Source of the DNA: Deltaproteobacteria bacterium
Lineage (GTDB): Bacteria > Myxococcota_A > UBA796 > GCA-2862545
Assembly: GCA_006226595.1 (NCBI GenBank)
Contig: SBGP01000088.1
Coordinates: 62,001 to 126,000, forward strand
Length of the DNA: 64,000 nt
Direction of reading: 5' to 3'
The notes beneath the pieces were generated by a model that was given only the letters and a program-made list of their open reading frames with translations, was not told the origin of the DNA and did no database searches. The translations under genes were made by a program, and so were the position numbers. Positions within the stretch are counted from its first letter, which is position 1, and each line of letters starts with the position of its first letter. Shown in pieces: positions 1 to 64,000 of the stretch.

Positions 1-249
1 CGCGCGGAAGAGGCACTCGCCATCGGGCTCGCGAACCGCGTGGTCTCGGGCTCGGTGCTCGACGAGGCCATCGCCCTGGCCGAGCAGATCGCGGCCTTCC
101 CCCAGCTCGCGATGCGCGGGGACCGACTGTCGGCGTACGAGAGCTACGGCCTCGATCTCGAGGCAGCTCTTGCCAACGAGCTCGACCGCGGCATGCCGGC
201 GCTAGCCGCCGAGGTCCTCGCCGGCGCCAAGGCCTTCTCGGGCTCCTGA
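1..249 (+). CDS. Enoyl-CoA hydratase/isomerase (crotonase) family protein, C-terminal end only
   Basis: Only the last 82 codons lie in the window; the frame is open from base 1, so the gene starts outside it. The visible part begins RAEEALAIGLANRVV, the typical crotonase segment that follows the catalytic core (in the family, 'A.EAL.IGLVN.VV'), and continues with the helical C-terminal region that packs against the active site and the trimer. Such enzymes add water to, or isomerise, enoyl-CoA thioesters in fatty-acid or amino-acid breakdown; substrate cannot be told from this piece. Its last 48 bases overlap the end of the convergent M23 peptidase gene on the other strand, an unusually long tail-to-tail overlap. 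Confidence 0.8.
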   Translation, partial: RAEEALAIGLANRVVSGSVLDEAIALAEQIAAFPQLAMRGDRLSAYESYGLDLEAALANELDRGMPALAAEVLAGAKAFSGS

Positions 250-1173
250 GCGCTCACGTGGCTTGAGGGGCAGGGGATCGACCGTCTTCTTGCCTACCCG
301 GAGCGTGAAGTGCAGGTGCGGCCCGGTGGAGCGGCCCGTGTTGCCGGACTTCGCGATGAGCACCCCCCGCGTGACCACGTCGCCGCGCTTCACCAGCTGC
401 TCGTCCAGGTGGCAGTAGGACGTGCGGACGTTGCTTCCGTGATCGACGACGACGAAGCGTCCGTTGGCCTGGTCCTCGCCGATGGCCGCGACCTTGCCGT
501 CCTGGATCGCGAGGACGGGGGTTCCCACGGGAACGGCGAGGTCGACACCGTTGTGGAGCTTGTGCACCCCGGTGACCGGGTGCGTGCGCATGCCGTAGCC
601 GCTGGAGATGCGGTGCTCGCCGGCGATGGGCCACTGCATGTCGAGGATCTTGCCGAGTGCCATGGCGGCCTCGACCTTGGCGTCGGCCTTCCGGGCCGCC
701 GCCGCCGGCAGGAACGGGCGGTGCACGGCATAGCGCTCGGCATCGGCCAGCCCGGCGGTGCGGGCGCGTTCCACGGCTCGGGTCCGAAGCTCTTCCCCGA
801 GCACCAGCTGCTCCAGCGTGGCCTCCGGGCTGCCGTCCCACGCCTCGTCGAGCTCCGCGGGGAGCACCTCGGGCATCACCAGTGCCGCGGCGGTGCGGTA
901 GGGCTGGGGGAAGCCGTTCTCTGGCGCCTCGGTGGGAATCAGCGTGGTCTCGCCGAGGTCCTCGATGGCGCGCTCGAGCAGCTCCCGCTTTGCCGGGGCC
1001 ATGAAGTACGCGGTGAGCGAGGGGGCGGTGACCTCGTAGCCGAGCGTGCGACGAACGGCGTAGTCGAGGGACGCGCCCACTGGCGTGTGGGTCCACACCG
1101 CGCCTGCGGCGAGCAGGACGAGACCGAGATCGAGCAGGCCCAGGCGACGGCTCGCGCGGAGGGCCTCGCTCAC
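202..1173 (-). CDS. M23 family metallopeptidase (LytM-like), membrane-anchored
   Basis: Predicted peptidoglycan endopeptidase of about 323 residues. An N-terminal hydrophobic stretch (about residues 11-28) should anchor it in the inner membrane or act as an uncleaved signal. The C-terminal third carries the lysostaphin-type M23 fold: zinc-ligand motif HNGVD, a conserved SYCHLDE segment and the GPHLHF motif that supplies the other histidines. All expected ligands appear present, so an active enzyme is likely, though many family members regulate amidases instead. The GTG start overlaps the upstream stop as GTGA; an in-frame extension upstream lies inside the neighbouring gene and is rejected. 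It forms a two-gene minus-strand unit with the membrane protein at 1170-1763. Confidence 0.85.
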   Translation of the reverse strand: MSEALRASRRLGLLDLGLVLLAAGAVWTHTPVGASLDYAVRRTLGYEVTAPSLTAYFMAPAKRELLERAIEDLGETTLIPTEAPENGFPQPYRTAAALVMPEVLPAELDEAWDGSPEATLEQLVLGEELRTRAVERARTAGLADAERYAVHRPFLPAAAARKADAKVEAAMALGKILDMQWPIAGEHRISSGYGMRTHPVTGVHKLHNGVDLAVPVGTPVLAIQDGKVAAIGEDQANGRFVVVDHGSNVRTSYCHLDEQLVKRGDVVTRGVLIAKSGNTGRSTGPHLHFTLRVGKKTVDPLPLKPRERSGAREGLGAGEDLGG

Positions 1174-1763
1174 AGCCACCCCCACACGGGCAGGCCGTAG
1201 CGTGCGGCGAGGCTCGCGGTGAGCAGTAGCGGAAGCGCCCACATCCACCCGTCCGTGCGCCGCTTTGGCGGGAACAAGCCACCGATCAGGCGGCCGAGTG
1301 CGGTGATGCCCAGGCGCCAGCCCGCGATGAGTGCGGCGATGACGCCCAGCCAGAACGCAGGCTCACCGAGGTAGGGGCTGAGCGCGTCTTCGACTGCCAT
1401 GCCCAGTACCCAGGCACCCGCGGCCGCGGTGGGGACCCAGAACAGGGGCCGAACCACACCCTCGATGGACCAGTTCGCCTTGAAGTGCGCCCAGGTCGCC
1501 GGCGGTGCTCCCACGGACAGCAGCAGGATGGCGGCGACCCGCGCGGCGACGAGCAGCTCCAGCCCCACGGCCAGGTAGGCGGCGACGGGCGTGCCGTCCG
1601 GACCGAGCCAGCCCATCGAGGCGAGGAAGCCGAGCACCGCGTCGTCGAGGCGGTCCGCGGCGAGGTGCACTCCGAGCAGCACCAGCGACACCTCGCCGAT
1701 CCATCGCCACCCGGGCCGGGTGGCGCCGAGAGCCTGGTCGATGGCGACGAGCGCGCGGAACAT
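1170..1763 (-). CDS. Hypothetical multi-pass membrane protein
   Basis: About 197 residues with roughly five hydrophobic segments (for example VSLVLLGVHLAA, LAVGLELLVAARVAAILLL, AFWLGVIAALIAG and a C-terminal LPLLLTASLAARYG). No catalytic motif or known family was recognised. The ATG start has an excellent Shine-Dalgarno, AGGAGG, seven bases upstream, and the stop overlaps the GTG of the M23 peptidase gene, so the two are probably cotranscribed and may act together in envelope maintenance (inference from position only). Confidence 0.7.
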   Translation of the reverse strand: MFRALVAIDQALGATRPGWRWIGEVSLVLLGVHLAADRLDDAVLGFLASMGWLGPDGTPVAAYLAVGLELLVAARVAAILLLSVGAPPATWAHFKANWSIEGVVRPLFWVPTAAAGAWVLGMAVEDALSPYLGEPAFWLGVIAALIAGWRLGITALGRLIGGLFPPKRRTDGWMWALPLLLTASLAARYGLPVWGWL

Positions 1764-1813
1764 CGGGACCTCCTGCCAGAGAACGCCTGACGAACGCAGG
1801 ACGTCGGAGGAAC

Positions 1814-4800
1814 TTACGGTATTGCGTCGAGCGCGCGCTGGGCGGCCTCGGGGGTGTGGCCGAGACCCAGGGTGTGCAGGCCCTCTTCGCTGTGGACCGC
1901 CGCGAACACGGGCAGTGCGCCGCCGCTCAACGGGTACACCGGGTCTCCGTCCGCCGTGGTCGAGACCGGTCGCGCATCCGCGGTGTACAGCAGCGAGAGC
2001 GGCGGTGCCAGCCACTCGGCGCCGGTATGGCGCATCAGCGTCAGTCCGCGTCCGCGATCGGTGACCGCTGCGACCCCGCGGGCCTTGCCGAGTGCCGAGG
2101 CACTGGCGAAGCCGCGGACGCTGAGGGACGGATCGCCTCCGTCCGTCCACCCTTCGGCGGTCCCGGTACGCAGGAACTCCGCGAGCGCAGCGGCCTGCGG
2201 ATCATCCGTGAGCTTCGCAGCGTCGGCCGAGGGGTCCTCGCCGTGAAGCAGCTGGTACTCCATGCGCGCGCGCCGGGCCTCGGCACTCGTGTCCACCGCC
2301 TCGTCGAGCAGACGCCGCGGGCCGGTTCCGTAGACGCGGCCGACGCTGCCGGCGAAGGCCAGGGCGGCCCCACGCGGGTCCTGGTGATGCGAGAGCAGCA
2401 GACTGCCGTCTCGGGCGGCTGCCGCGGCATCGCCGCTGGCGAGGGCGGCGCGACCCCGGGCGAGCAACGCGGTGGGGGAGGCGATGGTCGCGCTGTCGTG
2501 GAAGGCCAGGGTGGCCCACAACTCGGCAGGATCGGCGAGCTCGCGCAGCCCGTCCACGTCTTCGGCCCAGGGGATGTCCGAGGCCTTGAGTCCCGCGCGC
2601 TTCGCGGCGAGCTGGGCCTGAGCTCTGTCCCAGGCGAGGCTCGCGAGATGACTGTGCCGCCTGGCGCGGTCCCGGTCCTCGGGCGCCGCATCGCTCGCAA
2701 GCCGCGCGGCCTCGACGGCCCGGGCGAGATCGCCGACGTCGAGGGCGGCTTCGACCACCAGATCCCAGGTAGTCGGGTCCTTGGGACGCAGGCGCGCCGC
2801 CACCTGGGTCCACGCGAGGGCCCCGCGCCGGTCCCCGGACAGCGTCAGGGCGTGGGCGGCGTGGATGGCGCCGATGTCGTCGAGCGCACCGGCCTCGTCG
2901 AGGATGCGCTGTACCTCGACCGGGGACGCGCCACGCTGGGCGCGCACCTCGGCGCGCATCGCGAGCAGTCCGGGGGTGCTGCCCATCGCGAGCCGCTTCT
3001 CCAGGGCCTGTTCGCCCTCTTCGAGCTCGCCAGCGTCGAGGTGCAGCTCGGCCAGCGCGAGCAGCGCCTCGGCACTCGCCTCCTGGTTGGATTGGGCGGC
3101 TGCGAGCTCCTGGACCTCGGCGAGCAGCTCGCCTGACGGCCTCCAGGCGAGGTGGCCTTCGCGGTCGGCCTCGAGACTGGGCTGTTGCTTGGGCTGCGTT
3201 CGGGCCATGACGAGCTTGGCGTCGAGCTGCACCCTCGGATCGCTGTAGTCGGCCAGGGCGATGGCCTTGCGCCATGCGAGATCGCGCTGTCCCTGGGCCT
3301 CCATGCCGCGGGCGCAGGCCATGCGGTCTTCGGGGGGAGACTCCTCGAGCAGCGCTTCCCACGGGAGCACGTTGCTCGGGTCGCCGAAGCGCACGATGGC
3401 CGCGGCGATCTCCTCGACGCTACCGAGCTTCATCGCCTTCTTCATCGCCTTTCGGGCCTTGGCTTCTTCGGGTTCGCGCCACCACGCCAGGGCCTCGAGC
3501 ATGTGGACCTCGAGTGGCGTGAGCCCCTCGATGCCGTCCTTCATCGCGGCCTTCACCTCGGCGGTCGGCCAGGGGAAGAAGTACACCCGGGCGCCCTCGT
3601 GCGCGCGCTCGTGGAGGAGGGTCTCTGCGCGCGCCTCGGCGGCCGGGCGGTGGCTGGTATCGGGGCGCGACACGCGGGAGTCGAGGACGAGACGTTCGCC
3701 CTCGACCCGGATGGAGCTCGCGATGGAGGCCTCCGGCGAGTGCGACTTCTGGGTGAGCTGGACCGAGAGGGGCAGGACGTGCTTCGGACGCCGCACCGAG
3801 ACCTGCTCCACGACCTCGATGCGTCCGGGCAGCCAGGCGGCGAGGGCCGGCGCCATCAGCGGATGGATCTCGCCGATCATGCCGGGTCCCATGCCGGTGA
3901 GCGTGCTCTTCACGTAGCCGGTCATCTCGATGCGCAGCGGACGATCGAGGTCGGTGAGCCCGGAGGCGGCGACGGTGAAGCGCTGGATGTCGGGGAACGC
4001 GACGGACGCCAGGCCCTGGAGGACGGCGTTGCGTTGCTCTTCGTCCACGTCACTGCCGAGGCGCTCGCGGATCACCTCGGCGGCGGTGCCGTCTGCGGTC
4101 ATCGACAGCGTCCAGCTCGCCGTGCCGTCGTCCGACATCACGAGCTGGCCGGAGAGCGTGGCATGGCCGTCGACCAGGCCGCGGGTGCCCAGCTCGACCG
4201 GAGGGTCGCCCTTGACCCAGACCTGGCCGCCCCGGAGCCGGCTCGGCACGTCGGGAGGGAGCACGTGCGGGCTGGCGGGGTCGATCACGACGCGTGGACC
4301 GTCGTCGACGATGGCGACCGCCGTCTCGGTGAACAAGTGCGGCACGACGAGGCTGCTCGGCACGCCTTGGGTCTGGCCGGCGGCGGCAACCATCGCGGGC
4401 TGCACTTCCTTGCCGGAGAGCTGGAGCAGGTTGAAGATCAGCAGGGCTCGCTCGGCATCGTTGCCCTCGCCGCTGCGGGCGACCTCGCTCGCCCGCCGGC
4501 ACGTGCTCCACGAGCCTGCCTCGGGGATGCGCTTCACCTGACGGTTCACGCGCCGCACGATCGCGGAGGGCCCCATACCCTCGAGGCCCTCGGCGATGTC
4601 GCGCCCGAGCTCGTGGGCGGGAGCGAGCTTGTCGGCAATCGCCGCGTCGAGGGTGCGTCCGGCGACGGCCCAGGACGGCCACGTGCTCCACACCAGGCGC
4701 TTGGCTCCGGTTCCTTCCCAGGACACGCGGCCGGAGCCCCCGGTGAGGTCGACCTCGGCCGCCGGGTCGGCCCACAGCGTCAAGGGCACGCCGCTCGCAT

Positions 4801-5203
4801 TGAGCTGGGCGCGCACCGCGTCGGCGGGCAGGTCCTCGACCGGCGTGAACGTGCCGCTCGCGTACCGGCCGAGGCGCTCGGTGTGCACGAACTTGAATGT
4901 GTCGCCCACCGCGGTCCCTGCCGGGAACATGGCGAGATCGCCGAGGATGCGCGCCTTTCCCGAGGTCGCGCCGTCCATTCCAGGAGGTGCAGCGACGCCG
5001 GCGGTGAGCGTGTTCGGGTCCTCCACCCGCACCGACCAGGTCTGGGTCACCGTGGTTCGCCCACCGCTCGCACTCACCGACAGCTCGTGGAGGAGCACGG
5101 TGAGCGGCGCGGGCGCGGCGGCGCTCTCGCTCGCGGGCGGGTCCTCGGCGAAGGCCGGGAGTGCAGGGGAGAGGAGCAGGGCGGCGAGGAGCAGGGGACG
5201 CAT
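1814..5203 (-). CDS. Large exported protein with degenerate transglutaminase-like domain and TPR-like C-terminal half
   Basis: About 1129 residues. A Sec signal peptide (residues 1-19, cleavage after AFA) is followed by a beta-rich region, then a segment at about 205-315 that reads like a DUF3857/transglutaminase module. The place where active members have G-D-C-K-D reads GEGNDAERA (about 245-253), so the catalytic cysteine seems lost; a histidine (about 289) and an aspartate (about 308) in the later motif positions remain. Residues about 680-880 are Ala/Leu/Glu-rich paired helices resembling TPRs. It is probably a periplasmic or surface scaffold rather than an enzyme. The frame stays open far upstream through the opposite-strand gene, but the signal peptide fixes the start at 5203. 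Confidence 0.75.
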   Translation of the reverse strand: MRPLLLAALLLSPALPAFAEDPPASESAAAPAPLTVLLHELSVSASGGRTTVTQTWSVRVEDPNTLTAGVAAPPGMDGATSGKARILGDLAMFPAGTAVGDTFKFVHTERLGRYASGTFTPVEDLPADAVRAQLNASGVPLTLWADPAAEVDLTGGSGRVSWEGTGAKRLVWSTWPSWAVAGRTLDAAIADKLAPAHELGRDIAEGLEGMGPSAIVRRVNRQVKRIPEAGSWSTCRRASEVARSGEGNDAERALLIFNLLQLSGKEVQPAMVAAAGQTQGVPSSLVVPHLFTETAVAIVDDGPRVVIDPASPHVLPPDVPSRLRGGQVWVKGDPPVELGTRGLVDGHATLSGQLVMSDDGTASWTLSMTADGTAAEVIRERLGSDVDEEQRNAVLQGLASVAFPDIQRFTVAASGLTDLDRPLRIEMTGYVKSTLTGMGPGMIGEIHPLMAPALAAWLPGRIEVVEQVSVRRPKHVLPLSVQLTQKSHSPEASIASSIRVEGERLVLDSRVSRPDTSHRPAAEARAETLLHERAHEGARVYFFPWPTAEVKAAMKDGIEGLTPLEVHMLEALAWWREPEEAKARKAMKKAMKLGSVEEIAAAIVRFGDPSNVLPWEALLEESPPEDRMACARGMEAQGQRDLAWRKAIALADYSDPRVQLDAKLVMARTQPKQQPSLEADREGHLAWRPSGELLAEVQELAAAQSNQEASAEALLALAELHLDAGELEEGEQALEKRLAMGSTPGLLAMRAEVRAQRGASPVEVQRILDEAGALDDIGAIHAAHALTLSGDRRGALAWTQVAARLRPKDPTTWDLVVEAALDVGDLARAVEAARLASDAAPEDRDRARRHSHLASLAWDRAQAQLAAKRAGLKASDIPWAEDVDGLRELADPAELWATLAFHDSATIASPTALLARGRAALASGDAAAAARDGSLLLSHHQDPRGAALAFAGSVGRVYGTGPRRLLDEAVDTSAEARRARMEYQLLHGEDPSADAAKLTDDPQAAALAEFLRTGTAEGWTDGGDPSLSVRGFASASALGKARGVAAVTDRGRGLTLMRHTGAEWLAPPLSLLYTADARPVSTTADGDPVYPLSGGALPVFAAVHSEEGLHTLGLGHTPEAAQRALDAIP

Positions 5204-5210
5204 GCCTCGC

Positions 5211-5216
5211 AATGTA
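5211..5216 (-). promoter_or_regulatory. Candidate -10 box (TACATT) for a near-leaderless transcript
   Basis: On the minus strand TACATT lies seven bases before the ATG at 5203, which has no convincing Shine-Dalgarno. Spacing like this would put the transcription start at or next to the start codon. Similar boxes precede several other genes in the window. No -35 was recognised. Confidence 0.25.
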
Positions 5217-5257
5217 CACGGGCCGGGCGTGCGGGATAAGGTCCTGCGGTAGTCGAG

Positions 5258-6718
5258 GTGTTCATCCGCTCGTTCCTCCCGTTGCTGACGGCTCTGATGG
5301 TCAGTCAGGCCCACGCCTTCCCCGCCGACGACCAGTGGGTCGAGGTGCTGCGGTTGGGCGTGCCGATGGCCGATCCTTCGGGCGACCCCGCTCCCGACAT
5401 CGTCGGCAGCTCGTCGGACGGGGCCCTGGCCTGGTTCGCGGACGCGTCGGTCGTGTCGTTTCGAGTGCGGCTCGACGATCCGACGACCGCGAGCGCGGGC
5501 GTGGTCGGCGTGGTGCTCAACCGGGACGGAGACGGTGCGACCTACGACGTGCTGCTCGTCGCGGACGGGCCGGGCAACGAGGTGGCGGCGTACACCGCGG
5601 ACGGCGCGGCCGGGCTCCAGCCGACCTGGACCCGCGTGGACGGCGAGGCTGCCGGCGTGCGCGTGCGCGTGGCCGCCCCGTACCTCGACTTCGAGATCTC
5701 GCGGAGCATCGTCGAGACGGCCGGCTGGGCCTCGGACGAAGCGGGCTTCGGAACCGTCATGACCGGGAGCGCGGTGGGGACGTGGACGGACGTACTCGGC
5801 TGTGCCGATCTGGCGTGCGCGCCGGCCGATCTGTACTCGGTCGCCATGGTCGTCGACACCGACAGCGACGGCCTGACCACGCCGCAGGAGCTGTACCTCG
5901 GGCTGCCTCCCACCGACGCGGATGCCGATGACGACGGCCTGCTCGACTCTCAGGAGTCGGCGGTGGACGACCTCGACGAAGACGGGCTCGTCGATGCGCG
6001 GGACTGCGACAGCGATGGCGACGGCATCGTCGATGGCGTCGAGCTCGGCGTCACCGAGCCGACCTCGGGCACGGCAGAGAACGGCTGCTTCTCGCCGGAC
6101 CAGGACCCAGGGACCACCACGGACCCCGCGGTGGGCGACACCGACGGCGGTGGGCTGCTCGATGGTGTCGAGGACGTGAACCGCAACGGCGCGGTCGATG
6201 CCTGGGAGACCGATCCCAACGACCGCACCGACGACGCGGATGTGGACGGGGACGGCATCGCCGATGTGCTCGAAGCGCAGGGTGACGATGGCGTCATCGA
6301 CGATCTCGACAGCGACGGCGACGGCCTCGTCGATGCGGTCGAGTGGCTCTGGGACATCGATGAGGACGGCATTCCCGCATTCCAGGACGCCGACTCCGAC
6401 GGCGATGGCTTCCCCGATTCCGAGGAGGGGGCGGCCGACACCGACGCGGATGGCTGGGTGGACGCCCTCGACCTCGACAGCGACGCGGACGGTCGCGCCG
6501 ACGCCGACGAGGGGCGCGGCGACCTCGACTGCGATGGCATCGAGAACCGCCTCGATGGCGACGACTTCGACGGCTACTGCGACAGCGCCGAGGTCGATCC
6601 GAACTTCGAGGACGAGAACATCGAGCGCCCGGCGGGCGAGCTCGGACGGTGCGCCCACGGCAGTCCGTCCTTGTGGCTTGCGCCGCTCGCGCTCCTGCTG
6701 GTGAGGCGAAAGCGATGA
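5258..6718 (+). CDS. Secreted calcium-repeat protein (thrombospondin type 3-like repeats) with MYXO-CTERM-like tail
   Basis: About 486 residues. The GTG start opens a Sec signal peptide ending SQAHA. Residues about 25-205 form a beta-rich domain of unknown type. From about 205 to 445 there are many acidic DxDxDG(L/I/W)xD units, as in thrombospondin type 3 repeats, expected to bind calcium and form a rigid stalk. The C terminus is tripartite: a cysteine within GRCAHG, a hydrophobic segment LWLAPLALLLV and a basic RRKR end. This matches the layout of MYXO-CTERM sorting signals, so the protein is likely lipid-anchored or displayed on the surface. The stop overlaps the Nudix gene start (ATGA). 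Divergent from the gene at 1814-5203 with only 54 bp between. Confidence 0.8.
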   Translation: MFIRSFLPLLTALMVSQAHAFPADDQWVEVLRLGVPMADPSGDPAPDIVGSSSDGALAWFADASVVSFRVRLDDPTTASAGVVGVVLNRDGDGATYDVLLVADGPGNEVAAYTADGAAGLQPTWTRVDGEAAGVRVRVAAPYLDFEISRSIVETAGWASDEAGFGTVMTGSAVGTWTDVLGCADLACAPADLYSVAMVVDTDSDGLTTPQELYLGLPPTDADADDDGLLDSQESAVDDLDEDGLVDARDCDSDGDGIVDGVELGVTEPTSGTAENGCFSPDQDPGTTTDPAVGDTDGGGLLDGVEDVNRNGAVDAWETDPNDRTDDADVDGDGIADVLEAQGDDGVIDDLDSDGDGLVDAVEWLWDIDEDGIPAFQDADSDGDGFPDSEEGAADTDADGWVDALDLDSDADGRADADEGRGDLDCDGIENRLDGDDFDGYCDSAEVDPNFEDENIERPAGELGRCAHGSPSLWLAPLALLLVRRKR

Positions 6719-7506
6719 GTCTGCGGCCCGCGGCCACCGTGCTGGTGCTCCGCGATGGGTCCACGGGACCCGAAGTGTTCATGGTGCAGCGCCACCGCAA
6801 GTCCGGGTTCATGCCCAGTGCCTGGGTCTTCCCGGGGGGACGCGTGGACGAGGCCGATGGTCTGCACGGTCACCCGCGCGTGCGCGGCGGCGGCGCGGCC
6901 ATCGAGGCCATGGACCTGTCGATCGAGCGGGCGACGGCCTTCCTCGTTGCGGCACTGCGCGAGACCTTCGAAGAAGCCGGTGTGTTCCTCGGGGACGGCG
7001 CGCTGCCGCAAGACGTGCGCCAGGCACTTCAGGCGGGCGACGTCAGCCTGATCGAGCTGCTTGAGGCGCATGACGCGACCATCGATCTCGACCGCCTGTC
7101 GCCGTGGAGCTGGTGGATCACGCCAGAGCAGGAGCCGCGGCGCTACGACACGCGCTTTCTCCTCGCTCGCGCCGTGGAGGGGCCCGCTCGCCACGACGAG
7201 CACGAGACCGTCGACAGCGCGTGGATCCGGCCCGGCGAGGCCGTGCTTCAGGCCGACGCGTCGGCGTTTCCGTTGGCACCGCCCACATGGTGGACCCTCA
7301 AGGAGCTCGCCGCGTTCGACTCGGTGGACGCGATCTTCGCCGAGGCGCCGAAGCGGCCGCGTCGACCGATCCAGCCGATTCTGCACATGGGCCCGGACGG
7401 GCTGCAGCTGGTGTTGCCCGGACATCCGGACCATCCGGACCCGCCCATCGAGGGTCTGCCGTCGCGCATCGGCTTCGATCAGGGGCGGTGGTGGACCGGC
7501 GGCTGA
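6715..7506 (+). CDS. Nudix hydrolase with long insertion in the Nudix box (NUDT19-like)
   Basis: About 263 residues. Nudix enzymes cleave nucleoside diphosphates linked to another group, using Mg2+ held by the REx2EE helix. Here the front of the box, PGGRVDEAD (about residues 40-48), is separated from LRETFEEAGVF (81-91) by a 30-odd-residue insert instead of being contiguous. That arrangement is characteristic of the NUDT19/RP2-type subfamily, whose characterised members hydrolyse CoA and acyl-CoA esters; coenzyme A chemistry is therefore a reasonable guess. Start ATG overlaps the upstream stop by three bases, indicating translational coupling with the calcium-repeat protein although no functional link is evident. 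Confidence 0.82.
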   Translation: MSLRPAATVLVLRDGSTGPEVFMVQRHRKSGFMPSAWVFPGGRVDEADGLHGHPRVRGGGAAIEAMDLSIERATAFLVAALRETFEEAGVFLGDGALPQDVRQALQAGDVSLIELLEAHDATIDLDRLSPWSWWITPEQEPRRYDTRFLLARAVEGPARHDEHETVDSAWIRPGEAVLQADASAFPLAPPTWWTLKELAAFDSVDAIFAEAPKRPRRPIQPILHMGPDGLQLVLPGHPDHPDPPIEGLPSRIGFDQGRWWTGG

Positions 7507-7516
7507 GGCGTCGAAG

Positions 7517-7567
7517 CGTTCGTCGTTCTTCGACGTTCTTCGACGAACGGGTCGTCGTTTTTCGACG
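7517..7567. promoter_or_regulatory. Inverted/direct repeat cluster upstream of the gene at 7644
   Basis: CGTTCGTCG (7517-7525) is the exact reverse complement of CGACGAACG (7541-7549), a 9-bp stem with a 15-base loop. Inside and after it TTCTTCGACG-like units recur, and CGTCG-TTTTT-CGACG (7553-7567) makes a second small hairpin. It lies just after the Nudix gene stop and 77-127 bases before the next start. It could be a terminator/antiterminator or a multi-site operator; the sequence does not decide. Confidence 0.4.
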
Positions 7568-7643
7568 GGTGGTCGCTCGAATCGCATGAACACGGGCCTT
7601 CGCGGACGGCATGGCGCTTGCTTTGCCATTCCGCGGAGGTGCG

Positions 7644-8411
7644 ATGCACACGCTGTATGTCGATGGCAGTGGCTTTCCCGGCACACCGGGCGGACGACGC
7701 GGGCTGATCGAGGCGCTGGCTCGGGCCGCGGCCCGACGGGGAGGGGAATGGGCCTTCGGGCTCGGTGAGCGCGAGCTTCGTCTCGCGAGCGAGGCGCGCC
7801 TCGGCGTCGGCGTGCGCAGCATGCTCGGTCGCCGCGGCGTACGTATCGCCGACGTGTGCGAGGGGCGGCGTCCGCGTGTCGAGGCGGTCGCCTGGGCGCA
7901 CGGGGTGGGCAGTGGTCTTCCCTTGGAGCGTTCGTGGACCTCGCATCGCGACGTTCTCGGTCTCCGCCACGCGGGCTGGGTCGCGCCGCTTCCCCGAGAG
8001 CGGGCGCTGGCGGTGCACGCGATGCTCGGTGGCGAGCGCTTGCCCGCCGCGAGGCGGCTGTTCCTCGCCGAGCTCGAAGAGGAGGCGGCCCGCGCCGTGC
8101 GCAACACCGCGGCGCTTGTGCTCGGGCGGGTGCGCTTCGATGCGACCTGTCGCGCGCTGGCCACCGCCATCGCGCTCGACCTCGGCATGGGGGTGACCGA
8201 GGCGGCACGGGTCGGGGGCCTCGGCGAGCGGCGTGTCCGGCAGATCCGCGTGCACCGCGACCCTCGGCTGTTCGCTGCGCGGGCCACGCTCGCCGACCGT
8301 CGCCTGCAGGTGCCGCTGCTTGCGGCACCTTCGCCCTGGGGGACGCACGGGCAGGGGGGAACGGGATATGGGCCCCGGACGGAGGCTCATGCTCGGGCTC
8401 GGCATCGGTGA
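7644..8411 (+). CDS. Hypothetical protein, Arg/Ala-rich, with possible C-terminal helix-turn-helix
   Basis: About 255 residues; I do not recognise the family. The ATG at 7644 is chosen because GGAGG sits six bases upstream and the protein then begins MHTLYVDGSG, rather than the in-frame ATG 33 bases earlier. It is rich in Arg, Ala and Leu. Residues about 165-210 (ATAIALDLGMGVTEAARVGG followed by GERRVRQIRVHR) look like two helices and a recognition helix, so nucleic-acid binding is possible but unproven. The last 20-odd residues are low complexity and overlap the start of tatB by 23 bases in another frame. It heads a probable operon with tatB and tatC. Confidence 0.6.
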   Translation: MHTLYVDGSGFPGTPGGRRGLIEALARAAARRGGEWAFGLGERELRLASEARLGVGVRSMLGRRGVRIADVCEGRRPRVEAVAWAHGVGSGLPLERSWTSHRDVLGLRHAGWVAPLPRERALAVHAMLGGERLPAARRLFLAELEEEAARAVRNTAALVLGRVRFDATCRALATAIALDLGMGVTEAARVGGLGERRVRQIRVHRDPRLFAARATLADRRLQVPLLAAPSPWGTHGQGGTGYGPRTEAHARARHR

Positions 8412-8742
8412 AATCCTGCTGATTGTGGTCCTGGTGATCGTGGTCGTGGGACCAGAGCGGCTGCCCTTCCTGATTCGCTCGGCGGGTCGGATGTACGGGC
8501 AGGTGCGCCGTGCGAGTGACGAGCTGCGCCGTGCGTTCGTGCTCGAGGCCGACCGCGCCGATGCCGAGGAGCGCTACCGCAAGCTCGAGGAGCGACGCAA
8601 GGCGGCCATCGAGGCGCGACGCAAGGCCGAGGAAGACAACCCGGGGGCCGTGGCACAGCCGTCGCTGCTCTCCGAGCCTCCCCCGGAGCGCCTGCCCGAG
8701 GATGAACTCGACGAGCCGGCGCCGAAGCGGGAGGAAGCGTGA
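8389..8742 (+). CDS. tatB: Sec-independent protein translocase subunit TatB (TatA/B family)
   Basis: 117 residues. One short N-terminal transmembrane helix (about residues 6-20) contains the early glutamate of GIGEILL, followed by the hinge GPERLP, an amphipathic helix and a charged, Lys/Glu-rich C-terminal tail. Early Glu, GPERLP hinge and a tail longer than most TatA proteins favour TatB, which with TatC forms the receptor for twin-arginine signal peptides; in organisms with a single TatA/B it may serve both roles. No second TatA is in the window. GGAGG lies upstream of the ATG, and the stop overlaps tatC (GTGA). Twin-arginine precursors that could use it are encoded at 32321-33717. Confidence 0.85.
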   Translation: MLGLGIGEILLIVVLVIVVVGPERLPFLIRSAGRMYGQVRRASDELRRAFVLEADRADAEERYRKLEERRKAAIEARRKAEEDNPGAVAQPSLLSEPPPERLPEDELDEPAPKREEA

Positions 8743-9608
8743 GCCAGCCCGCCGTCGACGAGGTCGAGCAGCACCGCATGCCGCTCCTCGAGCACCTCAA
8801 GGAGCTGCGCAATCGCCTGGTGATCTCGATCATCGCGCTGATCATCGGCATGCTGATCTCGCTCGCGTACACCGAGTGGCTCTACGCCATGCTCACCGCG
8901 CCGGTGCGCCAGGTGCTGGACTCCGGGATCGAGTACCCCGAGGCCGACGCGCTCTATGCCCAGCTCTCCGCGCCCATCCGCACGGCCCTCGCCAACGCCG
9001 GGCTCGCGACCGACGAGCGCATCAAGGGAACACTCGCCATTACGAGCTCGCCGCTTGAGGGCATGTACACCTACCTGCGGGTGGGCCTGGTCGGCGGAGC
9101 CGTGCTCGCCTCGCCGGTCATGGCCTACCAGGCCTGGGGCTTCATTGCGCCTGGCCTGTACGCCTCCGAGCGCAAGGTCGTGCTGCCGCTCACCTTCGCG
9201 TCGACCTTCCTGTTCCTGAGCGGCGCGATGTTCGCGTACGCGGTCATCTTCCCGGTCGCGTTCCCGTTCTTCTTCGCAGTGCTCGACGCCCAGCCGATGC
9301 TGTCCATCGATGGCTACCTGTCGACCATCGTGCGCATCCTGCTCGCGTTCGGGCTGTGCTTTCAGCTGCCGGTCGCGACGTGGTTCCTGGCACGCATGGG
9401 GCTGATCGACGCCAAGGACATGATCGTCGGCTTCCGCTACGCGATCGTCGCGGTGTTCGTCGTGGCCGCGATCATCACGCCGCCGGACATCCTCACGCAG
9501 ATCCTGCTCGGCGTGCCGATGGTCATCCTCTACGCGGTCGGCATCGTGGTCGCGTGGGTGTGGAGCACCAAGGAACGCGACGACGGGGCGACTACCGCGG
9601 ACTCTTGA
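8739..9608 (+). CDS. tatC: Sec-independent protein translocase subunit TatC
   Basis: 289 residues with six predicted membrane helices. Family hallmarks: the N-terminal LLEHLKELRNRL segment that contacts the RR motif, a FIAPGLYASERK loop, and TPPDILTQILLGVPM near the end. TatC recognises twin-arginine signal peptides and nucleates the pore for export of folded proteins. The first periplasmic loop carries about 35 extra residues (about 62-100) relative to the E. coli protein. GTG start overlaps the tatB stop. Its last 17 bases overlap the end of the convergent TonB-like gene. Confidence 0.95.
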   Translation: MSQPAVDEVEQHRMPLLEHLKELRNRLVISIIALIIGMLISLAYTEWLYAMLTAPVRQVLDSGIEYPEADALYAQLSAPIRTALANAGLATDERIKGTLAITSSPLEGMYTYLRVGLVGGAVLASPVMAYQAWGFIAPGLYASERKVVLPLTFASTFLFLSGAMFAYAVIFPVAFPFFFAVLDAQPMLSIDGYLSTIVRILLAFGLCFQLPVATWFLARMGLIDAKDMIVGFRYAIVAVFVVAAIITPPDILTQILLGVPMVILYAVGIVVAWVWSTKERDDGATTADS

Positions 9609-10680
9609 GCAGTCCGGGAAAGCGCACGCCGGCTCGCGGATCGACGCCCTGGTAGCGGTTCTGCGCCTGGCCCACGGTGACCGTCCAGCCCATCGGGGGC
9701 AGGTAGGCACGCCCGTCTGGTGAGACCAGGCCTTCGGGCGGCGGGGGGAAGGGGCCGGCGATCTTGTACGCGCGGACCACGGCGTCGTCGAGGGCTTCCG
9801 AGCCCGACTCCTCGGTGATCGTCGTCGCGATGAGCGCGCCGTTCGCGTCGAGCACGATCTCGACGTCCGTGTTGTACTTCGGCTTCACCAGCCGCACCGA
9901 GCCGGAGAGGTTGTCGAGGTTCTGCTCCCAGTAGAACGCCACCAGGCGCCGGATCTGCAGCAGGTACGCCGCGTACAGGAACTCCTTGGTGTTCAGGTTC
10001 GTCTCGGTGTCCGGCTTCTCGTCGAGAAGGTCCGCCTGGGGCGCACCGGCGATGACCGACTGGGTCGACGCCGCGGGCACGGGCGCCTCGTAGCCATCGC
10101 GGTTCGTGAACCGCCACTTGGAGGGCAGGGCGGCGAGTGAGCCATCCTTGGCGGGATCGAAGCGATCGTTGCCGACCTGGGCACCGGTCGACGGCTTGGT
10201 GACGTCGACGTCCACCAGATCCTGCTTCTCGACCTTGTCCTCGAGGTGGAAGTCCTTGGTCAGCACTTCGGGGTTGATGCGGGTGTCCCGGGAGCGGGTC
10301 TCTTCCTCGACTCGCTCGTTGTGCTCGGCCAGATACTCGGCGTCCTCGGGGGGATCGATCTCTTGCTCGGGGTCCGGGGTCTCGACGATCTGGCCGTCCC
10401 AGTCGGGCTCTTCGGGCTCAGGCTCAGGTAGTTTCTCAGGTTCTGGCGGGAGCAGGGTGACGAGCTGGACCGGCTTGCCGGGGGGCGGCTTCGGGAACAG
10501 CCAGCCGCCGTACTCGACCGCCGCGACGAGCCCGAGGAAGTGCAGGCCGACGGCGTACACCACGAACGGCAGGAGCAGCGCGAGGCGACTCCGGCGGGGC
10601 TTGGAAAGGCGTTGGCGGCGAAGCGAGATGAAACTCTCCCACGTGGGATCTACCCAACCGCGGGCCTCGCCTCCAGTCAC
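9592..10680 (-). CDS. TonB family / AgmX-type protein
   Basis: 362 residues. A cytoplasmic Arg/Lys-rich N terminus precedes one transmembrane helix (about 31-55) and a Pro/Glu-rich periplasmic linker rich in PEPEPEEP-type sequence. The C-terminal about 110 residues resemble a TonB C-terminal domain: paired helix around LLQIRRLVAFYWEQNL, then beta strands with VEIVLDANGALIATTITEESGSEALDDAVVRA. Such proteins span the periplasm and transmit force or contact to outer-membrane partners. GTG start has GGGAGG upstream. It follows a second, longer TonB-like gene by 27 bp and is probably cotranscribed with it. No ExbB/ExbD is in the window, so the motor must lie elsewhere. Confidence 0.75.
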   Translation of the reverse strand: MTGGEARGWVDPTWESFISLRRQRLSKPRRSRLALLLPFVVYAVGLHFLGLVAAVEYGGWLFPKPPPGKPVQLVTLLPPEPEKLPEPEPEEPDWDGQIVETPDPEQEIDPPEDAEYLAEHNERVEEETRSRDTRINPEVLTKDFHLEDKVEKQDLVDVDVTKPSTGAQVGNDRFDPAKDGSLAALPSKWRFTNRDGYEAPVPAASTQSVIAGAPQADLLDEKPDTETNLNTKEFLYAAYLLQIRRLVAFYWEQNLDNLSGSVRLVKPKYNTDVEIVLDANGALIATTITEESGSEALDDAVVRAYKIAGPFPPPPEGLVSPDGRAYLPPMGWTVTVGQAQNRYQGVDPRAGVRFPGLLKSPR

Positions 10681-10707
10681 CTTGCGTCCTCCCTACGGAC
10701 GGCGCGG

Positions 10708-12363
10708 CTACTGGCGGTAGTGGAAGGTCCACTCGAAGATGAGGAACCGGTCGTCGAGCTCGGCGGGGAACCGCGCGAATCGCGGTGGAACCGAGGTCAG
10801 CGCCAGGTGATCGATGTGCGCGTCGCCGCTGCTGTGCGTGAGCACGAGGTCGGCGACCTTTCCGCTGCGACGCACGCGGAAGAGCACGGTGACCTCGCCG
10901 CGAGCACCGAGGGCGCGCTGCTCGAGCGAGATGTCCTTCTCGTACCAGTTCTCCATGAGCGCGCGCTCGACGTGCGCCGTGTATTCGCCCCGCGGTGTCT
11001 TGCGCGTGTTCACCTCGGCGACCGACGCCTCGGCCTCCTGTTCCGACGCCACCTGCTCGCTCGCCGAGGGCGCGCCCGCCGCGTTGCTCCCGGGGGCACC
11101 GCCCTGCCGCCAGCCCATGGACTGCCGGAAGATCTCGGTCACGGCCTGGTCCGGCGTCGGCGCTTCGCCTTCGGCCTCGTCCACCTGCTCGCGCTGTGGC
11201 GAGTCGACCTTCTCCGCGTCGGGTGTCCCGGCGCGATCCTCGGAGCGCTTGGCCTGGCCCTCACGGCTGCCGACGGAGTCGACCTCCGCGGTCTTCGCCG
11301 TCTCACGTGGCACGAGCGGCGTGCGGGGAATGGCGGGCGTCGGCGGGGGAGCCACGGGTCGCTCGGCCCCGGCTTCCCACCACTCGGGCTCGTCGATCTC
11401 CGGAAGGTCGTCGCCGTGCTCGGGCTCCTGTGGAAGCCCTTCCGCCCACTCGGGGAGGATGGGGGCGACGGCGTCTACCACGGCATCGTCCTCGGGCGCG
11501 GGCTCGGCCTCGGGGGCGACCTCGGCGGCGTGCCCCGCCTGGGTCAGGTCGGAGCCGCGGTCGGGGGCATCCCGGCGCTCCTCGGCCTCGGCTTCCTCGA
11601 CACCGGCCTTGTTGTCCGCGGCCGCCTGGGCCTCGCGCGGCGTCTTCTCCTCGGCGACTCCGTCCTCCTCGGGACGCTCGCTGGCCTTGGTCCCCGTGGT
11701 TCCAGCCTCCGAGAAGGGCGCGTGGACGCCCTCTTCCTGGGCGAGCACGCTGGTTCGGCGCTCGTCGTCGGTGCGGCGGTCCTCGCTGCTGATCGCGGCG
11801 TCGTCGTCGGCCTGACCCTCTTCCTGGAGCTCTGAGGCGTGGAGGTAGCGATCCTCGGGCTCGGCTTCGTCCTCGGTGCGCTTCGGAATCTCGAGGGCGC
11901 GCTCTTCCTCCTCTTCGGGCTCGGGCTCGGTGGCCGACGGCGGCGGTTCGAGCGCGGGCTCCGCGGTCCCTTCGTCCTGAGGCTCGCGCGGCGTCTCGCG
12001 CGGGGTCGTAGGCTTGGAGGTCGTCGTTGGCGAAGCCGACGAGCTCGGGCTCGGGGCGATGGCTGGCGTTGCGGTCGCCGTTCCACTCGCATCCGCTGCA
12101 GCCTCGGGCGCGAAGGGGGGAGCGTCCGCGAGCGGAGGCGGTGGTTCGACGGCCTCGGCGGTGAGGAGCACGACCTCCATACGCTCGAGGTGCACAGCTT
12201 CCTGGTGCGGCGCGCAGGGCCCAAGTCCGAGAATCGCGGCGTGCAGCACGGCCGAGACGAACCACGGAACCGGGGAACCTCGCCGCTCTCGGCGGGCGAG
12301 GCTCTCCTCCAGCTCACGGGTGGCCGTGCGCTCGGTCGGTGCTGGTGGGCGCGCAGAGGTCAT
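10708..12363 (-). CDS. TonB family protein with very long Pro/Glu/Ala-rich periplasmic linker
   Basis: 551 residues. The N terminus is charged, with one hydrophobic helix (about 33-50, WFVSAVLHAAILGLG). Then about 380 residues of low-complexity Pro/Ala/Glu/Thr sequence follow, enough in extended form to cross a periplasm. A folded C-terminal domain of about 95 residues starts at EYTAHVERALMENWYEKDI and includes GEVTVLFRVRRSGKVADLVLTHSSGD, the strand-helix pattern of TonB_C. The role is likely energy or signal transfer to an outer-membrane component. Paired with the gene at 9592-10680; the two share architecture but little linker sequence. Confidence 0.75.
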   Translation of the reverse strand: MTSARPPAPTERTATRELEESLARRERRGSPVPWFVSAVLHAAILGLGPCAPHQEAVHLERMEVVLLTAEAVEPPPPLADAPPFAPEAAADASGTATATPAIAPSPSSSASPTTTSKPTTPRETPREPQDEGTAEPALEPPPSATEPEPEEEEERALEIPKRTEDEAEPEDRYLHASELQEEGQADDDAAISSEDRRTDDERRTSVLAQEEGVHAPFSEAGTTGTKASERPEEDGVAEEKTPREAQAAADNKAGVEEAEAEERRDAPDRGSDLTQAGHAAEVAPEAEPAPEDDAVVDAVAPILPEWAEGLPQEPEHGDDLPEIDEPEWWEAGAERPVAPPPTPAIPRTPLVPRETAKTAEVDSVGSREGQAKRSEDRAGTPDAEKVDSPQREQVDEAEGEAPTPDQAVTEIFRQSMGWRQGGAPGSNAAGAPSASEQVASEQEAEASVAEVNTRKTPRGEYTAHVERALMENWYEKDISLEQRALGARGEVTVLFRVRRSGKVADLVLTHSSGDAHIDHLALTSVPPRFARFPAELDDRFLIFEWTFHYRQ

Positions 12364-12460
12364 CCGCCTTCAATCTCGCGTGCAATCCGGCTTCGGGCAA
12401 CCCGCCGTCACGGAATGACGCGGTGCCTTCCGCCTCGATGCGGACGGGATAGGGGCTCGG

Positions 12461-12946
12461 GTGCCATTTGCTCGCCGACGTCTCGATCTTCTCTTCGTGC
12501 CCGAAGACCCCGCGCAGCGCCTCGACGCCGAGGACACGCTCGCCCGGCTCCAGGGGGCCGGCGTCATCGACGAGTACACCCGTCCGCGGCACGGCTCGGG
12601 CTTGCCACGGGCCGAGCGGCTCACCATCGACGTCGCCGAGGGACCCGTGCTGTATGGCAACCAGCAGGGTGGCGTGCGCGTTCGCTGCCCGAACACGGGT
12701 GTGCCGGCCGCGATGGCGCTGTCCGATGCGCTGACCAGGCTTCGCGCGGGTGGGGCCGGAGACGTCGCCTGTCCATGCGGAGAGAGCCACGATCCGAACG
12801 AGCTCGACTTCGCGCCACCGGCGGCTGTGGCCACGAGTGCACTGGTCGCAGTCGATGTGGATGCTTATCTCCTCGATGAACCCGCTCGGGGGCTCCTCGC
12901 GGAGATCCTCGGGCCGTTTCGACTCATCCCCAGACGAGTGAGCTGA
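12461..12946 (+). CDS. Hypothetical protein with possible zinc-ribbon-like cysteines
   Basis: 161 residues, family not recognised. A cluster RVRCPNTG (about 67-74) and DVACPCGESHD (about 100-110) gives three cysteines and a histidine in a spacing that could bind a metal ion. The rest is mixed alpha/beta without membrane segments or signal peptide, so it is probably cytosolic. The GTG start at 12461 is preceded by TAGGGG five bases upstream and no clear Shine-Dalgarno. Its stop overlaps the ATG of the M50 protease gene by one base (TGATG), so the two are translated together; a role with the protease is inference. Confidence 0.65.
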   Translation: MPFARRRLDLLFVPEDPAQRLDAEDTLARLQGAGVIDEYTRPRHGSGLPRAERLTIDVAEGPVLYGNQQGGVRVRCPNTGVPAAMALSDALTRLRAGGAGDVACPCGESHDPNELDFAPPAAVATSALVAVDVDAYLLDEPARGLLAEILGPFRLIPRRVS

Positions 12947-13578
12947 TGCCCGAGTTTTCGCTGTTCGGCGTGCCGGTGCGCGTCGACCCGACCTTCTTCC
13001 TGTTCGCCGGCTACTTCGCCTGGGTGGCGGGGGACGGCATGGCGGGCATGGTCAGTGTGGCCCTGGCGATCTTCCTGTCGATCCTCGTCCACGAAGCGGG
13101 ACATGCGCTGATGGCGCGCCAGCAGGGGCGCAGCGGCATCGCGATCACGCTGCTCGCGTTCGGCGGGCTGACCCACAGCCGTCCGGGCGCGTACTCGAAC
13201 ATGCAGCAGCTGCTGCTCTCGCTCGCGGGGCCCGCGGCGTCGCTGCTCTTCGGCGGGCTCGCGATCGTCATCGCCGTGTCGGGACTGCCGCTTCCGGGCA
13301 CGGTCCCGGTGCTGGTGCAGTACCTGATCTTCCTCAATCTGTTCTGGGGCATCTTCAACCTGCTGCCGATCTTCCCGATGGATGGCGGCAATGCGCTCGG
13401 ACACATGCTGAGCATGAAGTTCCCGCGCCGCGGGTGGGACTGGACGCACAGGGTCGGGGTGGTGGGCTCGGGCCTGCTGATCCTGTGGGCCATCTCGGTG
13501 GGTTCCGTGTTCCTCGCCATCTTCGGCGTGCTCTTCGCGTGGCAGAACTGGCAGCGCCTGCAGGGGCCCGGCTGGTGA
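12946..13578 (+). CDS. Site-2 protease family (M50) intramembrane metalloprotease
   Basis: 210 residues, five or six membrane helices. The zinc-binding HExxH motif is HEAGH (49-53), and the third ligand lies in NLLPIFPMDGG (138-148), the M50 equivalent of NPxPxxDG. There is no PDZ or CBS domain, so this is a minimal SpoIVFB/rhomboid-sized S2P. Such proteases cut transmembrane helices, often releasing sigma or anti-sigma factors; the substrate is unknown. An ECF sigma factor and membrane protein lie 28 kb away but nothing links them directly. Start overlaps the upstream stop; stop overlaps the next GTG. Confidence 0.88.
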   Translation: MPEFSLFGVPVRVDPTFFLFAGYFAWVAGDGMAGMVSVALAIFLSILVHEAGHALMARQQGRSGIAITLLAFGGLTHSRPGAYSNMQQLLLSLAGPAASLLFGGLAIVIAVSGLPLPGTVPVLVQYLIFLNLFWGIFNLLPIFPMDGGNALGHMLSMKFPRRGWDWTHRVGVVGSGLLILWAISVGSVFLAIFGVLFAWQNWQRLQGPGW

Positions 13579-14561
13579 GGCTCCTCGCGCTGGCCCTCGC
13601 GCTCACCGGGTGCGGGGGGAAGTGCGAGCCCATGCCCGAGGTGCCCGGGGACGGGATCGACCAGGACTGCGACGGCGGCGATCCGAGCGGCGCGTTTCGC
13701 GTGCTCGCGACCTACGAGGGCGCACCGGACCTGGGCTTTGGCCACGATGTGGCGTTCTGGCCCGAGGGCCTTGCGATCGGCGCCCCCCTGGGCGAACTGC
13801 CAGGGGTCTTCCTCGGCAACGAGCGGGTGCTCACCGGCCCCCCCCACAGCTTCGCAGGTTCCTCGGTCCGCGATGGGCTGGTCGCCGTGCCGAGGTCTGG
13901 AGCCGGAGAGATCTGGGACGCGCAGGGGCAGGTCGCGTGGACCGGAGCGGGAACGACCCCGGGCGGCGGCGCCGCTCGCCGCACTTCCGCGGGCTTTGCT
14001 TCGCTACACCCCGACGGCGTGCGCCTTGGCGAGGCGTTCACCGCGACTCCGAGCCGACCCGTGTCGCTGCTCGTCGCCGACTTCGGGAGCGGTGAACAAG
14101 CGCTGGCGGGCCTGCTCGGCGGCGGGCTGTGGGTGGAGGGGCGCGTGCTCGGCGAGGAGCGCGAGCTGGGTCGTGGTCTCGCGGCGTGCGACTTCGACGG
14201 GGATGGCGATCGCGATCTCGCGGTGGGCCGACCGGCCTCGAACCTCGTCGACGTCTTCCTGATCGACGACCTCGCGACCCTTGATCTCACGGCACCCTCT
14301 GGGACCGTGCATCCGCCGGAAGGACGGGCGGGTCACGCCGTTGCCTGCAGCGAGGACGGGCTGGTCGTCGGCGCGCCCCAGGCGGGTGGCGGGGCTGGCT
14401 GGGTCGGCGTGTACGAAGCGCCGCTCGTCCTCGACTTGCCGCGCGCTTCGCTCGCGGGCGCACGTCGCGAGGGTCTCGGGTTCGCCGTGGCGGGCTCGGG
14501 CGCGCGAATCGCCGCCAGCGCACCCGGAGAGGGACGCGTGTACCTCCTCTCGGCGCGGTAG
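13575..14561 (+). CDS. Lipoprotein with MopE-like DGIDQDCDG motif and FG-GAP-like repeats
   Basis: 328 residues. The GTG start gives a lipoprotein signal peptide with lipobox LTGC, so the mature protein is anchored at the new N-terminal cysteine. Directly after comes PGDGIDQDCDGGD, the short acidic motif common in MopE-type copper-binding repeats and many myxobacterial exported proteins. The body holds repeated beta units such as DFDGDGDRDLAVGRP and VGAPQAGGGAGWVGVYE, which resemble integrin FG-GAP blades, suggesting a beta-propeller. An upstream in-frame extension overlaps the M50 gene and is rejected because it would bury the lipobox. Ligand and partner are unknown. Confidence 0.78.
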   Translation: MRLLALALALTGCGGKCEPMPEVPGDGIDQDCDGGDPSGAFRVLATYEGAPDLGFGHDVAFWPEGLAIGAPLGELPGVFLGNERVLTGPPHSFAGSSVRDGLVAVPRSGAGEIWDAQGQVAWTGAGTTPGGGAARRTSAGFASLHPDGVRLGEAFTATPSRPVSLLVADFGSGEQALAGLLGGGLWVEGRVLGEERELGRGLAACDFDGDGDRDLAVGRPASNLVDVFLIDDLATLDLTAPSGTVHPPEGRAGHAVACSEDGLVVGAPQAGGGAGWVGVYEAPLVLDLPRASLAGARREGLGFAVAGSGARIAASAPGEGRVYLLSAR

Positions 14562-14577
14562 ACGGCGCACTCGCGGA

Positions 14578-14588
14578 GATTGGGTTAG
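14578..14588 (+). promoter_or_regulatory. GATTGGGTTAG motif, copy 1
   Basis: The 11-base string GATTGGGTTAG occurs here, 51 bases before the AHSA1-like start, and again at 15911-15921, 22 bases before a lipoprotein start. Both are in short non-coding stretches, which suggests a shared promoter element around the TTAG core. The window offers only these two copies. Confidence 0.3.
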
Positions 14589-14638
14589 TGCCGGTTTCCG
14601 GCCAGACCCGCGCGGCGTGGGTGGCCCCAGGAGTGTGG

Positions 14639-15055
14639 ATGTCGTCGATTCGGCACCAGATCAACATCGCTGCCCCGGCGCGCACCGTGTGGCGTGCCCT
14701 CACCACCGAAGAAGGCTTGACCTCCTGGTGGGTCGACGAGGCCCGCGTGGTCGCCGAGAAGGGCGGTCGCATCGTGCTTCGGAGCGAGGGCGACGACGGT
14801 GAGATGGTCGAGGAAGTGGGCATGTTCCACGAGATCCGACCCACCCGGAAGATCGAGATCGCCTGGGACACGCGCAGCCCGGCGCCGACCGCCGGCACGC
14901 GCGTGCAGTTCACGGTCGCGCGCGACGGCGACGAGACCCGCGTCAGCGTCACCCACAGCGGTGGCGGCGTGCTCGACGACGACGAGGCTCGCGCCGCTCT
15001 CGAGAAGAGCTGGAAGCAGGCGCTCCGCGCGCTCCGCGGCTCGCTCGAGGACTAG
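14639..15055 (+). CDS. SRPBCC / AHSA1 (activator of Hsp90 ATPase homolog 1-like) family protein
   Basis: 138 residues. Starts with IRHQINIAAPARTVWRALTTEEGLTSWW, the standard first strand and helix of the START-like fold, and ends with the long C-terminal helix ARAALEKSWKQALRALRGSL that closes the cavity. Such small proteins bind hydrophobic ligands or client proteins; no specific ligand can be read. The ATG at 14639 is preferred over the GTG at 14588 because CAGGAG lies eight bases upstream and the domain begins there. It ends exactly where the convergent lipase-like gene ends, with no spacer. Confidence 0.82.
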   Translation: MSSIRHQINIAAPARTVWRALTTEEGLTSWWVDEARVVAEKGGRIVLRSEGDDGEMVEEVGMFHEIRPTRKIEIAWDTRSPAPTAGTRVQFTVARDGDETRVSVTHSGGGVLDDDEARAALEKSWKQALRALRGSLED

Positions 15056-15838
15056 TCAGCCCGCTCGATGCAGGGCGGCCCGAGCCCGATGCTTGGCGGC
15101 CGCGTCTTCGAGCGCGAGCTTGACCTCGCGATAGATGGCCGGGCTCCACGTGAGCTCGCTGTGGCCGACGCCAGGCACTTCCTGGGTCCTGATGTGGCGC
15201 TGTTCCGGTGAGGGATGCAGCTCTGCGTGCCACCACGGGCAGACCAGGTCCGCTCGCGAGTACAGGCTCGTGAGTGGGATGTGCTCGGGAAAGCGCTCTT
15301 CGGTGAGGTTGCGAATCGTCCGGCTCTTCGGCAACAGCTCGCGCACCGAGGTCCGCAGGCCCACTGCGCCGAAGGGCACCGCCGCGAGCAGTGCGGTCCA
15401 CGTGCCGTGGTGCGGGGTGCCCAGCGTGATCAGGCTCTTCACGCGGCGCTCGCCGCCATAGGCCTGGATGTAGCGCCGGGCGACAAGACCGCCCTTGCTG
15501 TGGCCGACGATGTGTACGCGCTCGAACCCGTGCTTGCGGCTCAGGCCCTCGATCTTGTCGGCGACGAGCTGGGCGAGGTGGTCTACGGGATGCGTGTTGA
15601 ACCGGTACAGCAGCCCGCCGGTGTTGAAGGTCATCACCGCGAAGCCGTCGTGTCGCAGGCGGTCTTCCATGACCTCCCAGATGTTGCGGGTCTGGAAGAA
15701 GCCGTGGAGCAGGAGCACGATCTCCGCGTCCTCGTGGAAGTCGCCATGGCGCACCACGCGGTCGCCGCCGAGGTAGACCTTGCGGATGCTTCCGAGCTGC
15801 GAGCGAGCGGCGCGGACCAGGGTGCGGGGAGTGAGCAA
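15056..15838 (-). CDS. Alpha/beta-fold hydrolase, triacylglycerol lipase-like
   Basis: 260 residues. Motifs: oxyanion-region LLLHGFFQTRNIW, the nucleophile elbow GHSKGG (serine in GxSxG) followed by LVARRYIQAYGG, and a C-terminal VPGVGHSELTWSP with the probable catalytic histidine; an aspartate in SRADLVCPWWHAEL may complete the triad. The GHSKGG elbow with a following LGTPHHGT block is typical of the lipase class 2/PGAP1-like group acting on lipid esters. No clear signal peptide. Start is TTG with GGAG about eight bases upstream. It is divergent from the lipoprotein gene at 15943. Confidence 0.8.
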   Translation of the reverse strand: MLTPRTLVRAARSQLGSIRKVYLGGDRVVRHGDFHEDAEIVLLLHGFFQTRNIWEVMEDRLRHDGFAVMTFNTGGLLYRFNTHPVDHLAQLVADKIEGLSRKHGFERVHIVGHSKGGLVARRYIQAYGGERRVKSLITLGTPHHGTWTALLAAVPFGAVGLRTSVRELLPKSRTIRNLTEERFPEHIPLTSLYSRADLVCPWWHAELHPSPEQRHIRTQEVPGVGHSELTWSPAIYREVKLALEDAAAKHRARAALHRAG

Positions 15839-15910
15839 AGCGGGGTCTCCGTGAACACCGGGGGCAGAGTTGTTCGACCTATCCCGAACGGCCGGGGGTA
15901 GGCGCGTGTC

Positions 15911-15924
15911 GATTGGGTTAGGGT
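15911..15924 (+). promoter_or_regulatory. GATTGGGTTAG motif, copy 2, with TAGGGT -10-like box
   Basis: GATTGGGTTAG (15911-15921) runs into TAGGGT (15919-15924), 18 bases before the ATG of the lipoprotein gene, leaving room for the Shine-Dalgarno GGAG. It is placed as a -10 region for that gene; no -35 at the usual spacing was recognised. Confidence 0.35.
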
Positions 15925-15942
15925 GCGGGCCGGAGACATCCC

Positions 15943-16410
15943 ATGCCCGCTATCCGCTACGTCCTGGCCCTCGCTCTCGCACTGACCGCCTGCAACGGAG
16001 ACGACGACTTCGTCGCGCCCGGCTCGGCCAACGCGGGCTGTGGCGACACTGCGCCGGTCATCGACCTGCTCACGGTCGAAGAGGGCGACGCGGTCGGCGA
16101 CGGTGTCCCTTCGGTGCGGATCACGGCCAACGCGAGTGACGCGGACTACGACCTGCACTGGTACACGATGCGCGTGTGGGCCAAGGAAGACCAGGCCGCC
16201 TCCGAGAACATGGAAGGCGACTACTTCGAGATCTACGGCTACTCCGGCGCGGACTGCAACACCCAGGCTGCGGCGCTCCGCATGCAGATCGGCATCACCG
16301 GCAACCCGCCCGAGGACACCGACATGTGGTGGACCGCGGTGGTCTACGACGACCAGGATCACGCCTCCGAGCCGTGGACCGAGTTCTTCCGGACGCCGCA
16401 GGCGCAGTAG
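15943..16410 (+). CDS. Hypothetical lipoprotein
   Basis: 155 residues. The signal peptide carries lipobox LTAC, followed by the acidic NGDDD, so the mature protein of about 138 residues is lipid-anchored. The rest is a small beta-rich domain with about 30 acidic residues and three further cysteines (SANAGCGD, SGADCNTQ), which could form a disulfide. SVRITANASDADYDLHWYTM recalls an Ig-like or cadherin-like strand pattern, but no family is assigned. ATG preceded by GGAGACATCCC. Faces ndk tail-to-tail with a hairpin between. Confidence 0.65.
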   Translation: MPAIRYVLALALALTACNGDDDFVAPGSANAGCGDTAPVIDLLTVEEGDAVGDGVPSVRITANASDADYDLHWYTMRVWAKEDQAASENMEGDYFEIYGYSGADCNTQAAALRMQIGITGNPPEDTDMWWTAVVYDDQDHASEPWTEFFRTPQAQ

Positions 16411-16443
16411 GGCGGCGACCCACACACGCGGGTCCACAACGAC

Positions 16444-16470
16444 GAAACCCCGACCACGGGCCGGGGTTCG
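16444..16470. terminator. Hairpin between convergent genes
   Basis: AACCCCG (16446-16452) pairs with CGGGGTT (16462-16468) around a 9-base loop, with two more flanking pairs across a bulge. It lies between the stops of the lipoprotein gene (16410) and ndk (16534), so it may end transcription from both sides. There is no T-run. Confidence 0.45.
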
Positions 16471-16533
16471 TGCGCCGAAGATCGCGTCTCCGGCTGGACC
16501 GCGCCCGAGCGAAGGCCCGGACGCGCCTCGCTG

Positions 16534-16959
16534 CTAGCGGGGGCAGAGCTCGGTGCTGCGGAAGAAGTACGCGATCTCGATCGCGGCGTTCTCCAGGCTG
16601 TCGGAGCCGTGCACGCTGTTCTCGCCCACGCTGCTCGCGTAGAGCTTGCGGATGGTGCCCTCGGCCGCGTCGGCCGGGTTGGTGGCGCCCATGATCTCGC
16701 GGTTCTTGGCGACGGCGTTCTCGCCCTCGAGGGCCATGACGACGACGGGGTTGCGGGTCATGAACTCGACGAGCTCGCCGAAGAACGGACGCGCGCTGTG
16801 CACCGCGTAGAAGCCCTCGGCCTCGGACTGCGAGAGGTGCTGCATGCGGATGCCGATCGGGCGAAGGCCCTCTTCCTCGAAGCGGGCGATGATCTTGCCG
16901 ATCACGTTCTTCTCGGTGGCGTCGGGCTTGATGATGGAGAGAGTGCGCTCGATAGCCAT
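16534..16959 (-). CDS. ndk: Nucleoside diphosphate kinase
   Basis: 141 residues, the usual bacterial length. Transfers the gamma-phosphate between nucleoside triphosphates and diphosphates through a phosphohistidine. Diagnostic sequence: [11 protein letters not shown] at the N terminus, with the phosphate-binding lysine (K11), [15 protein letters not shown], and the active-site NSVHGSDS with H117. Everything needed is present. The start ATG follows GGAGG with seven bases of spacing. It is downstream of the DUF2071 gene by 89 bp and may have its own promoter. Confidence 0.97.
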
Positions 16960-17048
16960 GGTAGGCCTCCAGAGGTTGGCCGGCGGAGGTAACACAGCAG
17001 GCGCGAGGGGCCAGTGGGTGCAACCGCGACGCGCCCACGAGCCCTGGC

Positions 17049-17825
17049 TCACCCCCAGCGCATCGCCGTCCATCGATAGGGCACGTCCTCGACGTACACG
17101 GCGTGGCTCACCGCGCACGCGCCGGGAAACAGCACTTCCGTCATCCACGGGGCACGGACCTCGGAGGGGGCGACGAGCCGGATGTTCCACGCGCTGCGCT
17201 GCACCGTGACTCGGCCCGGGCGGCCGGTTCCCGGCGACGTGCTGAAGGCGTGGAACAGATCGCAGAGCTCGGTGCGCAGCTGGTCGACGCTCTCGAAGGG
17301 CGACATCGCGAGTAGCGCAGTCTGGTCGGCCTCGTGGTCGAACACGGCGTGCAGGCGCGCCGGGTGGGGCTGATCCACCGAGAGGCGCATGCGGTGGGCC
17401 TCCTCGGTGAACGTGATGGGCGCGTGGTGGAAGTGGAAGTGCGTGAGCAGGTCGCCGCCCCAGGCGTACAGGCGGTGGTTGGCCTCGGTGCGCAGGAACG
17501 CGACGCCGCGCTCGCCGTCGCGGGTGACGACGGCCCGGTACACGACCTGATCGAAGTCCACGCCGAGCCAGCGCGGGAGGAAGGTCGGGCGCATGTCCGA
17601 CATCCGCGCCACGACGATGGATAGCCATGCGCTGTCGTCGAAGATCCACGGCTCGAGCCCCGGCGGGAGGCGTGCCGCGAGCGCGTCGGGCTCGACGCGA
17701 AACGTGAGCAGCCAGCAGCGGTCGAACACGGCCCGCATGGGGAGGGGGTGCTTCGGAGCCCAGCGCCACAGCAGGTCGTGGACGGCCGGGAGGGCGCGCG
17801 TCTCGGCGGAGAGTGCGTGCGACAC
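17049..17825 (-). CDS. DUF2071 family protein
   Basis: 258 residues. Reads as the YqjF-like DUF2071 family: [21 protein letters not shown] near the N terminus, then [15 protein letters not shown] and [17 protein letters not shown], and the pattern of an acetoacetate-decarboxylase-like beta fold. No enzymatic role has been proven for the family as far as I know. The GTG start at 17825 is two bases after the stop of the upstream gene, with GGAG inside that gene's end. It is probably in one transcript with the genes at 17828-18601 and 18628-20379. Confidence 0.78.
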
Positions 17826-17827
17826 GA

Positions 17828-18601
17828 CTACTCCCGCTCCGAGTCCTCCAGCTGAGCCTGCGTGAAGCCGAAGCGGACCTGCAGCGACAGCTCGTCCTCG
17901 GTGATCACGAGCTCGAGCTCGTCCACGCCCATCTTCGTGTTCAGGGCGCCACCAAGGCCGCCGACCATCTCCTCGACCTGATCCCGGCGCAGGATGGGCA
18001 CCGGGTTCACGCGCGGCAGCTGCTGCTCCAGCGCCTTCTCGCCGAGGCGAGCCACGAGCTGGAACACGGCGTGGTCGCCGAGGTGCAGGGCGAGGTCGCC
18101 AAGCGAGCCGATCACGGCCTTCTTGTGCCGGTCGTAGTGGATGTCGCCGAGGACGACGGCGGCGCCAATCTGCCGCTCGATGCGGAAGGGCAGCTCGACG
18201 TTGTTGCGCGCCAGGTAGATGGTGCCCTCGGCCACGCCGCGCACGTAGGCATCGGCCTGGATGCGCTGGCGGCCGTAGCCGAACTCCGTGCCGGACTCGG
18301 ACAGCTCGACCTTGTAGGTGCCTTCGACCTGGACGAGGTCCTTGAGCTGACGCTTGACCACGGGACGCCCGCGACGCCACAGGTTGCGGGCGCGCGTGCC
18401 CACGGAGCGCACCGGGGCGGGGGTGCTCGTGTCTTCGAGCAGCCCGGCGACCCGTTCGCGCAGACCGATCTGGCGCAGGGCGCCACGTGCGCCGCTGGCC
18501 ATGTCGAACTCACCGTGGGCAATCTCGACGGGAAGGGCGGTGCGGAGCAGGTCCTCCCAGAGGTCCCGACCGAGCGACAGCGCGATGTGTGGGTTCTTCA
18601 T
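17828..18601 (-). CDS. Hypothetical protein
   Basis: 257 residues, no family recognised. No signal peptide or membrane helix. The N-terminal half is helical ([20 protein letters not shown]) and the centre has alternating polar/hydrophobic strands ([21 protein letters not shown], then [20 protein letters not shown]), as in lipid-binding barrels. The end, [22 protein letters not shown], is also strand-like. The first in-frame ATG at 18601 lacks a Shine-Dalgarno but has TATGCT exactly six bases upstream, suggesting its own leaderless promoter inside the short gap after the AckA-PduL gene. Confidence 0.6.
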
Positions 18602-18607
18602 GACCAC

Positions 18608-18613
18608 AGCATA
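18608..18613 (-). promoter_or_regulatory. Candidate -10 box TATGCT, six bases from the start codon
   Basis: TATGCT on the minus strand ends six bases before the ATG at 18601. That is the distance expected if transcription starts on the A of the ATG (leaderless mRNA). The gene has no Shine-Dalgarno. The box falls in the 26-bp gap behind the acetate kinase fusion gene. Confidence 0.4.
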
Positions 18614-18627
18614 CCCCCGCGACGGGA

Positions 18628-20379
18628 CTACCGGGGCTGCTTGCGCAGGCTTCGCACGCGACCCTCGGTGCCGTAGAGCACGCCTTCGTGCCCACGGCAC
18701 AGATCCGCGGCGTTGCCCTCGTCGGTGTCCACGTGCATCTCGAGCTTGTAGCTGTCCTTCACGCGAACCACGACATCGCCGAACACCAGGTCGCGGCCGG
18801 CGCTGTCGATGGCGACCTCGACGATGTCCTTGTGCTGCACGCCGTAGCGCTGGGCGTCGTCGGGGGTCATGTGGATGTGGCGCTGGCTCTGGATCACGCC
18901 CTCGACGAGCGTGACCTCGCCCTTCGGGCCGCGCAGCGTGAGCCCGGCGCTGCCGGCGATGTCACCGCTCATGCGGATCGGCGCGTCGATGCCCAGCGCG
19001 AACTCGTCGGTGCGGGAGATCTCGACCTGGGTCTGGCTGCGCTCGGGGCCGATGATGCCCACGCGCTCGAGCTCGGACTTCGGGCCGACGAGCGTGATGC
19101 GCTCGACGCACGCGAACTGGCCGGGCTGGGTGAGCTCCTTCTTGGGGGTCAGCGCGTAGCCCTCGCCGAACAGCACGTCGATGTGCTCACGGGAGAGGTG
19201 TACGTGGCGGGCGCTGATCGCGACCGGGATGACGCGGCCGGCCTCCTTGGCCCCCGCGGCGGCGAGTCGCTGGGCCGCGGCGCGGGCGATCTCGCCCTCC
19301 TCGTCGGTCTTCACGACCAGGAGGCGGCAGCGGCTGTTGGCCGAGGAGATCTCGGCAACTGGCGACGAGACGTCGACGCGGGCGTCCCGGTTGGCGTCCT
19401 CGTCGAGACGCGCGCCGAGGAACTGCAGGTGCTGCGCGGCGCGGTGGCGCATCGCGGCGCTGTTCTCGCCGATGCCTCCGGTGAACACGATGGCGTCGGC
19501 GCCGCCGAGGACCGCGGCGTATGCGCCGATGTACTTGCGCACGCGGTGGGCGTACACGGAGAGGGCCAGGCGGCAGCGGTCGTCGCCCTCGGCGGCCCGC
19601 GCCTCGATGTCGCGCAGATCGTTGCCGACCCCGGAGAGGCCGGCCAGACCGCTCTGCTTGTTGACGAGGTTGTCGAGGCCGTCGAGATCGAGGCCCTCAG
19701 CGCGTGCGATGGCGATCAGCGCGCCGGCGTCGACGTCTCCGGCTCGGGTGCCCATGACCAGACCCTCGACCGGGGTCATGCCCATCGAGGTCTCGATGCT
19801 GCGCCCGAACTCGATGGCGCAGGCGCTCGCGCCGTTGCCGAGGTGCAGGGTGATCACCCGCAGGTCACGCAGGTCTTCGCCCAGGTGCTCGGCCGCGCGC
19901 CGGGCCACGTAGGCGTGACTTGGCCCGTGGAAGCCGTAGCGACGCACGCCGTGCTGGTTCGCGACCTCCGTGGGCAGCGCGTAGGTGCTGGCGCGACGGG
20001 GCAGGCTGCTGTGGAAGGCCGTGTCGAACACCGCGACCTGGGGAAGGCCGGGGAAGTGCTCCCGGGCCGCTCGGATCGCGGCCAGGTTGGCGGGGAGGTG
20101 CAGGGGAGCGAGCGGGGTGAGCGCGTCGACCGCAGCGATCACGTCGTCGGTGAGCGGCGTCGCCTCCGAAAATTGCGTGCCGCCGTGGACCACGCGGTGG
20201 CCGATGGCTTCGATGCCGCCCACGTCGTCCAGCTCGTCGACCAGGGTGGCCAGCGCGGCCGCGTGACCGCCATCCGCGATGCGCTCGACCTTGCCCGAGG
20301 CCAGGCGCCTGCCCGTCTCCGTGTCCACCACTGCTCCCTTGAGGGAGCTGCTACCCGCATTCAGCACCAGGATGCGCAT
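18628..20379 (-). CDS. Bifunctional fusion: acetate kinase (AckA) + PduL-type phosphotransacylase
   Basis: 583 residues, two whole enzymes in one chain. Residues 1 to about 375 are an acetate kinase: LNAGSSSLK, HRVVHGG, FDTAFH, YGFHGPSH, HLGNGAS and FTGGIGENS all present, with catalytic residues intact. Residues about 383-583 are a PduL-type phosphate acyltransferase: VAISARHVHLS and RHIHMTP supply metal-binding histidines and LEMHVDTDEGNAA is the family signature. Together they would convert acetyl-CoA (or another acyl-CoA) via acyl phosphate to the acid plus ATP, or the reverse. No microcompartment shell genes are near, so this is probably a housekeeping acetate switch. ATG follows GGAGG. 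Confidence 0.93.
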   Translation of the reverse strand: MRILVLNAGSSSLKGAVVDTETGRRLASGKVERIADGGHAAALATLVDELDDVGGIEAIGHRVVHGGTQFSEATPLTDDVIAAVDALTPLAPLHLPANLAAIRAAREHFPGLPQVAVFDTAFHSSLPRRASTYALPTEVANQHGVRRYGFHGPSHAYVARRAAEHLGEDLRDLRVITLHLGNGASACAIEFGRSIETSMGMTPVEGLVMGTRAGDVDAGALIAIARAEGLDLDGLDNLVNKQSGLAGLSGVGNDLRDIEARAAEGDDRCRLALSVYAHRVRKYIGAYAAVLGGADAIVFTGGIGENSAAMRHRAAQHLQFLGARLDEDANRDARVDVSSPVAEISSANSRCRLLVVKTDEEGEIARAAAQRLAAAGAKEAGRVIPVAISARHVHLSREHIDVLFGEGYALTPKKELTQPGQFACVERITLVGPKSELERVGIIGPERSQTQVEISRTDEFALGIDAPIRMSGDIAGSAGLTLRGPKGEVTLVEGVIQSQRHIHMTPDDAQRYGVQHKDIVEVAIDSAGRDLVFGDVVVRVKDSYKLEMHVDTDEGNAADLCRGHEGVLYGTEGRVRSLRKQPR

Positions 20380-20582
20380 GAAACCTCCAGCCCCTGGCCG
20401 GTAACCGACGAGTGGTGCCGAGCGCAGCGGAGAGGCCGAATTCCTTGCTCGGGCGACCACGCCCTCCTGACCAGCTACGGCCACGATGGCAGCTGACGCG
20501 CGAGTACGTCCCATCGCGCCATCCACCTCAGGTGTCCACCACGTCTTCCCGAGATCGGGTCCCGTCCAGGACCCCAGCCGTC
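20380..20582. other. Non-coding stretch upstream of the AckA-PduL gene
   Basis: About 200 bases without a supported gene. It contains the Shine-Dalgarno and presumably the promoter of the fusion gene. Around 20407-20442 a diverged version of part of the 120-bp repeat may be present (a GAGCG-AGCGGA-GGCCGAATT pattern). A 6-bp hairpin, GGGTCC/GGACCC, lies at 20557-20574. Confidence 0.5.
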
Positions 20583-20924
20583 ACGCGGGCAAGCCGGCCC
20601 ATCGGGTCACCAGGCGGCCAGACGTGGCCGCCGCACCACAGGTCCGGGTGAGGTGACGAGCGAAGCGAGCGAGCCGAATCCCCCGCAGCCGTTCTCCGCG
20701 AGACGCGGGCAGGCCAGCCCATCGGGTCACCAGCCGGCCAGACGTGGCCGCCGCACCACAGGTCCGGGTGAGGCGACGAGCGAAGCGAGCGAGCCGAATC
20801 CCCCGCAGCCGTTCTCCGCGAGACGCGGGCAGGCCAGCCCATCGGGTTACCAGGCGGCCAGACGTGGCCGCCGCACCACAGGTCCGGGTGAGGCGACGAG
20901 CGAAGCGAGCGAGCCGAATCCCCC
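20583..20924. repeat. Tandem array of a 120-bp hairpin-containing repeat, nearly three copies
   Basis: Copies start at 20583, 20703 and 20823; the third stops after about 102 bases. Copies 1 and 2 differ at only four positions. Each has a GGCGGCCA-GACG-TGGCCGCC hairpin (20613-20632 in copy 1; one stem mismatch in copy 2; perfect again in copy 3) and a purine-rich GACGAGCGAAGCGAGC block. Because 120 is a multiple of three, several frames stay open across it, but none has a start, ribosome site or protein pattern worth calling. It fills most of the 587-bp gap between two minus-strand genes. Confidence 0.9.
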
Positions 20925-20955
20925 TCGCCACGGTTCCGTAGGAACCGTGGCGAGG
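20923..20955 (-). terminator. Strong hairpin after the beta-propeller gene
   Basis: A perfect 15-bp stem, CCTCGCCACGGTTCC against its complement, with a GTA loop. It sits 12 bases beyond the stop of the minus-strand gene at 20967 and directly abuts the 120-bp repeat array. No T-run follows, so it may work with Rho or protect the 3' end. Confidence 0.65.
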
Positions 20956-20966
20956 ACCCGCGAGGA

Positions 20967-22796
20967 CTACAGCTCGACGCCGCTCGACGCGTCGAAGATG
21001 CCCTGTGGGCCGAAGCTCACCCAGTGGCCGCCGGGAAGCGCGCGGAGCACGCGGCGCTCCTTGCCCCACATGTCGAACTCCTGGATGGCCGAGCCACGTG
21101 CGGGCTGCAGGATGTGCCCGGTCTCCGGGTCGACCCACACGTAGGGAAGCAGCCCGGGGATCTCGCTGACCACCTCGCCGCGCTCGAGGTCGACGAAGAT
21201 CACGGTCGCAGTGTTGTCTTCTTCCTGGAAGCGCACGGCCGCGTAGCGGCCGCCGGTGATGCCCCACAGTCGGTCCACCGCCACGTTGAGGTCGAGCACG
21301 TCGCTGCCGACCGCCGGGCGGTCCTCCTTCACGGAGACGGCGAGGTCGTACACCGAGAGCACGCCCTCTTCGTCCATGACGAGCAGGTCGGGTCGGCGGT
21401 TCACGAAGGACACGAGCGACACCGGAATGTCCGCCATCGGCTCGGGGGCGGGGATGGCGTCCTTGCCCGTCGCCGGGTCGATGATGCGCACGTGGCCCTT
21501 GGGCGTGATCACGCCCAGCCAGGTGCCGCCGCCAGACAGCGAGAAGTGCGTGGCCCAGTCGAGCTCGAAGACCTGGTTGTCCTTGAGGTCGTACCAGCGC
21601 AGTCCGCCCCGTTGGAGCATGCACGCGACGACCGGGCCGCCGACCTCCATCTTCGAGGTGTCGGCGGTCTCGGGGCCCGCGTCGAACAGATGCCGACCGC
21701 TCTTCGCGTCGAACACCTGCATGCCGCTGCCGTCGTCGGGCAGTCCAGCGAGCAGGCGGCCGTCGCGGTCGATCTTGAGCTCGACGAAGCGCTTGCGGCC
21801 GCTGAACGGTCGACGCATGCGGTCCTTGGTCCACACCGCGAGTCGGTCGCCGTGTGCCGCGGCCCGGTGGTCCCCGAATCCCGTGCACGCGATGACGGGC
21901 TCGAGGGAACGCACCTCTCCGGGGCGGTACAGCGAGCCGTCGGTGCAGCCCACCGCCACGCCGCGGAAGTCCCACAGGGCCGCCTGGGTGGCGTCCGGCG
22001 CGCCGTGCTTCTCGCTGTTTACCGGCTGCAGGTGGGGCAGCGAGAAGGTGTGCACCGATCGCTCGGTGATGGCCGCGACCTCGTCGCCGCGCGGCGAGAG
22101 CACCATCGTGAGCATGCCGCTCGCACCCTTCGCGGTGAAGCTGGTGACGATGCGGCCCTCGGGCATGTTGAGCAGGGTGATGCCGCCGGGGCCCATGGCG
22201 ACGATGTGCCGCCCGTCGGGGGTGAAGCGCACGACGGTCACGCCGCCGGGCACCATCTCGAGGTCGATCTGCTCGTGGCTCATCATGTCGATGAGCTTGG
22301 GCTGGTTCAGGTTGTCGACGACCAGCAGGAACTTGCCGTCCGGGTCGAAGTCGATGTTCTGCCCGGAATACCCGGCCCAGTTTGCGATGCGCTCCCAGCG
22401 GGCGATGTCGTACACGCGGATGATGCCATCCACCGCGAGGCAGGCGAGGAGCGTGCCTTGGGGGTTGAACGCGAGCGCACGCATCGCACGGGCCCGGCCG
22501 TCCTCGCCCTCGCGCACATCCTCGAACACGCACGCGCCGTCCCAGGTCTTGTACACGCTGACCGAGCCGCTCTCGTCGCCGACGCCAGCGAGACTCCCGC
22601 CGGGACTCACCGCCACCGCGCCCCACACCGCATCCCAGGTCTGGAAGATGTGGGACGGCGTCTTCTCGTGCGGCTTGGTGATGGCAACCACGCCCCAGGC
22701 GTCCGCGGTCACGCGGGCACCGGAGTCGGGATCGAAGGCAGCGGCGGAGACGGCACCGGAGTGGGCGTCGGGACAGTACTGATCGACGAGGCTCAT
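20967..22796 (-). CDS. WD40-like beta-propeller repeat protein
   Basis: 609 residues without signal peptide or membrane helix. Successive blades end in hydrophobic strands such as GSVSVYKTW, GIIRVYDIA, KLIDMM, ITLLNMPEG, LYRPG, MQVFDAKSG, VRIIDPATG, LSVYDLAV and VIFVDLERG, giving about twelve to fourteen blades, enough for two propellers. Proteins of this type are scaffolds; no enzymatic residues are evident. Start ATG at 22796 lacks a Shine-Dalgarno; TATACA is nine bases upstream. Divergent from the ROK kinase with only 39 bp between, so the promoters overlap. Confidence 0.7.
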   Translation of the reverse strand: MSLVDQYCPDAHSGAVSAAAFDPDSGARVTADAWGVVAITKPHEKTPSHIFQTWDAVWGAVAVSPGGSLAGVGDESGSVSVYKTWDGACVFEDVREGEDGRARAMRALAFNPQGTLLACLAVDGIIRVYDIARWERIANWAGYSGQNIDFDPDGKFLLVVDNLNQPKLIDMMSHEQIDLEMVPGGVTVVRFTPDGRHIVAMGPGGITLLNMPEGRIVTSFTAKGASGMLTMVLSPRGDEVAAITERSVHTFSLPHLQPVNSEKHGAPDATQAALWDFRGVAVGCTDGSLYRPGEVRSLEPVIACTGFGDHRAAAHGDRLAVWTKDRMRRPFSGRKRFVELKIDRDGRLLAGLPDDGSGMQVFDAKSGRHLFDAGPETADTSKMEVGGPVVACMLQRGGLRWYDLKDNQVFELDWATHFSLSGGGTWLGVITPKGHVRIIDPATGKDAIPAPEPMADIPVSLVSFVNRRPDLLVMDEEGVLSVYDLAVSVKEDRPAVGSDVLDLNVAVDRLWGITGGRYAAVRFQEEDNTATVIFVDLERGEVVSEIPGLLPYVWVDPETGHILQPARGSAIQEFDMWGKERRVLRALPGGHWVSFGPQGIFDASSGVEL

Positions 22797-22805
22797 GCGG
22801 GGCAG

Positions 22806-22811
22806 TGTATA
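22806..22811 (-). promoter_or_regulatory. Candidate -10 box TATACA
   Basis: TATACA on the minus strand lies nine bases before the ATG of the beta-propeller gene, which has no ribosome-binding site. It would give a leader of only a few bases. Confidence 0.35.
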
Positions 22812-22835
22812 CCCGTGGAGCGCAGGGGGTAGAGC

Positions 22836-23708
22836 GTGGCGATCGGGCGAGTTGCCGGTGTCGATGTCGGAGGTTCGGGGGTCCGCCTACGTGCGGGCTC
22901 GGAAGGGGACATCGCGCGGGTCGAGCTGGTGGACCGCGAGGTCGACACGGTGATCGCCGCGGTGGAGCGCCTGTTGCCCCCGGGGGTCGAAGCGTTGGGC
23001 GTCGCCGTGCCCGGCTTTCTCGACGGCGAGGTGGTGCGCGCCTCCCCGAACTTCCCGAGCTGGCGCGACGTGCCGCTCGCTGCACGCCTCCGCGACAGGC
23101 TCGGCATTCCCGTGGCCATCGAGAACGACGCAACCGCCGCAGCACTCGGCGCTCATGCGCGACGGGGGGCGAGCGAGGACCTCGTGCTCCTCACCCTCGG
23201 CACGGGCGTCGGGGGCGGGGCGGTCCTCGGTGGGCGAGCGCTTCGAGGGCGCACCGGCTCCGCGGGCGAGCTCGGACACCTGTTCGCGGGAGGGGAACAA
23301 CCCTGTGGTTGCGGTGCGACGGGCTGCCTCGAGACCTGGGTCTCGACCTCGGGGTGGCAGCGGCGGACGGGACGCGCGGATCTGGACGGACGCCAGGTGG
23401 TCGAGGCCGCGGCAGCCGGGGAAGGTTGGGCCCTCGACCTGCTCGCGCAAGGTGGGCAGGCCCTCGGACGGGCGGCGCGCACCATCGCCAACTTCTGCGA
23501 CCCGGATGTACTCGTGCTCGCGGGCGGGCTCACCGCGGCGCGTCCGTGGCTCGAGCCCCACCTCACCGAGGGCCTGTCCCGCGCGGCCGCACCGATGGCG
23601 GCGCGGATCCAGGTCGTGTGGATGGGGCGGGCGGATGGCCTGGCCATCGAGGGTGCCCAGGCCGCGGCCTTGAGACTGCTCGCGCAGTGTGGTGATCTGC
23701 CCGCGTGA
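22836..23708 (+). CDS. ROK family sugar kinase (glucokinase-like)
   Basis: 290 residues. ROK hallmarks: N-terminal phosphate loop GVDVGGSGVRLR, sugar-binding IENDATAAALGAH, the LGTGVGGGAVLGG loop, GELGH with the histidine that helps bind zinc, and the zinc knuckle CGCGATGCLET. These indicate an ATP-dependent hexose kinase, most likely glucose; N-acetyl sugars cannot be excluded. GTG start has GGGGGT upstream. It overlaps the next gene (GTGA), a GH57-like protein, suggesting a shared role in glucan or sugar handling. Confidence 0.88.
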   Translation: MAIGRVAGVDVGGSGVRLRAGSEGDIARVELVDREVDTVIAAVERLLPPGVEALGVAVPGFLDGEVVRASPNFPSWRDVPLAARLRDRLGIPVAIENDATAAALGAHARRGASEDLVLLTLGTGVGGGAVLGGRALRGRTGSAGELGHLFAGGEQPCGCGATGCLETWVSTSGWQRRTGRADLDGRQVVEAAAAGEGWALDLLAQGGQALGRAARTIANFCDPDVLVLAGGLTAARPWLEPHLTEGLSRAAAPMAARIQVVWMGRADGLAIEGAQAAALRLLAQCGDLPA

Positions 23709-25612
23709 ACCCGCACGTCCTCATCCTGTACTTGCGGCTGCCGCCGGGCTCGTCCTCCGAGGACGTGCAAGGGCTGGTGGACCGCGTGATTCGACCCGCG
23801 CTGACCGCGCTCGACGACGCCCCCGCCGTGCGCGCGGGGCTCGTGTGTCCCGGCGAGGTGCTCAACGCGCTCGAGAGCGAGGCGCCCGCGGTGCTCGCCG
23901 ACCTGCGCGAACGGGTAGGGGACGGCCGCCTGGAGGCCCTGGCGACGGCGCTGTACGAGCCGCTGTTCGGCGACATTCCCGAAGAAGATGCCGTGGGCCA
24001 GGTGCAGGCCCATCTCGGTCAGGTCCGTCAGCGGCTCGGCGTGCGGCCCCGCGGGCTGGCGCTGCCGTGGATGGCGTGGTGCGAGGTCGCCGCGCGGGTC
24101 GCCGTGCGCTGCGAACTCGACTGGGTGCTCATCCCCGAGGTCCAGGGCGTGGTCAGCGTCGAGCACGAGGGCTCCGCCGTCCGCGGTCTCGGCTGCGCCA
24201 CCATCGCGCCCCACGGCGTGCTCGACGACCGGTTCGCGTCGGTCATCGACCTCGGCGCTCTCGGGTGGCACGCCATCGACCAGACCGCGCGCGAGTGGTT
24301 CGCCCACACCCTCGGCGCCCTGGCGTCCACGCGCCTGCCCAGCGAGTCCGTCGATGCAGGCCTGCCCGCGCCCCGAGTGGTGCGCATCGGCACGCGTCCG
24401 GGAGCGCTGTACCGCGATCAGTGGCCGTCGAGCGAGCTGCTCCACCAGCGAGTGATTGCGACCTCCCAGCTCGTGGCGCGCATGGCCCGGGAGTCCGAGA
24501 ACCTCGACGGGCCCGAGATCGACCCGGTGACTGTCGTCCAGGCCCAGCGCTATCTGTGGCGCTCCCAGGCCGGCGACGTGTTCGTCGAGGGCGACGAGGG
24601 CGGCATTCGATCGGGGCGCCAGCGCCACCGAGCGTGGCGGGACGTACTCCGGGCCGAGCGCCTGGCCATGGACGGCTTGCGGGCCTCGCGGCGGGCGGGG
24701 GCGACCCCCGTCGACCTCGACGGAGACGGCGTGCCCGAGGTCATCCTCCGCAGTCCGGACGCGTCCGTGCGCATCGTGCCGGCCCGGCGGGGGGCGCTCG
24801 CCAGCTTCACCCACGCACATGCCGCGCTCCAGCTCGGCGGCCTGCCTCGTCGCACACGCGCCGAGTGGGAAGCCGCGCTGCGCTCCGACCCTACGGATGC
24901 CCCGCTTCCCGGCGCCTCGGGGGAGTACGCCGCGAGCCAGATCATCGCCGACAGCGTGAAGCGTCGGCAGCTGTACGACGCGCTCCGCGAAGACGTCGAT
25001 GGACGCGTGTCCTTCGACGACCGCTTCCTCCACGCCGAGGCCAGTCTCGACCGCTTCGAGAGCGCCGAGCTCGGCCCGACCACTACCGGCCTCGATGGGC
25101 CCTGGGAGGTCGAGGCCGTCGAGCGGGCTGGCATGGCCGCTCGCTGCGTGCTTCGCGCCCGCGGCACCTTCCACGAGGGGGACGACTCCTGGCCGGTCGA
25201 GGTCTCCAAGCGCTACACGCTGCGGGGGTCGGAGCTCGAGCTGCGCTACGAAGTGCAGAATCAGGGCCTCGGCGTGCTCCGCACCCGTCTTTTGCTACCG
25301 CTCGATGTCTCGCTGGGACCCGATGCGGAGGACTGCGAGCTGCGCTACGGCGACGCTGTGGTGCCCCTGCTTCAGACGGGTGACCGCGCCGATGTGCAGC
25401 GCATGGCCGTCGCCGGGCCGGCGGGGACCCTGACCGTGAGCTCGGACAGCACGGTCCGCTTGTGGCACCACCCGGTGACCACGGTCCACCGCGCGCGCGG
25501 GGAGATGACCTCGACGGTCCAGGGCGTGTGCCTGGGGGCCGTCTGGCTGCTTCAGCTGTGGGCCCGCGAGACGGCGGCGATCACGCTGAAGATGAGCTTC
25601 GAGCCCAGCTGA
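23705..25612 (+). CDS. GH57-like protein (4-alpha-glucanotransferase/alpha-amylase family), catalytic residues apparently lost
   Basis: 635 residues. The domain order resembles family GH57 glucanotransferases: an N-terminal barrel with GRLEALATALYEPLFGDIPEED (about 75-95, like 'QLEIV.GFYEP.L..IP..D'), then from about residue 410 a DUF1925/1926-like beta-sandwich (SVKRRQLYDALREDVDGRVSF region and KRYTLRGSELELRYEV). The HNHQP motif at the N terminus is absent. Where active enzymes have WLTERVW with the nucleophilic glutamate, this protein has ALPWMAW (about 119-125), with tryptophan in its place, and no acid/base aspartate motif is seen. It is probably a glucan-binding or regulatory pseudoenzyme. 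GTG start overlaps the ROK kinase stop. Confidence 0.72.
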   Translation: MNPHVLILYLRLPPGSSSEDVQGLVDRVIRPALTALDDAPAVRAGLVCPGEVLNALESEAPAVLADLRERVGDGRLEALATALYEPLFGDIPEEDAVGQVQAHLGQVRQRLGVRPRGLALPWMAWCEVAARVAVRCELDWVLIPEVQGVVSVEHEGSAVRGLGCATIAPHGVLDDRFASVIDLGALGWHAIDQTAREWFAHTLGALASTRLPSESVDAGLPAPRVVRIGTRPGALYRDQWPSSELLHQRVIATSQLVARMARESENLDGPEIDPVTVVQAQRYLWRSQAGDVFVEGDEGGIRSGRQRHRAWRDVLRAERLAMDGLRASRRAGATPVDLDGDGVPEVILRSPDASVRIVPARRGALASFTHAHAALQLGGLPRRTRAEWEAALRSDPTDAPLPGASGEYAASQIIADSVKRRQLYDALREDVDGRVSFDDRFLHAEASLDRFESAELGPTTTGLDGPWEVEAVERAGMAARCVLRARGTFHEGDDSWPVEVSKRYTLRGSELELRYEVQNQGLGVLRTRLLLPLDVSLGPDAEDCELRYGDAVVPLLQTGDRADVQRMAVAGPAGTLTVSSDSTVRLWHHPVTTVHRARGEMTSTVQGVCLGAVWLLQLWARETAAITLKMSFEPS

Positions 25613-25617
25613 GGCCG

Positions 25618-26514
25618 CTACTGGAGCGGATGCTCCATCATCACGCGGGCCAGCGAGGCGTAGAGCACGCGTAACGGGTCGTCTTCGCGGAACAGCAGGC
25701 GGAAGTGGTCGGAGACCGGCCGCACGTCGGGCAGCAGGGCCACGAGCTTGCCGCTGTGGATGTCCGGCTGGACCAGGTAGTCGGGGAGGACCGCGACGCC
25801 TTCGCCGCTGACGACCATCGCGCGAATCGCGTCGATCGTCCCCATGCGGACGAGCTCTCCGAAGGTCAGGCTGTCGACGCCACCGGGCGCGTCGCGCCAG
25901 TATCTGAACAGCGGGACCTCGGCGGAGGTGTCGATGAGTACGTGGTTCGCGGCGTCCTCAGGCGTGTCGAACGGTCGGCGCTCGAGCAGCTCGGGGCTGG
26001 CGACGAGCACGTAGGCCTCTTCGTGCAGACGGATGAAGTCCACGGAGGGGTCGTGGATGCGACGCGAGCTCACGGCGCAGTTCAGCTGACGCGTGCGCAC
26101 CCGGTCCTCGAGATCCGGGCCCGAGCCCACGTACAGGTGGAAGGTGACGTGGGGGTGCGCGTCTCTGAGCGCGGGGAGCATGGGCACCAGCCACGACATG
26201 CCGAGCTCGTGCCGCGTGCCGACGACCAGGTCGACCGGTGCCGGTCCGAGCTCACCACGGGCCGCGAGGGCACAGCGTCGGGCTGCGTCGATCGCCTCCT
26301 CGGCGACGGGCAGCAGGGCCAGGCCGGCCTCGGTGAGCTCCACGCGGCGGGTCGTGCGGGTGAACAGCTCGACGCCGAACTCGTCCTCGAGCTTCTTGAT
26401 GCGCTGGCCGAGCGCCGCGGGCGTGAGCCCCACGACCTTGGAGGCGGCGCGGAAGTTGAGGAGCTTGGACGCTTCGACGAAGCAGCGCAGGGAGTCGAGA
26501 TCGGGGAGCTGCAT
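25618..26514 (-). CDS. LysR family transcriptional regulator
   Basis: 298 residues, normal LysR length. N-terminal winged helix-turn-helix: LRCFVEASKLLNFRAASKVVGLTPAALGQ then IKKLEDEFGVELFTRTTRRVELTEAG. The C-terminal effector domain includes VVGTRHELGMSWLVPMLPALRDAHPHV and the GEGVAVLPDYLV segment of the second subdomain. LysR proteins usually control a divergent neighbour; here the upstream neighbour is not divergent, so the target is unclear. The ATG has no Shine-Dalgarno; TAGGGT ends exactly six bases upstream, pointing to a leaderless mRNA. Convergent with the GH57-like gene, five bases apart. Confidence 0.93.
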   Translation of the reverse strand: MQLPDLDSLRCFVEASKLLNFRAASKVVGLTPAALGQRIKKLEDEFGVELFTRTTRRVELTEAGLALLPVAEEAIDAARRCALAARGELGPAPVDLVVGTRHELGMSWLVPMLPALRDAHPHVTFHLYVGSGPDLEDRVRTRQLNCAVSSRRIHDPSVDFIRLHEEAYVLVASPELLERRPFDTPEDAANHVLIDTSAEVPLFRYWRDAPGGVDSLTFGELVRMGTIDAIRAMVVSGEGVAVLPDYLVQPDIHSGKLVALLPDVRPVSDHFRLLFREDDPLRVLYASLARVMMEHPLQ

Positions 26515-26520
26515 GGCGCC

Positions 26521-26526
26521 ACCCTA
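26521..26526 (-). promoter_or_regulatory. Candidate -10 box TAGGGT, six bases from the LysR start codon
   Basis: On the minus strand TAGGGT, then GGCGCC, then the ATG at 26514. The spacing fits a transcript beginning at the start codon. No -35 was recognised. Confidence 0.4.
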
Positions 26527-26647
26527 CCGCGAGTCCGCGGCGCTCGATGGGTTTGTCGGCGACCCTCGCGGTCGGAACCCCGCAAACGCGCTCACGAGCG
26601 TGAACGAGCGTGCGCCTGGCGCGAGGCGGAGCCGACGTGCGACGCGA

Positions 26648-27658
26648 TCAGTCCGGCTCGAGAGCGATGTTCTGCGCGCCAGGAAGCGCCTCGCGCAGCT
26701 TCGCTTCGATGCGATCGACCTCGTCGCCGAGGTGGTCCACGATGTGCTCGGCGAAGTCGCCGAGGAAGGGCCCGACGGCTTCCGGGTCCGAGAGCTGCTT
26801 GGCGACCTCGGTGACGTCGTGGGTCTTGAGCCACTGCTCGGCGAGGTAGTGGCCGTCGAAGTCGATCTCGGCGGAGATGCGATACGCGCTCGCACCCGTG
26901 ACCGCGGCCCGCTGGATGGCCACCGACTCGATGGCCGGGTCTTCCTCGAACACGCGCTCGATGAGGGCGCGGTCGGCGGGACGCATGGCCTTGCCGATGA
27001 GCAGGCTGCGGTTCTTGTAGATCAGGAACACGGCCACGAAGCCGAGCAGGAAGCCGATGAGCAGCGTGCCCACCGCGTCCCAGATCGGGTTGTGGGTGAG
27101 GCGGACCAGGCCGATGCTGCCCATCGCGAACAGCACGCCGAGGACCGCGGCGCTGTCCTCGAGGAACACGGCGACCGCGAACGGGTCGTCGGTGGTCGCC
27201 AGGTTCTCCCAGAAGCCGAGCTCCTGCTTCTTCGCTTCGTCGCGGAGCGCCTTGACCGCGATCCACCAGCTCGCACCCTCGACGAGCAGCGAGAACACGA
27301 GGATGCCCAGTGCGATCTCGGTGCCGCCCACCTCGTGGGGGTGCTCGTCGGTGAGCGTGTGGATGCCGTGCATCACGGTCACGCCGCAGCCGACGAAGAA
27401 CAGGCCCACGGCGCTGATCAGCGACCAGACGAAGGCCTCGCGGCCGTAGCCGAAGGGGTGGACCTCGTCGGGCTCCTTGTCCGCGCGCTTGAGGCCCAGG
27501 GCCAGGAAGGCCTGGTTCGCGACGTCGGCGGCCGAGTGCACGGACTCCGAGAACATCGCCCCCGAGCCCGTCATCATGAACCCGGCGAACTTCGCGATGG
27601 TCACCAGGGTGTTGCCGCCGATCGCCGCGTACACGGCAGCCTTGCTTCCTCCGGCCAC
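26648..27658 (-). CDS. Cation diffusion facilitator (CDF) transporter, SLC30A9/ZnT9-like subgroup
   Basis: 336 residues, about six membrane helices. Helix II contains SESVHSAADVANQAF with the His/Asp metal ligands. Helix V contains VFLEDSAAVLGVLFA, the variant typical of the ZnT9/SLC30A9-like branch rather than the usual HxxxD pair. A cytosolic C-terminal ferredoxin-like domain follows (AIESVAIQRAAVTGASAYRI). It probably exports Zn2+ or another divalent metal in exchange for protons. GTG start with AGGAG upstream; only 12 bp after the thioredoxin stop, so the two are cotranscribed. Confidence 0.9.
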   Translation of the reverse strand: MAGGSKAAVYAAIGGNTLVTIAKFAGFMMTGSGAMFSESVHSAADVANQAFLALGLKRADKEPDEVHPFGYGREAFVWSLISAVGLFFVGCGVTVMHGIHTLTDEHPHEVGGTEIALGILVFSLLVEGASWWIAVKALRDEAKKQELGFWENLATTDDPFAVAVFLEDSAAVLGVLFAMGSIGLVRLTHNPIWDAVGTLLIGFLLGFVAVFLIYKNRSLLIGKAMRPADRALIERVFEEDPAIESVAIQRAAVTGASAYRISAEIDFDGHYLAEQWLKTHDVTEVAKQLSDPEAVGPFLGDFAEHIVDHLGDEVDRIEAKLREALPGAQNIALEPD

Positions 27659-27670
27659 GAGAACTCCTGC

Positions 27671-27997
27671 CTAGAGGTGGCGGCCGGTGAACGTCCGGAG
27701 CGCAGCGATGCCTCCGGTGTTGCCCATGCGGCGGTCCACGACCTCGCCGTTCTTGAAGATCAGCAGGGTGGGGATGTTCTTGACGCCGTAGCGGCTGGCG
27801 ATGGCCATGTCCCGCTGGATGTCGAGCTTGACGATCTTGAGGTTGCCGGCGTTCTCGGTCTGCACCTGCTCGAGGAGCGGCGCCATCGCGCGGCACGGGG
27901 CACACCAGGTGGCCCAGAAGTCGACGACGACGGGGGTATCGGACTGCAGGACTTCCTGGTCCCAGGTGCTGGCGGTGACGTCTTGGAGGTTGCCCAT
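27671..27997 (-). CDS. trxA: Thioredoxin
   Basis: 108 residues. Classic thioredoxin fold with active site WCAPC (31-35; the more common form is WCGPC) and the cis-proline loop NIPTLL. It reduces protein disulfides in the cytosol and is recharged by thioredoxin reductase, encoded at 62864-63790. ATG follows AGGAGT with good spacing. First gene of a two-gene unit with the CDF transporter; divergent from hemX. Confidence 0.95.
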   Translation of the reverse strand: MGNLQDVTASTWDQEVLQSDTPVVVDFWATWCAPCRAMAPLLEQVQTENAGNLKIVKLDIQRDMAIASRYGVKNIPTLLIFKNGEVVDRRMGNTGGIAALRTFTGRHL

Positions 27998-28125
27998 GGT
28001 GACTCCTGATCCGGGGGGTGGCGACCTTCGGAGGGTAACCCCCGGCCCCGGGGTGGCAACTGCGAGGATCGGTCTCGTTTCGTTGCGCTGCGTAGCCCGG
28101 CACAACCGGATAGATCGCGGGGCTC

Positions 28126-28932
28126 ATGGACCGCATCCCGTACATCGCTGTGCTCCTCGCGTATGGCCTCGTCGGCCTGGCGCATCTGCACCCCGGCATC
28201 GGGGAACGGCTCGGCGAGCGGGTTCGTACGGTGGCGTGGACCGGCGTGGTGCTCCATGGACTGGCGTTGCTGCTGCGCATGGTGACGACCACGATCGGCC
28301 CGGGCTTCCCCGAGGCGATCTCCGCGGGCGCGCTCGGGATCATGGGCGCGTACGCACTGGCCGGAAAGGGCCGCTTGTCGGCCCTGGGGCTGTTGCTCGC
28401 GCCGCTGGCCACCGTGCTCCTCGGCACCGCGCTGGTGGTGCCGCACCGCCAGGTGGCCGCGCTCGAACACTCGGACGCGGTGATTCCGTGGCTGCCCGTC
28501 CACCTCGGGCTCGTGTTCTTCGGGATCGCGAGCTTCGCGCTGTCTTTCGCCGTCGCGGTGCTCTACCTGCTCGTTCGCCGCGAGCTCAAGAACAAGCGCT
28601 TCGACCGACTCGGCCGACTCCCGTCGCTCGAGGTGCTCGACTCGCTGCAGTTCCGGGCCACGCTGTTCGGCTTCGGCGCGTTGACGCTGGGCATCGGCGT
28701 CGGGGGTGGCATCGCCGCGGTGGCTCTCGACGAGCCGTGGGCCTGGGATCCCAAGGTCGGCTTCTCGCTGCTGCTCTGGGCCTGGTACGGCGCGTCGCTC
28801 CAGCTGCGTCTGGTCGGTGGCTGGCGCGGCAAGTGGGCGGCCCTGTTCGCGATCGTCGGCTTCGCGGGCGCGCTGTTCTCGCTGCTCGGCCTCAACTTCG
28901 TGTCGACGGGGTGGCACGGCTATGGGGGCTGA
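28126..28932 (+). CDS. hemX: HemX / CcsA-type cytochrome c assembly membrane protein
   Basis: 268 residues, eight membrane helices. The C-terminal half carries the CcmC/CcsA/HemX signature around PWAWDPKVGFSLLLWAWYGASL (the tryptophan-rich WD-P-K segment that handles heme) and ends with NFVSTGWHGYG. Conserved histidines at about 104 (VPHRQ), 124 (LPVHLGL) and near the end could hold heme. Placed directly before hemA with an 11-bp overlap, this is the HemX arrangement, in which it limits glutamyl-tRNA reductase level or delivers heme; a role in cytochrome c maturation is the alternative. TAGATC is nine bases before the ATG; Shine-Dalgarno is weak. Confidence 0.85.
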   Translation: MDRIPYIAVLLAYGLVGLAHLHPGIGERLGERVRTVAWTGVVLHGLALLLRMVTTTIGPGFPEAISAGALGIMGAYALAGKGRLSALGLLLAPLATVLLGTALVVPHRQVAALEHSDAVIPWLPVHLGLVFFGIASFALSFAVAVLYLLVRRELKNKRFDRLGRLPSLEVLDSLQFRATLFGFGALTLGIGVGGGIAAVALDEPWAWDPKVGFSLLLWAWYGASLQLRLVGGWRGKWAALFAIVGFAGALFSLLGLNFVSTGWHGYGG

Positions 28933-30190
28933 CGCGCTGCTGGCCGTGGGCCTGTCGTACCGCACCGCTCCCGTGAACGTGCGCGAGCGGCTCGCCGTCG
29001 ACGACCTGGGGGTCCACCGAACCCTGGCGAACCTCGTGTCGAGCGGCGTGAGCCGCGAGGCGCTGCTGATCTCGACCTGCAACCGCGTCGAGCTGTACAC
29101 CGTGCCCGGCCGCGGAGGGGAGAGCGCGGTGGCCGAGTTCTTCTCGACCTTCCGTGGACCCGAGGGCGAGCCCCTCGACCGCTACCTGTACTGGCATCGC
29201 GGACGCGAGGCCGTGCAGCACCTGTTCCGCGTCAGCTCCGCCCTCGACTCGATGGTGCTCGGCGAGCCGCAGATCCTCGGCCAGGTCAAGGAGGCGGTGC
29301 GCCAGGCCCAGGAGGCCAACACCCTCGGGCGCGTGCTGCATCGCCTCACCCAGCGGTCCCTCGCCGTCGGCAAGCGAGTGCGTACCGAGACGGCGCTCGG
29401 TCAGCATCGCGTGGGCATCGGCAACGCTGGCGTCGACCTCGCGACCCAGATCTTCGGCGATCTGCGCGGCCGCCGCGCGATGCTCATCGGCGTGGGCGAG
29501 ATGGGCCGCCAGGTGGCCAATGCGCTGCAGACCGCGGGTCTGCACGAGCTCGTGGTGTGCAACCGGACGTGGGATCGCGCGCGCGAGCTCGCCGAAATCC
29601 AGGGCGGTACGGCGATCGAGTGGGGGCGCCTCGGCGAGTACCTTGGCCGCGTGGACATCGCGATTGCCGCGACGGGCGCGACCGAGCCGGTGCTGCGGGC
29701 TGCGGACGTTCGCTCGGCGCTGAGGGCGCGCAACTACCGGCCGCTGCTGCTCGTCGATCTCTCGGTCCCGCGCAACATCGCCTCGGACGTCGACGGCATC
29801 GAGGATGCCTACCTGTTCAACGTCGACCACCTGCGTGACGTGCAGTCGCGCGGCAAGGCTCTCCGCGAAGAGGCGGCCCAGGACGCGCACGCGCTCGTCG
29901 ACGACGAGACCGACCGGTTCATGACCTCGCTCGCCGAGCTCGACGTCTCCGAGCGCATCGGTGGGCTGGTTCGCCACTTCGAGGCCGTGCGGGCTGCCGA
30001 GATCGAGCGCAGCGGCCGGCTCGTCGCGGAGCTCGATGACGAGCAGCGCGAGGCGCTCGACGCGATGTCGCGCGCGCTGGTGAAGAAGGTGCTGCATCAA
30101 CCCCTTCAGGCGCTGCGCCAGGCCGCGCGCGAAGGTGACGCAGAGCGAGTGGAAGCCATCCTCCACGCGCTCGGCGAGGAGGACGCTTGA
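28922..30190 (+). CDS. hemA: Glutamyl-tRNA reductase
   Basis: 422 residues. First step of C5-pathway tetrapyrrole synthesis: NADPH-dependent reduction of glutamyl-tRNA to glutamate-1-semialdehyde. The catalytic cysteine is C53 in STCNRVE. DSMVLGEPQILGQVKEA and the NADPH-binding LIGVGEMGRQVA follow, then LVDLSVPRNI and a C-terminal dimerisation helix region. ATG overlaps the end of hemX; stop overlaps hemC (TTGA). The trio hemX-hemA-hemC is one operon. Confidence 0.97.
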   Translation: MGADALLAVGLSYRTAPVNVRERLAVDDLGVHRTLANLVSSGVSREALLISTCNRVELYTVPGRGGESAVAEFFSTFRGPEGEPLDRYLYWHRGREAVQHLFRVSSALDSMVLGEPQILGQVKEAVRQAQEANTLGRVLHRLTQRSLAVGKRVRTETALGQHRVGIGNAGVDLATQIFGDLRGRRAMLIGVGEMGRQVANALQTAGLHELVVCNRTWDRARELAEIQGGTAIEWGRLGEYLGRVDIAIAATGATEPVLRAADVRSALRARNYRPLLLVDLSVPRNIASDVDGIEDAYLFNVDHLRDVQSRGKALREEAAQDAHALVDDETDRFMTSLAELDVSERIGGLVRHFEAVRAAEIERSGRLVAELDDEQREALDAMSRALVKKVLHQPLQALRQAAREGDAERVEAILHALGEEDA

Positions 30191-31050
30191 GGACCCTGAA
30201 GCTCGGAACGCGCGGGTCGCTGCTCGCCAGGACCCAGAGCGGACACGTGGCCGAGGCCATCACCCGCGCGACCGGCATTCCCGTCGAGCTCGTGATCATC
30301 ACGACCCGCGGCGACAAAGTGCAGGACCGCCCGCTAGCCGAGGTCGGTGGCAAGGGCCTGTTCACCCTGGAGCTCGAGCAGGGCCTGCTCGACGGAAGCC
30401 TCGATCTCGCCGTGCACTCGATGAAGGACATGCCCACCGACATGCCGGAGGGGCTGATCTTCGGAGCGATCCCCAAGCGGGTCGACCCGCGCGATGCGCT
30501 CGTCGGCGCCACCCTCGACGAGCTCTCCGCCGGCGCGGTGATCGGCACGGGCTCCGCACGACGGGCCGCCCAGCTTCGCCGCCTGCGTCCGGACCTCGAG
30601 ATCCGCGGCATCCGTGGAAACGTCCCCACCCGCATCGCCAAGCTCGAAGAGGGCTACGACGCGGTCGTGCTCGCGGCCGCGGGACTGGCGCGACTCGACC
30701 TGCTCGGTGAGGCGCGGGAGCTGTTCGCGGAGGACCAGTTCGTGCCGGCGGTCGGGCAGGGAGCCCTCGCGGTGCAGTGCCGCGCGGACGACGCCGAGCT
30801 GCTCGGATGGCTCGCCCGGATCCACGACGAGCCCACCGCGCGCGCAGTCGAGGCCGAGCGGGCTTTCCTGCAGACCGTCTCCGGCGGGTGCTCGGTGCCG
30901 GCGGCCTGCCACGTGAGCTTCGAGGACGGACGAGCCCACGTGCACGCGATGTGGGAGCGCGACGGTCAGCTGCGTCGAACGCGGCTCGAGGGGCCGGCCG
31001 AAGAGGCCGTGACCTACGCTGTCGCCGCGGCCAAGGGTCTCGCCAGCTAG
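30187..31050 (+). CDS. hemC: Porphobilinogen deaminase (hydroxymethylbilane synthase)
   Basis: 287 residues, slightly short for the family (about 305-315). Condenses four porphobilinogens into hydroxymethylbilane. Motifs: LKLGTRGSLLARTQS, the catalytic aspartate region LAVHSMKDMPT, GSARRAAQL, GNVPTRI and the dipyrromethane attachment C235 in SGGCSVP. The C-terminal domain is trimmed after that. Start is TTG overlapping the hemA stop; the preceding bases within hemA supply GAGG. Converges on the MNIO gene, 10 bp away. Confidence 0.96.
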   Translation: MRTLKLGTRGSLLARTQSGHVAEAITRATGIPVELVIITTRGDKVQDRPLAEVGGKGLFTLELEQGLLDGSLDLAVHSMKDMPTDMPEGLIFGAIPKRVDPRDALVGATLDELSAGAVIGTGSARRAAQLRRLRPDLEIRGIRGNVPTRIAKLEEGYDAVVLAAAGLARLDLLGEARELFAEDQFVPAVGQGALAVQCRADDAELLGWLARIHDEPTARAVEAERAFLQTVSGGCSVPAACHVSFEDGRAHVHAMWERDGQLRRTRLEGPAEEAVTYAVAAAKGLAS

Positions 31051-31060
31051 CTCGCCGAGG

Positions 31061-32311
31061 TCATGGGCTCGCGGCCTCCCAGAGCGCGGCCTCTTGCCAC
31101 GGGAAGAAGGCGGTGGCGGGGGTGGCGCGATGGTACGCGAAGAACCGCCGCGCGAAGCCTGCCGGGTCTGCATCCGCCGCCTCGGTCGCGCCGGAGACGC
31201 CGTGGAGCACGCGCTCGTAGCGGAGCTTCGCCATGAGCATGGCCGAGAGCTTCACACCGTCGGCATCGGCGGCGGACAAGGCGATGCGATGGGGCTCGGG
31301 CAGGTGTTCGCTGGTGGTCGCGAGTCCGCTCCGGGTGCGGAGAGCGGGGCCGAGCGAGCGTTCCCAGCGCAGCCAGGCCTCGTCGCCGATGGCCGGGAGC
31401 AGTGGCATCGGCTCGGGCTCGGACGGCGTGTGCCGCGGCACGGCGGCGCACAGCGCGCGCAGCCGGCGAAGCTCGCGGTCGACCTCGGGGACCTCCGCGT
31501 CGAGCAGCGTGCCCTCCATGCGCTCGAGCAGCACGCCGCGCAGGTTCGGGCAGTAGGGAAGCACGGCCTCGAACAGCCGCCACACAGGCTCGGGCACCGC
31601 GCCGTCATGCCCGTCGAGCCACATCGGTCGCAGCCCGCCGCCCCACGCCGGGTCCGCGGGGCTGCCTCCGGAGAGGTGGATCTCGATCACCCGCGTCAGA
31701 TCGAGGTGAGCGAGCCATGCCTCCGCCGAGAACCCGCCGTTGCGGGCCATCGTCCACACGTTGTGCAGATCGAGGAGGATGTGGCTGTCGGCCTCGCGGG
31801 CGATAGCGGTCTGCAGGGCGGCATCGCGGCACGGATCGCCCCAGTGGGCATAGAACGCGGTGGTCTCGAGGCCCACCTCGGGCGACACCGCGCGCATGGC
31901 GTCGAGTCGAGCCGCCGTGTGCTCCACCGCATCGGGGGTGGGCAACGGTGGCATGGGGAGGCTGATCCATTCGCCGCCGAGGGCGAGGCCGTGGTGATCC
32001 GTCCACCAGTCGTACGAGCGCTCGCTGGCGGTCTTGGCGCGCCAGGCGTCGACGCGAGCGTGGTCGTCCGGGGCCGCGGTCGCGGGCGAGAGGCCCACGC
32101 CATGAGCGACGACGGGGAGCTGAAAGCTCGCCGCGACCTCGTCGTAGAGCCGCGCGTACCCGTTGTCGACGAGCGTGCCGTCCGGGGCGTGCTTCCAGCC
32201 GGTCTCCGGCGCGATGCCGATGTAGTCGGCGTGCGCGCGCACGAGCGGTACCGCTCGCCGATGGAAGTCGAGGTCCGGGTGGAGCATGAAGCCGACGGGA
32301 ATCGCGCGCAT
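31061..32311 (-). CDS. DUF692 / multinuclear non-heme iron oxidative enzyme (MNIO) family protein with C-terminal extension
   Basis: 416 residues. Residues 1 to about 280 are a DUF692 TIM barrel: YIGIAPE, VVAHGVGLS (H70), TDHHG (105-108), GLETTAFY (E149), LLDLHNVW (D181, N184), EIHLSGG (H212), LDGHDGAVPEPVW (H235, D236), LLERMEG (E263). These match the positions of iron ligands in MbnB and TglH, so the metal site looks intact. Known members rebuild cysteines of ribosomal peptides into oxazolone, thiooxazole or related groups. About 120 extra helical residues follow, possibly standing in for the usual separate partner (MbnC/DUF2063). Last gene of a four-gene cassette with two Tat-exported, two-cysteine proteins. 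Confidence 0.85.
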   Translation of the reverse strand: MRAIPVGFMLHPDLDFHRRAVPLVRAHADYIGIAPETGWKHAPDGTLVDNGYARLYDEVAASFQLPVVAHGVGLSPATAAPDDHARVDAWRAKTASERSYDWWTDHHGLALGGEWISLPMPPLPTPDAVEHTAARLDAMRAVSPEVGLETTAFYAHWGDPCRDAALQTAIAREADSHILLDLHNVWTMARNGGFSAEAWLAHLDLTRVIEIHLSGGSPADPAWGGGLRPMWLDGHDGAVPEPVWRLFEAVLPYCPNLRGVLLERMEGTLLDAEVPEVDRELRRLRALCAAVPRHTPSEPEPMPLLPAIGDEAWLRWERSLGPALRTRSGLATTSEHLPEPHRIALSAADADGVKLSAMLMAKLRYERVLHGVSGATEAADADPAGFARRFFAYHRATPATAFFPWQEAALWEAASP

Positions 32312-32320
32312 GAACCCAGG

Positions 32321-33016
32321 CTACTCGAACAGATACAGGACCATGGACACGCCCATCGGCACGTGACCCATGCCGCAGTCCACGGCGGCCGGCTCCTCGC
32401 CGAGCAGGTGGCCTCCCGCGCAGCCTCCGCCGCGCACGTACCAGCGGGCGCCGACCGGGGCGGTGGAGGACAACTGAGCTCGCAGGGCGCGACCGTCGCC
32501 GGTGCGCTCGGGCAGTTGGTGACGGACAGTGCGCTCGAGCTGCGCCACCCGGTCGCGCTGCCGCTCATCGAAGGCGCGCTGCTGGGCTGCCCAGTCCTCC
32601 TCCCAGGGAGACTTCAGGGTGGCGTCGGGCGCGGCGAGGGGGGAGAACACGGCCTTGGTGCCGGCGGGGATGACCGCGGTGTCGACCACGACGAGCAGGG
32701 GTTCTCCGCGCGGGGCCGAGGGAACCAGCGCGCGCAGGTCCGCCATCGTCGCCGCTACGAGCTCGGTGGCCGCGAGCTGATCGAGTAGCTCCTCGCTTCC
32801 CAGCGTGAGCAGCTCGGCGAGCAGCTCCCCGCGAGACCACTTCTCGCCGTCGTCCTCGGGGATCACGAGCACGACGAGGTGAACGCCGCGGTCCACCGCG
32901 CGCCGGAAGGCGGCGGACACCGCCTGCAGCTCGTCCTGGGGGCCAGCATGCGCGAAGGGTGCGAACAGCGCCCCGGCGGCCAGGCCACGCAGGAGCCGGC
33001 GGCGTGACCAGGCCAT
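32321..33016 (-). CDS. Tat-exported hypothetical protein B with C-terminal two-cysteine CGMGH motif
   Basis: 231 residues, paralog of the next entry. Twin-arginine signal SRRRLLRGLAAGALF, cleavage probably after FAHA. The core shares ELxAVxAAFRxAxDxG, then VIPEDDGEKW (51-60). The only cysteines of the precursor are C199 in RGGGCAGGH and C214 in VDCGMGHVP. After them comes a hydrophobic end MVLYLFE. The core could be thioredoxin-like, but without a CxxC. The stop lies nine bases before the MNIO start, and the start overlaps protein A's stop. Function unknown; its cysteines are reasonable candidates for MNIO modification or metal binding (inference). Confidence 0.78.
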   Translation of the reverse strand: MAWSRRRLLRGLAAGALFAPFAHAGPQDELQAVSAAFRRAVDRGVHLVVLVIPEDDGEKWSRGELLAELLTLGSEELLDQLAATELVAATMADLRALVPSAPRGEPLLVVVDTAVIPAGTKAVFSPLAAPDATLKSPWEEDWAAQQRAFDERQRDRVAQLERTVRHQLPERTGDGRALRAQLSSTAPVGARWYVRGGGCAGGHLLGEEPAAVDCGMGHVPMGVSMVLYLFE

Positions 33017-33717
33017 CAGGCGTCGACCTCGAAGAAGTACATCACCCGAGCGGAGCGCGCGTTGACGTGGCCCATGCCGCAGCCGACGGCCATCTGACGG
33101 GTGGCGCCTTCGACCATGGTCCCGCATCCGCCCGAGCGGGCCCAGTGGCTGCCCTCCACGGGCTCGGCGAGCACCTCGGTCCGGAAGCGCTGGATCGCCC
33201 GGGCGCGCTGCGGTGGCTCGGGAAGCGCGGCGAGCACGAGGTCGGAGAGCGCGGCGATGCGTGCGTCGATGGCGTCGTCCGTCTGCTTCTCGCGCTGCTC
33301 CCAGCTCATGTCACCGCCCCAGTCGGGGTCGTCGACGAGCCTGGTGGACAGCGGGTTCACCGCGGCGGGCACGGCACTCGCGTCGATGGCGAACATCAGG
33401 GCCTTGGCGTCGATGGCGCCAGGCACCAGCGTTGCGAGGTCCTCGCGGCGCGCGGCGACGAGTACGGCGTGCCCGAGCCTGGCCTGCACGTCGAGATCGC
33501 CGTGGTTGATGAGCTCGCCGAAGGCCCGGCCGAGTCGCCACTTCTCGCCGTTGTCGTCGGGGATCACGAACACGAGGAGTGGACGACCCTCGTCGGCGGC
33601 GGTGCGGAATGCGGCGGCCACGGCGGCGAGCTCGGTCGGCGCGCCTTCGAATGCCTGCACCACCGTGGGAAGCGCGAGGGTGGCGAGGGCGGCGGTGAGG
33701 AAGCGGCGGCGGTTCAT
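33016..33717 (-). CDS. Tat-exported hypothetical protein A with C-terminal two-cysteine CGMGH motif
   Basis: 233 residues. N terminus MNRRRFLTAALATLALP is a clear twin-arginine signal with AxA-like cleavage near VVQA. Shared with protein B: the core ELAAVAAAFRTAADEG, VIPDDNGEKW (51-60), and the C terminus with exactly two cysteines, C198 in RSGGCG and C213 in VGCGMGHV, H217 following in CxxxH spacing. The two paralogs line up almost without gaps, so the duplication is old (overall identity perhaps a third) while the tail is conserved. Overlaps both neighbours by one to three bases. No known family recognised. Confidence 0.78.
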   Translation of the reverse strand: MNRRRFLTAALATLALPTVVQAFEGAPTELAAVAAAFRTAADEGRPLLVFVIPDDNGEKWRLGRAFGELINHGDLDVQARLGHAVLVAARREDLATLVPGAIDAKALMFAIDASAVPAAVNPLSTRLVDDPDWGGDMSWEQREKQTDDAIDARIAALSDLVLAALPEPPQRARAIQRFRTEVLAEPVEGSHWARSGGCGTMVEGATRQMAVGCGMGHVNARSARVMYFFEVDA

Positions 33718-34586
33718 CGGAGCTCCACGCGGGTGAGGGCACCGGCGGCGGAAGAGAGGATCACCTCGCGCGCATCGGTGAATGGGAGGACTTCGCGGTC
33801 GAACAGGCGGTGCAAGACCACCCCGTCCGCTTCGCTCGACCAGCGCATGGTCGCCTCCGTGGCGGCGCAGTCGCGGGCGTTGCCGGAGGCGTCGAGTACC
33901 AGGCATCGGCTGTCGGAGGCGTACACACCGACGTGTCGGGGGTCCCGGAGCAGGTCGCCGGCGCTGCCGAGCGCCTCGGTCTTCGTGATGTCGGTCGCCT
34001 GGCCAGAGAGTCGACCCTCGCTGCCGAAGGTCAGGCGCACCGCGTGGTGCACCGAGACCGTGCTCGACTGACCGCGACCGCTCGTGTGCAGGGGGGCGAG
34101 CAGCTCGGCGTGCCCGACCTGCGCGGGGACCCGCGGATCGTCGAAGGGCAGGGGAGACAGCTCGCTCAGGCCGTCCGGGGCGTCCTGATCCGCGAGCGTG
34201 AGGAAGAGATCCCCGGCGAGGAGCACCTCTCCGCGAAGCTCGCCGTCCACGAGGTCGGCAAGCTCCTGGCCCACGTCCGCGGATCCCGCCAGGACCAGGG
34301 CCTCGGAGGCGATGTCCTCGCCGAGGAAGAAGAACTGGGGCCCGTCCGCGTCCAGCCACACGAGCTCGCCGTCGAGGGGGCGAGCGGGCACGGACTCGCC
34401 GTCCACGTGCAGCACGAGCTCTTCGCCGGCGTACACGGACACGGGCATGATGCTCGTCCGGTCGGTGCCGTCGATCTCGACCGCGTGACCGGCCTCTCGT
34501 GCGGCGGCGCTGGTGAGCACGAGAGCGTCGCCACCGCCGGCATGGCAGCCGACGAGCAGGACCAGAGACAGGTGAATGCGGTGCAT
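33714..34586 (-). CDS. Hypothetical lipoprotein, first gene of the MNIO cassette
   Basis: 290 residues. Short signal peptide with lipobox LVGC; the mature chain begins CHAGGGD. It is beta-rich and acidic, with two further cysteines late in the chain (SRCLV and RDCAA, about 225-240). No family recognised. GGGAGGG lies eight bases before the ATG, the strongest ribosome site of the cassette, and its stop overlaps the start of Tat protein A (ATGA). Position suggests it works in the envelope with the two exported proteins, perhaps as receptor or anchor; this is inference. Confidence 0.7.
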   Translation of the reverse strand: MHRIHLSLVLLVGCHAGGGDALVLTSAAAREAGHAVEIDGTDRTSIMPVSVYAGEELVLHVDGESVPARPLDGELVWLDADGPQFFFLGEDIASEALVLAGSADVGQELADLVDGELRGEVLLAGDLFLTLADQDAPDGLSELSPLPFDDPRVPAQVGHAELLAPLHTSGRGQSSTVSVHHAVRLTFGSEGRLSGQATDITKTEALGSAGDLLRDPRHVGVYASDSRCLVLDASGNARDCAATEATMRWSSEADGVVLHRLFDREVLPFTDAREVILSSAAGALTRVELR

Positions 34587-34678
34587 GGAGCCCTCCCGGA
34601 GAGGTGCGACATGCGTGGCCTCTCTCGGTTCCGGTGGCTCAACGCGCGGGCGCGTTCACGCTTACACCCTGGAAGACG

Positions 34679-35442
34679 TCACAGCAGCAAGGTGCTGCGA
34701 ACCGCCTCGATCACGCCGTTCTCGGTGTGCGGGTTGGCCACCCGGACGACGTCGAGACCGACGGAGCGGGCGGTCGCGGCCGTGGAAGGGCCGATGGCGA
34801 TGGCGCGGGCCGGAGTGAGTCCAGCGCGACGACACGCGCGCTGGTAGCGACGCGCTGCCGAGCCCGAGAACAGCGTGACCAGGTCGACGTTGCCGATCTC
34901 GCGCAGGCGCTCGTGGGCGTCGGCGGGCGGGACGTTGCGGTACGCGACGATCTCGGTCAGGTCGGCGCCGGCGCGCTCGAGCGCCTCACGGGTGCCGCTC
35001 GCGACCATCTCGGGGCGGGGGTAGAGCACCCGCGCTCCCTCGAGGGAGCCGAGGGCACGGACGAGGTCCACCCCGGTGGCGCTGTCGGGCACGACATCGA
35101 CCGGAAGCCCTGCCTCTCGCGCGGCCTCGGCGGTGGCGGGGCCGACGCAGGCAAATCGCGGAGCACGCACGGGCTCTCGCCACACGCGCCCGACGGCGCG
35201 CGCCGACGTCGCACTGGTGAGGAGCACGATCTCGGCGGTGACCAGCGCCCTGCGCAGCTGAGCCGTGGATTCGGTCGCGAGCTCGCGCACGATGAGCGGC
35301 AGGTGCGGCGCCTCGAGACCCAGCGCCTCGAGGGCGTCGATCAGCGAGCCCGCGTCGCTCTCGGAGCGGGTGACGAGCACGCGGTGCACCCGGTCGGGGC
35401 GCGGTCCCTCGTCCTCGTCGGCGCGACGGGCGGGCTCTGCGC

Positions 35443-35446
<4 letters not shown>
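34679..35446 (-). CDS. hemD: Uroporphyrinogen-III synthase
   Basis: 255 residues. Fold of two alternating domains: HRVLVTRSESDAGSLIDALEALG at the start of domain 1, LLTSATSARAV, FACVGPATAEAAREAG, the domain-2 hinge and VDLVTLFSGSAARRY with AIGPSTAATARSVGLD near the end. HemD sequences are weakly conserved, but these turns are standard. It closes hydroxymethylbilane into uroporphyrinogen III, following HemC. Rather than following hemC, it is on the opposite strand 3.6 kb away, with the MNIO cassette between. Start overlaps the acyl-CoA dehydrogenase stop (ATGA). Confidence 0.88.
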
Positions 35447-36594
<1,148 letters not shown>

Positions 36595-36647
36595 GCTGGC
36601 TCCCGCAGAAGGGGACTCGCTTAACCAGCTGTCCTCTGAGGGGCAGT

Positions 36648-37523
36648 TCAGAAGCGCCCGGACACAGAAACCCGGCCTGGACCGGCACTGACTCGCGGTC
36701 CAGAGACGACGTGCACGGTGATCAGCCCCGCACCGGCGGCCGCACCCGCCCAGCCGGCCACGTTCAGCCCGGTGAGCGTGTTCCACGGCCCGGGGCTTTG
36801 GTAGTTCGCGTCGTCTCGCGTGGCGGCGAAGTAGCTGCCGAGCGCCATCGCCGTGCCGCCCGCCGCGAGCGTGCCACCGGCGACGAGCAGGACCGGGCTC
36901 CGCTTCGTCGAGCTTCGTTCCCGCGGAGTCTTCTCGGAGCGCTCGTCGACTTCGGGCTCGACCGGCGCGGGCTCGCTGGCCGCGGGCGGTGCGAAGGTCT
37001 CGGGCGGTGCGAGCCAATCGCTCGGGAACTCGCGGTCGATGACGAGGCGCGTCACGTAGCGCTCGCCTGCGAGCTGGAGGATGTGCGGCCCATCGAGGCG
37101 CGGAGGCGCCGTGTTCAGCGGCTTGCCATCGAGCAGGAAGCGCTCGCCCGGGGCGAGGGGCAGGCCGCGATAGCCCTCGTCCGGCGGCACCGGGAACTGC
37201 CGGATGTCCTCGTGGCCGTAGTCCCGCGCGATGTCCGGGTCGATCCCGAGGGCGGTGATCAGCGGCGCCCGCCAGTTCTCGCCGGTCGCATGCCGGAGGA
37301 TGGCGTAGCCGATGAGGTAGCGAGCCCAGGCCTCGGCGGGCACGGGCTCCTCCATGCACGGCAAGGATTCCTTCATGCGGACCCAGGTCTGGCCATGCGC
37401 CATCACGTCGTCGTGATCGAGGGCATCGTCGGCTTCTTCGACGAGCTGCACGAACTCCTCGGCGGTGAACGGGTCCGCACACCCCAGGGCGTGGGCCGCG
37501 GCGGTCAGCAACAGCGCGATCAT
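36648..37523 (-). CDS. Exported protein with PEGA-like segment and C-terminal membrane helices
   Basis: 291 residues. Signal peptide ending AAAHA. Residues about 20-110 are helical with two cysteines (LGCADP, LPCMEE). GERFLLDGKPLNTAPPRLDGPHILQLAGE (about 128-155; a PEGA-like 'x-x-dG-...-p..l..G.h.l.v' pattern) suggests a small surface beta-domain. After a Pro/Glu/Arg linker, SPVLLVAGGTLAAGGTAMALG and a second segment near residue 255-275 are membrane helices. Similar layouts occur in myxobacterial PEGA proteins of unknown role. Start overlaps the upstream lipoprotein stop. Confidence 0.65.
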   Translation of the reverse strand: MIALLLTAAAHALGCADPFTAEEFVQLVEEADDALDHDDVMAHGQTWVRMKESLPCMEEPVPAEAWARYLIGYAILRHATGENWRAPLITALGIDPDIARDYGHEDIRQFPVPPDEGYRGLPLAPGERFLLDGKPLNTAPPRLDGPHILQLAGERYVTRLVIDREFPSDWLAPPETFAPPAASEPAPVEPEVDERSEKTPRERSSTKRSPVLLVAGGTLAAGGTAMALGSYFAATRDDANYQSPGPWNTLTGLNVAGWAGAAAGAGLITVHVVSGPRVSAGPGRVSVSGRF

Positions 37524-38083
37524 CCGTCGGCTCCCTCGTCCTCGACGAGCGCGATGTCGTCGAGGAAGATCTCCGTCGCGTCCGCGCCGAGCTGGAACTC
37601 GATCCACGCGTCGTCGGCGAGCCCACCACCGGCGGTGCCAAAGGTCGGGTGCAGCGTCCACTCGGTGCCGACGAGGACCTCGGACTCGCTCCACGGCACG
37701 GTCGGCGAGCGCACGGCGACGGTCACCGAGGTCGGCGTGTCCGCGCGGGCCCAGAAGGTCACGGTGTAGTGGTCGCCCTCCTCGAGACCCAGCGAGGACG
37801 TGCGCAGTGACGAGAACCACGGGCCCTGCTTGAGCACGAGGCTCTCGGCGCCCAGGCCCTCGCTCATGGCGCTGAACACGGGCGCGCCGCTCTGCGGGGA
37901 CTCCACGTCCTCGCGCAGTCCCATCGACGTCCAGTCGTGCTCGTCACTGTCGTACCAGCAGGTGAGGGCGTCGAAGCTGCCGTCGCCGAGCAGGTTGCCG
38001 TCATCGGGGATCTCGCAGGCGTCCTCGAGCAACAAACAGCCCGGAAGCGCACACAAGGCAAGGATGGAGGAGGTTCGCAGCAT
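37520..38083 (-). CDS. Lipoprotein with carbohydrate-binding-module-like domain
   Basis: 187 residues. Lipobox LPGC in the signal peptide, followed by LLLEDACEIPDDGNLLGDGSFD. The mature part has the strand order of a jelly-roll CBM4/9-like module: GDGSFDALTCWYD, then HYTVTFWARADTPTSVTVAV and FQLGADATEIFLDDIALV. The closing DDIxLV is typical of that fold. It may bind glycans or simply be an envelope domain. The ATG has no Shine-Dalgarno; TATGGT lies six bases upstream. Overlaps the next gene (ATGA). Confidence 0.7.
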   Translation of the reverse strand: MLRTSSILALCALPGCLLLEDACEIPDDGNLLGDGSFDALTCWYDSDEHDWTSMGLREDVESPQSGAPVFSAMSEGLGAESLVLKQGPWFSSLRTSSLGLEEGDHYTVTFWARADTPTSVTVAVRSPTVPWSESEVLVGTEWTLHPTFGTAGGGLADDAWIEFQLGADATEIFLDDIALVEDEGADG

Positions 38084-38089
38084 GTGCGG

Positions 38090-38095
38090 ACCATA
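38090..38095 (-). promoter_or_regulatory. Candidate -10 box TATGGT, six bases from the start codon
   Basis: TATGGT on the minus strand, six bases, then the ATG at 38083 with no ribosome-binding site. Fits a leaderless transcript. Confidence 0.4.
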
Positions 38096-38118
38096 GCCCG
38101 CAGGTCCGCGAGACGTCC

Positions 38119-38154
38119 TGCGTTACGTCCCTCTTTGCCTTGCGTTACCTCCCT
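38119..38154. promoter_or_regulatory. Direct repeat with 22-bp period between divergent genes
   Basis: TGCGTTACGTCCCT (38119-38132) and TGCGTTACCTCCCT (38141-38154) match at 13 of 14 positions. The 22-bp period equals about two helical turns, so two protomers could bind the same DNA face. The pair lies between the lipoprotein gene and polA and could control either. Confidence 0.45.
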
Positions 38155-38170
38155 GGACCGCGGAGGTCCC

Positions 38171-40807
38171 TTGCCGAAGAAGCTCTTCCTCATCGATGGC
38201 AGCAACCATGCGTTTCGCGTGCAGTTCGCGCTGCCGCCGATGAACGCCGCCGATGGGTTCCCGACCCGCGCGCTGTACGGATTCACGACGTTGTTCGCGA
38301 AGATCCTGCGCGTGCACCAGCCCGACTACCTCGCGGTCTCTTTCGACAAGGGCAAGAACTTCCGGCACGACATGTTCCCGGACTACAAGGGCCACCGCCC
38401 TGACATGCCGGAGGACCTGCGCGCGCAGTGGCCGCACTTCCCCGAGCTCGTCGAGGGCTTCGGTTACCCGTGCATCATGGTCGACGGCTACGAGGCCGAC
38501 GACGTGCTCGGCACGATGGCCGCGCGCTTTGCAAGCGACGACGTGCGCGTGTACCTGGTCACCGGCGACAAGGACTTCGGTCAGCTGGTCAACGACAACG
38601 TGCGCATCCTCGACCTGATGAAGGACGAGGAGATCGATGCCTCCGGCGTCGAGGAGAAGTGGGGCGTCGGGCCGGACCGCGTCATCGACATCCTCGGGCT
38701 CGCCGGCGACTCGTCGGACAACATCCCCGGCGTGCCCGGCATCGGCGCGAAGACCGCGGCCAAGTACCTGCAGAAGTACGGCACCCTCGAGGACGTGCTC
38801 GCGAACTGGAAGGACATTGGCGGCAAGCGAGGAACCGCGATCGACGAGCACGCGGCGGACGCGCGCCTGTCCAAGGAACTCGCGACCATCGCGCTCGATG
38901 CGCCGGTGGGCGTGGAGCTCGAGGATCTCGCGCCGAAGGGCCTGCAGATCGACACGCTGCGCGAGCTGTTCGAGAAGTGGGACTTCGGAAAGGTCGCGCA
39001 GCGCCTGCTTCCCGACGAGCCGCAGGTCGACACCAGTGCGTACCGCGTGCCGACCACCGAGGACGAGCTGAACGAGGTCGTCGCCGCCGTGCGCGCGGCG
39101 GGTCGCTGTGGCTTCGCCCTCGAGACCTCGTCGAGCGATCCGCTCACCGCCGACATCCTCGGTGTCGCGCTCGCCTGGGGCCCGGCCGATGCGGTGTACG
39201 TGCCCTTCGACAACGGGCAGGTCGGCTACGATCGCGCAGGCGCCAAGCGCATCCTCGGACCGCTGCTCGCGGACCCGAGCGTGCCCAAGATCGGCCACGA
39301 CACCAAGGTCGCGTACAAGGTCGGCATGCGCCGCGGCCTGCCCGTGAACGGCGTGATCAGCGACACACAGCTGCTCGACTACATCCTCGCGGCCCACGAG
39401 CGCGGGCACTCGCTGTCCGACATGGCGACCCGCTACCTGTCGTACACGATGAGCGCCTACGCGGGTGCGGCGGTGACTGGCGGGCTGTTCGACATCGTCG
39501 GACTCGACGAGCTCGCCCGCAACGCCGAGTACGCCCACATCCCGCTCCTGCTGCACGACAAGCTGATGAAGCGCATGGACGAGGGCCAGGACAGCGTCTA
39601 CGAGACGATCGAGATGCCGCTGGTTCCCGTGCTCGCCGACATGGAGCGCGAGGGCATCGGCCTCGACCTCGAGCGCTTCGCGGCGTTGCGCACCGAGCTC
39701 ACCGAGCGTGTCGCCGTACTCGAGAAGCAGTGTCACGAGGCCGCGGGTCGCGAGTTCAACGTCGGTTCCGTGAAGGACCTCCGCGAGATCCTCTTCGACG
39801 AGCTCGAGCTTCCTCCCCAGAAGAAGACGAAGAGCGGCTGGTCGACGGACTCTTCGGTGCTCGAGAAGCTCCAGGACATGCACCCGCTGCCCGGCGCCAT
39901 CCTCGCGTGGCGAAGCCTGTCCAAGCTCCTGTCGACCTACGTCGAGAAGCTTCCGGACTACGTGGCCGACGACGGGCGCGTGCACACGACCTTCCACCAG
40001 GCGGTCGCCGCGACCGGGCGACTGTCCTCGGCGGACCCGAACCTCCAGAACATCCCGGTGCGCACCGAGGAGGGACGTCGCATTCGCGCCGCCTTCGTGC
40101 CCGCACCGGGCAAGGTGTTCCTGTCCTGCGACTACTCGCAGATCGAGCTGCGCATCCTCGCGCACATCTGCGGGGAGGGGACCCTGGTCGAGTCGTTCTC
40201 GAACGGCGAGGACATCCACCGTCGGACCGCGAGCGAGATCTTCGGCGTGCCACAGGAGGAGATCACCAGCGACCAGCGCACCGCGGCGAAGGCCATCAAC
40301 TTTGGCCTGATCTACGGCATGAGCGCGTTCCGTCTCGCGGGTGACCTCGCGATTCCGCGGGACGAGGCGAAGTCGTACATGGACACGTACTTTGCCCGTC
40401 TCCCCAAGGTGCAGGCGTTCATCGAGGAGACCAAGCAGGCCGTCCGCAAGAAGGGCCATGTGGACACGCTGTTCGGGCGGCGCCGCATCATCCCGAACAT
40501 CCACTCCAAGAACTACGCCGAGCGCATGGCCGCCGAGCGCGAAGCCGTGAACATGCGCGTGCAGGGAACGGCTGCCGACCTGATCAAGATCGCGATGATC
40601 CGCGTGCACGCCGCGCTGCTGCGAGAGGGCCTCTCGGCGCGTATCCTGCTACAAGTCCACGACGAGCTGCTGCTCGAGGTGCCGACCGACGAGGTCGACC
40701 GGGTCACCGACCTGGTCCGTTCCGAGATGGAAGGCGTCGCGGAGTTTGCGGTTCCGCTTCACGTCAACACCGCCGTCGGCGACAACTGGAACGATGCCCA
40801 TGGCTGA
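38171..40807 (+). CDS. polA: DNA polymerase I (3'-5' exonuclease site apparently inactive)
   Basis: 878 residues. N-terminal 5'-3' exonuclease (FLIDGSNHAFRVQFALP, SFDKGKNFRHDMFPDYKGHR, VDGYEADDVLGTMA, GDKDFGQLV, GDSSDNIPGVPGIGAKTA). A central 3'-5' exonuclease fold has FALETSSSD where active enzymes have FxxDTET, and KIGHDTKVAYKV lacks the usual aspartate, so proofreading is probably lost. C-terminal polymerase: DYSQIELRILAHI (motif A), RRTASEIFG then AAKAINFGLIYGMSAF (motif B), and QVHDELLLEV (motif C). TTG start preceded by GGAGG; the site lies in a GGACC/GGTCC hairpin (38155-38169). The stop overlaps the sigma factor gene by eight bases. Confidence 0.96.
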   Translation: MPKKLFLIDGSNHAFRVQFALPPMNAADGFPTRALYGFTTLFAKILRVHQPDYLAVSFDKGKNFRHDMFPDYKGHRPDMPEDLRAQWPHFPELVEGFGYPCIMVDGYEADDVLGTMAARFASDDVRVYLVTGDKDFGQLVNDNVRILDLMKDEEIDASGVEEKWGVGPDRVIDILGLAGDSSDNIPGVPGIGAKTAAKYLQKYGTLEDVLANWKDIGGKRGTAIDEHAADARLSKELATIALDAPVGVELEDLAPKGLQIDTLRELFEKWDFGKVAQRLLPDEPQVDTSAYRVPTTEDELNEVVAAVRAAGRCGFALETSSSDPLTADILGVALAWGPADAVYVPFDNGQVGYDRAGAKRILGPLLADPSVPKIGHDTKVAYKVGMRRGLPVNGVISDTQLLDYILAAHERGHSLSDMATRYLSYTMSAYAGAAVTGGLFDIVGLDELARNAEYAHIPLLLHDKLMKRMDEGQDSVYETIEMPLVPVLADMEREGIGLDLERFAALRTELTERVAVLEKQCHEAAGREFNVGSVKDLREILFDELELPPQKKTKSGWSTDSSVLEKLQDMHPLPGAILAWRSLSKLLSTYVEKLPDYVADDGRVHTTFHQAVAATGRLSSADPNLQNIPVRTEEGRRIRAAFVPAPGKVFLSCDYSQIELRILAHICGEGTLVESFSNGEDIHRRTASEIFGVPQEEITSDQRTAAKAINFGLIYGMSAFRLAGDLAIPRDEAKSYMDTYFARLPKVQAFIEETKQAVRKKGHVDTLFGRRRIIPNIHSKNYAERMAAEREAVNMRVQGTAADLIKIAMIRVHAALLREGLSARILLQVHDELLLEVPTDEVDRVTDLVRSEMEGVAEFAVPLHVNTAVGDNWNDAHG

Positions 40808-41405
40808 TGCGCCCCAGGCCACCGTCCGCAACGACGATCGACTCGAAGACGCCGAGATGGTCCTCGCCGTCCGCGAGGGCGACACCACCGCCTTCCGCGG
40901 GCTGGTCGAGAAGTACCAGGGCCGCGTCTACTCGATGCTCTACGGCATGCTCCGCAACCGCGAAGACGCCCGAGACATCACGCAGGACGCGTTCGTCAAG
41001 GCCTTCCACAACCTCGACTCCTTCCGGCTCGAGTCCAGCTTCTACACGTGGCTGTACCGCATCGCGATGAACCTCGCGATCGACCTCGTCCGCAAGCGCA
41101 AGCGTCGCCAGACCTCGTCCTACGAGGAGGAGATCGCGACCCGCGACGGGGATGGCGAGATCGCCGAGGTCCACCACGAGGACGGGCCGTCGCGCACCCT
41201 GCAGCGCAAGCGCCTGTACAAGCGGATCATGGATGCGGTGGACACGCTGCCCGACGACCAGAAGCAGGCCATCCTGCTCCGCGAGCTCGAGGGGCTGTCC
41301 TACAAGGAGATCGCCGACATCATGGGCATCCCCGAGGGGACCGTCATGTCGCGGCTGTTCTACGCCCGAAAGAAGCTCCAGAAGCTGCTCGCCGACGAGC
41401 GCTGA
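40800..41405 (+). CDS. ECF-type RNA polymerase sigma factor (RpoE-like, SigW/RpoE group)
   Basis: 201 residues. Region 2: FRGLVEKYQGRVYSMLYGM, then NREDARDITQDAFVKAFHNL and FYTWLYRIAMNLAIDLVRKRKR. Region 4: AVDTLPDDQKQAILLRELEGLSYKEIADIMGIPEGTVMSRLFYARKKL. Regions 1.1 and 3 are absent, as in ECF sigmas. The ATG at 40800 overlaps the polA stop; an in-frame ATG six bases earlier is equally possible. Followed by an unusual repeat-containing membrane protein in the place where anti-sigma factors are normally found. Confidence 0.95.
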   Translation: MADAPQATVRNDDRLEDAEMVLAVREGDTTAFRGLVEKYQGRVYSMLYGMLRNREDARDITQDAFVKAFHNLDSFRLESSFYTWLYRIAMNLAIDLVRKRKRRQTSSYEEEIATRDGDGEIAEVHHEDGPSRTLQRKRLYKRIMDAVDTLPDDQKQAILLRELEGLSYKEIADIMGIPEGTVMSRLFYARKKLQKLLADER

Positions 41406-41413
41406 TTTTCTTT

Positions 41414-41440
41414 GAATACCCGACGGACGTCTGCGTCTGT
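41414..41440 (+). promoter_or_regulatory. Possible ECF-type promoter before the repeat-protein gene
   Basis: GAATAC (41414-41419) and GTCTGT (41435-41440) are spaced by 15 bases in the 64-bp gap after the sigma factor gene. Elements of the GAA(c/t)..-GTC type are used by RpoE-like sigmas, so the sigma factor could drive its neighbours here. Only the one match supports it. Confidence 0.25.
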
Positions 41441-41469
41441 CACTGCGAACCCAACGCCCCCCGGACCCC

Positions 41470-42762
41470 ATGGCCGACCACCTCCGAGAGCTGCTCCTCC
41501 AGATTCGCGACGGCATGGCCGATGCGAGCGCGGTGAACAGCGCCCGAGACCTGCTTGCGCACGACGAGCGGCTTCCCGCCGACCTGCGCGGCGAGGTACT
41601 CCAGGGCTCGGGTGACGAGCTCGAGCTCGAGGCGGCTGGGCTGCTCGGGCTGCTCGGTGAGCCGCTCGATGGCCTCTCCGAGGCGCTGGCCTTCGAGGCC
41701 GGCGACTTCGACGTCTCCGCGGACGTGCTCGCCGCGATCGGCGCGCCACAGCCGGAAGTCGGTGAGGCCCTGTTCCACGAGGCCGGCATTGCCGAGCTCG
41801 CGGCCGCGGTCACGCATCGCGTCGGCGGCGAGGTCGAGCCGGTGGCCGAGGCCGTGTCGTACGAGGCGGGTCGCGCCGAGTTCTCCGCGGCGGTGACGCA
41901 CGCGCTGGGCGGCGAGGTCGAGCCGGTGGCCGAGGCGGTCTCCCACGAGGCGGGTCGCATCGAGCTCTCCGCGGCGGTGACGCACGCGGTGGGCGGCGAG
42001 GTCGAGCCGGTGGCCGAGGCGGTCGCCCACGAGGCGGGTCGCATCGAGCTCTCCGCGGCGGTGACGCACGCGGTGGGCGGCGAGGTCGAGCCGGTGGCCG
42101 AGGCGGTCTCTCACGAGGCCGGCCGCATCGAGCTCTCCGCGGCGGTTGCCCACGCGATCGGCGCTCCGGTGTTCCCGGTGGCCGAGGCGCTCGCCTTCGA
42201 CGCGGGCCGGGTCGAGGTTGCGGCCGCGGTCGCTCACGCGATCGGCGCGCCCATGTTCCCGGTCGCCGAGGCGGTTCGCGCCGAGGCGGGTGCCGTGGAC
42301 GTGTGGGCCGCGGTGGCCGAGGCCATCGGTGCCGAACAGCTCGAGCTGGCGGCCGCCGTGCGCGACGAGGCGGGTACCATCGACATCGCCGATGCGGTGA
42401 TGGCCGAGGTCGCTCCGCGCCAGGTGCGCCCGCACACCACTTCGCAGGGGGCACCGGCTCCCGCTCCGCAGCCGCTCATGCAGGAGGCTACGGTCTCCGC
42501 GCCCAAGCCTACGCCGCAGGCCGCGAACAACAGCTGGGGATGGTCGGGCCTCGTGCTCGCCGCCGCCGCGCTGTTCGCGGTGCTCGTCGGCAACCTTCCG
42601 TGGACTGCCACAACGCCCGAGCCCGAGCTGGTCTTTGCCTCTGCAGGCGAGATCCAGATCGACGCTTTGGAGTACGGTGAAGAGACCATGGTGCACGTCG
42701 TTCAGGGCGAGGCCGAACAGGCTCCGCTGATTATCTGGGTCGACGAGGAGGCCGTGCTGTGA
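41470..42762 (+). CDS. Membrane protein with nine 28-residue repeats, candidate anti-sigma factor
   Basis: 430 residues. Residues 1-63 are helical, without a zinc-finger anti-sigma motif. Nine consecutive 28-residue units cover 64-315, with consensus (G/A)EVEPVAEAVxHEAG + RIELSAAVTHAxG; units 3-6 are nearly identical, the outer ones diverged. A Pro/Thr/Gln linker (316-355) leads to one transmembrane helix (about 358-378) and a 50-residue periplasmic tail. The repeats would then lie in the cytoplasm. No known family recognised. Position after the sigma factor and before an exported protein gene (GTGA overlap) makes it a candidate anti-sigma factor or sensor; no direct evidence. Confidence 0.75.
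   Translation: MADHLRELLLQIRDGMADASAVNSARDLLAHDERLPADLRGEVLQGSGDELELEAAGLLGLLGEPLDGLSEALAFEAGDFDVSADVLAAIGAPQPEVGEALFHEAGIAELAAAVTHRVGGEVEPVAEAVSYEAGRAEFSAAVTHALGGEVEPVAEAVSHEAGRIELSAAVTHAVGGEVEPVAEAVAHEAGRIELSAAVTHAVGGEVEPVAEAVSHEAGRIELSAAVAHAIGAPVFPVAEALAFDAGRVEVAAAVAHAIGAPMFPVAEAVRAEAGAVDVWAAVAEAIGAEQLELAAAVRDEAGTIDIADAVMAEVAPRQVRPHTTSQGAPAPAPQPLMQEATVSAPKPTPQAANNSWGWSGLVLAAAALFAVLVGNLPWTATTPEPELVFASAGEIQIDALEYGEETMVHVVQGEAEQAPLIIWVDEEAVL
41659..42414 (+). repeat. Nine 84-bp tandem repeats inside the membrane protein gene
   Basis: Each 84-bp unit encodes 28 residues. The central units (about 41827-42162, encoding residues 120-231) are close to identical in DNA, including silent positions, which points to recent expansion or gene conversion. 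Outer units keep the pattern only at protein level. Confidence 0.9.
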
Positions 42763-43235
42763 TCAACCGCATCGTCAAGCCCCTGATTCTCGGAGCCGCG
42801 CTCTCGTTCGGCATGGCCGCCCCTGCGCTCGCGCAGCAGCCGCCGCGACCGGGCGCCGAGGTCGCGCAGACGGTCACCGTGGACGTGCAGGTCGTGCATG
42901 CGACCAACGCACACAGCCGGGTGGACAGCTCGCTTCGCTCCGTCGAGAAGCACCTGCGCTTCCTGAACTACACGGGCTTCTCGCGGCTCGACAGCCAGGC
43001 CACGCGCCTGTCGCCCGGCGAGAAGGCGGTGGTGCCCGTGGTCGGTGGCCGCGAGATGCACGTGACCCTCGTCTCGGTCGATTCCTCGGCGGCGAAGCTG
43101 CGTGTGCAGCTGTTCACCGGCAGCAGCAAGAAGCTCGACACCACGGTCAGTATCCACCGGAACCGCTCGTTCATCGTCGGCGGCCCGAAGCACGATGATG
43201 GCGTGCTCGTGTTCCCGCTCACGGCTTCGTACTAG
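42759..43235 (+). CDS. Exported hypothetical protein, third gene of the sigma-factor operon
   Basis: 158 residues. Signal peptide ending APALA, mature chain begins QQPPRPG. It is a small beta-rich domain with repeated strands TVTVDVQVVHATNAH, KAVVPVVGGREMHVTLVSVD, AKLRVQLFTGSSKKLDTTVSI, and a final GVLVFPLTA. No family recognised. GTG start overlaps the repeat protein's stop (GTGA). In an operon with a sigma factor and a membrane protein, it may report on the periplasm to the membrane protein (inference). Confidence 0.7.
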   Translation: MINRIVKPLILGAALSFGMAAPALAQQPPRPGAEVAQTVTVDVQVVHATNAHSRVDSSLRSVEKHLRFLNYTGFSRLDSQATRLSPGEKAVVPVVGGREMHVTLVSVDSSAAKLRVQLFTGSSKKLDTTVSIHRNRSFIVGGPKHDDGVLVFPLTASY

Positions 43236-43236
43236 G

Positions 43237-43279
43237 GCCCGCGCGCACTGCGCGAGCGGACGCACCGCTCGCGGCGGGC
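43237..43279 (+). terminator. Two-tier hairpin after the sigma-factor operon
   Basis: Inner stem CGCGAGCGG (43251-43259) pairs perfectly with CCGCTCGCG (43265-43273) around ACGCA; an outer GCCCGC/GCGGGC (43237-43242 with 43274-43279) adds six pairs, with a bulge on the left. It begins two bases past the stop at 43235. The 136 bases from here to the HIT gene stop contain no supported gene. Confidence 0.6.
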
Positions 43280-43415
43280 GACAGCGACCTCATCACCCGG
43301 CCTTCCGCGCACCGGGCATCCTCGGGCGCGTTGAAGACTGGCTGCCGCTGACGCGCGGGGCCTCGACTCCACCGGACTTCGAGACCTTCCCCGTCCTCGA
43401 CACGTCGACCTGACG

Positions 43416-43754
43416 CTAGCCCGGCGGCCATCCGAGCTGGCGGCCACCCAGCACGTGGAAGTGCAGGTGGTCCACGCTCTGTCCGCCGTGGTCCCCGTTG
43501 TTGGTGACGATGCGGTAGCCGTTCTCGGCCAGGCCTTCCTGGCGGGCCACGTCCCGACACGCGAGCAGCAGCCTGCCGAGCAGGGCGCCATCGTCGTCCT
43601 CGGCGGTCGCCACGCGAACGATGCGACGCTTGGGGATGACCAGGACGTGGACGGGCGCGACCGGGTTGATGTCGCGAAACGCGAGTACCTCATCGGTCTC
43701 GTACACGATGTCCGCCGGGATCTCCCGGTCGATGATCTTCTGGAAGATCGTCAT
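43416..43754 (-). CDS. HIT family hydrolase (HINT-like)
   Basis: 112 residues. Histidine triad motif HLHFHVLGG near the C terminus, preceded by GQSVDHLHFH, and N-terminal FQKIIDREIPADIVYETDEVLAFRDINPVAPVH, the standard HINT/PKCI start. HINT proteins hydrolyse nucleoside phosphoramidates such as acyl-adenylates. The ATG overlaps the CutA stop by one base; an in-frame upstream ATG lies inside cutA and is less likely. Confidence 0.95.
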   Translation of the reverse strand: MTIFQKIIDREIPADIVYETDEVLAFRDINPVAPVHVLVIPKRRIVRVATAEDDDGALLGRLLLACRDVARQEGLAENGYRIVTNNGDHGGQSVDHLHFHVLGGRQLGWPPG

Positions 43755-44068
43755 CACATCCTCGTCGCGTACTTGATCCACCGCAGGTAGTCATTGTCGG
43801 TGCCCTCTTCGTCGACGGGCAGGACCACGAACTCGGGCGTGTGGTACGGGTGGTTCTCGATGACCGCGGTGCGCAGCGTGCCGATGTCCGTGTCGTCGGC
43901 CTTGAGGATGAGCAGTTCCTCGGCGGTGTGCTTCACCTGGCCCTCTTCGAGAAAGTAGGACTGAACGCCGGGAACGACGTTCACGCAGGCGCACTGGCGC
44001 TGGCCGAGGAGCATCTGCGCGAGCTCCGCGCCCTTGCCGGCGGGAATGGTGACGAGACAGACGCGCAT
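43754..44068 (-). CDS. cutA: Divalent-cation tolerance protein CutA
   Basis: 104 residues, PII-like trimeric fold. VCLVTIPAGKGAELAQMLLGQRQCACVNVVPGVQSYFLEEGQV and HPYHTPEFVVLPVDEG-type motif (ENHPYHTPEFVVLPVD) are diagnostic. Linked to copper tolerance in E. coli, though its biochemical role is debated. ATG has GGAGGTCCC upstream, and TAGACT (44090-44095, minus) is a plausible -10. Cotranscribed with the HIT gene. Confidence 0.94.
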   Translation of the reverse strand: MRVCLVTIPAGKGAELAQMLLGQRQCACVNVVPGVQSYFLEEGQVKHTAEELLILKADDTDIGTLRTAVIENHPYHTPEFVVLPVDEEGTDNDYLRWIKYATRM

Positions 44069-44092
44069 GGGACCTCCAAGTGGTCCGCGAGT

Positions 44093-44611
44093 CTACCCGA
44101 CGCCCTCGAGTCGCGAGCGCACCTCTGCGAGGAGGGGCACCAGCACGGGGTGGTCGACGTACCGCTCGGCACTGGCCACGAACTCGCGGACCTCCGCGCG
44201 CGGCGCGTACAGCAAGGCCTGCAGGGCCATGTCGAGGCGATCGAGCTGGCGCACGAAGCGGGCCTCGGCGTCCGCCTGGGCCTCGTAGTCGTGCCAGGCG
44301 GCGGCGAGGTGTGGCGGTAGCCCGAGCTCGCCGAGCTGCGAGAGGGCGGCGACCTCGGCGGCGTGCTTGTCCGCGCGGCTCACGCCGTCGTGTGGCGTGA
44401 TGTCCCCGGCACGGCACTCGGGCAGATCGTGCAGCGCCGCGTAGGTGAGCAGTCGCCCGCGGTCGAGTTCTTCCGGCGCCAGGGTCAGGGCGAGCAGGGA
44501 CACGCCCCAGCTGTGTGCGGCGACGCTCTCGGGATCGGCAATGCCCACGCGCTTCCAGCCCGCACGGTCCACGGCCTTGAGGGCGAGTGACGCGAGCAGC
44601 GCGTCGATCAC
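44093..44611 (-). CDS. HD-domain phosphohydrolase (YfbR/HDDC2-like 5'-deoxynucleotidase family)
   Basis: 172 residues. The HD pattern is complete: VAAHSWGVSLLALTL (first His), LHDLPECRAGDITPHDG (His-Asp with the E-x-GD-x-P block of the YfbR group), and a later QLDRLDMALQAL (last Asp). Such enzymes remove the phosphate of deoxynucleoside monophosphates. The GTG start overlaps the stop of the FabD-like gene (GTGA), so it belongs to that transcript. Confidence 0.85.
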   Translation of the reverse strand: MIDALLASLALKAVDRAGWKRVGIADPESVAAHSWGVSLLALTLAPEELDRGRLLTYAALHDLPECRAGDITPHDGVSRADKHAAEVAALSQLGELGLPPHLAAAWHDYEAQADAEARFVRQLDRLDMALQALLYAPRAEVREFVASAERYVDHPVLVPLLAEVRSRLEGVG

Positions 44612-45638
44612 GTGAGCTGCGTCCGCTGCGTCGACACGCCGAACGAGAGGAGCAGCGGGTCGGACTGCTGGCGGGCGTCGAGTGCGGCGCGGTCCGCGCA
44701 GCCAGCCCAGCCGTCCTGCACCAGCAGGCGGGCGAGGGGGCCGCCGAGGGAGTTGCCCGGGCCGAGCACGATCACCACGTCGGCGCCGGTGTAGTGCAGC
44801 GCGGTCCACACGGCGGCGTCGAGGTCGTAGGTCTCGGTGACCTGGTGCCCGAGGGTGTAGGCGAGCAGCTCGGCGGGATCGGCGGAGCAGGGGGTGAACA
44901 CCTCTCCACGGCCGTCGATGAGCGGGACACGAGGCGCCGAGAACGCGAGGTCGCCGAGGTCGTCGAAGGCGCGTGCGCTGGTGTCGGCGAGCAGCGGGGT
45001 GTGAAACGCGCTGTGGAGCGGCAGCTGCAGCGGGAAGGTCCGGGCGCCGCGGGTCTCCTCCGGAAGCGCCTTCATCAGTGACCGCATGCCCTCGGCGTCG
45101 GCTCCGAGCACGGCGAAGCCACCGAGTCGGATCGACCAGTGGGCGGCGTGGCCCTCGGCGCGTACCGACTCGAGTGCGGCCTCGACTGCGGCGAGTCGCG
45201 TCGCACAGGGCTTCCACTCACCGTCGCTGACCGGGTACAGCAGCTGACCACCGATCACGTTGCCGGCCTGGTACGCACCCATGGTCTCGACCAGGCGAAT
45301 CGCCTCCTCGAGCGGCAGGGCACCGGCTGCGGCGAGTGCGGTGTACCAGCCCATCGAGTTGCCGGTCACACCGACGACTTCGTACGCTTCGGAGAGCTCG
45401 GCCAGGTCCGCGAGGCCACAGCCGAAGGTGAGCAGCGACGCGTGCTCGCCCGCGACGTGCAGGCGCGCCGAGTAACGCTCGGCGGCATCAAGCTCGGTGA
45501 GCGTGGGTCGGCCCTGGCTCGCCCGATAGGCATCACAGGCTTCGATCACCGCCTTGGCGGCGGGGGAGCGGTCCTGCAGCTGGCCGAGGCAGCTGCGGTC
45601 GTAGGACCCGCGTCCGGGACAGACGACGAGAGCCCGCT

Positions 45639-45642
<4 letters not shown>
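44608..45642 (-). CDS. FabD-like acyltransferase (ACP S-malonyltransferase family)
   Basis: 344 residues. The nucleophile elbow reads GVTGNSMGWYTALAAAGALP: GNSMG in place of the usual GHSLG, with the histidine neighbour replaced by Asn, while the serine stays. The later histidine block PLQLPLHSAFHTPLL (catalytic His) and DGWAG-type C-terminal GPGNSLGGPLARLL are present. It is likely to transfer an acyl group between CoA and a carrier, but the changed elbow suggests a substrate other than malonyl. ATG has GAGGA upstream. Overlaps the fused E1 gene (ATG within its end), so acyl-CoA supply and use may be linked. Confidence 0.8.
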
Positions 45643-47846
<2,204 letters not shown>

Positions 47847-47944
47847 GGGTCCTCCGGGGTCAGGCCGGTCGGTGTACCACGTCCTCCGGCCGCTGCCAGT
47901 GCGAAAGAACGACTGGACGGCGGCTCAGCGCGGGTTCGTCGTCC

Positions 47945-49252
47945 CTACTGCGTGGGCAGCATCGGGTAGCGGTTCCACGAGGTGTTCGCGTTGCGGAACC
48001 GGATCTCGATGGCGTCGCCCTTGCGCTCGACCTCGGCGTCCTCACCGAAGTGCGGCTCGAGTGCGCTCGTCACGTTGCGGGCGAAGTTCGAGGACAGGTG
48101 CGGCACGGCGGCCAGGTCGACGCGAGCCCGGACCGGCGTCGCGATCTTCGCGAGGAACTCGGCGTAGGCCATGGTGGCCCGCATGGCGATGGCGGGGCTC
48201 GCACGCTCGAGGACCAGGGTGAACGGGAGGTTCTGGCCCTGGTTGAACGCGACCGACGCCTGGAGCGGCAGGTCCTGGGCGAGCGCGTAGCACTTCTCGA
48301 TCGCGTCGACGAGCCACGGCTCCTCGACCGGACCCCAGTTGGGGAAGACGGTCGCGGTGGGCTTGGTGAACCCGGCGCCGAGGCCGACCAGCTCGGGCCG
48401 AACGTCGTCGCGCGCCTGGGCGTAGGTCGGGCCCTGGCTCTGCGTCTGGCCGAGCGCATCGAAGTTCGGGAAGTCTCCGTCGTCGTCGAAGTCGGCAAAT
48501 CCGCTGTCCGCGGGCCCGCTGTACGACATGTTGCCGCTCGGGGCCGCCGCGAGAGGACGACCGCCGATGGGCGTGCCACCGCGAGGCGCCGCACCGAGAG
48601 GCGTGCCACCGCGGGTCTTGGTCCCGAGGCTCTGGAGCAGGCTGCTGCCCTGGCTGGCCGCACTGGGGGCGGGCGCGGGGGTCGCGGTCCGCATGCCCGG
48701 GAGCGGCGGCGGGGTGGCCGAGCCGAGCATGCTGATCGGCGGTGCACCGCCGGTGGGCTTGCCGCCTCGCGGGGCCGCGCCGAGGGGCGTGCCGACCTCG
48801 TTGCGCTCGTGGAGCTGCATCGCGGCCTTGATGCGCGCGATGTCCGAGGTGATGCGCGCGCGCTCCTTGCCCTCCCACTCGAGGGGCTCTTCGCCACGTG
48901 CCACGAGCAGGGTGAGCACCGAGGTCACGATCCACAGCACGGCAGAGGCGCCGGCCACGCCGAAGGCGAGCGCCGCGGGAGCGAGTCCGAGGCTCTTCTC
49001 GTATGCGCGCAGCTCCGTGATGAGGTCCGGATCGATCATCGGTGCGGCGACGATGAAGCCGCCGACCACGATGCCGCTGAGACATCCGAGGGCGAACATG
49101 GTCTTCGACCACAGCAGCGGGTGGTTGGGCTTGCGCTCGCGCAAACGTGCGAGAAGGATGGCGGAGTCGCCACCCTCGTCGAGCATGTCCAGCTCGCCCT
49201 TCGCTTCTTTGAGCTGTCGTTCCAGCTCCGCGGGGCTATCGAAGAGGTCCAT
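47945..49252 (-). CDS. Hypothetical membrane protein with Gly/Pro-rich linker
   Basis: 435 residues. An N-terminal helical segment (ELERQLKEAKGELDML, coiled-coil-like) is followed by two membrane helices (about 50-75 and 92-115). Residues about 150-260 are low complexity with repeated GTPLGAAPRGG units. The C-terminal about 170 residues form a soluble alpha/beta domain with no family match (WLVDAIEKCYALAQDLPLQASV and MRATMAYAEFLAKIATPV). AAGGA lies about ten bases before the ATG. It is 23 bp after the exopolyphosphatase gene, probably in one transcript. Confidence 0.65.
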   Translation of the reverse strand: MDLFDSPAELERQLKEAKGELDMLDEGGDSAILLARLRERKPNHPLLWSKTMFALGCLSGIVVGGFIVAAPMIDPDLITELRAYEKSLGLAPAALAFGVAGASAVLWIVTSVLTLLVARGEEPLEWEGKERARITSDIARIKAAMQLHERNEVGTPLGAAPRGGKPTGGAPPISMLGSATPPPLPGMRTATPAPAPSAASQGSSLLQSLGTKTRGGTPLGAAPRGGTPIGGRPLAAAPSGNMSYSGPADSGFADFDDDGDFPNFDALGQTQSQGPTYAQARDDVRPELVGLGAGFTKPTATVFPNWGPVEEPWLVDAIEKCYALAQDLPLQASVAFNQGQNLPFTLVLERASPAIAMRATMAYAEFLAKIATPVRARVDLAAVPHLSSNFARNVTSALEPHFGEDAEVERKGDAIEIRFRNANTSWNRYPMLPTQ

Positions 49253-49275
49253 CCGTCGATCCTTGCGGGGGCAGC

Positions 49276-50847
49276 TTACCGTGCGGTTGCCGATGGGGCG
49301 AGTGCATCACCCTCGCGCTCTACCTTGATCACGACTTCGAGGCCCAGCGCATCTTCGAGCAGCTTGCGCCGACGCACGCTGCTCCAGCGCTCGAGGTCGG
49401 GGGCTTCGCGCGTCAACGCGGTGATGGTGAGGGTCTCGCCTTCGAGGCGCGTATCCAGGCGGGTGGTGTTCTGGTCGTGGCCGCGGTCGAGCGCGTCCGC
49501 GAGCTGAAGGATGCCGGCGAGCACGCGCACGCGGTATTGCTCGCGCGGCTTGAGGATCTTGAAGTTCGCGTGGGCGCGCTTGGGGCCTCCCCCGCGGTGG
49601 TAGCGCACGAGCTGGGCCATGAGCTCGATCTCGGGCGCTGTGAAGCCGGGCATGCGCGTGTGCCGGATCAGGTACATGCCGTGCTTCTGGTGGTCCTTGC
49701 CCGCAATGTGGTGCCCGATGTCGTGAAGCTGCGCGGCGAACTCGAGGGTGCGACGGTCGTCGATGCGCAGTCCGTGCAGCGGTGCGGTGACGTCGAACAG
49801 CTGACGCGCGGCGCGGGCCACGAAGTTCGCGTGGTCGGGGTCCGCTCGGTAGTGGCGCATCACCGAGAGCACGGCGCGTCGCCGTGGATCGGGCGTCGTC
49901 GCGGTGAGGCTGATCTCGGGGCGGTGACGGAGGACCCAGTCGACGATCAGCCCGTCGCGCAGGCCTCTCTCGGAGGTGACAAGGCGGTCGATCTCGAAGG
50001 CCCGCATGATCTCGCGGACGATGATCGCGCCTGCCGGCAGGGTGTGCTGGCGCTTGGGGTCCATCCCGGGGATCTCGAGGTACTCGGCCTGGGGCTGACT
50101 CCGCAGCATCCGCACCAGCTCGTCGAGTTCCGAGCGGAGGAGGACCAGGCCGTGCTCGTGCTCGGGCTCCTTGTCGCCGCGGCGCAGCGTCGCCATCTTC
50201 GCGAGGGTGCGCACCGCGCCACTCGTGCCGACCAGGCTCTGGAAGTCCCCCGGCTGCACGCGCTGGAGCAGGGGAGAGAGCTGGGCGGCGACGGCCTTCT
50301 TGATCTCCCGGTACGCGGCGTCTCCGAGAGGGTCCTGGTCGTGGAAGCGGTCGGAGAGCCGGATGTGGCCGATCCGCAGCGACATCCGGACCAGCGCATC
50401 CTCCGGGTCGCAGAGGATGAACTCGGTGCTGCCACCGCCGAGGTCGAAGACCAGCACCCGCCCCGAGGAGAAGTCGAGGTCTCGGCGGGCACCGAGGTGA
50501 ATGAGCCGGGCTTCTTCGGCGCCGGTGATCACGCGCACGTGGATGCCGGTTCGCTCCTTGACCTGCTTGCAGAAGTCCACGCCGTTGGACGCCTCGCGGA
50601 CCGCGGAGGTCGCCGTGGCGTAGATGTCCTCGACCTCGTGGCCGTCGCACGCCGCCTTGAAGGACTCGAGGGCGCTGACGCCGCGGTCGATGGCCTCCGG
50701 CGTCAGGCGGTGCGCGTCGAGTCCACCCGAGCCGAGCTCGACCTGTTCGCGGGCCTTCTCGACGACCTCGATACGGCCATCCGCGCCGATGGCGGCGATC
50801 AGGAGGTGCACCGAGTTGGTGCCGATGTCGATAGCTGCGACCTTCAC
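49276..50847 (-). CDS. ppx: Ppx/GppA family phosphatase (exopolyphosphatase / pppGpp phosphohydrolase)
   Basis: 523 residues. Actin-like ATPase-fold N-terminal half: AAIDIGTNSVHLLIA, TATSAVREASNG, VITGAEEARLIHLG, VFDLGGGSTEFI, VGTSGAVRTLAKMA and GLRDGLIVDWVL. The C-terminal half is the HD-like domain with AAQLHDIGHHIAGKDHQKH and LLADALDRGHDQ-type (LQLADALDRGHD). It removes terminal phosphates from polyphosphate or pppGpp; which is preferred cannot be told. Start overlaps the stop of the 229-residue protein (ATGA). Confidence 0.93.
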   Translation of the reverse strand: MKVAAIDIGTNSVHLLIAAIGADGRIEVVEKAREQVELGSGGLDAHRLTPEAIDRGVSALESFKAACDGHEVEDIYATATSAVREASNGVDFCKQVKERTGIHVRVITGAEEARLIHLGARRDLDFSSGRVLVFDLGGGSTEFILCDPEDALVRMSLRIGHIRLSDRFHDQDPLGDAAYREIKKAVAAQLSPLLQRVQPGDFQSLVGTSGAVRTLAKMATLRRGDKEPEHEHGLVLLRSELDELVRMLRSQPQAEYLEIPGMDPKRQHTLPAGAIIVREIMRAFEIDRLVTSERGLRDGLIVDWVLRHRPEISLTATTPDPRRRAVLSVMRHYRADPDHANFVARAARQLFDVTAPLHGLRIDDRRTLEFAAQLHDIGHHIAGKDHQKHGMYLIRHTRMPGFTAPEIELMAQLVRYHRGGGPKRAHANFKILKPREQYRVRVLAGILQLADALDRGHDQNTTRLDTRLEGETLTITALTREAPDLERWSSVRRRKLLEDALGLEVVIKVEREGDALAPSATAR

Positions 50848-51533
50848 GAGCTTCTGTCCACGTCCGCGTGTGGCACGCCCACCTGTTCGGCAGTGCGGGC
50901 GACCCCGGTGATCAGCCCGGTCTCACCGGCGGCGAGCGCGAGCTGGTAGGCGCTCCGAAGGGCCGGGAGGCGCTGCGCTTCGTCGAGCTGGGCGACGAGC
51001 AGCCGGGTGAGCACCTGTTCCTTGAGTGCGTGCGCCTCGTCGGCGAGGTGCCGGGCCTGGTTCGCCAGGCGAATCGCCTGCGGGATGCGCTCGGCCTCGG
51101 ACTCGGCGGTGGCGCGCTCGATGAGCAAGCGCGCCTTTTCGGCGTCGTCCGCGGCCGCCGCGAGCAGCTCGTCGACAGGGAGCGCGAGCAGTCGCTGCCG
51201 GCGCGTCTTCTGGTCGGACTTGCGGCGCAGCTCGAGGGCGCGGCCCATGATTTCCTTGCGCAGTCCGTCGATCTGCGCCTTTCCCTCGGGATCGGGAAAC
51301 GCATCCAGGGCGTCGAGCGCCATGCGCGCATAGCGGTCGGCGGGGCCGACCTCGTCGGTGGCGAGCAGTGCCTGGGCGAGCAGGCTCGCGGCCCGGGCCC
51401 GCACGTCGGCGAGCTCGGGGTGTTCCTGGAAGTCCGGGTCGTCGACGACCTCGCGCAGCGCAGTGGCTGCCTCGGCCGGACGGCCGTCGCGGAGCGCGGC
51501 GACGCCCTCGGCCAGTCGCTCCGCCAGATTCAT
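50844..51533 (-). CDS. Hypothetical helical (TPR-like) protein
   Basis: 229 residues, all helical, Ala/Leu/Arg-rich. Paired helices with TPR-like spacing include LAEGVAALRDGRPAEAATAL, then AASLLAQALLATDEVGPADRYARMAL, and IPQAIRLANQARHLADEAHAL. No membrane helix or signal peptide. Between the SAH hydrolase-like gene (stop/start overlap) and ppx (overlap), so translationally coupled to both. Probably a scaffold; partner unknown. Confidence 0.65.
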   Translation of the reverse strand: MNLAERLAEGVAALRDGRPAEAATALREVVDDPDFQEHPELADVRARAASLLAQALLATDEVGPADRYARMALDALDAFPDPEGKAQIDGLRKEIMGRALELRRKSDQKTRRQRLLALPVDELLAAAADDAEKARLLIERATAESEAERIPQAIRLANQARHLADEAHALKEQVLTRLLVAQLDEAQRLPALRSAYQLALAAGETGLITGVARTAEQVGVPHADVDRSS

Positions 51534-52699
51534 ACGGTCGCCGTGGGATTCAACGCGGCCAGGGCGAAGGCCGCGGCCTCGGCCTCGATCGCGTCGTCGA
51601 CGATGGTCTCACCCGGCTCGAAGCTGCCCTTGGCCAGACGCTCGAGCGCGAGTCCGAGCACTGCGAAGTGCAGGAGGACCGGCTCGGGCGAGCCTGCGTT
51701 GGTGACGATGTTCAGCGGGTGTCCGCCGCCGAGGACGGTCACGCGCGGGCCGTCTTCGAGGCGATAGCGCACGACCTGCTCACCGATATGGTCGACGCGC
51801 TCGGCCGCATCCTTGATGCCCTTGATGTCGATCTCGTCGCCGCCATGTCCCGCGTTGACCAGCACCACGCCATTGCGCGCCTTGCTCACGTCTTCGAGGG
51901 TCAGGGCGCCGCCGCGGCCCGTCGCGGTGACGACCACCCCGGCGCGGGCCAGCGCCTCGTCGAGTGCCGGGGTGACGAAGCCGTCGTAGTGCGCGAACAG
52001 GCGGCGAACCGGATCCGGCTCGACGACCTCGACCGCCATGCCGGCCGCACGCGCGTACATCGCGAGTCCCTTGCCGACGGGGCCGTACCCGAGCACCGCC
52101 ACGCGGCGACCCGCGAGGTGCATGCCGGTGAGCTGGGCCACCGCCTGCCACAGCGCCTCGCCCACCCCATGGCGGTTCTCGACGGCGTTCTTCAGGCGGC
52201 CGTCGTTGATATTGAGCACGGGGAAGGGCAAGGCGTCGGCGCGCTGACGCAGACGGGTGATGCCCGACCGGGTGATCTCGATGGCGCCTCGGGTGTCCGC
52301 GGCCTGCTTGGGGCGGCGGTCGAGCAGAGCGTTGACCAGCTCGAAGCCGACGTCGACGATGAGGTCCGGCTTGTGGTCGAGCACGGCGGCGAAACGGTCG
52401 TCCCGACCGCGGCCGGTGTACACCTCGATGCCCTCGTTGCGGAGCATCTCGACGGTGCCCGCGTGCGTCGTCGCCGGGCTCGCGCCGCTGACCACGAAGG
52501 TGCCGCCGCCGAGCTGAAGCTCCCGGACGAGCGCTGCCGTCAGCGAGGTGAGGTGCAGGTTGAGGGCGATGGTCATGCCCTCCCAGGGCCGAGATGCAGC
52601 CCACCGGTTTCCCAGCCTCGGCAGAATCGGAAAGAAAGCGTTGATCCGTCCGACCTCGCGCTCCGCCTCGAGCGCCCGATCTTCCGCGTCCCTACTCAT
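51530..52699 (-). CDS. Divergent S-adenosylhomocysteine hydrolase-like protein
   Basis: 389 residues, about 40-80 shorter than true SahH. The NAD domain is clear: GRRVAVLGYGPVGKGLAMYAR. NLHLTSLTAALVREL parallels the substrate-loop LHMTIQTA, and NINDGRLKNAVEN parallels NDSVTKSKFDN with the lysine kept but Asp changed to Glu. VDVGFE replaces the DDGGD motif, and the C-terminal YRY tail that completes a neighbour's NAD site is missing. Alternatively it acts on a related substrate or binds NAD only. ATG follows AGGAGGGAGCC. Precedes the helical protein and ppx in one operon. Confidence 0.8.
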   Translation of the reverse strand: MSRDAEDRALEAEREVGRINAFFPILPRLGNRWAASRPWEGMTIALNLHLTSLTAALVRELQLGGGTFVVSGASPATTHAGTVEMLRNEGIEVYTGRGRDDRFAAVLDHKPDLIVDVGFELVNALLDRRPKQAADTRGAIEITRSGITRLRQRADALPFPVLNINDGRLKNAVENRHGVGEALWQAVAQLTGMHLAGRRVAVLGYGPVGKGLAMYARAAGMAVEVVEPDPVRRLFAHYDGFVTPALDEALARAGVVVTATGRGGALTLEDVSKARNGVVLVNAGHGGDEIDIKGIKDAAERVDHIGEQVVRYRLEDGPRVTVLGGGHPLNIVTNAGSPEPVLLHFAVLGLALERLAKGSFEPGETIVDDAIEAEAAAFALAALNPTATV

Positions 52700-52772
52700 G
52701 GCTCCCTCCTCACCTCAGGGCAGCGCCGTAACGCATGTAGCAACGGCGGCCACCCCGAGGCGCGAGGAGGCG

Positions 52773-53813
52773 TCAGCTCGACTGCAGCTCGCGTCGCGTC
52801 TGGCGCCGGGCTTCGCCCTCGGCTGCATGCGTGCGGAGCTTGGAGAGCACGTCTCCGAGCCGATCGGGAGCGGACTCGCCGGGTAGGATGCGCCCCACGG
52901 CCGCGCCGGCTCGCGCCTCCTCGAGGAAGGCGAGGGCGTACTCGACCAGGGCGGACTGGCGTTCCCGCTCGGTGGCGATGGCCTCGCGGTGCGCGAGCAG
53001 TCGACGCAGGTGGCGGGCGGTCGCCTGCCGGCGCTCACGGGTGAACGCGTCGGTGCTCGGGGCGGACTCGGCCTCGTCGATGCGCTTGTTCACGTCGACG
53101 GGGTCGATGGTCGCGAGGTCGCGGTCCTGGTCCTGCAGGGTCTGCTGCAGACGAAACACCCACTGCACGACCTCGGTCAGCCCACGCTGCGCGTCCGGGT
53201 CGGGCGCATGGCGACTCGCGCCTTCGTGCAGCTCCACCGCTCGGAACACCGGTGGCCGGTAGCGAACCTCGAGGGCCTTCTGGATGTCGCGTGCGCTCGG
53301 CAAGCCGTTGGCCTGGCGGAGGGCCAGAGGCCACAGTGACTGCGCGGCGCCGAGGCACATGAAGCCGGCGGCAAGGGCTGCACCGCTGGTCGTGCTCACG
53401 ACGTCGGGCAGGATCTGCGTCGCTCCCCACAAGCCAATGGCGGCGCCAGCGGCCGCGGCGAGGCTCGCGTTGAGGTGGTCGAGCCAGTCCGTGCGCACCG
53501 GTGCGAGCGCCGACAGGCCGACTCCGGCCACCGCTCCCGCACCGAGCACGGCGGGAATGCGCACCATCTCGGCGAGCATGCCGCCGGCGATGACGCCGGC
53601 CCCGACCAGGGGCAGGGCCCACGCGAGCCGCGGGTTCACCGCGACGACGCCAACGGCGAGCGCAATGCACAGCGCGAGGCTGGGCGACTGGGTCCACGTG
53701 CCCGTCAGGGAGAGCACGGAGGCGGCGAGCACGCCGAGGGTCACCCATCCCGCCTGTACGGGGAGGACGGACCTGGCGGAGAGTCGTTCGGTAGTAGCGA
53801 TCGCGGTGGACAC
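52773..53813 (-). CDS. Hypothetical membrane protein with coiled-coil C-terminal half
   Basis: 346 residues. Five to six membrane helices occupy about residues 22-170 (WVTLGVLAASVLSLTG, LALCIALAVGVVAV, LPLVGAGVIAGGML). The C-terminal 170 residues are soluble, Arg/Glu-rich helices (VVQWVFRLQQTLQDQDRDL and ATARHLRRLLAHREAIATERERQ). No family recognised. GTG start with GGAG upstream, 11 bp behind the VWA protein gene, so probably cotranscribed with it. Confidence 0.65.
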   Translation of the reverse strand: MSTAIATTERLSARSVLPVQAGWVTLGVLAASVLSLTGTWTQSPSLALCIALAVGVVAVNPRLAWALPLVGAGVIAGGMLAEMVRIPAVLGAGAVAGVGLSALAPVRTDWLDHLNASLAAAAGAAIGLWGATQILPDVVSTTSGAALAAGFMCLGAAQSLWPLALRQANGLPSARDIQKALEVRYRPPVFRAVELHEGASRHAPDPDAQRGLTEVVQWVFRLQQTLQDQDRDLATIDPVDVNKRIDEAESAPSTDAFTRERRQATARHLRRLLAHREAIATERERQSALVEYALAFLEEARAGAAVGRILPGESAPDRLGDVLSKLRTHAAEGEARRQTRRELQSS

Positions 53814-53824
53814 GGTGCTCTCCG

Positions 53825-55243
53825 TCAGTGCATCGAGGTTTCGCGGTAGTACTCCTTCGCCGCCTTGATGGAGCGACGGCCCTCGGAGCTGGTGGGCTTG
53901 GCACGTGTGTAGATCGCCTGCTGGGCGGCGCTGTTGTCCGCATCGACCGCGAGCTCGGGGGCGGCGTAGTCGTCGAAGGCGTAGCGCAGCACCTCCTCGG
54001 ACTTCTCGGCGAGCTTCTTCGCCTCTTCCTGGTCGCCTTCCTCATAGGCGCGAGCCGAGCGCTCGAGCCACGAGTTGCCCCAGGCGCGCGAGGCGCTGAC
54101 GGCGCGGTCCTTGTCGACGCTCGAGGTCACCGCGACCTGGTCCCGGGTGACGGTGGCGTCGCACACGTTCTCGCTCATCGCCTGCTGCTCGTCGATGAGG
54201 TCGAGGTAGTGAGCTTCGATCGCCGCGATGGTGAGTGCCTGCGGCGTGTCCGGGCTCTTCACCCGAACCCGGGCGGTGATCTTCACGGTCTCGCCCGCGG
54301 TCACGTCGCCGAGGAACACGCGGAAGCCGTCCGTCGTGTGCTCGGTCTGCCAGCCGAAGACGTCGAGCAGCTCGATGCCGTCCCCGAGGTCCACGTCGAC
54401 CGAGGTCGAGCGGGCAACGACGGACGCGCTGTGCTCGAGCTCGTCGGCGAACACGGCCGCGAGCTCCTTTGGGTCGTCGACGAAGTCGTAGCTGCCGCCG
54501 CCGACGTCGGCGATGCGCGCGAGCAGGTCCTCGTTGTAGTCGAGCCCGAGGCCGATGGCGGACACGCTGACCCCCGAAGCGGAGATCTCGGCGACACGGC
54601 GCACGATGGCGTCGGGGTCGACGATGCCGGCCGTGGGCTTGCCGTCGGAGAGCAGCACGATGCGGCCGACCGCGGACTCGCCGATGGGCTTGGCAATCTC
54701 GGCGGCGGCGAGGTCGAGGCCTGCGACGATGTTCGTGTCGCCGCTCTGGAACACGCGGTCGATCCGACGGCGCAGGGTCGAGGCATCGCTGACGTGGGTC
54801 GCCTCGACCACCGTGTCCGCGCGGTCGCTGAACACCACCAGCGAGTACACGTCGTCCGGGTCGAGCTGCCCGACCACGTGCTTCGCGGCGGCCTTGGCGT
54901 AGTCGATCTTGCCGCGAGCAGCCATGCTTCCGGATCGGTCCATGGCCACCGTCAGGTCCACCGGGCGGCGGTAGGCGACACCGATGTCCGCGGGTGCCGA
55001 GACTTCGATGGTCAGGAAGCGCTCGGTGACGTCCGCGGTGAGCACGGCGTTGCGGTCGAGGCCCGAGCTGACGACGAGGTGGCCGCCGGGCACGCGCGGC
55101 GGGGTGGGCGCGACGACGGGCGAGACCACGGTCTCGGGGGGCGTCGGCGCGTCGGGGGCGAGCACGCCCTTGAGAGTAGGGGCGATCAGCGCGGCCCCGA
55201 GGGCGAGTCCGACGAGTCCGATGGTGAGCTGCCAGCGCTGCAT
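53825..55243 (-). CDS. Membrane-anchored von Willebrand factor A (VWA) domain protein
   Basis: 472 residues. N-terminal membrane helix (about 6-27), then a beta domain, then a VWA domain from about 95: metal-ion site VAMDRSGSM (DxSxS), SGDTNIVAGLDLA with the Thr, and VLLSDGKPTAG with the Asp, so the MIDAS is intact. A second beta domain and a helical tail (SARAYEEGDQEEAKKLAEK) follow. Such proteins bind partners through a coordinated Mg2+; in bacteria they often assemble surface or secretion machinery. ATG follows GGAGGTCGCC. Confidence 0.85.
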   Translation of the reverse strand: MQRWQLTIGLVGLALGAALIAPTLKGVLAPDAPTPPETVVSPVVAPTPPRVPGGHLVVSSGLDRNAVLTADVTERFLTIEVSAPADIGVAYRRPVDLTVAMDRSGSMAARGKIDYAKAAAKHVVGQLDPDDVYSLVVFSDRADTVVEATHVSDASTLRRRIDRVFQSGDTNIVAGLDLAAAEIAKPIGESAVGRIVLLSDGKPTAGIVDPDAIVRRVAEISASGVSVSAIGLGLDYNEDLLARIADVGGGSYDFVDDPKELAAVFADELEHSASVVARSTSVDVDLGDGIELLDVFGWQTEHTTDGFRVFLGDVTAGETVKITARVRVKSPDTPQALTIAAIEAHYLDLIDEQQAMSENVCDATVTRDQVAVTSSVDKDRAVSASRAWGNSWLERSARAYEEGDQEEAKKLAEKSEEVLRYAFDDYAAPELAVDADNSAAQQAIYTRAKPTSSEGRRSIKAAKEYYRETSMH

Positions 55244-55343
55244 GGCGACCTCCGAGTTGGTGTCCGTGGCTGCTTTCGTCGCGACAACGCCGCCCGATGC
55301 CAGTTCCTTACACCTCGGATGCCATGACTGTTCGCGACAAACA

Positions 55344-55370
55344 CCGGACCCGGCGCCTGGCCGGATCCGG
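55344..55370 (-). terminator. Hairpin with T-rich tail after the PP2C gene
   Basis: CCGGACCCGG (55344-55353) pairs with CCGGATCCGG (55361-55370) with one mismatch, loop CGCCTGG. It is six bases beyond the stop at 55376, and on the minus strand the stem is followed by TGTTTGTC. Best Rho-independent terminator candidate in the window. Confidence 0.6.
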
Positions 55371-55375
55371 AGCGA

Positions 55376-57865
55376 TCACCGCTTGGGCGGACCCTGGTAG
55401 ATCACCGGACGCAGATCCTCGGGCTCGGGCTTCGGCGCCGGCTTCGGCGCCGTCGGCTCGGGCTTGGGCTCGGCGACCGCGACCTTGCGGATCGGACGCT
55501 CGCCAAGGCCGGCGAGCAGCGCCGCCTTGACCTGCGCGGGCAGGCGCACACCGCTGGGGTTGTCCAGACCGCCACGCGTGGCCTCGTTGAGCAGCGTCTC
55601 GATGCGCGAGTGCGCCTCGGGCTGGTGCTCGGCGACGAGGTCACCCGCGTTGCCCTTGAAGGCCAGGGCGGTGATGAACACGCGCCGCGCCCAGTAGTTG
55701 GTCTCCGTCGTGCTGTGACGCGACAGGCGACCGAAAGCGGCAGCCGCCTCGGCCTCGAGGAGCATGTCGGCGGCGAGGTCCATCGCGGCCTTCTCGGCGC
55801 CGATGAGGTCGAGCATCACGAGCGGGAAGCTGTTCTCGCCTTCACTGCTCATCCACTGCTCGAGGCGGTGGTCGATGCCGTTCGCCGCCGGCGCGGCCCA
55901 CGGGCTTCCGGAGTAGCCACGGGTCGAGCGGTCCGCGCCCTCGAAGTGCACGAGGTGCTCGGCGTAGGAGTCCATGTCGGTGATGGCGACGCCGTACAGC
56001 TTCTTCTGATGGCCGAGGTTGTAGCAGGACCACACCTGGCTGTAGAGCGAGGCGTAGTCGAGACTGGTGTCCATCGCCTTCTGCAGGCGCTCCATCGCCT
56101 GACCACACTCACCCTCACGCGCGATCTTCACAATCTCGATCTGGGTGGAGCCACCCGGAGGCGCGTTGACGTACTTCTCGGCGCGGTGCATGCCCTGACG
56201 GCCGAGATCCGGCTTCTGGGCGTGGATGTAGAAGCCGCCGTTCTCGCTCGGCGGGGGAACGGCACGGATCTCGTAGCCGATGTCCTCGTCGGTGTACTCG
56301 GGGGCCCACTCGACGGGGTCCGCGAGCCACGCGACGCCCTCTCCTTCGGCCTCGCCCTCGGCGAGCTCGCCCTCGGCGGCCTCGCCTGCCGGCTCGGGTT
56401 CCACAGGATCGGGCACTTCGGCCACCGGTGCGGGCTCGACGGCCACTTCGGGCTCCGGCTCGACGGTTCCGGGCTCGACCTCGGCCACCGCTTCGCCTTC
56501 GGTACCGGCCTCGGTTCCGGCTTCGCCCTCGGCGCCCGCCGCACCCTCGGAGCCGGCCTGTCCCTCGGTCTTGGCGCCGGTGTCTTCCTTGGCCGGGGCC
56601 GGGGTCGGCGGAGGCTGCTCGACGGTGATGGCGGCCGGCGCGGGGGCGGGGGCCGGACCACCGCTCTGCGACATCACGTACAGGCCACCAGCCGCAAGCG
56701 CACCGACGCCGAGCAGCAGCACGCCCGCGCCGACGAGGATCTTGCCGCGATTGCTGCCGCCGACGGGCTTTGCCTTCGACAGGTCGCGCTCGGAGGGCGC
56801 GTCCGCAGGGACCACGGGGGCCTCGGGGTCCGCGCCGATCGTGTAGCTCTCGCCGATGGGAGCGCCCGGCGGTTCGGGGGCCATGGGGTGCGAAGAGGGC
56901 GGCGGCGGCGCCTGCGAGGCCCCGATGCCGATCTCCATGTCCATGGGCGGCGGAGCGCCAATCTCCTCGAACTGGATCTGGGGCTGAGGCGTGGGCATCG
57001 GCGGGGGAGCCGGCTCCGGCTCGTCGTAGTCCACCGGGGCGATGGTGGGGTTCGAGCGCATACCGACGCTCGCGAGGCGACCGCCGTCCGCCTGGTCGTC
57101 CTCGGGCACCTCGGGGGGCTCGGTAAAGGGCAGGGGAACGACACTCTCGTTGCCGTCGGCGCTGACCACGATCATGGTGGCGTTGTCGTCGCTGTCGCGC
57201 TCACGAAGCAGCTTGAACAGGCCTTCGATGCTCGCCTGCGGCTCGCGCCAGTCCTGTGCGCCGAACTCGCCGTCCTTGATGAAGCCGTGCACGCCGTCGC
57301 TACAGAGGATGACGGTGTCGCCGGGCTCGAAGGGAAGCAGGTCCTGGACGTCGACCTCGACGGCGCGTTCCACGCCGAGCGAGCGCGCGAGCACGTGGGC
57401 CTCGGGGTGCGAAGCCGCATCCTCTGGAGAGAGAAGCTCCGCGTCCACGAACAGGTTCACCATCGTGTGATCGCGGGTGATGCTCTCCGCTTCGCCGCCG
57501 CGCGAGAAGTAGGCGCGGCTGTCGCCCACGTGCGCGACGATCAGGGCGCCTTCGCGGACGAGCGCGACGACGGCCGTGGTGCCCATGCCCATCAGGCGGC
57601 GAGACTTGCGAGAACGGTCGTAGACGGCCGTGTTCGCGCGCTCGATGGCGGTCTGGAGCTCAGACTGCGGATCGCCGTGCGCGCCGGCCATGTGCTCGTA
57701 GATCTCGCGTGTGGCGAGCGCGGACGCAACGGCGCCACCGACGTGCCCCCCCATGCCATCGCAGACCACGGCGAGCAGCCCGAGGGGAACCTCGAAAAGG
57801 CCGAAGGAATCCTGGTTTTCTTCGCGAACTCGCTTGTCGCTGGCGTAGCCCCAGACGTGCGGCAA
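55376..57865 (-). CDS. PP2C-family Ser/Thr phosphatase with membrane helix and Pro/Glu-rich extracytoplasmic region
   Basis: 829 residues. Residues 1 to about 235 form a PP2C catalytic domain: SDKRVREENQDSFG, VVCDGMGGHVGG, VAHVGDSRAYFS, CSDGVHGFI, DDNATMIVV. All metal-binding aspartates are visible. A Pro-rich cytoplasmic linker is followed by one transmembrane helix (about 400-425), then about 120 Pro/Ala/Glu/Val-rich residues and a C-terminal helical domain (about 555-800) with SARLGL-like helices of unknown fold. It probably reverses Ser/Thr kinase signalling and senses the periplasm. TTG start at 57865 with GGGAGG seven bases upstream; an ATG 47 codons earlier would add a non-conserved tail. 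Confidence 0.82.
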   Translation of the reverse strand: MPHVWGYASDKRVREENQDSFGLFEVPLGLLAVVCDGMGGHVGGAVASALATREIYEHMAGAHGDPQSELQTAIERANTAVYDRSRKSRRLMGMGTTAVVALVREGALIVAHVGDSRAYFSRGGEAESITRDHTMVNLFVDAELLSPEDAASHPEAHVLARSLGVERAVEVDVQDLLPFEPGDTVILCSDGVHGFIKDGEFGAQDWREPQASIEGLFKLLRERDSDDNATMIVVSADGNESVVPLPFTEPPEVPEDDQADGGRLASVGMRSNPTIAPVDYDEPEPAPPPMPTPQPQIQFEEIGAPPPMDMEIGIGASQAPPPPSSHPMAPEPPGAPIGESYTIGADPEAPVVPADAPSERDLSKAKPVGGSNRGKILVGAGVLLLGVGALAAGGLYVMSQSGGPAPAPAPAAITVEQPPPTPAPAKEDTGAKTEGQAGSEGAAGAEGEAGTEAGTEGEAVAEVEPGTVEPEPEVAVEPAPVAEVPDPVEPEPAGEAAEGELAEGEAEGEGVAWLADPVEWAPEYTDEDIGYEIRAVPPPSENGGFYIHAQKPDLGRQGMHRAEKYVNAPPGGSTQIEIVKIAREGECGQAMERLQKAMDTSLDYASLYSQVWSCYNLGHQKKLYGVAITDMDSYAEHLVHFEGADRSTRGYSGSPWAAPAANGIDHRLEQWMSSEGENSFPLVMLDLIGAEKAAMDLAADMLLEAEAAAAFGRLSRHSTTETNYWARRVFITALAFKGNAGDLVAEHQPEAHSRIETLLNEATRGGLDNPSGVRLPAQVKAALLAGLGERPIRKVAVAEPKPEPTAPKPAPKPEPEDLRPVIYQGPPKR

Positions 57866-57968
57866 CGGCGCCTCCCGGCGGGAATCTATCGCATCGGGTC
57901 GTCCTGGGCGGGGCGACCGGACACATGCACCGCCACAGGGTACGACAGGTGCCACGCTCGGAGGTTCG

Positions 57969-59633
57969 ATGCTCGGTCGCGATTCCGCATTTCGCAGGTT
58001 TCCCAACGTTGTCGCCGGCGCGGCCCTGCTCGGGCTCGCGGTGGGCGCGGCTCCGCCGCCGGAGCCCGGGGCGGGCGTGGTAGCTGCGGATCACGAGCTT
58101 GCGTCGGCCGCGGGTGCCGAGCTGTTGAGCGTCGGAGGAAATGCCGTGGACGCTGCCGTCGCTGCCGCGCTTGCGGCGGGGGTGGTCCAGCCAGCGGGCA
58201 GCGGTCTTGGTGGCGGCGGGTTTGCGGTCGGTCATCTCTCGGGGGAGACCTGGGCGCTCGACTTTCGCGAGGTGGGGCCGGCGGGCGCGCATCGCGACCT
58301 GTACCTGGGCGAAGACGGCGCGGTCGTGCCGGGTCTGTCCCGCAAGGGCGGCCTCGCGGTGGGCGTTCCTGGAGAGAGCCGGGGACTGGCTCAGCTCGTG
58401 CGCGACCACGGTGCCACGAGTCACGCCAAGGTGGCTGCGCCGGCCATTCGCCTGGCGACCAAGGGCTTTCGCGTGCGTCCGCACCTCGGACACGCGCTGG
58501 AAGGCACCAAGGACCAGGAGGTGCTCGACTTGTTTCCGGGGGCCGCGGTCGGCAAGGTCGTGACCAACCCGAACCTGGCGCGCACCCTGCGCAAGTGGGC
58601 CGCCACGCGGGGCGAGGACCTGTATACGGGTGCTGGCGCCGAGGCGGTGGTGGCCGCGACCACGCGCACCGGCGGCATCCTCACCGCGGACGACCTCGCC
58701 GGCTACGCCCCGGTGGCGCGTGAGCCCGTGACCTTCACCTACCGAGGCCACACGGTGCACACCATGCCGCTGCCGTCCTCGGGCGGTGTGGTGCTGGGGC
58801 AGATGCTGCGCGTGCTCGAGGGCTACGACATCCAGTCGCTGGGCTGGGGATCGAGCGAGCTGTACCACCTGCTCGCGGAGGTAATGAAGCACGCGTACGC
58901 CGACCGCGCGCAGCACCTCGGGGACCCGGACTTCGTCGAGGTCGACACCGCCCGCCTGGTCTCGGACGAGCGCGTCGCCGAGATCCGCCAGAAGATCTGG
59001 CCCATGCGCACCCACCCGCCGGAGTACTACGGCGCGCTCGTCGAGCCCCCGCAGGACGCCGGAACGCAGCACATCTCGGTCATCGACGCACAGGGTGGCG
59101 CGGTGGCGCTGACCACGACGATCAACACCAGCTTCGGTTCCGGTGTGGTCGCGGGCACGGGCTTCCCACTCAACAACGAGATGGACGACTTCGCAGCCGC
59201 ACCGGGCGTGCCCAACGCCTACGGGCTGGTCGGCAACGAGGCGAATGCCGTCGCGGCGGGCAAGCGACCCCTGTCGTCGATGACGCCGACGCTGCTTCGC
59301 GATGCCGAGGGGGAGGTCGTCCTCGCGGTCGGCGGTAGCGGCGGCCCATTCATCATCTCCGGCACCCTTCAGGCCATCCTCGGCGTGGTCGACTTCGGGC
59401 TCACCCCAGCCGAGGCGGTGGCGGCTCCGCGCGTGCACCACCAGTGGATGCCGAACCGTCTGTTCATCGAGCCCGACGTGCCTGTGGACGTGCGCCAGGG
59501 CCTCGAGGCGCGGGGGCACGAGCTCGACGTCCGCCCGGGCTTCTCGTCCATCCAGGCCGTTCAGAGCCGCGACGGCCTGCGCTACGGCGCGGCGGACCCG
59601 CGCAAGGGCGGGCGCGCGGAGGCCGCGTGGTAG
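57969..59633 (+). CDS. ggt: Gamma-glutamyltranspeptidase
   Basis: 554 residues. Hydrophobic N-terminal helix (about 14-28) for export. N-terminal nucleophile hydrolase with autocatalytic cleavage before the threonine of GTQHISVID (catalytic Thr), plus INTSFGSGVVAGTGFPLNNEMDDF, KRPLSSMTPTLL and GGSGGPFIISGTLQ. Hydrolyses glutathione and transfers its gamma-glutamyl group in the periplasm. The substrate-binding arginine usually found after the catalytic Thr is not obvious, but the binding-loop SSMTPT is intact. ATG follows GGAGGTTCG. Divergent from the PP2C gene by 103 bp. Confidence 0.93.
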   Translation: MLGRDSAFRRFPNVVAGAALLGLAVGAAPPPEPGAGVVAADHELASAAGAELLSVGGNAVDAAVAAALAAGVVQPAGSGLGGGGFAVGHLSGETWALDFREVGPAGAHRDLYLGEDGAVVPGLSRKGGLAVGVPGESRGLAQLVRDHGATSHAKVAAPAIRLATKGFRVRPHLGHALEGTKDQEVLDLFPGAAVGKVVTNPNLARTLRKWAATRGEDLYTGAGAEAVVAATTRTGGILTADDLAGYAPVAREPVTFTYRGHTVHTMPLPSSGGVVLGQMLRVLEGYDIQSLGWGSSELYHLLAEVMKHAYADRAQHLGDPDFVEVDTARLVSDERVAEIRQKIWPMRTHPPEYYGALVEPPQDAGTQHISVIDAQGGAVALTTTINTSFGSGVVAGTGFPLNNEMDDFAAAPGVPNAYGLVGNEANAVAAGKRPLSSMTPTLLRDAEGEVVLAVGGSGGPFIISGTLQAILGVVDFGLTPAEAVAAPRVHHQWMPNRLFIEPDVPVDVRQGLEARGHELDVRPGFSSIQAVQSRDGLRYGAADPRKGGRAEAAW

Positions 59634-59670
59634 CTGCGCCCGGGGCGTTTCCCGCGGCTTGGGGGACTGC

Positions 59671-60567
59671 CTAGACGAGCAGAAGGGCGACGATCACGCC
59701 GGCGATCACACCGGGCAGTCCCCAGGGCACTGCCCGCCAGTTGGAGCCATGCCAGGCCATGACGAGCACGGCGAGGTTCGGCAGGCTCAGGCCGACGACC
59801 GCGGCGTTCAGGCCTTCGCCCTCGGCCCCGAGTGCTGTGGCGCGACCCCCGAGGTCTGCGACGATCCATGGGTCGACCAGGTTGCCGGCGGCCCACGCCG
59901 CGAGCGTCCACAGCCAGATGGGCACGTTCACCGGTGGGCTCTCGGTGAGGGCGGAGATCGCCCACGGCGCACCGCCGATCTGCACCAGGCAGCCGATCCA
60001 CATCACCGCGACGAACCACCGCACGCGCACGGCGGTCGGCAGCGGTTCCGGTGCGTCGTCGCCTAGATCGGCGCCGTTCCAGCTCGCGGCGATGGCGGCG
60101 AGCCCGGCGGGCGCGCTGGCGAGCCACCAGTCGAGCGTCGGGCCGGCGAGCATCCACTGGACGGGTCCACCAAGCGGACTCAGCGCGGCACCGCCGGCGG
60201 CGATCACGGCGAGCTGCCCGGCCGACCGCGGATCCCGCGCGGCCCGCGCAGCCAGCAGGGCCGCGGGAAGTGCCCCGGCGAGCATGCCGAGCAGGACGAC
60301 GTCGAGCTTGCTCCGCAGCTCGAGCTTGCGGGTCGCGGCGAGCGAGACGACGAGCAGCGCCCCGAGCCACAGCCACTGCCCGGGGGCGATGGCGTAGGGG
60401 AGCAGGTCGGGCCGCCACAGGCCCGCGAGCGGCAGGCCCATGGTGGCGACGATCGCGACGAGCTCCGGCGGGACCCGGTACCGGAACGCCTGCCACGCCA
60501 GACCGAGCACCACCAGCGGGCCACTGGCCCACGCGAGGGTCTCGAGCTGGTCGACGGAAACGGTCAC
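59671..60567 (-). CDS. Hypothetical multi-pass membrane protein
   Basis: 298 residues, about eight to nine membrane helices (for example GPLVVLGLAWQAF, LWLGALLVVSLAA, AVMWIGCLVQIGGA and a terminal GVIAGVIVALLLV). No transporter or enzyme motif recognised. GTG start without a strong Shine-Dalgarno. Convergent with ggt and 64 bp upstream of the PfkB gene's end, so it could share its transcript. Confidence 0.6.
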   Translation of the reverse strand: MTVSVDQLETLAWASGPLVVLGLAWQAFRYRVPPELVAIVATMGLPLAGLWRPDLLPYAIAPGQWLWLGALLVVSLAATRKLELRSKLDVVLLGMLAGALPAALLAARAARDPRSAGQLAVIAAGGAALSPLGGPVQWMLAGPTLDWWLASAPAGLAAIAASWNGADLGDDAPEPLPTAVRVRWFVAVMWIGCLVQIGGAPWAISALTESPPVNVPIWLWTLAAWAAGNLVDPWIVADLGGRATALGAEGEGLNAAVVGLSLPNLAVLVMAWHGSNWRAVPWGLPGVIAGVIVALLLV

Positions 60568-60631
60568 CGGTCACTCGTGGCGAGGCGCACACGCCACCGC
60601 GGGCCCCGCAGTGACGCGTTCGGCCCCGGGA

Positions 60632-61642
60632 TCAGGAGGCTGCGGCCTTCGGCGCGTGGCGCTCGACGAGGCCAGCGAGGAGCGGGCGGTCCTTGACCAC
60701 CGCACCGACCTGGGACACGGTCCGCGCGGCGACGGCGGAGGCGAGGTTGCCGGCGGAGCCGGGGTCCCAGCCGCGGGTCAGGCCAAACAGGAAGGCACCC
60801 GCGTAGGCATCGCCCGCGCCCGTGGTGTCGACGGCCTCGACACGGTCGACCTCGACCTCCCAGGTCTGGTCGCCCTGGCGCACGAAGCTGCCCTTCGAGC
60901 CGAGCTTGACGACGACCGTGCCCACACCCGCGCGGGCCGCGATGGCATCGGCGGCCGCAGCACCCTCGAGGTCCGTGAGGGCCTTGGCCTCTTCGGCGTT
61001 GAGGAACACGATGTCGACGTACTGCTCGAGCACCGTCCACAGGAAGTCGCGGGTGGCGCCCACGACGAAGGGATCCGCGACGTCGAGGGAGATCCGCGAG
61101 CCGGCCTGGCGAGCCCAGAGCATGGCCTCGAGGGTCGTGCCACGCATCGGCCCCTCGAGCAGCGTGTAGCCGGTGAAGTGCGCGATCTTCGCGGCCTTGA
61201 TCTGCTCGACGAACTCGCCGAGGCCCTGCATCGCGACGGCGGCGCCGAGATCGGTGAGCATGGTGCGCTCGGCATCGGCGCTGATGATCGACAGGCACTT
61301 GCCCGTGGCGGCGCTGTTCGAGTAGCGCAGAGCGTGGCCGCCGGTCGCCTCGGTCATGCGGGCCGCGTACATCGCGCCCATCTGGTCGTCACCGACCTGG
61401 CCGCAGTACACCGCGTCGCCGCCGAGGAAGCCGATGGTCGCGATCGAGTTCGCGCACGAACCACCGGAGTCGAAGGTCACCTTGTGCACGCGGATCCGGT
61501 CGTAGACCTCCTGCCAGCGGGCGTGGTCGACCAGGTGCATGGTGCCCTTGTGCAGGCCCAGTTCTTCGAGAAGGTGATCGTCGTCGACGACCACCAGAGC
61601 GTCCATGAGGGCGTTGCCGAGTCCGGCCACGTCTCGCTGCAT
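60632..61642 (-). CDS. PfkB family carbohydrate/nucleoside kinase (adenosine kinase-like)
   Basis: 336 residues. Ribokinase fold: N-terminal GLGNALMDALV, the sugar-binding FDSGGSCANSIATIGFLG with GG motif, and the C-terminal DTTGAGDAYAGAFLFG with catalytic Asp in GAGD. ALRYSNSAATGKCLSIIS and the absence of typical fructose-binding features fit the adenosine kinase / ribokinase subgroup, but the substrate is not certain. ATG follows GGAGGAACAGC. Confidence 0.9.
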   Translation of the reverse strand: MQRDVAGLGNALMDALVVVDDDHLLEELGLHKGTMHLVDHARWQEVYDRIRVHKVTFDSGGSCANSIATIGFLGGDAVYCGQVGDDQMGAMYAARMTEATGGHALRYSNSAATGKCLSIISADAERTMLTDLGAAVAMQGLGEFVEQIKAAKIAHFTGYTLLEGPMRGTTLEAMLWARQAGSRISLDVADPFVVGATRDFLWTVLEQYVDIVFLNAEEAKALTDLEGAAAADAIAARAGVGTVVVKLGSKGSFVRQGDQTWEVEVDRVEAVDTTGAGDAYAGAFLFGLTRGWDPGSAGNLASAVAARTVSQVGAVVKDRPLLAGLVERHAPKAAAS

Positions 61643-61750
61643 GCTGTTCCTCCGCGCGCACGGCGGACCGGTGTAGCCCGCCACGGACGTCGCCGCCACG
61701 GAGGCGACAACCCGGGGGCGCCGGGCTACACGCGATGCCTGGAGGCGGCG

Positions 61751-62785
61751 CTGGACCGCGGAACCGTCATTCGCTACCTCGTCGCCGCCGTGCTGAGCGT
61801 CGGTCTGCTCGCGTGGTTCGTGTCTGGCCTGCATCCGATGCAGATGCTGCAGGCGCTGTCCGGCGTGAAGCCGGGGTGGGTGATCGTCGCCGCGATCTGC
61901 ATCCTTCTCGAATACGCCGTTCGCGCGGCTCGCTGGGGTGTGCTCCACCAGGAGGTCGACCCCGGCGTGACGTACGCGGACCTGTGGCGAGCCACCACGG
62001 TGGGCAACGCGTTCAACACGCTCCTTCCGCTGCGTGCCGGCGACGTGGTCCGGCCCGCGGTGCTCGCTCGTCGCCGTCGCGTGCCGTTCACCACCGTGCT
62101 GTCGACGGCGATGGTCGAGCGCATCTTCGAGCTTGCGGGGGTGGTCGTCGCGCTGCTCACCCTGCTCGTGTACCTGCCCGACGAGATGATCGAGGGCGGT
62201 GGCATCGTCGCCGACGTGAAGCATCACGGCGTCACCGTCACGGTCGGCGCCCTCGCGCTCCTCGTGTTCATCGTGCTCCTCGGCTCCGGCGGCGCGCGCG
62301 ACATCTTCGCGCGTCTCGTGAAGCCGCTTCCGCAGGGCTGGGAGGACTGGGCGATCGCGGTGTTCGATCAGCTCGTCGCGGGGCTCGCGGCGGTGGGAAA
62401 CCCGCTTCGCCTGGTCGTCGCCTCGGTGCTCACCGCGGTCTCCATCGGCTGTGGCGTGGGCGGCATCTGGGCGCTGTTCCAGGCCTTCTCCGTCGACCTG
62501 CCGGTGTCTGCCTGCCTGTTCGTGCAGCTCGCGCTGATGGCCGAGATCGCCGTGCCCCAGGCGCCGGGCTTTCTCGGCGGCTTCCACTTCGTGATGGAGG
62601 AGTCGCTGCTCCTGTGGCAGGTCGAGGAAGGCCTGGCCGAGGCGAGCGCGATCCTGCTGTGGCTCGTGTGGTTCGGGCCGATCACGCTGTGGGGGCTGTT
62701 CGACGCGTCCCGTGAAGGCGTGTCCCTGTCGTCTTTCCGCGAGGACCTGGGGCCGGCGAACGAGGACGACGCGCCTGCCGAGTAG
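61751..62785 (+). CDS. Lysylphosphatidylglycerol synthetase/UPF0104-type flippase-like membrane protein
   Basis: About 344 residues with seven or eight membrane helices. Family motif region: YAVRAARWGVL followed by NAFNTLLPLRAGDVVRPAVLARR and AMVERIFELAGVVVA, then LAEIAVPQAPGFLGGFHFVMEESLL-like segment, as in MprF-type flippase domains and AglD2. No synthetase domain is attached. The start is uncertain: in frame there is no ATG/GTG/TTG before the first helix. CTG at 61751 has GGAGG five bases upstream and is used here; ATT at 61769 or GTG at 61790 are alternatives. Divergent from the PfkB gene. Confidence 0.75.
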   Translation: MDRGTVIRYLVAAVLSVGLLAWFVSGLHPMQMLQALSGVKPGWVIVAAICILLEYAVRAARWGVLHQEVDPGVTYADLWRATTVGNAFNTLLPLRAGDVVRPAVLARRRRVPFTTVLSTAMVERIFELAGVVVALLTLLVYLPDEMIEGGGIVADVKHHGVTVTVGALALLVFIVLLGSGGARDIFARLVKPLPQGWEDWAIAVFDQLVAGLAAVGNPLRLVVASVLTAVSIGCGVGGIWALFQAFSVDLPVSACLFVQLALMAEIAVPQAPGFLGGFHFVMEESLLLWQVEEGLAEASAILLWLVWFGPITLWGLFDASREGVSLSSFREDLGPANEDDAPAE

Positions 62786-62816
62786 GGCGCCCCGGTGAGC
62801 GTGTCCTGAGACGGGA

Positions 62817-62840
62817 AGAGCCCGCCACCGGGCGAGCTCT
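62817..62840. terminator. GC hairpin between convergent genes
   Basis: GCCCG (62820-62824) pairs with CGGGC (62829-62833) around CCAC; flanking AGA/TCT can pair across a small bulge. It is in the 78-bp gap between the flippase-like gene and trxB stops. No strong T-run. Confidence 0.35.
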
Positions 62841-62863
62841 CCGAAGGTCGGTCGTCGGAAGGA

Positions 62864-63790
62864 CTAGCCCTCCTGGGCCTCGAGCCAGCGCTCTGCCTCG
62901 AGCGCGGCCATGCACCCGCTGCCCGCGGCGGTGATCGCCTGGCGGTAGGTGTGGTCCTGCACATCACCGGCGGCGAACACGCCCTCGATGGTGGTCCGGG
63001 TCGAGTCGGCGGCGGTGATCAGGTAGCCGTTCGCGTCGGTCTCGAGCTGGCCGGCGAAGGCCTTGGTGTTCGGGACGTGGCCGATGGCGAGGAAGAAGCC
63101 ATCGCAGTCGAAGTCGGATTCTTCGCCGGTGAGGGTGTTCTTCACACGCAGGCCGGTGAGCTTGTCCTGGCCGAGCACGTCGGTGACCGTGTGGTTGAGC
63201 ATGAACTCGATCTTCGGGTTCTTCTGTGCGCGCTCGAGCATGATCGCGGAGGCGCGGAACTCCTCGCGGCGATGGATGAGGGTGACCTTGCTCGCGAACT
63301 TCGTGAGGAAGCTCGCTTCCTCCATCGCGGAGTCGCCGCCGCCGAGCACGACCACGTGCTTCTGCTGGAAGAAGAAGCCGTCGCAGGTGGCGCAGGCGCT
63401 CACACCGTGGCCCATCAGGCGGCTCTCGTTCTCGAGGCCGAGCAGGCGAGCGGTAGCGCCGGTCGCGATGACCAGCGCGTCGGCCTCGACGATGTCGCCG
63501 CTACCGGTGGTGAGCTTGAACGGGCGGGAGGAGAGGTCGGCGGCCTCGATCGAGTCCCACGAGAAGGTGGTTCCGAAGCGCTCGCACTGCTTCTTCATGC
63601 GCTCCATGAGCTCGGGGCCCATGATGCCCTCGGGAAAGCCCGGGAAGTTCTCGACGTCCGTGGTGATCGTCAGCTGACCGCCGGGCTGAAGGCCCTCGTA
63701 GACCGTCGGCGCGAGGTTGGCGCGGGAGAGGTACAGGGCGGCGGTGAGGCCGGCGGGGCCGGAGCCGAGGACGACGACGCGAGCAGACAT
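62864..63790 (-). CDS. trxB: Thioredoxin-disulfide reductase
   Basis: 308 residues. FAD-binding [18 protein letters not shown], redox-active ACATCDG, NADPH-binding [22 protein letters not shown], and C-terminal [21 protein letters not shown]. Moves electrons from NADPH through FAD to thioredoxin; a thioredoxin is encoded at 27671-27997. GGAGA lies upstream of the ATG. Confidence 0.97.
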
Positions 63791-63920
63791 GGCTTGTCTC
63801 CAATGATGGGCAGGCTGGGGACCTTAACCACCCCCTTCGGGATGGAAAGGGCCGGGAGCCGGAGGGGCGCAGAGTGCGCGACGACCCGGGTGTGAAGCCG
63901 TGCAGCGAGTGGCTGCGGGG

Positions 63921-64000
63921 CTAGGGTGTGGCGATGGGCTCGGCGAACGCCGGGTCTGCGGCCGCCGCGACGATCGCGGTCGGCATCCAGCGGGGCGCGC
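63921..64000 (-). CDS. Possible C-terminal end of a minus-strand gene
   Basis: From the window edge a minus-strand frame stays open for 26 codons and stops at TAG (63921-63923). It ends WMPTAIVAAAADPAFAEP and IATP, which looks like protein. It overlaps the plus-strand alternative below; only one is likely to be real. Confidence 0.3.
   Translation of the reverse strand, partial: APRWMPTAIVAAAADPAFAEPIATP
63934..64000 (+). CDS. Possible start of a plus-strand gene with leaderless promoter signature
   Basis: ATG at 63934 is preceded by TAGGGT (63922-63927) with exactly six bases between, the same spacing seen before several genes in this window that lack a Shine-Dalgarno. The frame is open for 22 codons to the edge (MGSANAGSAAAATIAV and on). 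If real, it would be divergent from trxB. Confidence 0.3.
   Translation, partial: MGSANAGSAAAATIAVGIQRGA

Follow-up and report, generated by a model that had tools for sequence, protein, structure and literature searches.

The window, the whole stretch of 64,000 nucleotides that was analysed, contains a cassette of four genes that all lie on the minus strand, in the order lipoprotein, Tat protein A, Tat protein B and MNIO enzyme. The first gene (33714..34586) encodes a lipoprotein of 290 amino acids with the lipobox LVGC and overlaps by 4 bases the gene for Tat protein A (33016..33717), whose product of 233 amino acids comprises a Tat signal, a predicted thioredoxin-like domain (residues 28-170) and a C-terminal tail, and is the putative substrate of the MNIO. 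There follow, after an overlap of 1 base, the gene for a paralogue, Tat protein B (32321..33016; 231 amino acids, 36% identical to Tat protein A over 214 amino acids) and, after a gap of 9 bases, that of the MNIO itself (DUF692/PF05114; 31061..32311; 416 amino acids), to which a putative partner domain is fused at the C-terminus (31061..31354, about residues 320-416). The tail of Tat protein A (residues 186-233; 33019..33162) reads W-x4-GCG-...-GCGMGHV and its cysteines are C198 (33124-33126) and C213 (33079-33081); those of Tat protein B are C199 (32420-32422) and C214 (32375-32377). An initial annotation of this DNA had described genes on one strand that overlap or lie no more than nine bases apart, and two paralogues with Tat signals and exactly two cysteines each, and both descriptions hold. 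The cassette is placed between hemC and hemD, and a link to heme synthesis was considered and rejected: the placement is common only to a sister genome (L025) and, since most other loci have different neighbours (hemA lies near the cassette in one, L092), we take it to be inherited gene order.

The MNIO matches the Pfam family PF05114 over residues 62-265 (E-value 6.9e-29; 101.3 bits against a curated cut-off of 25) and its PDB profile matches are solely DUF692, TglH and MbnB. Residues H70, H106, E149, D181, N184, H212, D233, H235 and E263 are invariant in 13 homologues, and D236 is nearly so, in agreement with the earlier claim that the iron-binding residues are kept. In kind and order this set equals the iron ligands of TglH, H71, H107, E151, D184, N187, H216, D229, H231 and E258 (PMC10880893), the correspondence being in part an aligned one, and a complete two- or three-iron ligand set is present. 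On the NCBIfam model for ChrH (NF050165) the enzyme scores 66.8 bits, below the equivalog cut-off of 600, where true ChrH proteins from the order of Hyunsoonleella score 651-716 bits; its best NCBIfam match is BufB, at 80.5 bits (cut-off 310). In the best tree the family is sister to ChrH plus ChrH-like enzymes, with weak support (83/57), and stands apart from a branch (98/98) holding the MNIO of a separate, bufferin-type locus of the same genome (L001). On these sequence comparisons the family forms a distinct clade, which may be sister to ChrH. The low ChrH score, with that for BufB higher, and the weak support for the sister relationship count against the ChrH-type modification of the Tat tails that we favour below.

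The BufB match also raises the unlikely case of chemistry of the bufferin/oxazolin type, in which each tail cysteine would become a 5-thiooxazole or related copper-binding heterocycle and the exported thioredoxin-fold protein would handle copper. At most sites the cysteine precedes a glycine, as it does in EGKCG, the target of FonB and HvfB, and bufferins carry secretion signals and have enzymes that modify cysteines; the systems built on BufB or HvfB (PMC12452194, PMC12668002) resemble the cassette in pairing an MNIO with the cysteines of a precursor that carries a signal and whose gene lies immediately upstream. They differ in their Sec signals, their conserved cysteine sets or repeats and their DUF2063-RRE partner. 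In the four cassette proteins Pfam and NCBIfam detect neither DUF2282, nor EGKCG or another multi-cysteine precursor, nor a DUF2063 partner, which argues against this chemistry, since precursors with Sec signals are linked to DUF2063-type partners (PMC12452194); the position of the family in the tree, apart from the bufferin-type branch, argues against it too.

The initial annotation had suggested that the C-terminal extension of the MNIO may replace a missing partner protein, and the comparison of loci strengthens this suggestion. In 12 loci the domain has its own gene and in 11 it forms part of the MNIO, with at least 6 switches between the two states on the tree. Its AF2 model is all-helical (pLDDT 84.9), and the best match among solved structures is TglHI (8hi7, chain A, residues 1-123), with a Z-score of 3.9, low in absolute terms, and an rmsd of 3.9 over 104 amino acids; the next solved structure scores 2.4, leaving TglHI as the sole match to stand out. 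The helical N-terminal domain of TglI binds TglH and was without any other structural homologue when it was described (PMC10880893), and the match to residues 1-123 is consistent with the modelled extension resembling that domain. Sequence and model together thus support the identification of the extension as the 'missing' MNIO partner. It may be akin to the TglI-like, PME-type 2 partners, which are marked by a helical domain that resembles TglI/NGO1945 in structure but lacks the sequence signature of DUF2063. Foldseek alone returned nothing significant for the domain and a search of the PDB gave no sequence relatives; neither for it nor for the Tat protein was a convincing Pfam or NCBIfam family found, and no sequence homology to the C-terminal domain of ChrH was detected (hhalign probability 0.1), which is a further point against a ChrH-type enzyme.

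The Tat proteins are predicted from their sequences to be exported by the Tat pathway. They carry a twin arginine, invariant in 20/20 aligned members, and a hydrophobic stretch; the family profile aligns with the Tat signal peptide of CueO (9e04; E-value 0.024), the Pfam TAT_signal model matches 5/20 members and TatC is encoded in the genome, within the window. For residues 28-170 a thioredoxin-like fold, which the initial annotation had not described, is supported by the AF2 model of Tat protein A (pLDDT 88.6, pTM 0.84): the rows listed by VIA-align are, by title, thioredoxin-fold proteins or domains with Z-scores of 5.0-7.0, the best being 3fk8 (Z 7.0, rmsd 3.2 over 112 amino acids), and the Foldseek result alone is weak (best E-value 0.53). 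In this predicted fold the proteins are like periplasmic proteins such as DsbD-gamma and those of the PDI/AGR2 type, but they differ in that neither window protein has a CxxC, or any cysteine, inside the domain, both cysteines lying in an appended tail outside it. Thioredoxin catalysis was rejected, given the absence of the CxxC.

The cassette is conserved in 27 loci of Myxococcota and Planctomycetota, where between one and nine tandem copies of the Tat protein, arrays that are likewise an addition to the initial annotation, are followed by the MNIO and then by the C-terminal domain, either fused to it or encoded on its own; 4-base overlaps are frequent. The sole genes common to all complete loci are those for the Tat protein or proteins, the MNIO and the partner domain; Tat and MNIO genes usually overlap or lie less than 50 bases apart, and these overlaps and very short gaps leave hardly any space there for a further conserved precursor. 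A hidden small precursor peptide was rejected as the substrate, the complete loci having no conserved gene beyond these three. In 11 loci (the window included), all of them from myxobacteria, the Tat genes are preceded by a lipoprotein homologue, and a simple pattern recognises the lipobox in 9 of the 11. None was found in the planctomycete loci, so the lipoprotein is not part of the core and was rejected as the MNIO substrate. This leaves the Tat protein as the one candidate substrate that the complete loci share.

A genome scan with the tail motif only gave 15 family loci, 13 of which encode an MNIO (the other two are cut by sequence ends), and an MNIO was found in 0/102 non-family loci, so that the association of tail and enzyme is not due to chance; conversely, every MNIO of this clade in relatives (> 150 bits) adjoins Tat genes. 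The tie between tail and MNIO proposed in the initial annotation is thus seen as direct adjacency in loci of two phyla. The observation named there as one that would speak against it, Tat homologues found widely without a DUF692 neighbour, was not made: such members are few and they lack the distal cysteine (present in 0/8). Patterns for the single proteins scanned against genome contigs gave no match and a plasmid search gave none either.

The tail itself, part of which is a lower-confidence loop in the AF2 model of Tat protein A (pLDDT 70-79), has an invariant W, both cysteines and C-G-M-G in 15 aligned copies. In genomes that carry an MNIO all copies with CGxG have a partner cysteine, which lies at -13 to -23 relative to the CGxG cysteine in 58 copies, at -50 or -52 in 2 and at -3 to -7 in 9, mostly where the distal cysteine is gone. 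This two-cysteine rule would be unneeded were each cysteine modified singly, as the thiooxazole alternative has it. A genome without an MNIO by profile (G552) has copies with CGTP and no partner cysteine, and copies distant from an MNIO (L032 and L033) have no tail cysteine. Two observations do not follow this pattern and count against the reading that we favour: one array (L238) retains C-x3-6-CGTG, yet the 14 kb examined contain no MNIO and its genome carries one elsewhere, and two array copies that adjoin MNIOs have lost the CGxG motif.

The pairing of cysteines would likewise be kept by a structural disulfide, and we regard as rather improbable, more so than the thiooxazole, an ordinary structural or redox disulfide of the tail cysteines in the periplasm, with the MNIO acting on the lipoprotein or an unseen peptide. 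The predicted export, the predicted thioredoxin-like fold and the retention of the pair even when one cysteine moves would suit it, but the tail motif by itself predicts an MNIO neighbour, the conservation of C-G-M-G around the second cysteine goes far beyond the needs of a disulfide, some of the proximal forms match CPxCGxG, an established MNIO motif, and the lipoprotein was not found in the planctomycete loci. The Tat pathway often serves proteins into which a metal cofactor is placed before they are exported, and the initial annotation had raised the idea that the enzyme may metallate the tail cysteines, acting as a metallochaperone that inserts a metal or hands it over without covalent modification. 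Nothing in our analysis supports this idea and we consider it highly improbable: the full iron site of an oxygenase is conserved, metal transfer by an MNIO was not found in the literature searched, and the histidine of CGMGHV is variable (Y, F, R, D, S, M and T also occur), which argues against a metal site using this residue and leaves the two cysteines as the only obvious place for a metal.

The comparison of loci establishes a conserved cassette with an intact iron site, a split or fused partner domain, Tat-type signals and a paired-cysteine tail, and the models support a thioredoxin fold and a partner-like helical domain. From these we infer the role of the Tat proteins as substrates, the nature of the chemistry and export after modification. 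The explanation that we consider likely is that the MNIO, with its TglI-like partner domain, oxidatively modifies the two-cysteine tail of Tat-exported thioredoxin-fold proteins in the cytosol; comparative and structural evidence supports modification of the tails by the MNIO. The Tat protein would fold first, and its flexible tail, W-x4-GCG-...-CGMGHV, would then enter the iron site, where the CGMG cysteine would be bound, oxidised and, by analogy to ChrH, DybH and MelH, linked to the second cysteine with a loss of about 4 Da. The folded and modified protein would be exported to the periplasm by Tat and, in myxobacteria, the lipoprotein would be co-produced.

The tail chemistry is probably ChrH-like, on the analogy with the chryseobasin-type enzymes ChrH, DybH and MelH (PMC10214503, PMC12636315), a connection absent from the initial annotation. 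Both these enzymes and the one in the cassette have an MNIO core and a C-terminal domain, fused or separate, that is helical in the ChrH subfamily and all-helical in the AF2 model here; in the ChrH subfamily the domain is a separate polypeptide in Cyanobacteria (PMC10214503, PMC12636315), and MelH acts on a 34-kDa secreted protein only with its separate C-terminal domain MelHc (PMC12636315). The known substrate motif and the putative one here also both have two cysteines around CGxG. The motif of the ChrH subfamily is CPxCGxG, and DybH accepts CPPCGMG and a ring longer by one residue (PMC12636315); the proximal tails found here include CPPCGMG and CPACGLG, exact CPxCGxG occurring in few copies only (L242, L135), while the window tails, GC-x14-CGMGHV, differ from CPxCGxG and carry the motif internally. 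Whole secreted proteins, of more than 30 kDa (MelA1), can be substrates in that subfamily, and whole proteins would be so here. The window family differs in being a distinct clade, far under the ChrH cut-off, with C-terminal domains of no detectable sequence similarity, in its putative substrates, which are Tat-signal thioredoxin-fold proteins in up to nine tandem paralogues, and in an internal motif whose first cysteine is usually 13-23 residues upstream. In known ChrH-type substrates the pair is 2-3 residues apart and mostly at the very C-terminus, and this difference in spacing and position also counts against the favoured reading. TglHI (pearlin/3-thiaglutamate) differs in that TglI exists as a protein of its own and bears an additional RRE domain and in that the substrate is a C-terminal cysteine added to a small scaffold peptide (PMC10880893).

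The literature searched gave no Tat-exported MNIO substrate, and Tat export, a thioredoxin-like carrier, a wide internal motif and arrays would be the new features of this system. We tentatively go further, to a proposal that we hold somewhat less probable than not, in which the MNIO covalently links two tail cysteines of an already folded thioredoxin-fold protein over a long range, 13-23 (up to 52) residues, and the whole is then exported by Tat, making the tandem arrays of Myxococcota and Planctomycetota arrays of 'RiPP-proteins'. Modification before export would suit a system that needs it finished by then. If true, MNIO chemistry would extend to folded proteins sent through the Tat pathway, and the natural variants, with a distal, proximal or missing cysteine and a fused or split partner, make it testable which part of its substrate is recognised by an MNIO and what distance between the two cysteines a ChrH-type reaction allows.

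The cassette, which encodes a lipoprotein, two Tat-signal proteins (A and B) and an MNIO (DUF692) enzyme of 416 residues, runs from 34586 to 31061 on the minus strand, where the first two junctions are overlaps, of 4 bases and 1 base, and the third is a 9-base gap. Checked on the window genes, these coordinates agree with the initial annotation, whose cysteine positions in A and B (36% identical, with exactly two cysteines each) and iron-ligand residues in the MNIO are also correct. The cassette is flanked by hemA-hemC (28706-31050, plus strand) and hemD (34679-35710, minus strand), and hemA lies near it in two other loci (L025 and L092); the genome's only TatC match is at 8790-9518 (plus strand), about 22 kb away.

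Among 58 relatives, the family of Tat proteins is present in eight genomes, this one included, and nearly all members adjoin an MNIO or sit on a contig that ends before one, the exceptions being one cysteine-less paralogue in this genome and one in a sister genome. Samples across the phylum and of planctomycetes gave 13 of 379 genomes and 14 of 392, respectively, many of the latter matching the family profile only marginally. A scan of the genome collection with the tail motif as sole query returned at least 117 loci. Among the matches listed, 15 are family loci by profile, several of them from Planctomycetota; 13 of the 15 have an MNIO and two (L157, L186) are cut by sequence ends, the full contig of L157 (L028) running into an MNIO. 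The remaining 102 non-family loci listed gave no MNIO hit. We read 27 MNIO-linked loci, 23 of them complete enough for calling the partner domain, the C-terminal extension of the MNIO; in a few (e.g. L031, L243), where the contig ends, the sole link is an MNIO, or a piece of one, at another place in the genome. Gene order is constant: a lipoprotein in myxobacteria, one to nine Tat genes, the MNIO and the partner domain. The largest array, nine tandem paralogues before a single MNIO (L241, planctomycete G383, contig C277), holds at least one copy without the CGxG motif, suggesting that gain and decay of copies are ongoing.

Cys-Gly at the second site is kept in 65 of 67 complete tails of MNIO-linked copies, which share descent and are not independent events. 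Every CGxG copy in MNIO-bearing genomes has a partner cysteine, at -13 to -23 in 58 copies, at -50/-52 in two and at -3 to -7 in nine, the last mostly lacking the distal W-x4-GC and including CPPCGMG (L242) and CPACGLG (L135). Outside the MNIO setting the rule is lost. Two copies in G552, where the family MNIO profile found no MNIO, have CGTP and no partner cysteine, and the paralogues of this genome (L032, contig C87, 6204-7076, plus strand) and its sister (L033, 6801-7682, plus strand), natural controls without an MNIO match across the 12-13 kb covered, retain a Tat-type signal and thioredoxin-like domain with a cysteine-less tail (GSKWIIPATEG). A four-member array with C-x3-6-CGTG tails (L238, planctomycete G747, contig C25, 3661-8087, plus strand) has no MNIO within the 14 kb read; its genome carries an MNIO cassette elsewhere (L237).

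Iron in TglH is bound by nine residues (PMC10880893), and their nine counterparts are all invariant in 13 homologues of the cassette MNIO, the core of which matches only DUF692, TglH and MbnB in the PDB. The enzyme falls far under the cut-off of every named NCBIfam MNIO type matched: BufB (80.5 bits, cut-off 310), HvfB (73.7, 360), ChrH (66.8, 600) and ApyH (36.1, 400). In a tree of 58 rows all 23 MNIOs of the family group together (support 88/92) beside ChrH and ChrH-like enzymes, with weak support (83/57) for a sister relationship to ChrH, and separate from the relatives' other MNIOs, including that of this genome's own bufferin-type cluster (L001, contig C1, 741-2952, minus strand; a precursor with SCKGxNxCKG-like repeats, an MNIO and a partner matching DUF2063, PF09836, at 1.1e-11). 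Bufferin-like heterocycles on the tail cysteines are a less preferred outcome than ChrH-like conversion.

Pfam and PDB sequence searches with the partner domain (residues ~320-416) gave no convincing match. It is a gene of its own in 12 loci and fused to the MNIO in 11, with at least six switches on the tree. AlphaFold2 predicts an all-helical structure for it (pLDDT 84.9); Foldseek alone found no significant match, and VIA-align on the Foldseek candidates placed first the TglHI structure 8hi7, chain A residues 1-123 (Z 3.9, rmsd 3.9, 104 residues; second row 2.4 over 55 residues). The output leaves the chain unnamed, but since the match is all-helical and covers residues 1-123 it fits the TglH-binding N-terminal helical domain of TglI, for which no structural homologue was known at the time of its description (PMC10880893), and not the TglH TIM barrel. 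Despite its low absolute Z the match is persuasive because the top-scoring chain comes from an MNIO-partner complex. Together with the split and fused loci, it argues for the earlier suggestion that the extension may stand in for the missing partner.

The predicted structure of protein A is confident (pLDDT 88.6, pTM 0.84), and in it residues 28-170 are thioredoxin-like. Foldseek alone gave weak matches; the rows listed by VIA-align all belong to thioredoxin-fold proteins, the best with Z 7.0 and rmsd 3.2 over 112 residues. This domain lacks CxxC; the two-cysteine tail follows it, partly in a lower-confidence loop, and W192, C198 and C213-G-M-G are invariant in 15 aligned copies only 25-51% identical to A. 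Inference supports well the view that the Tat proteins are MNIO substrates. Most likely, the protein would fold first, its tail would enter the MNIO-partner active site, both cysteines would be converted and Tat would export the product. The chemistry, ChrH-like with a change of about -4 Da, is less well supported, and an ordinary disulfide between the tail cysteines is the main way in which this reading could be wrong.

The ChrH subfamily has the conserved substrate motif CPxCGxG, which suffices as a tag on GFP; DybH tolerates CPPCGMG and one additional residue, and MelH modifies a 34-kDa signal-bearing protein only with a separate domain, MelHc (PMC12636315). With MelA1, a whole exported protein was already known to be MNIO-modified, and the present family is a variant, not a separate kind. 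Small ChrH clusters are mentioned in Myxococcota and Planctomycetota (PMC12636315); since they are described with a CPxCGxG ending, their probable counterparts are ChrH-like loci, of which L245 of this genome is an example, though they may overlap with the present family. This genome has a chryseobasin-type cluster on contig C42, in which an 86-residue peptide that starts with a signal-like stretch and ends in ANDPCPACGRG (L003, 1066-1326, plus strand) lies next to a ChrH-like MNIO (L034, 8531-9601, plus strand; 199.5 bits on the ChrH model). As far as the literature searched shows, what is new compared with known MNIO systems is the use of Tat rather than Sec signals, the thioredoxin-like carrier, the wide internal motif, the arrays, which hold as many as nine paralogues, and the presence of the family in Myxococcota and Planctomycetota.
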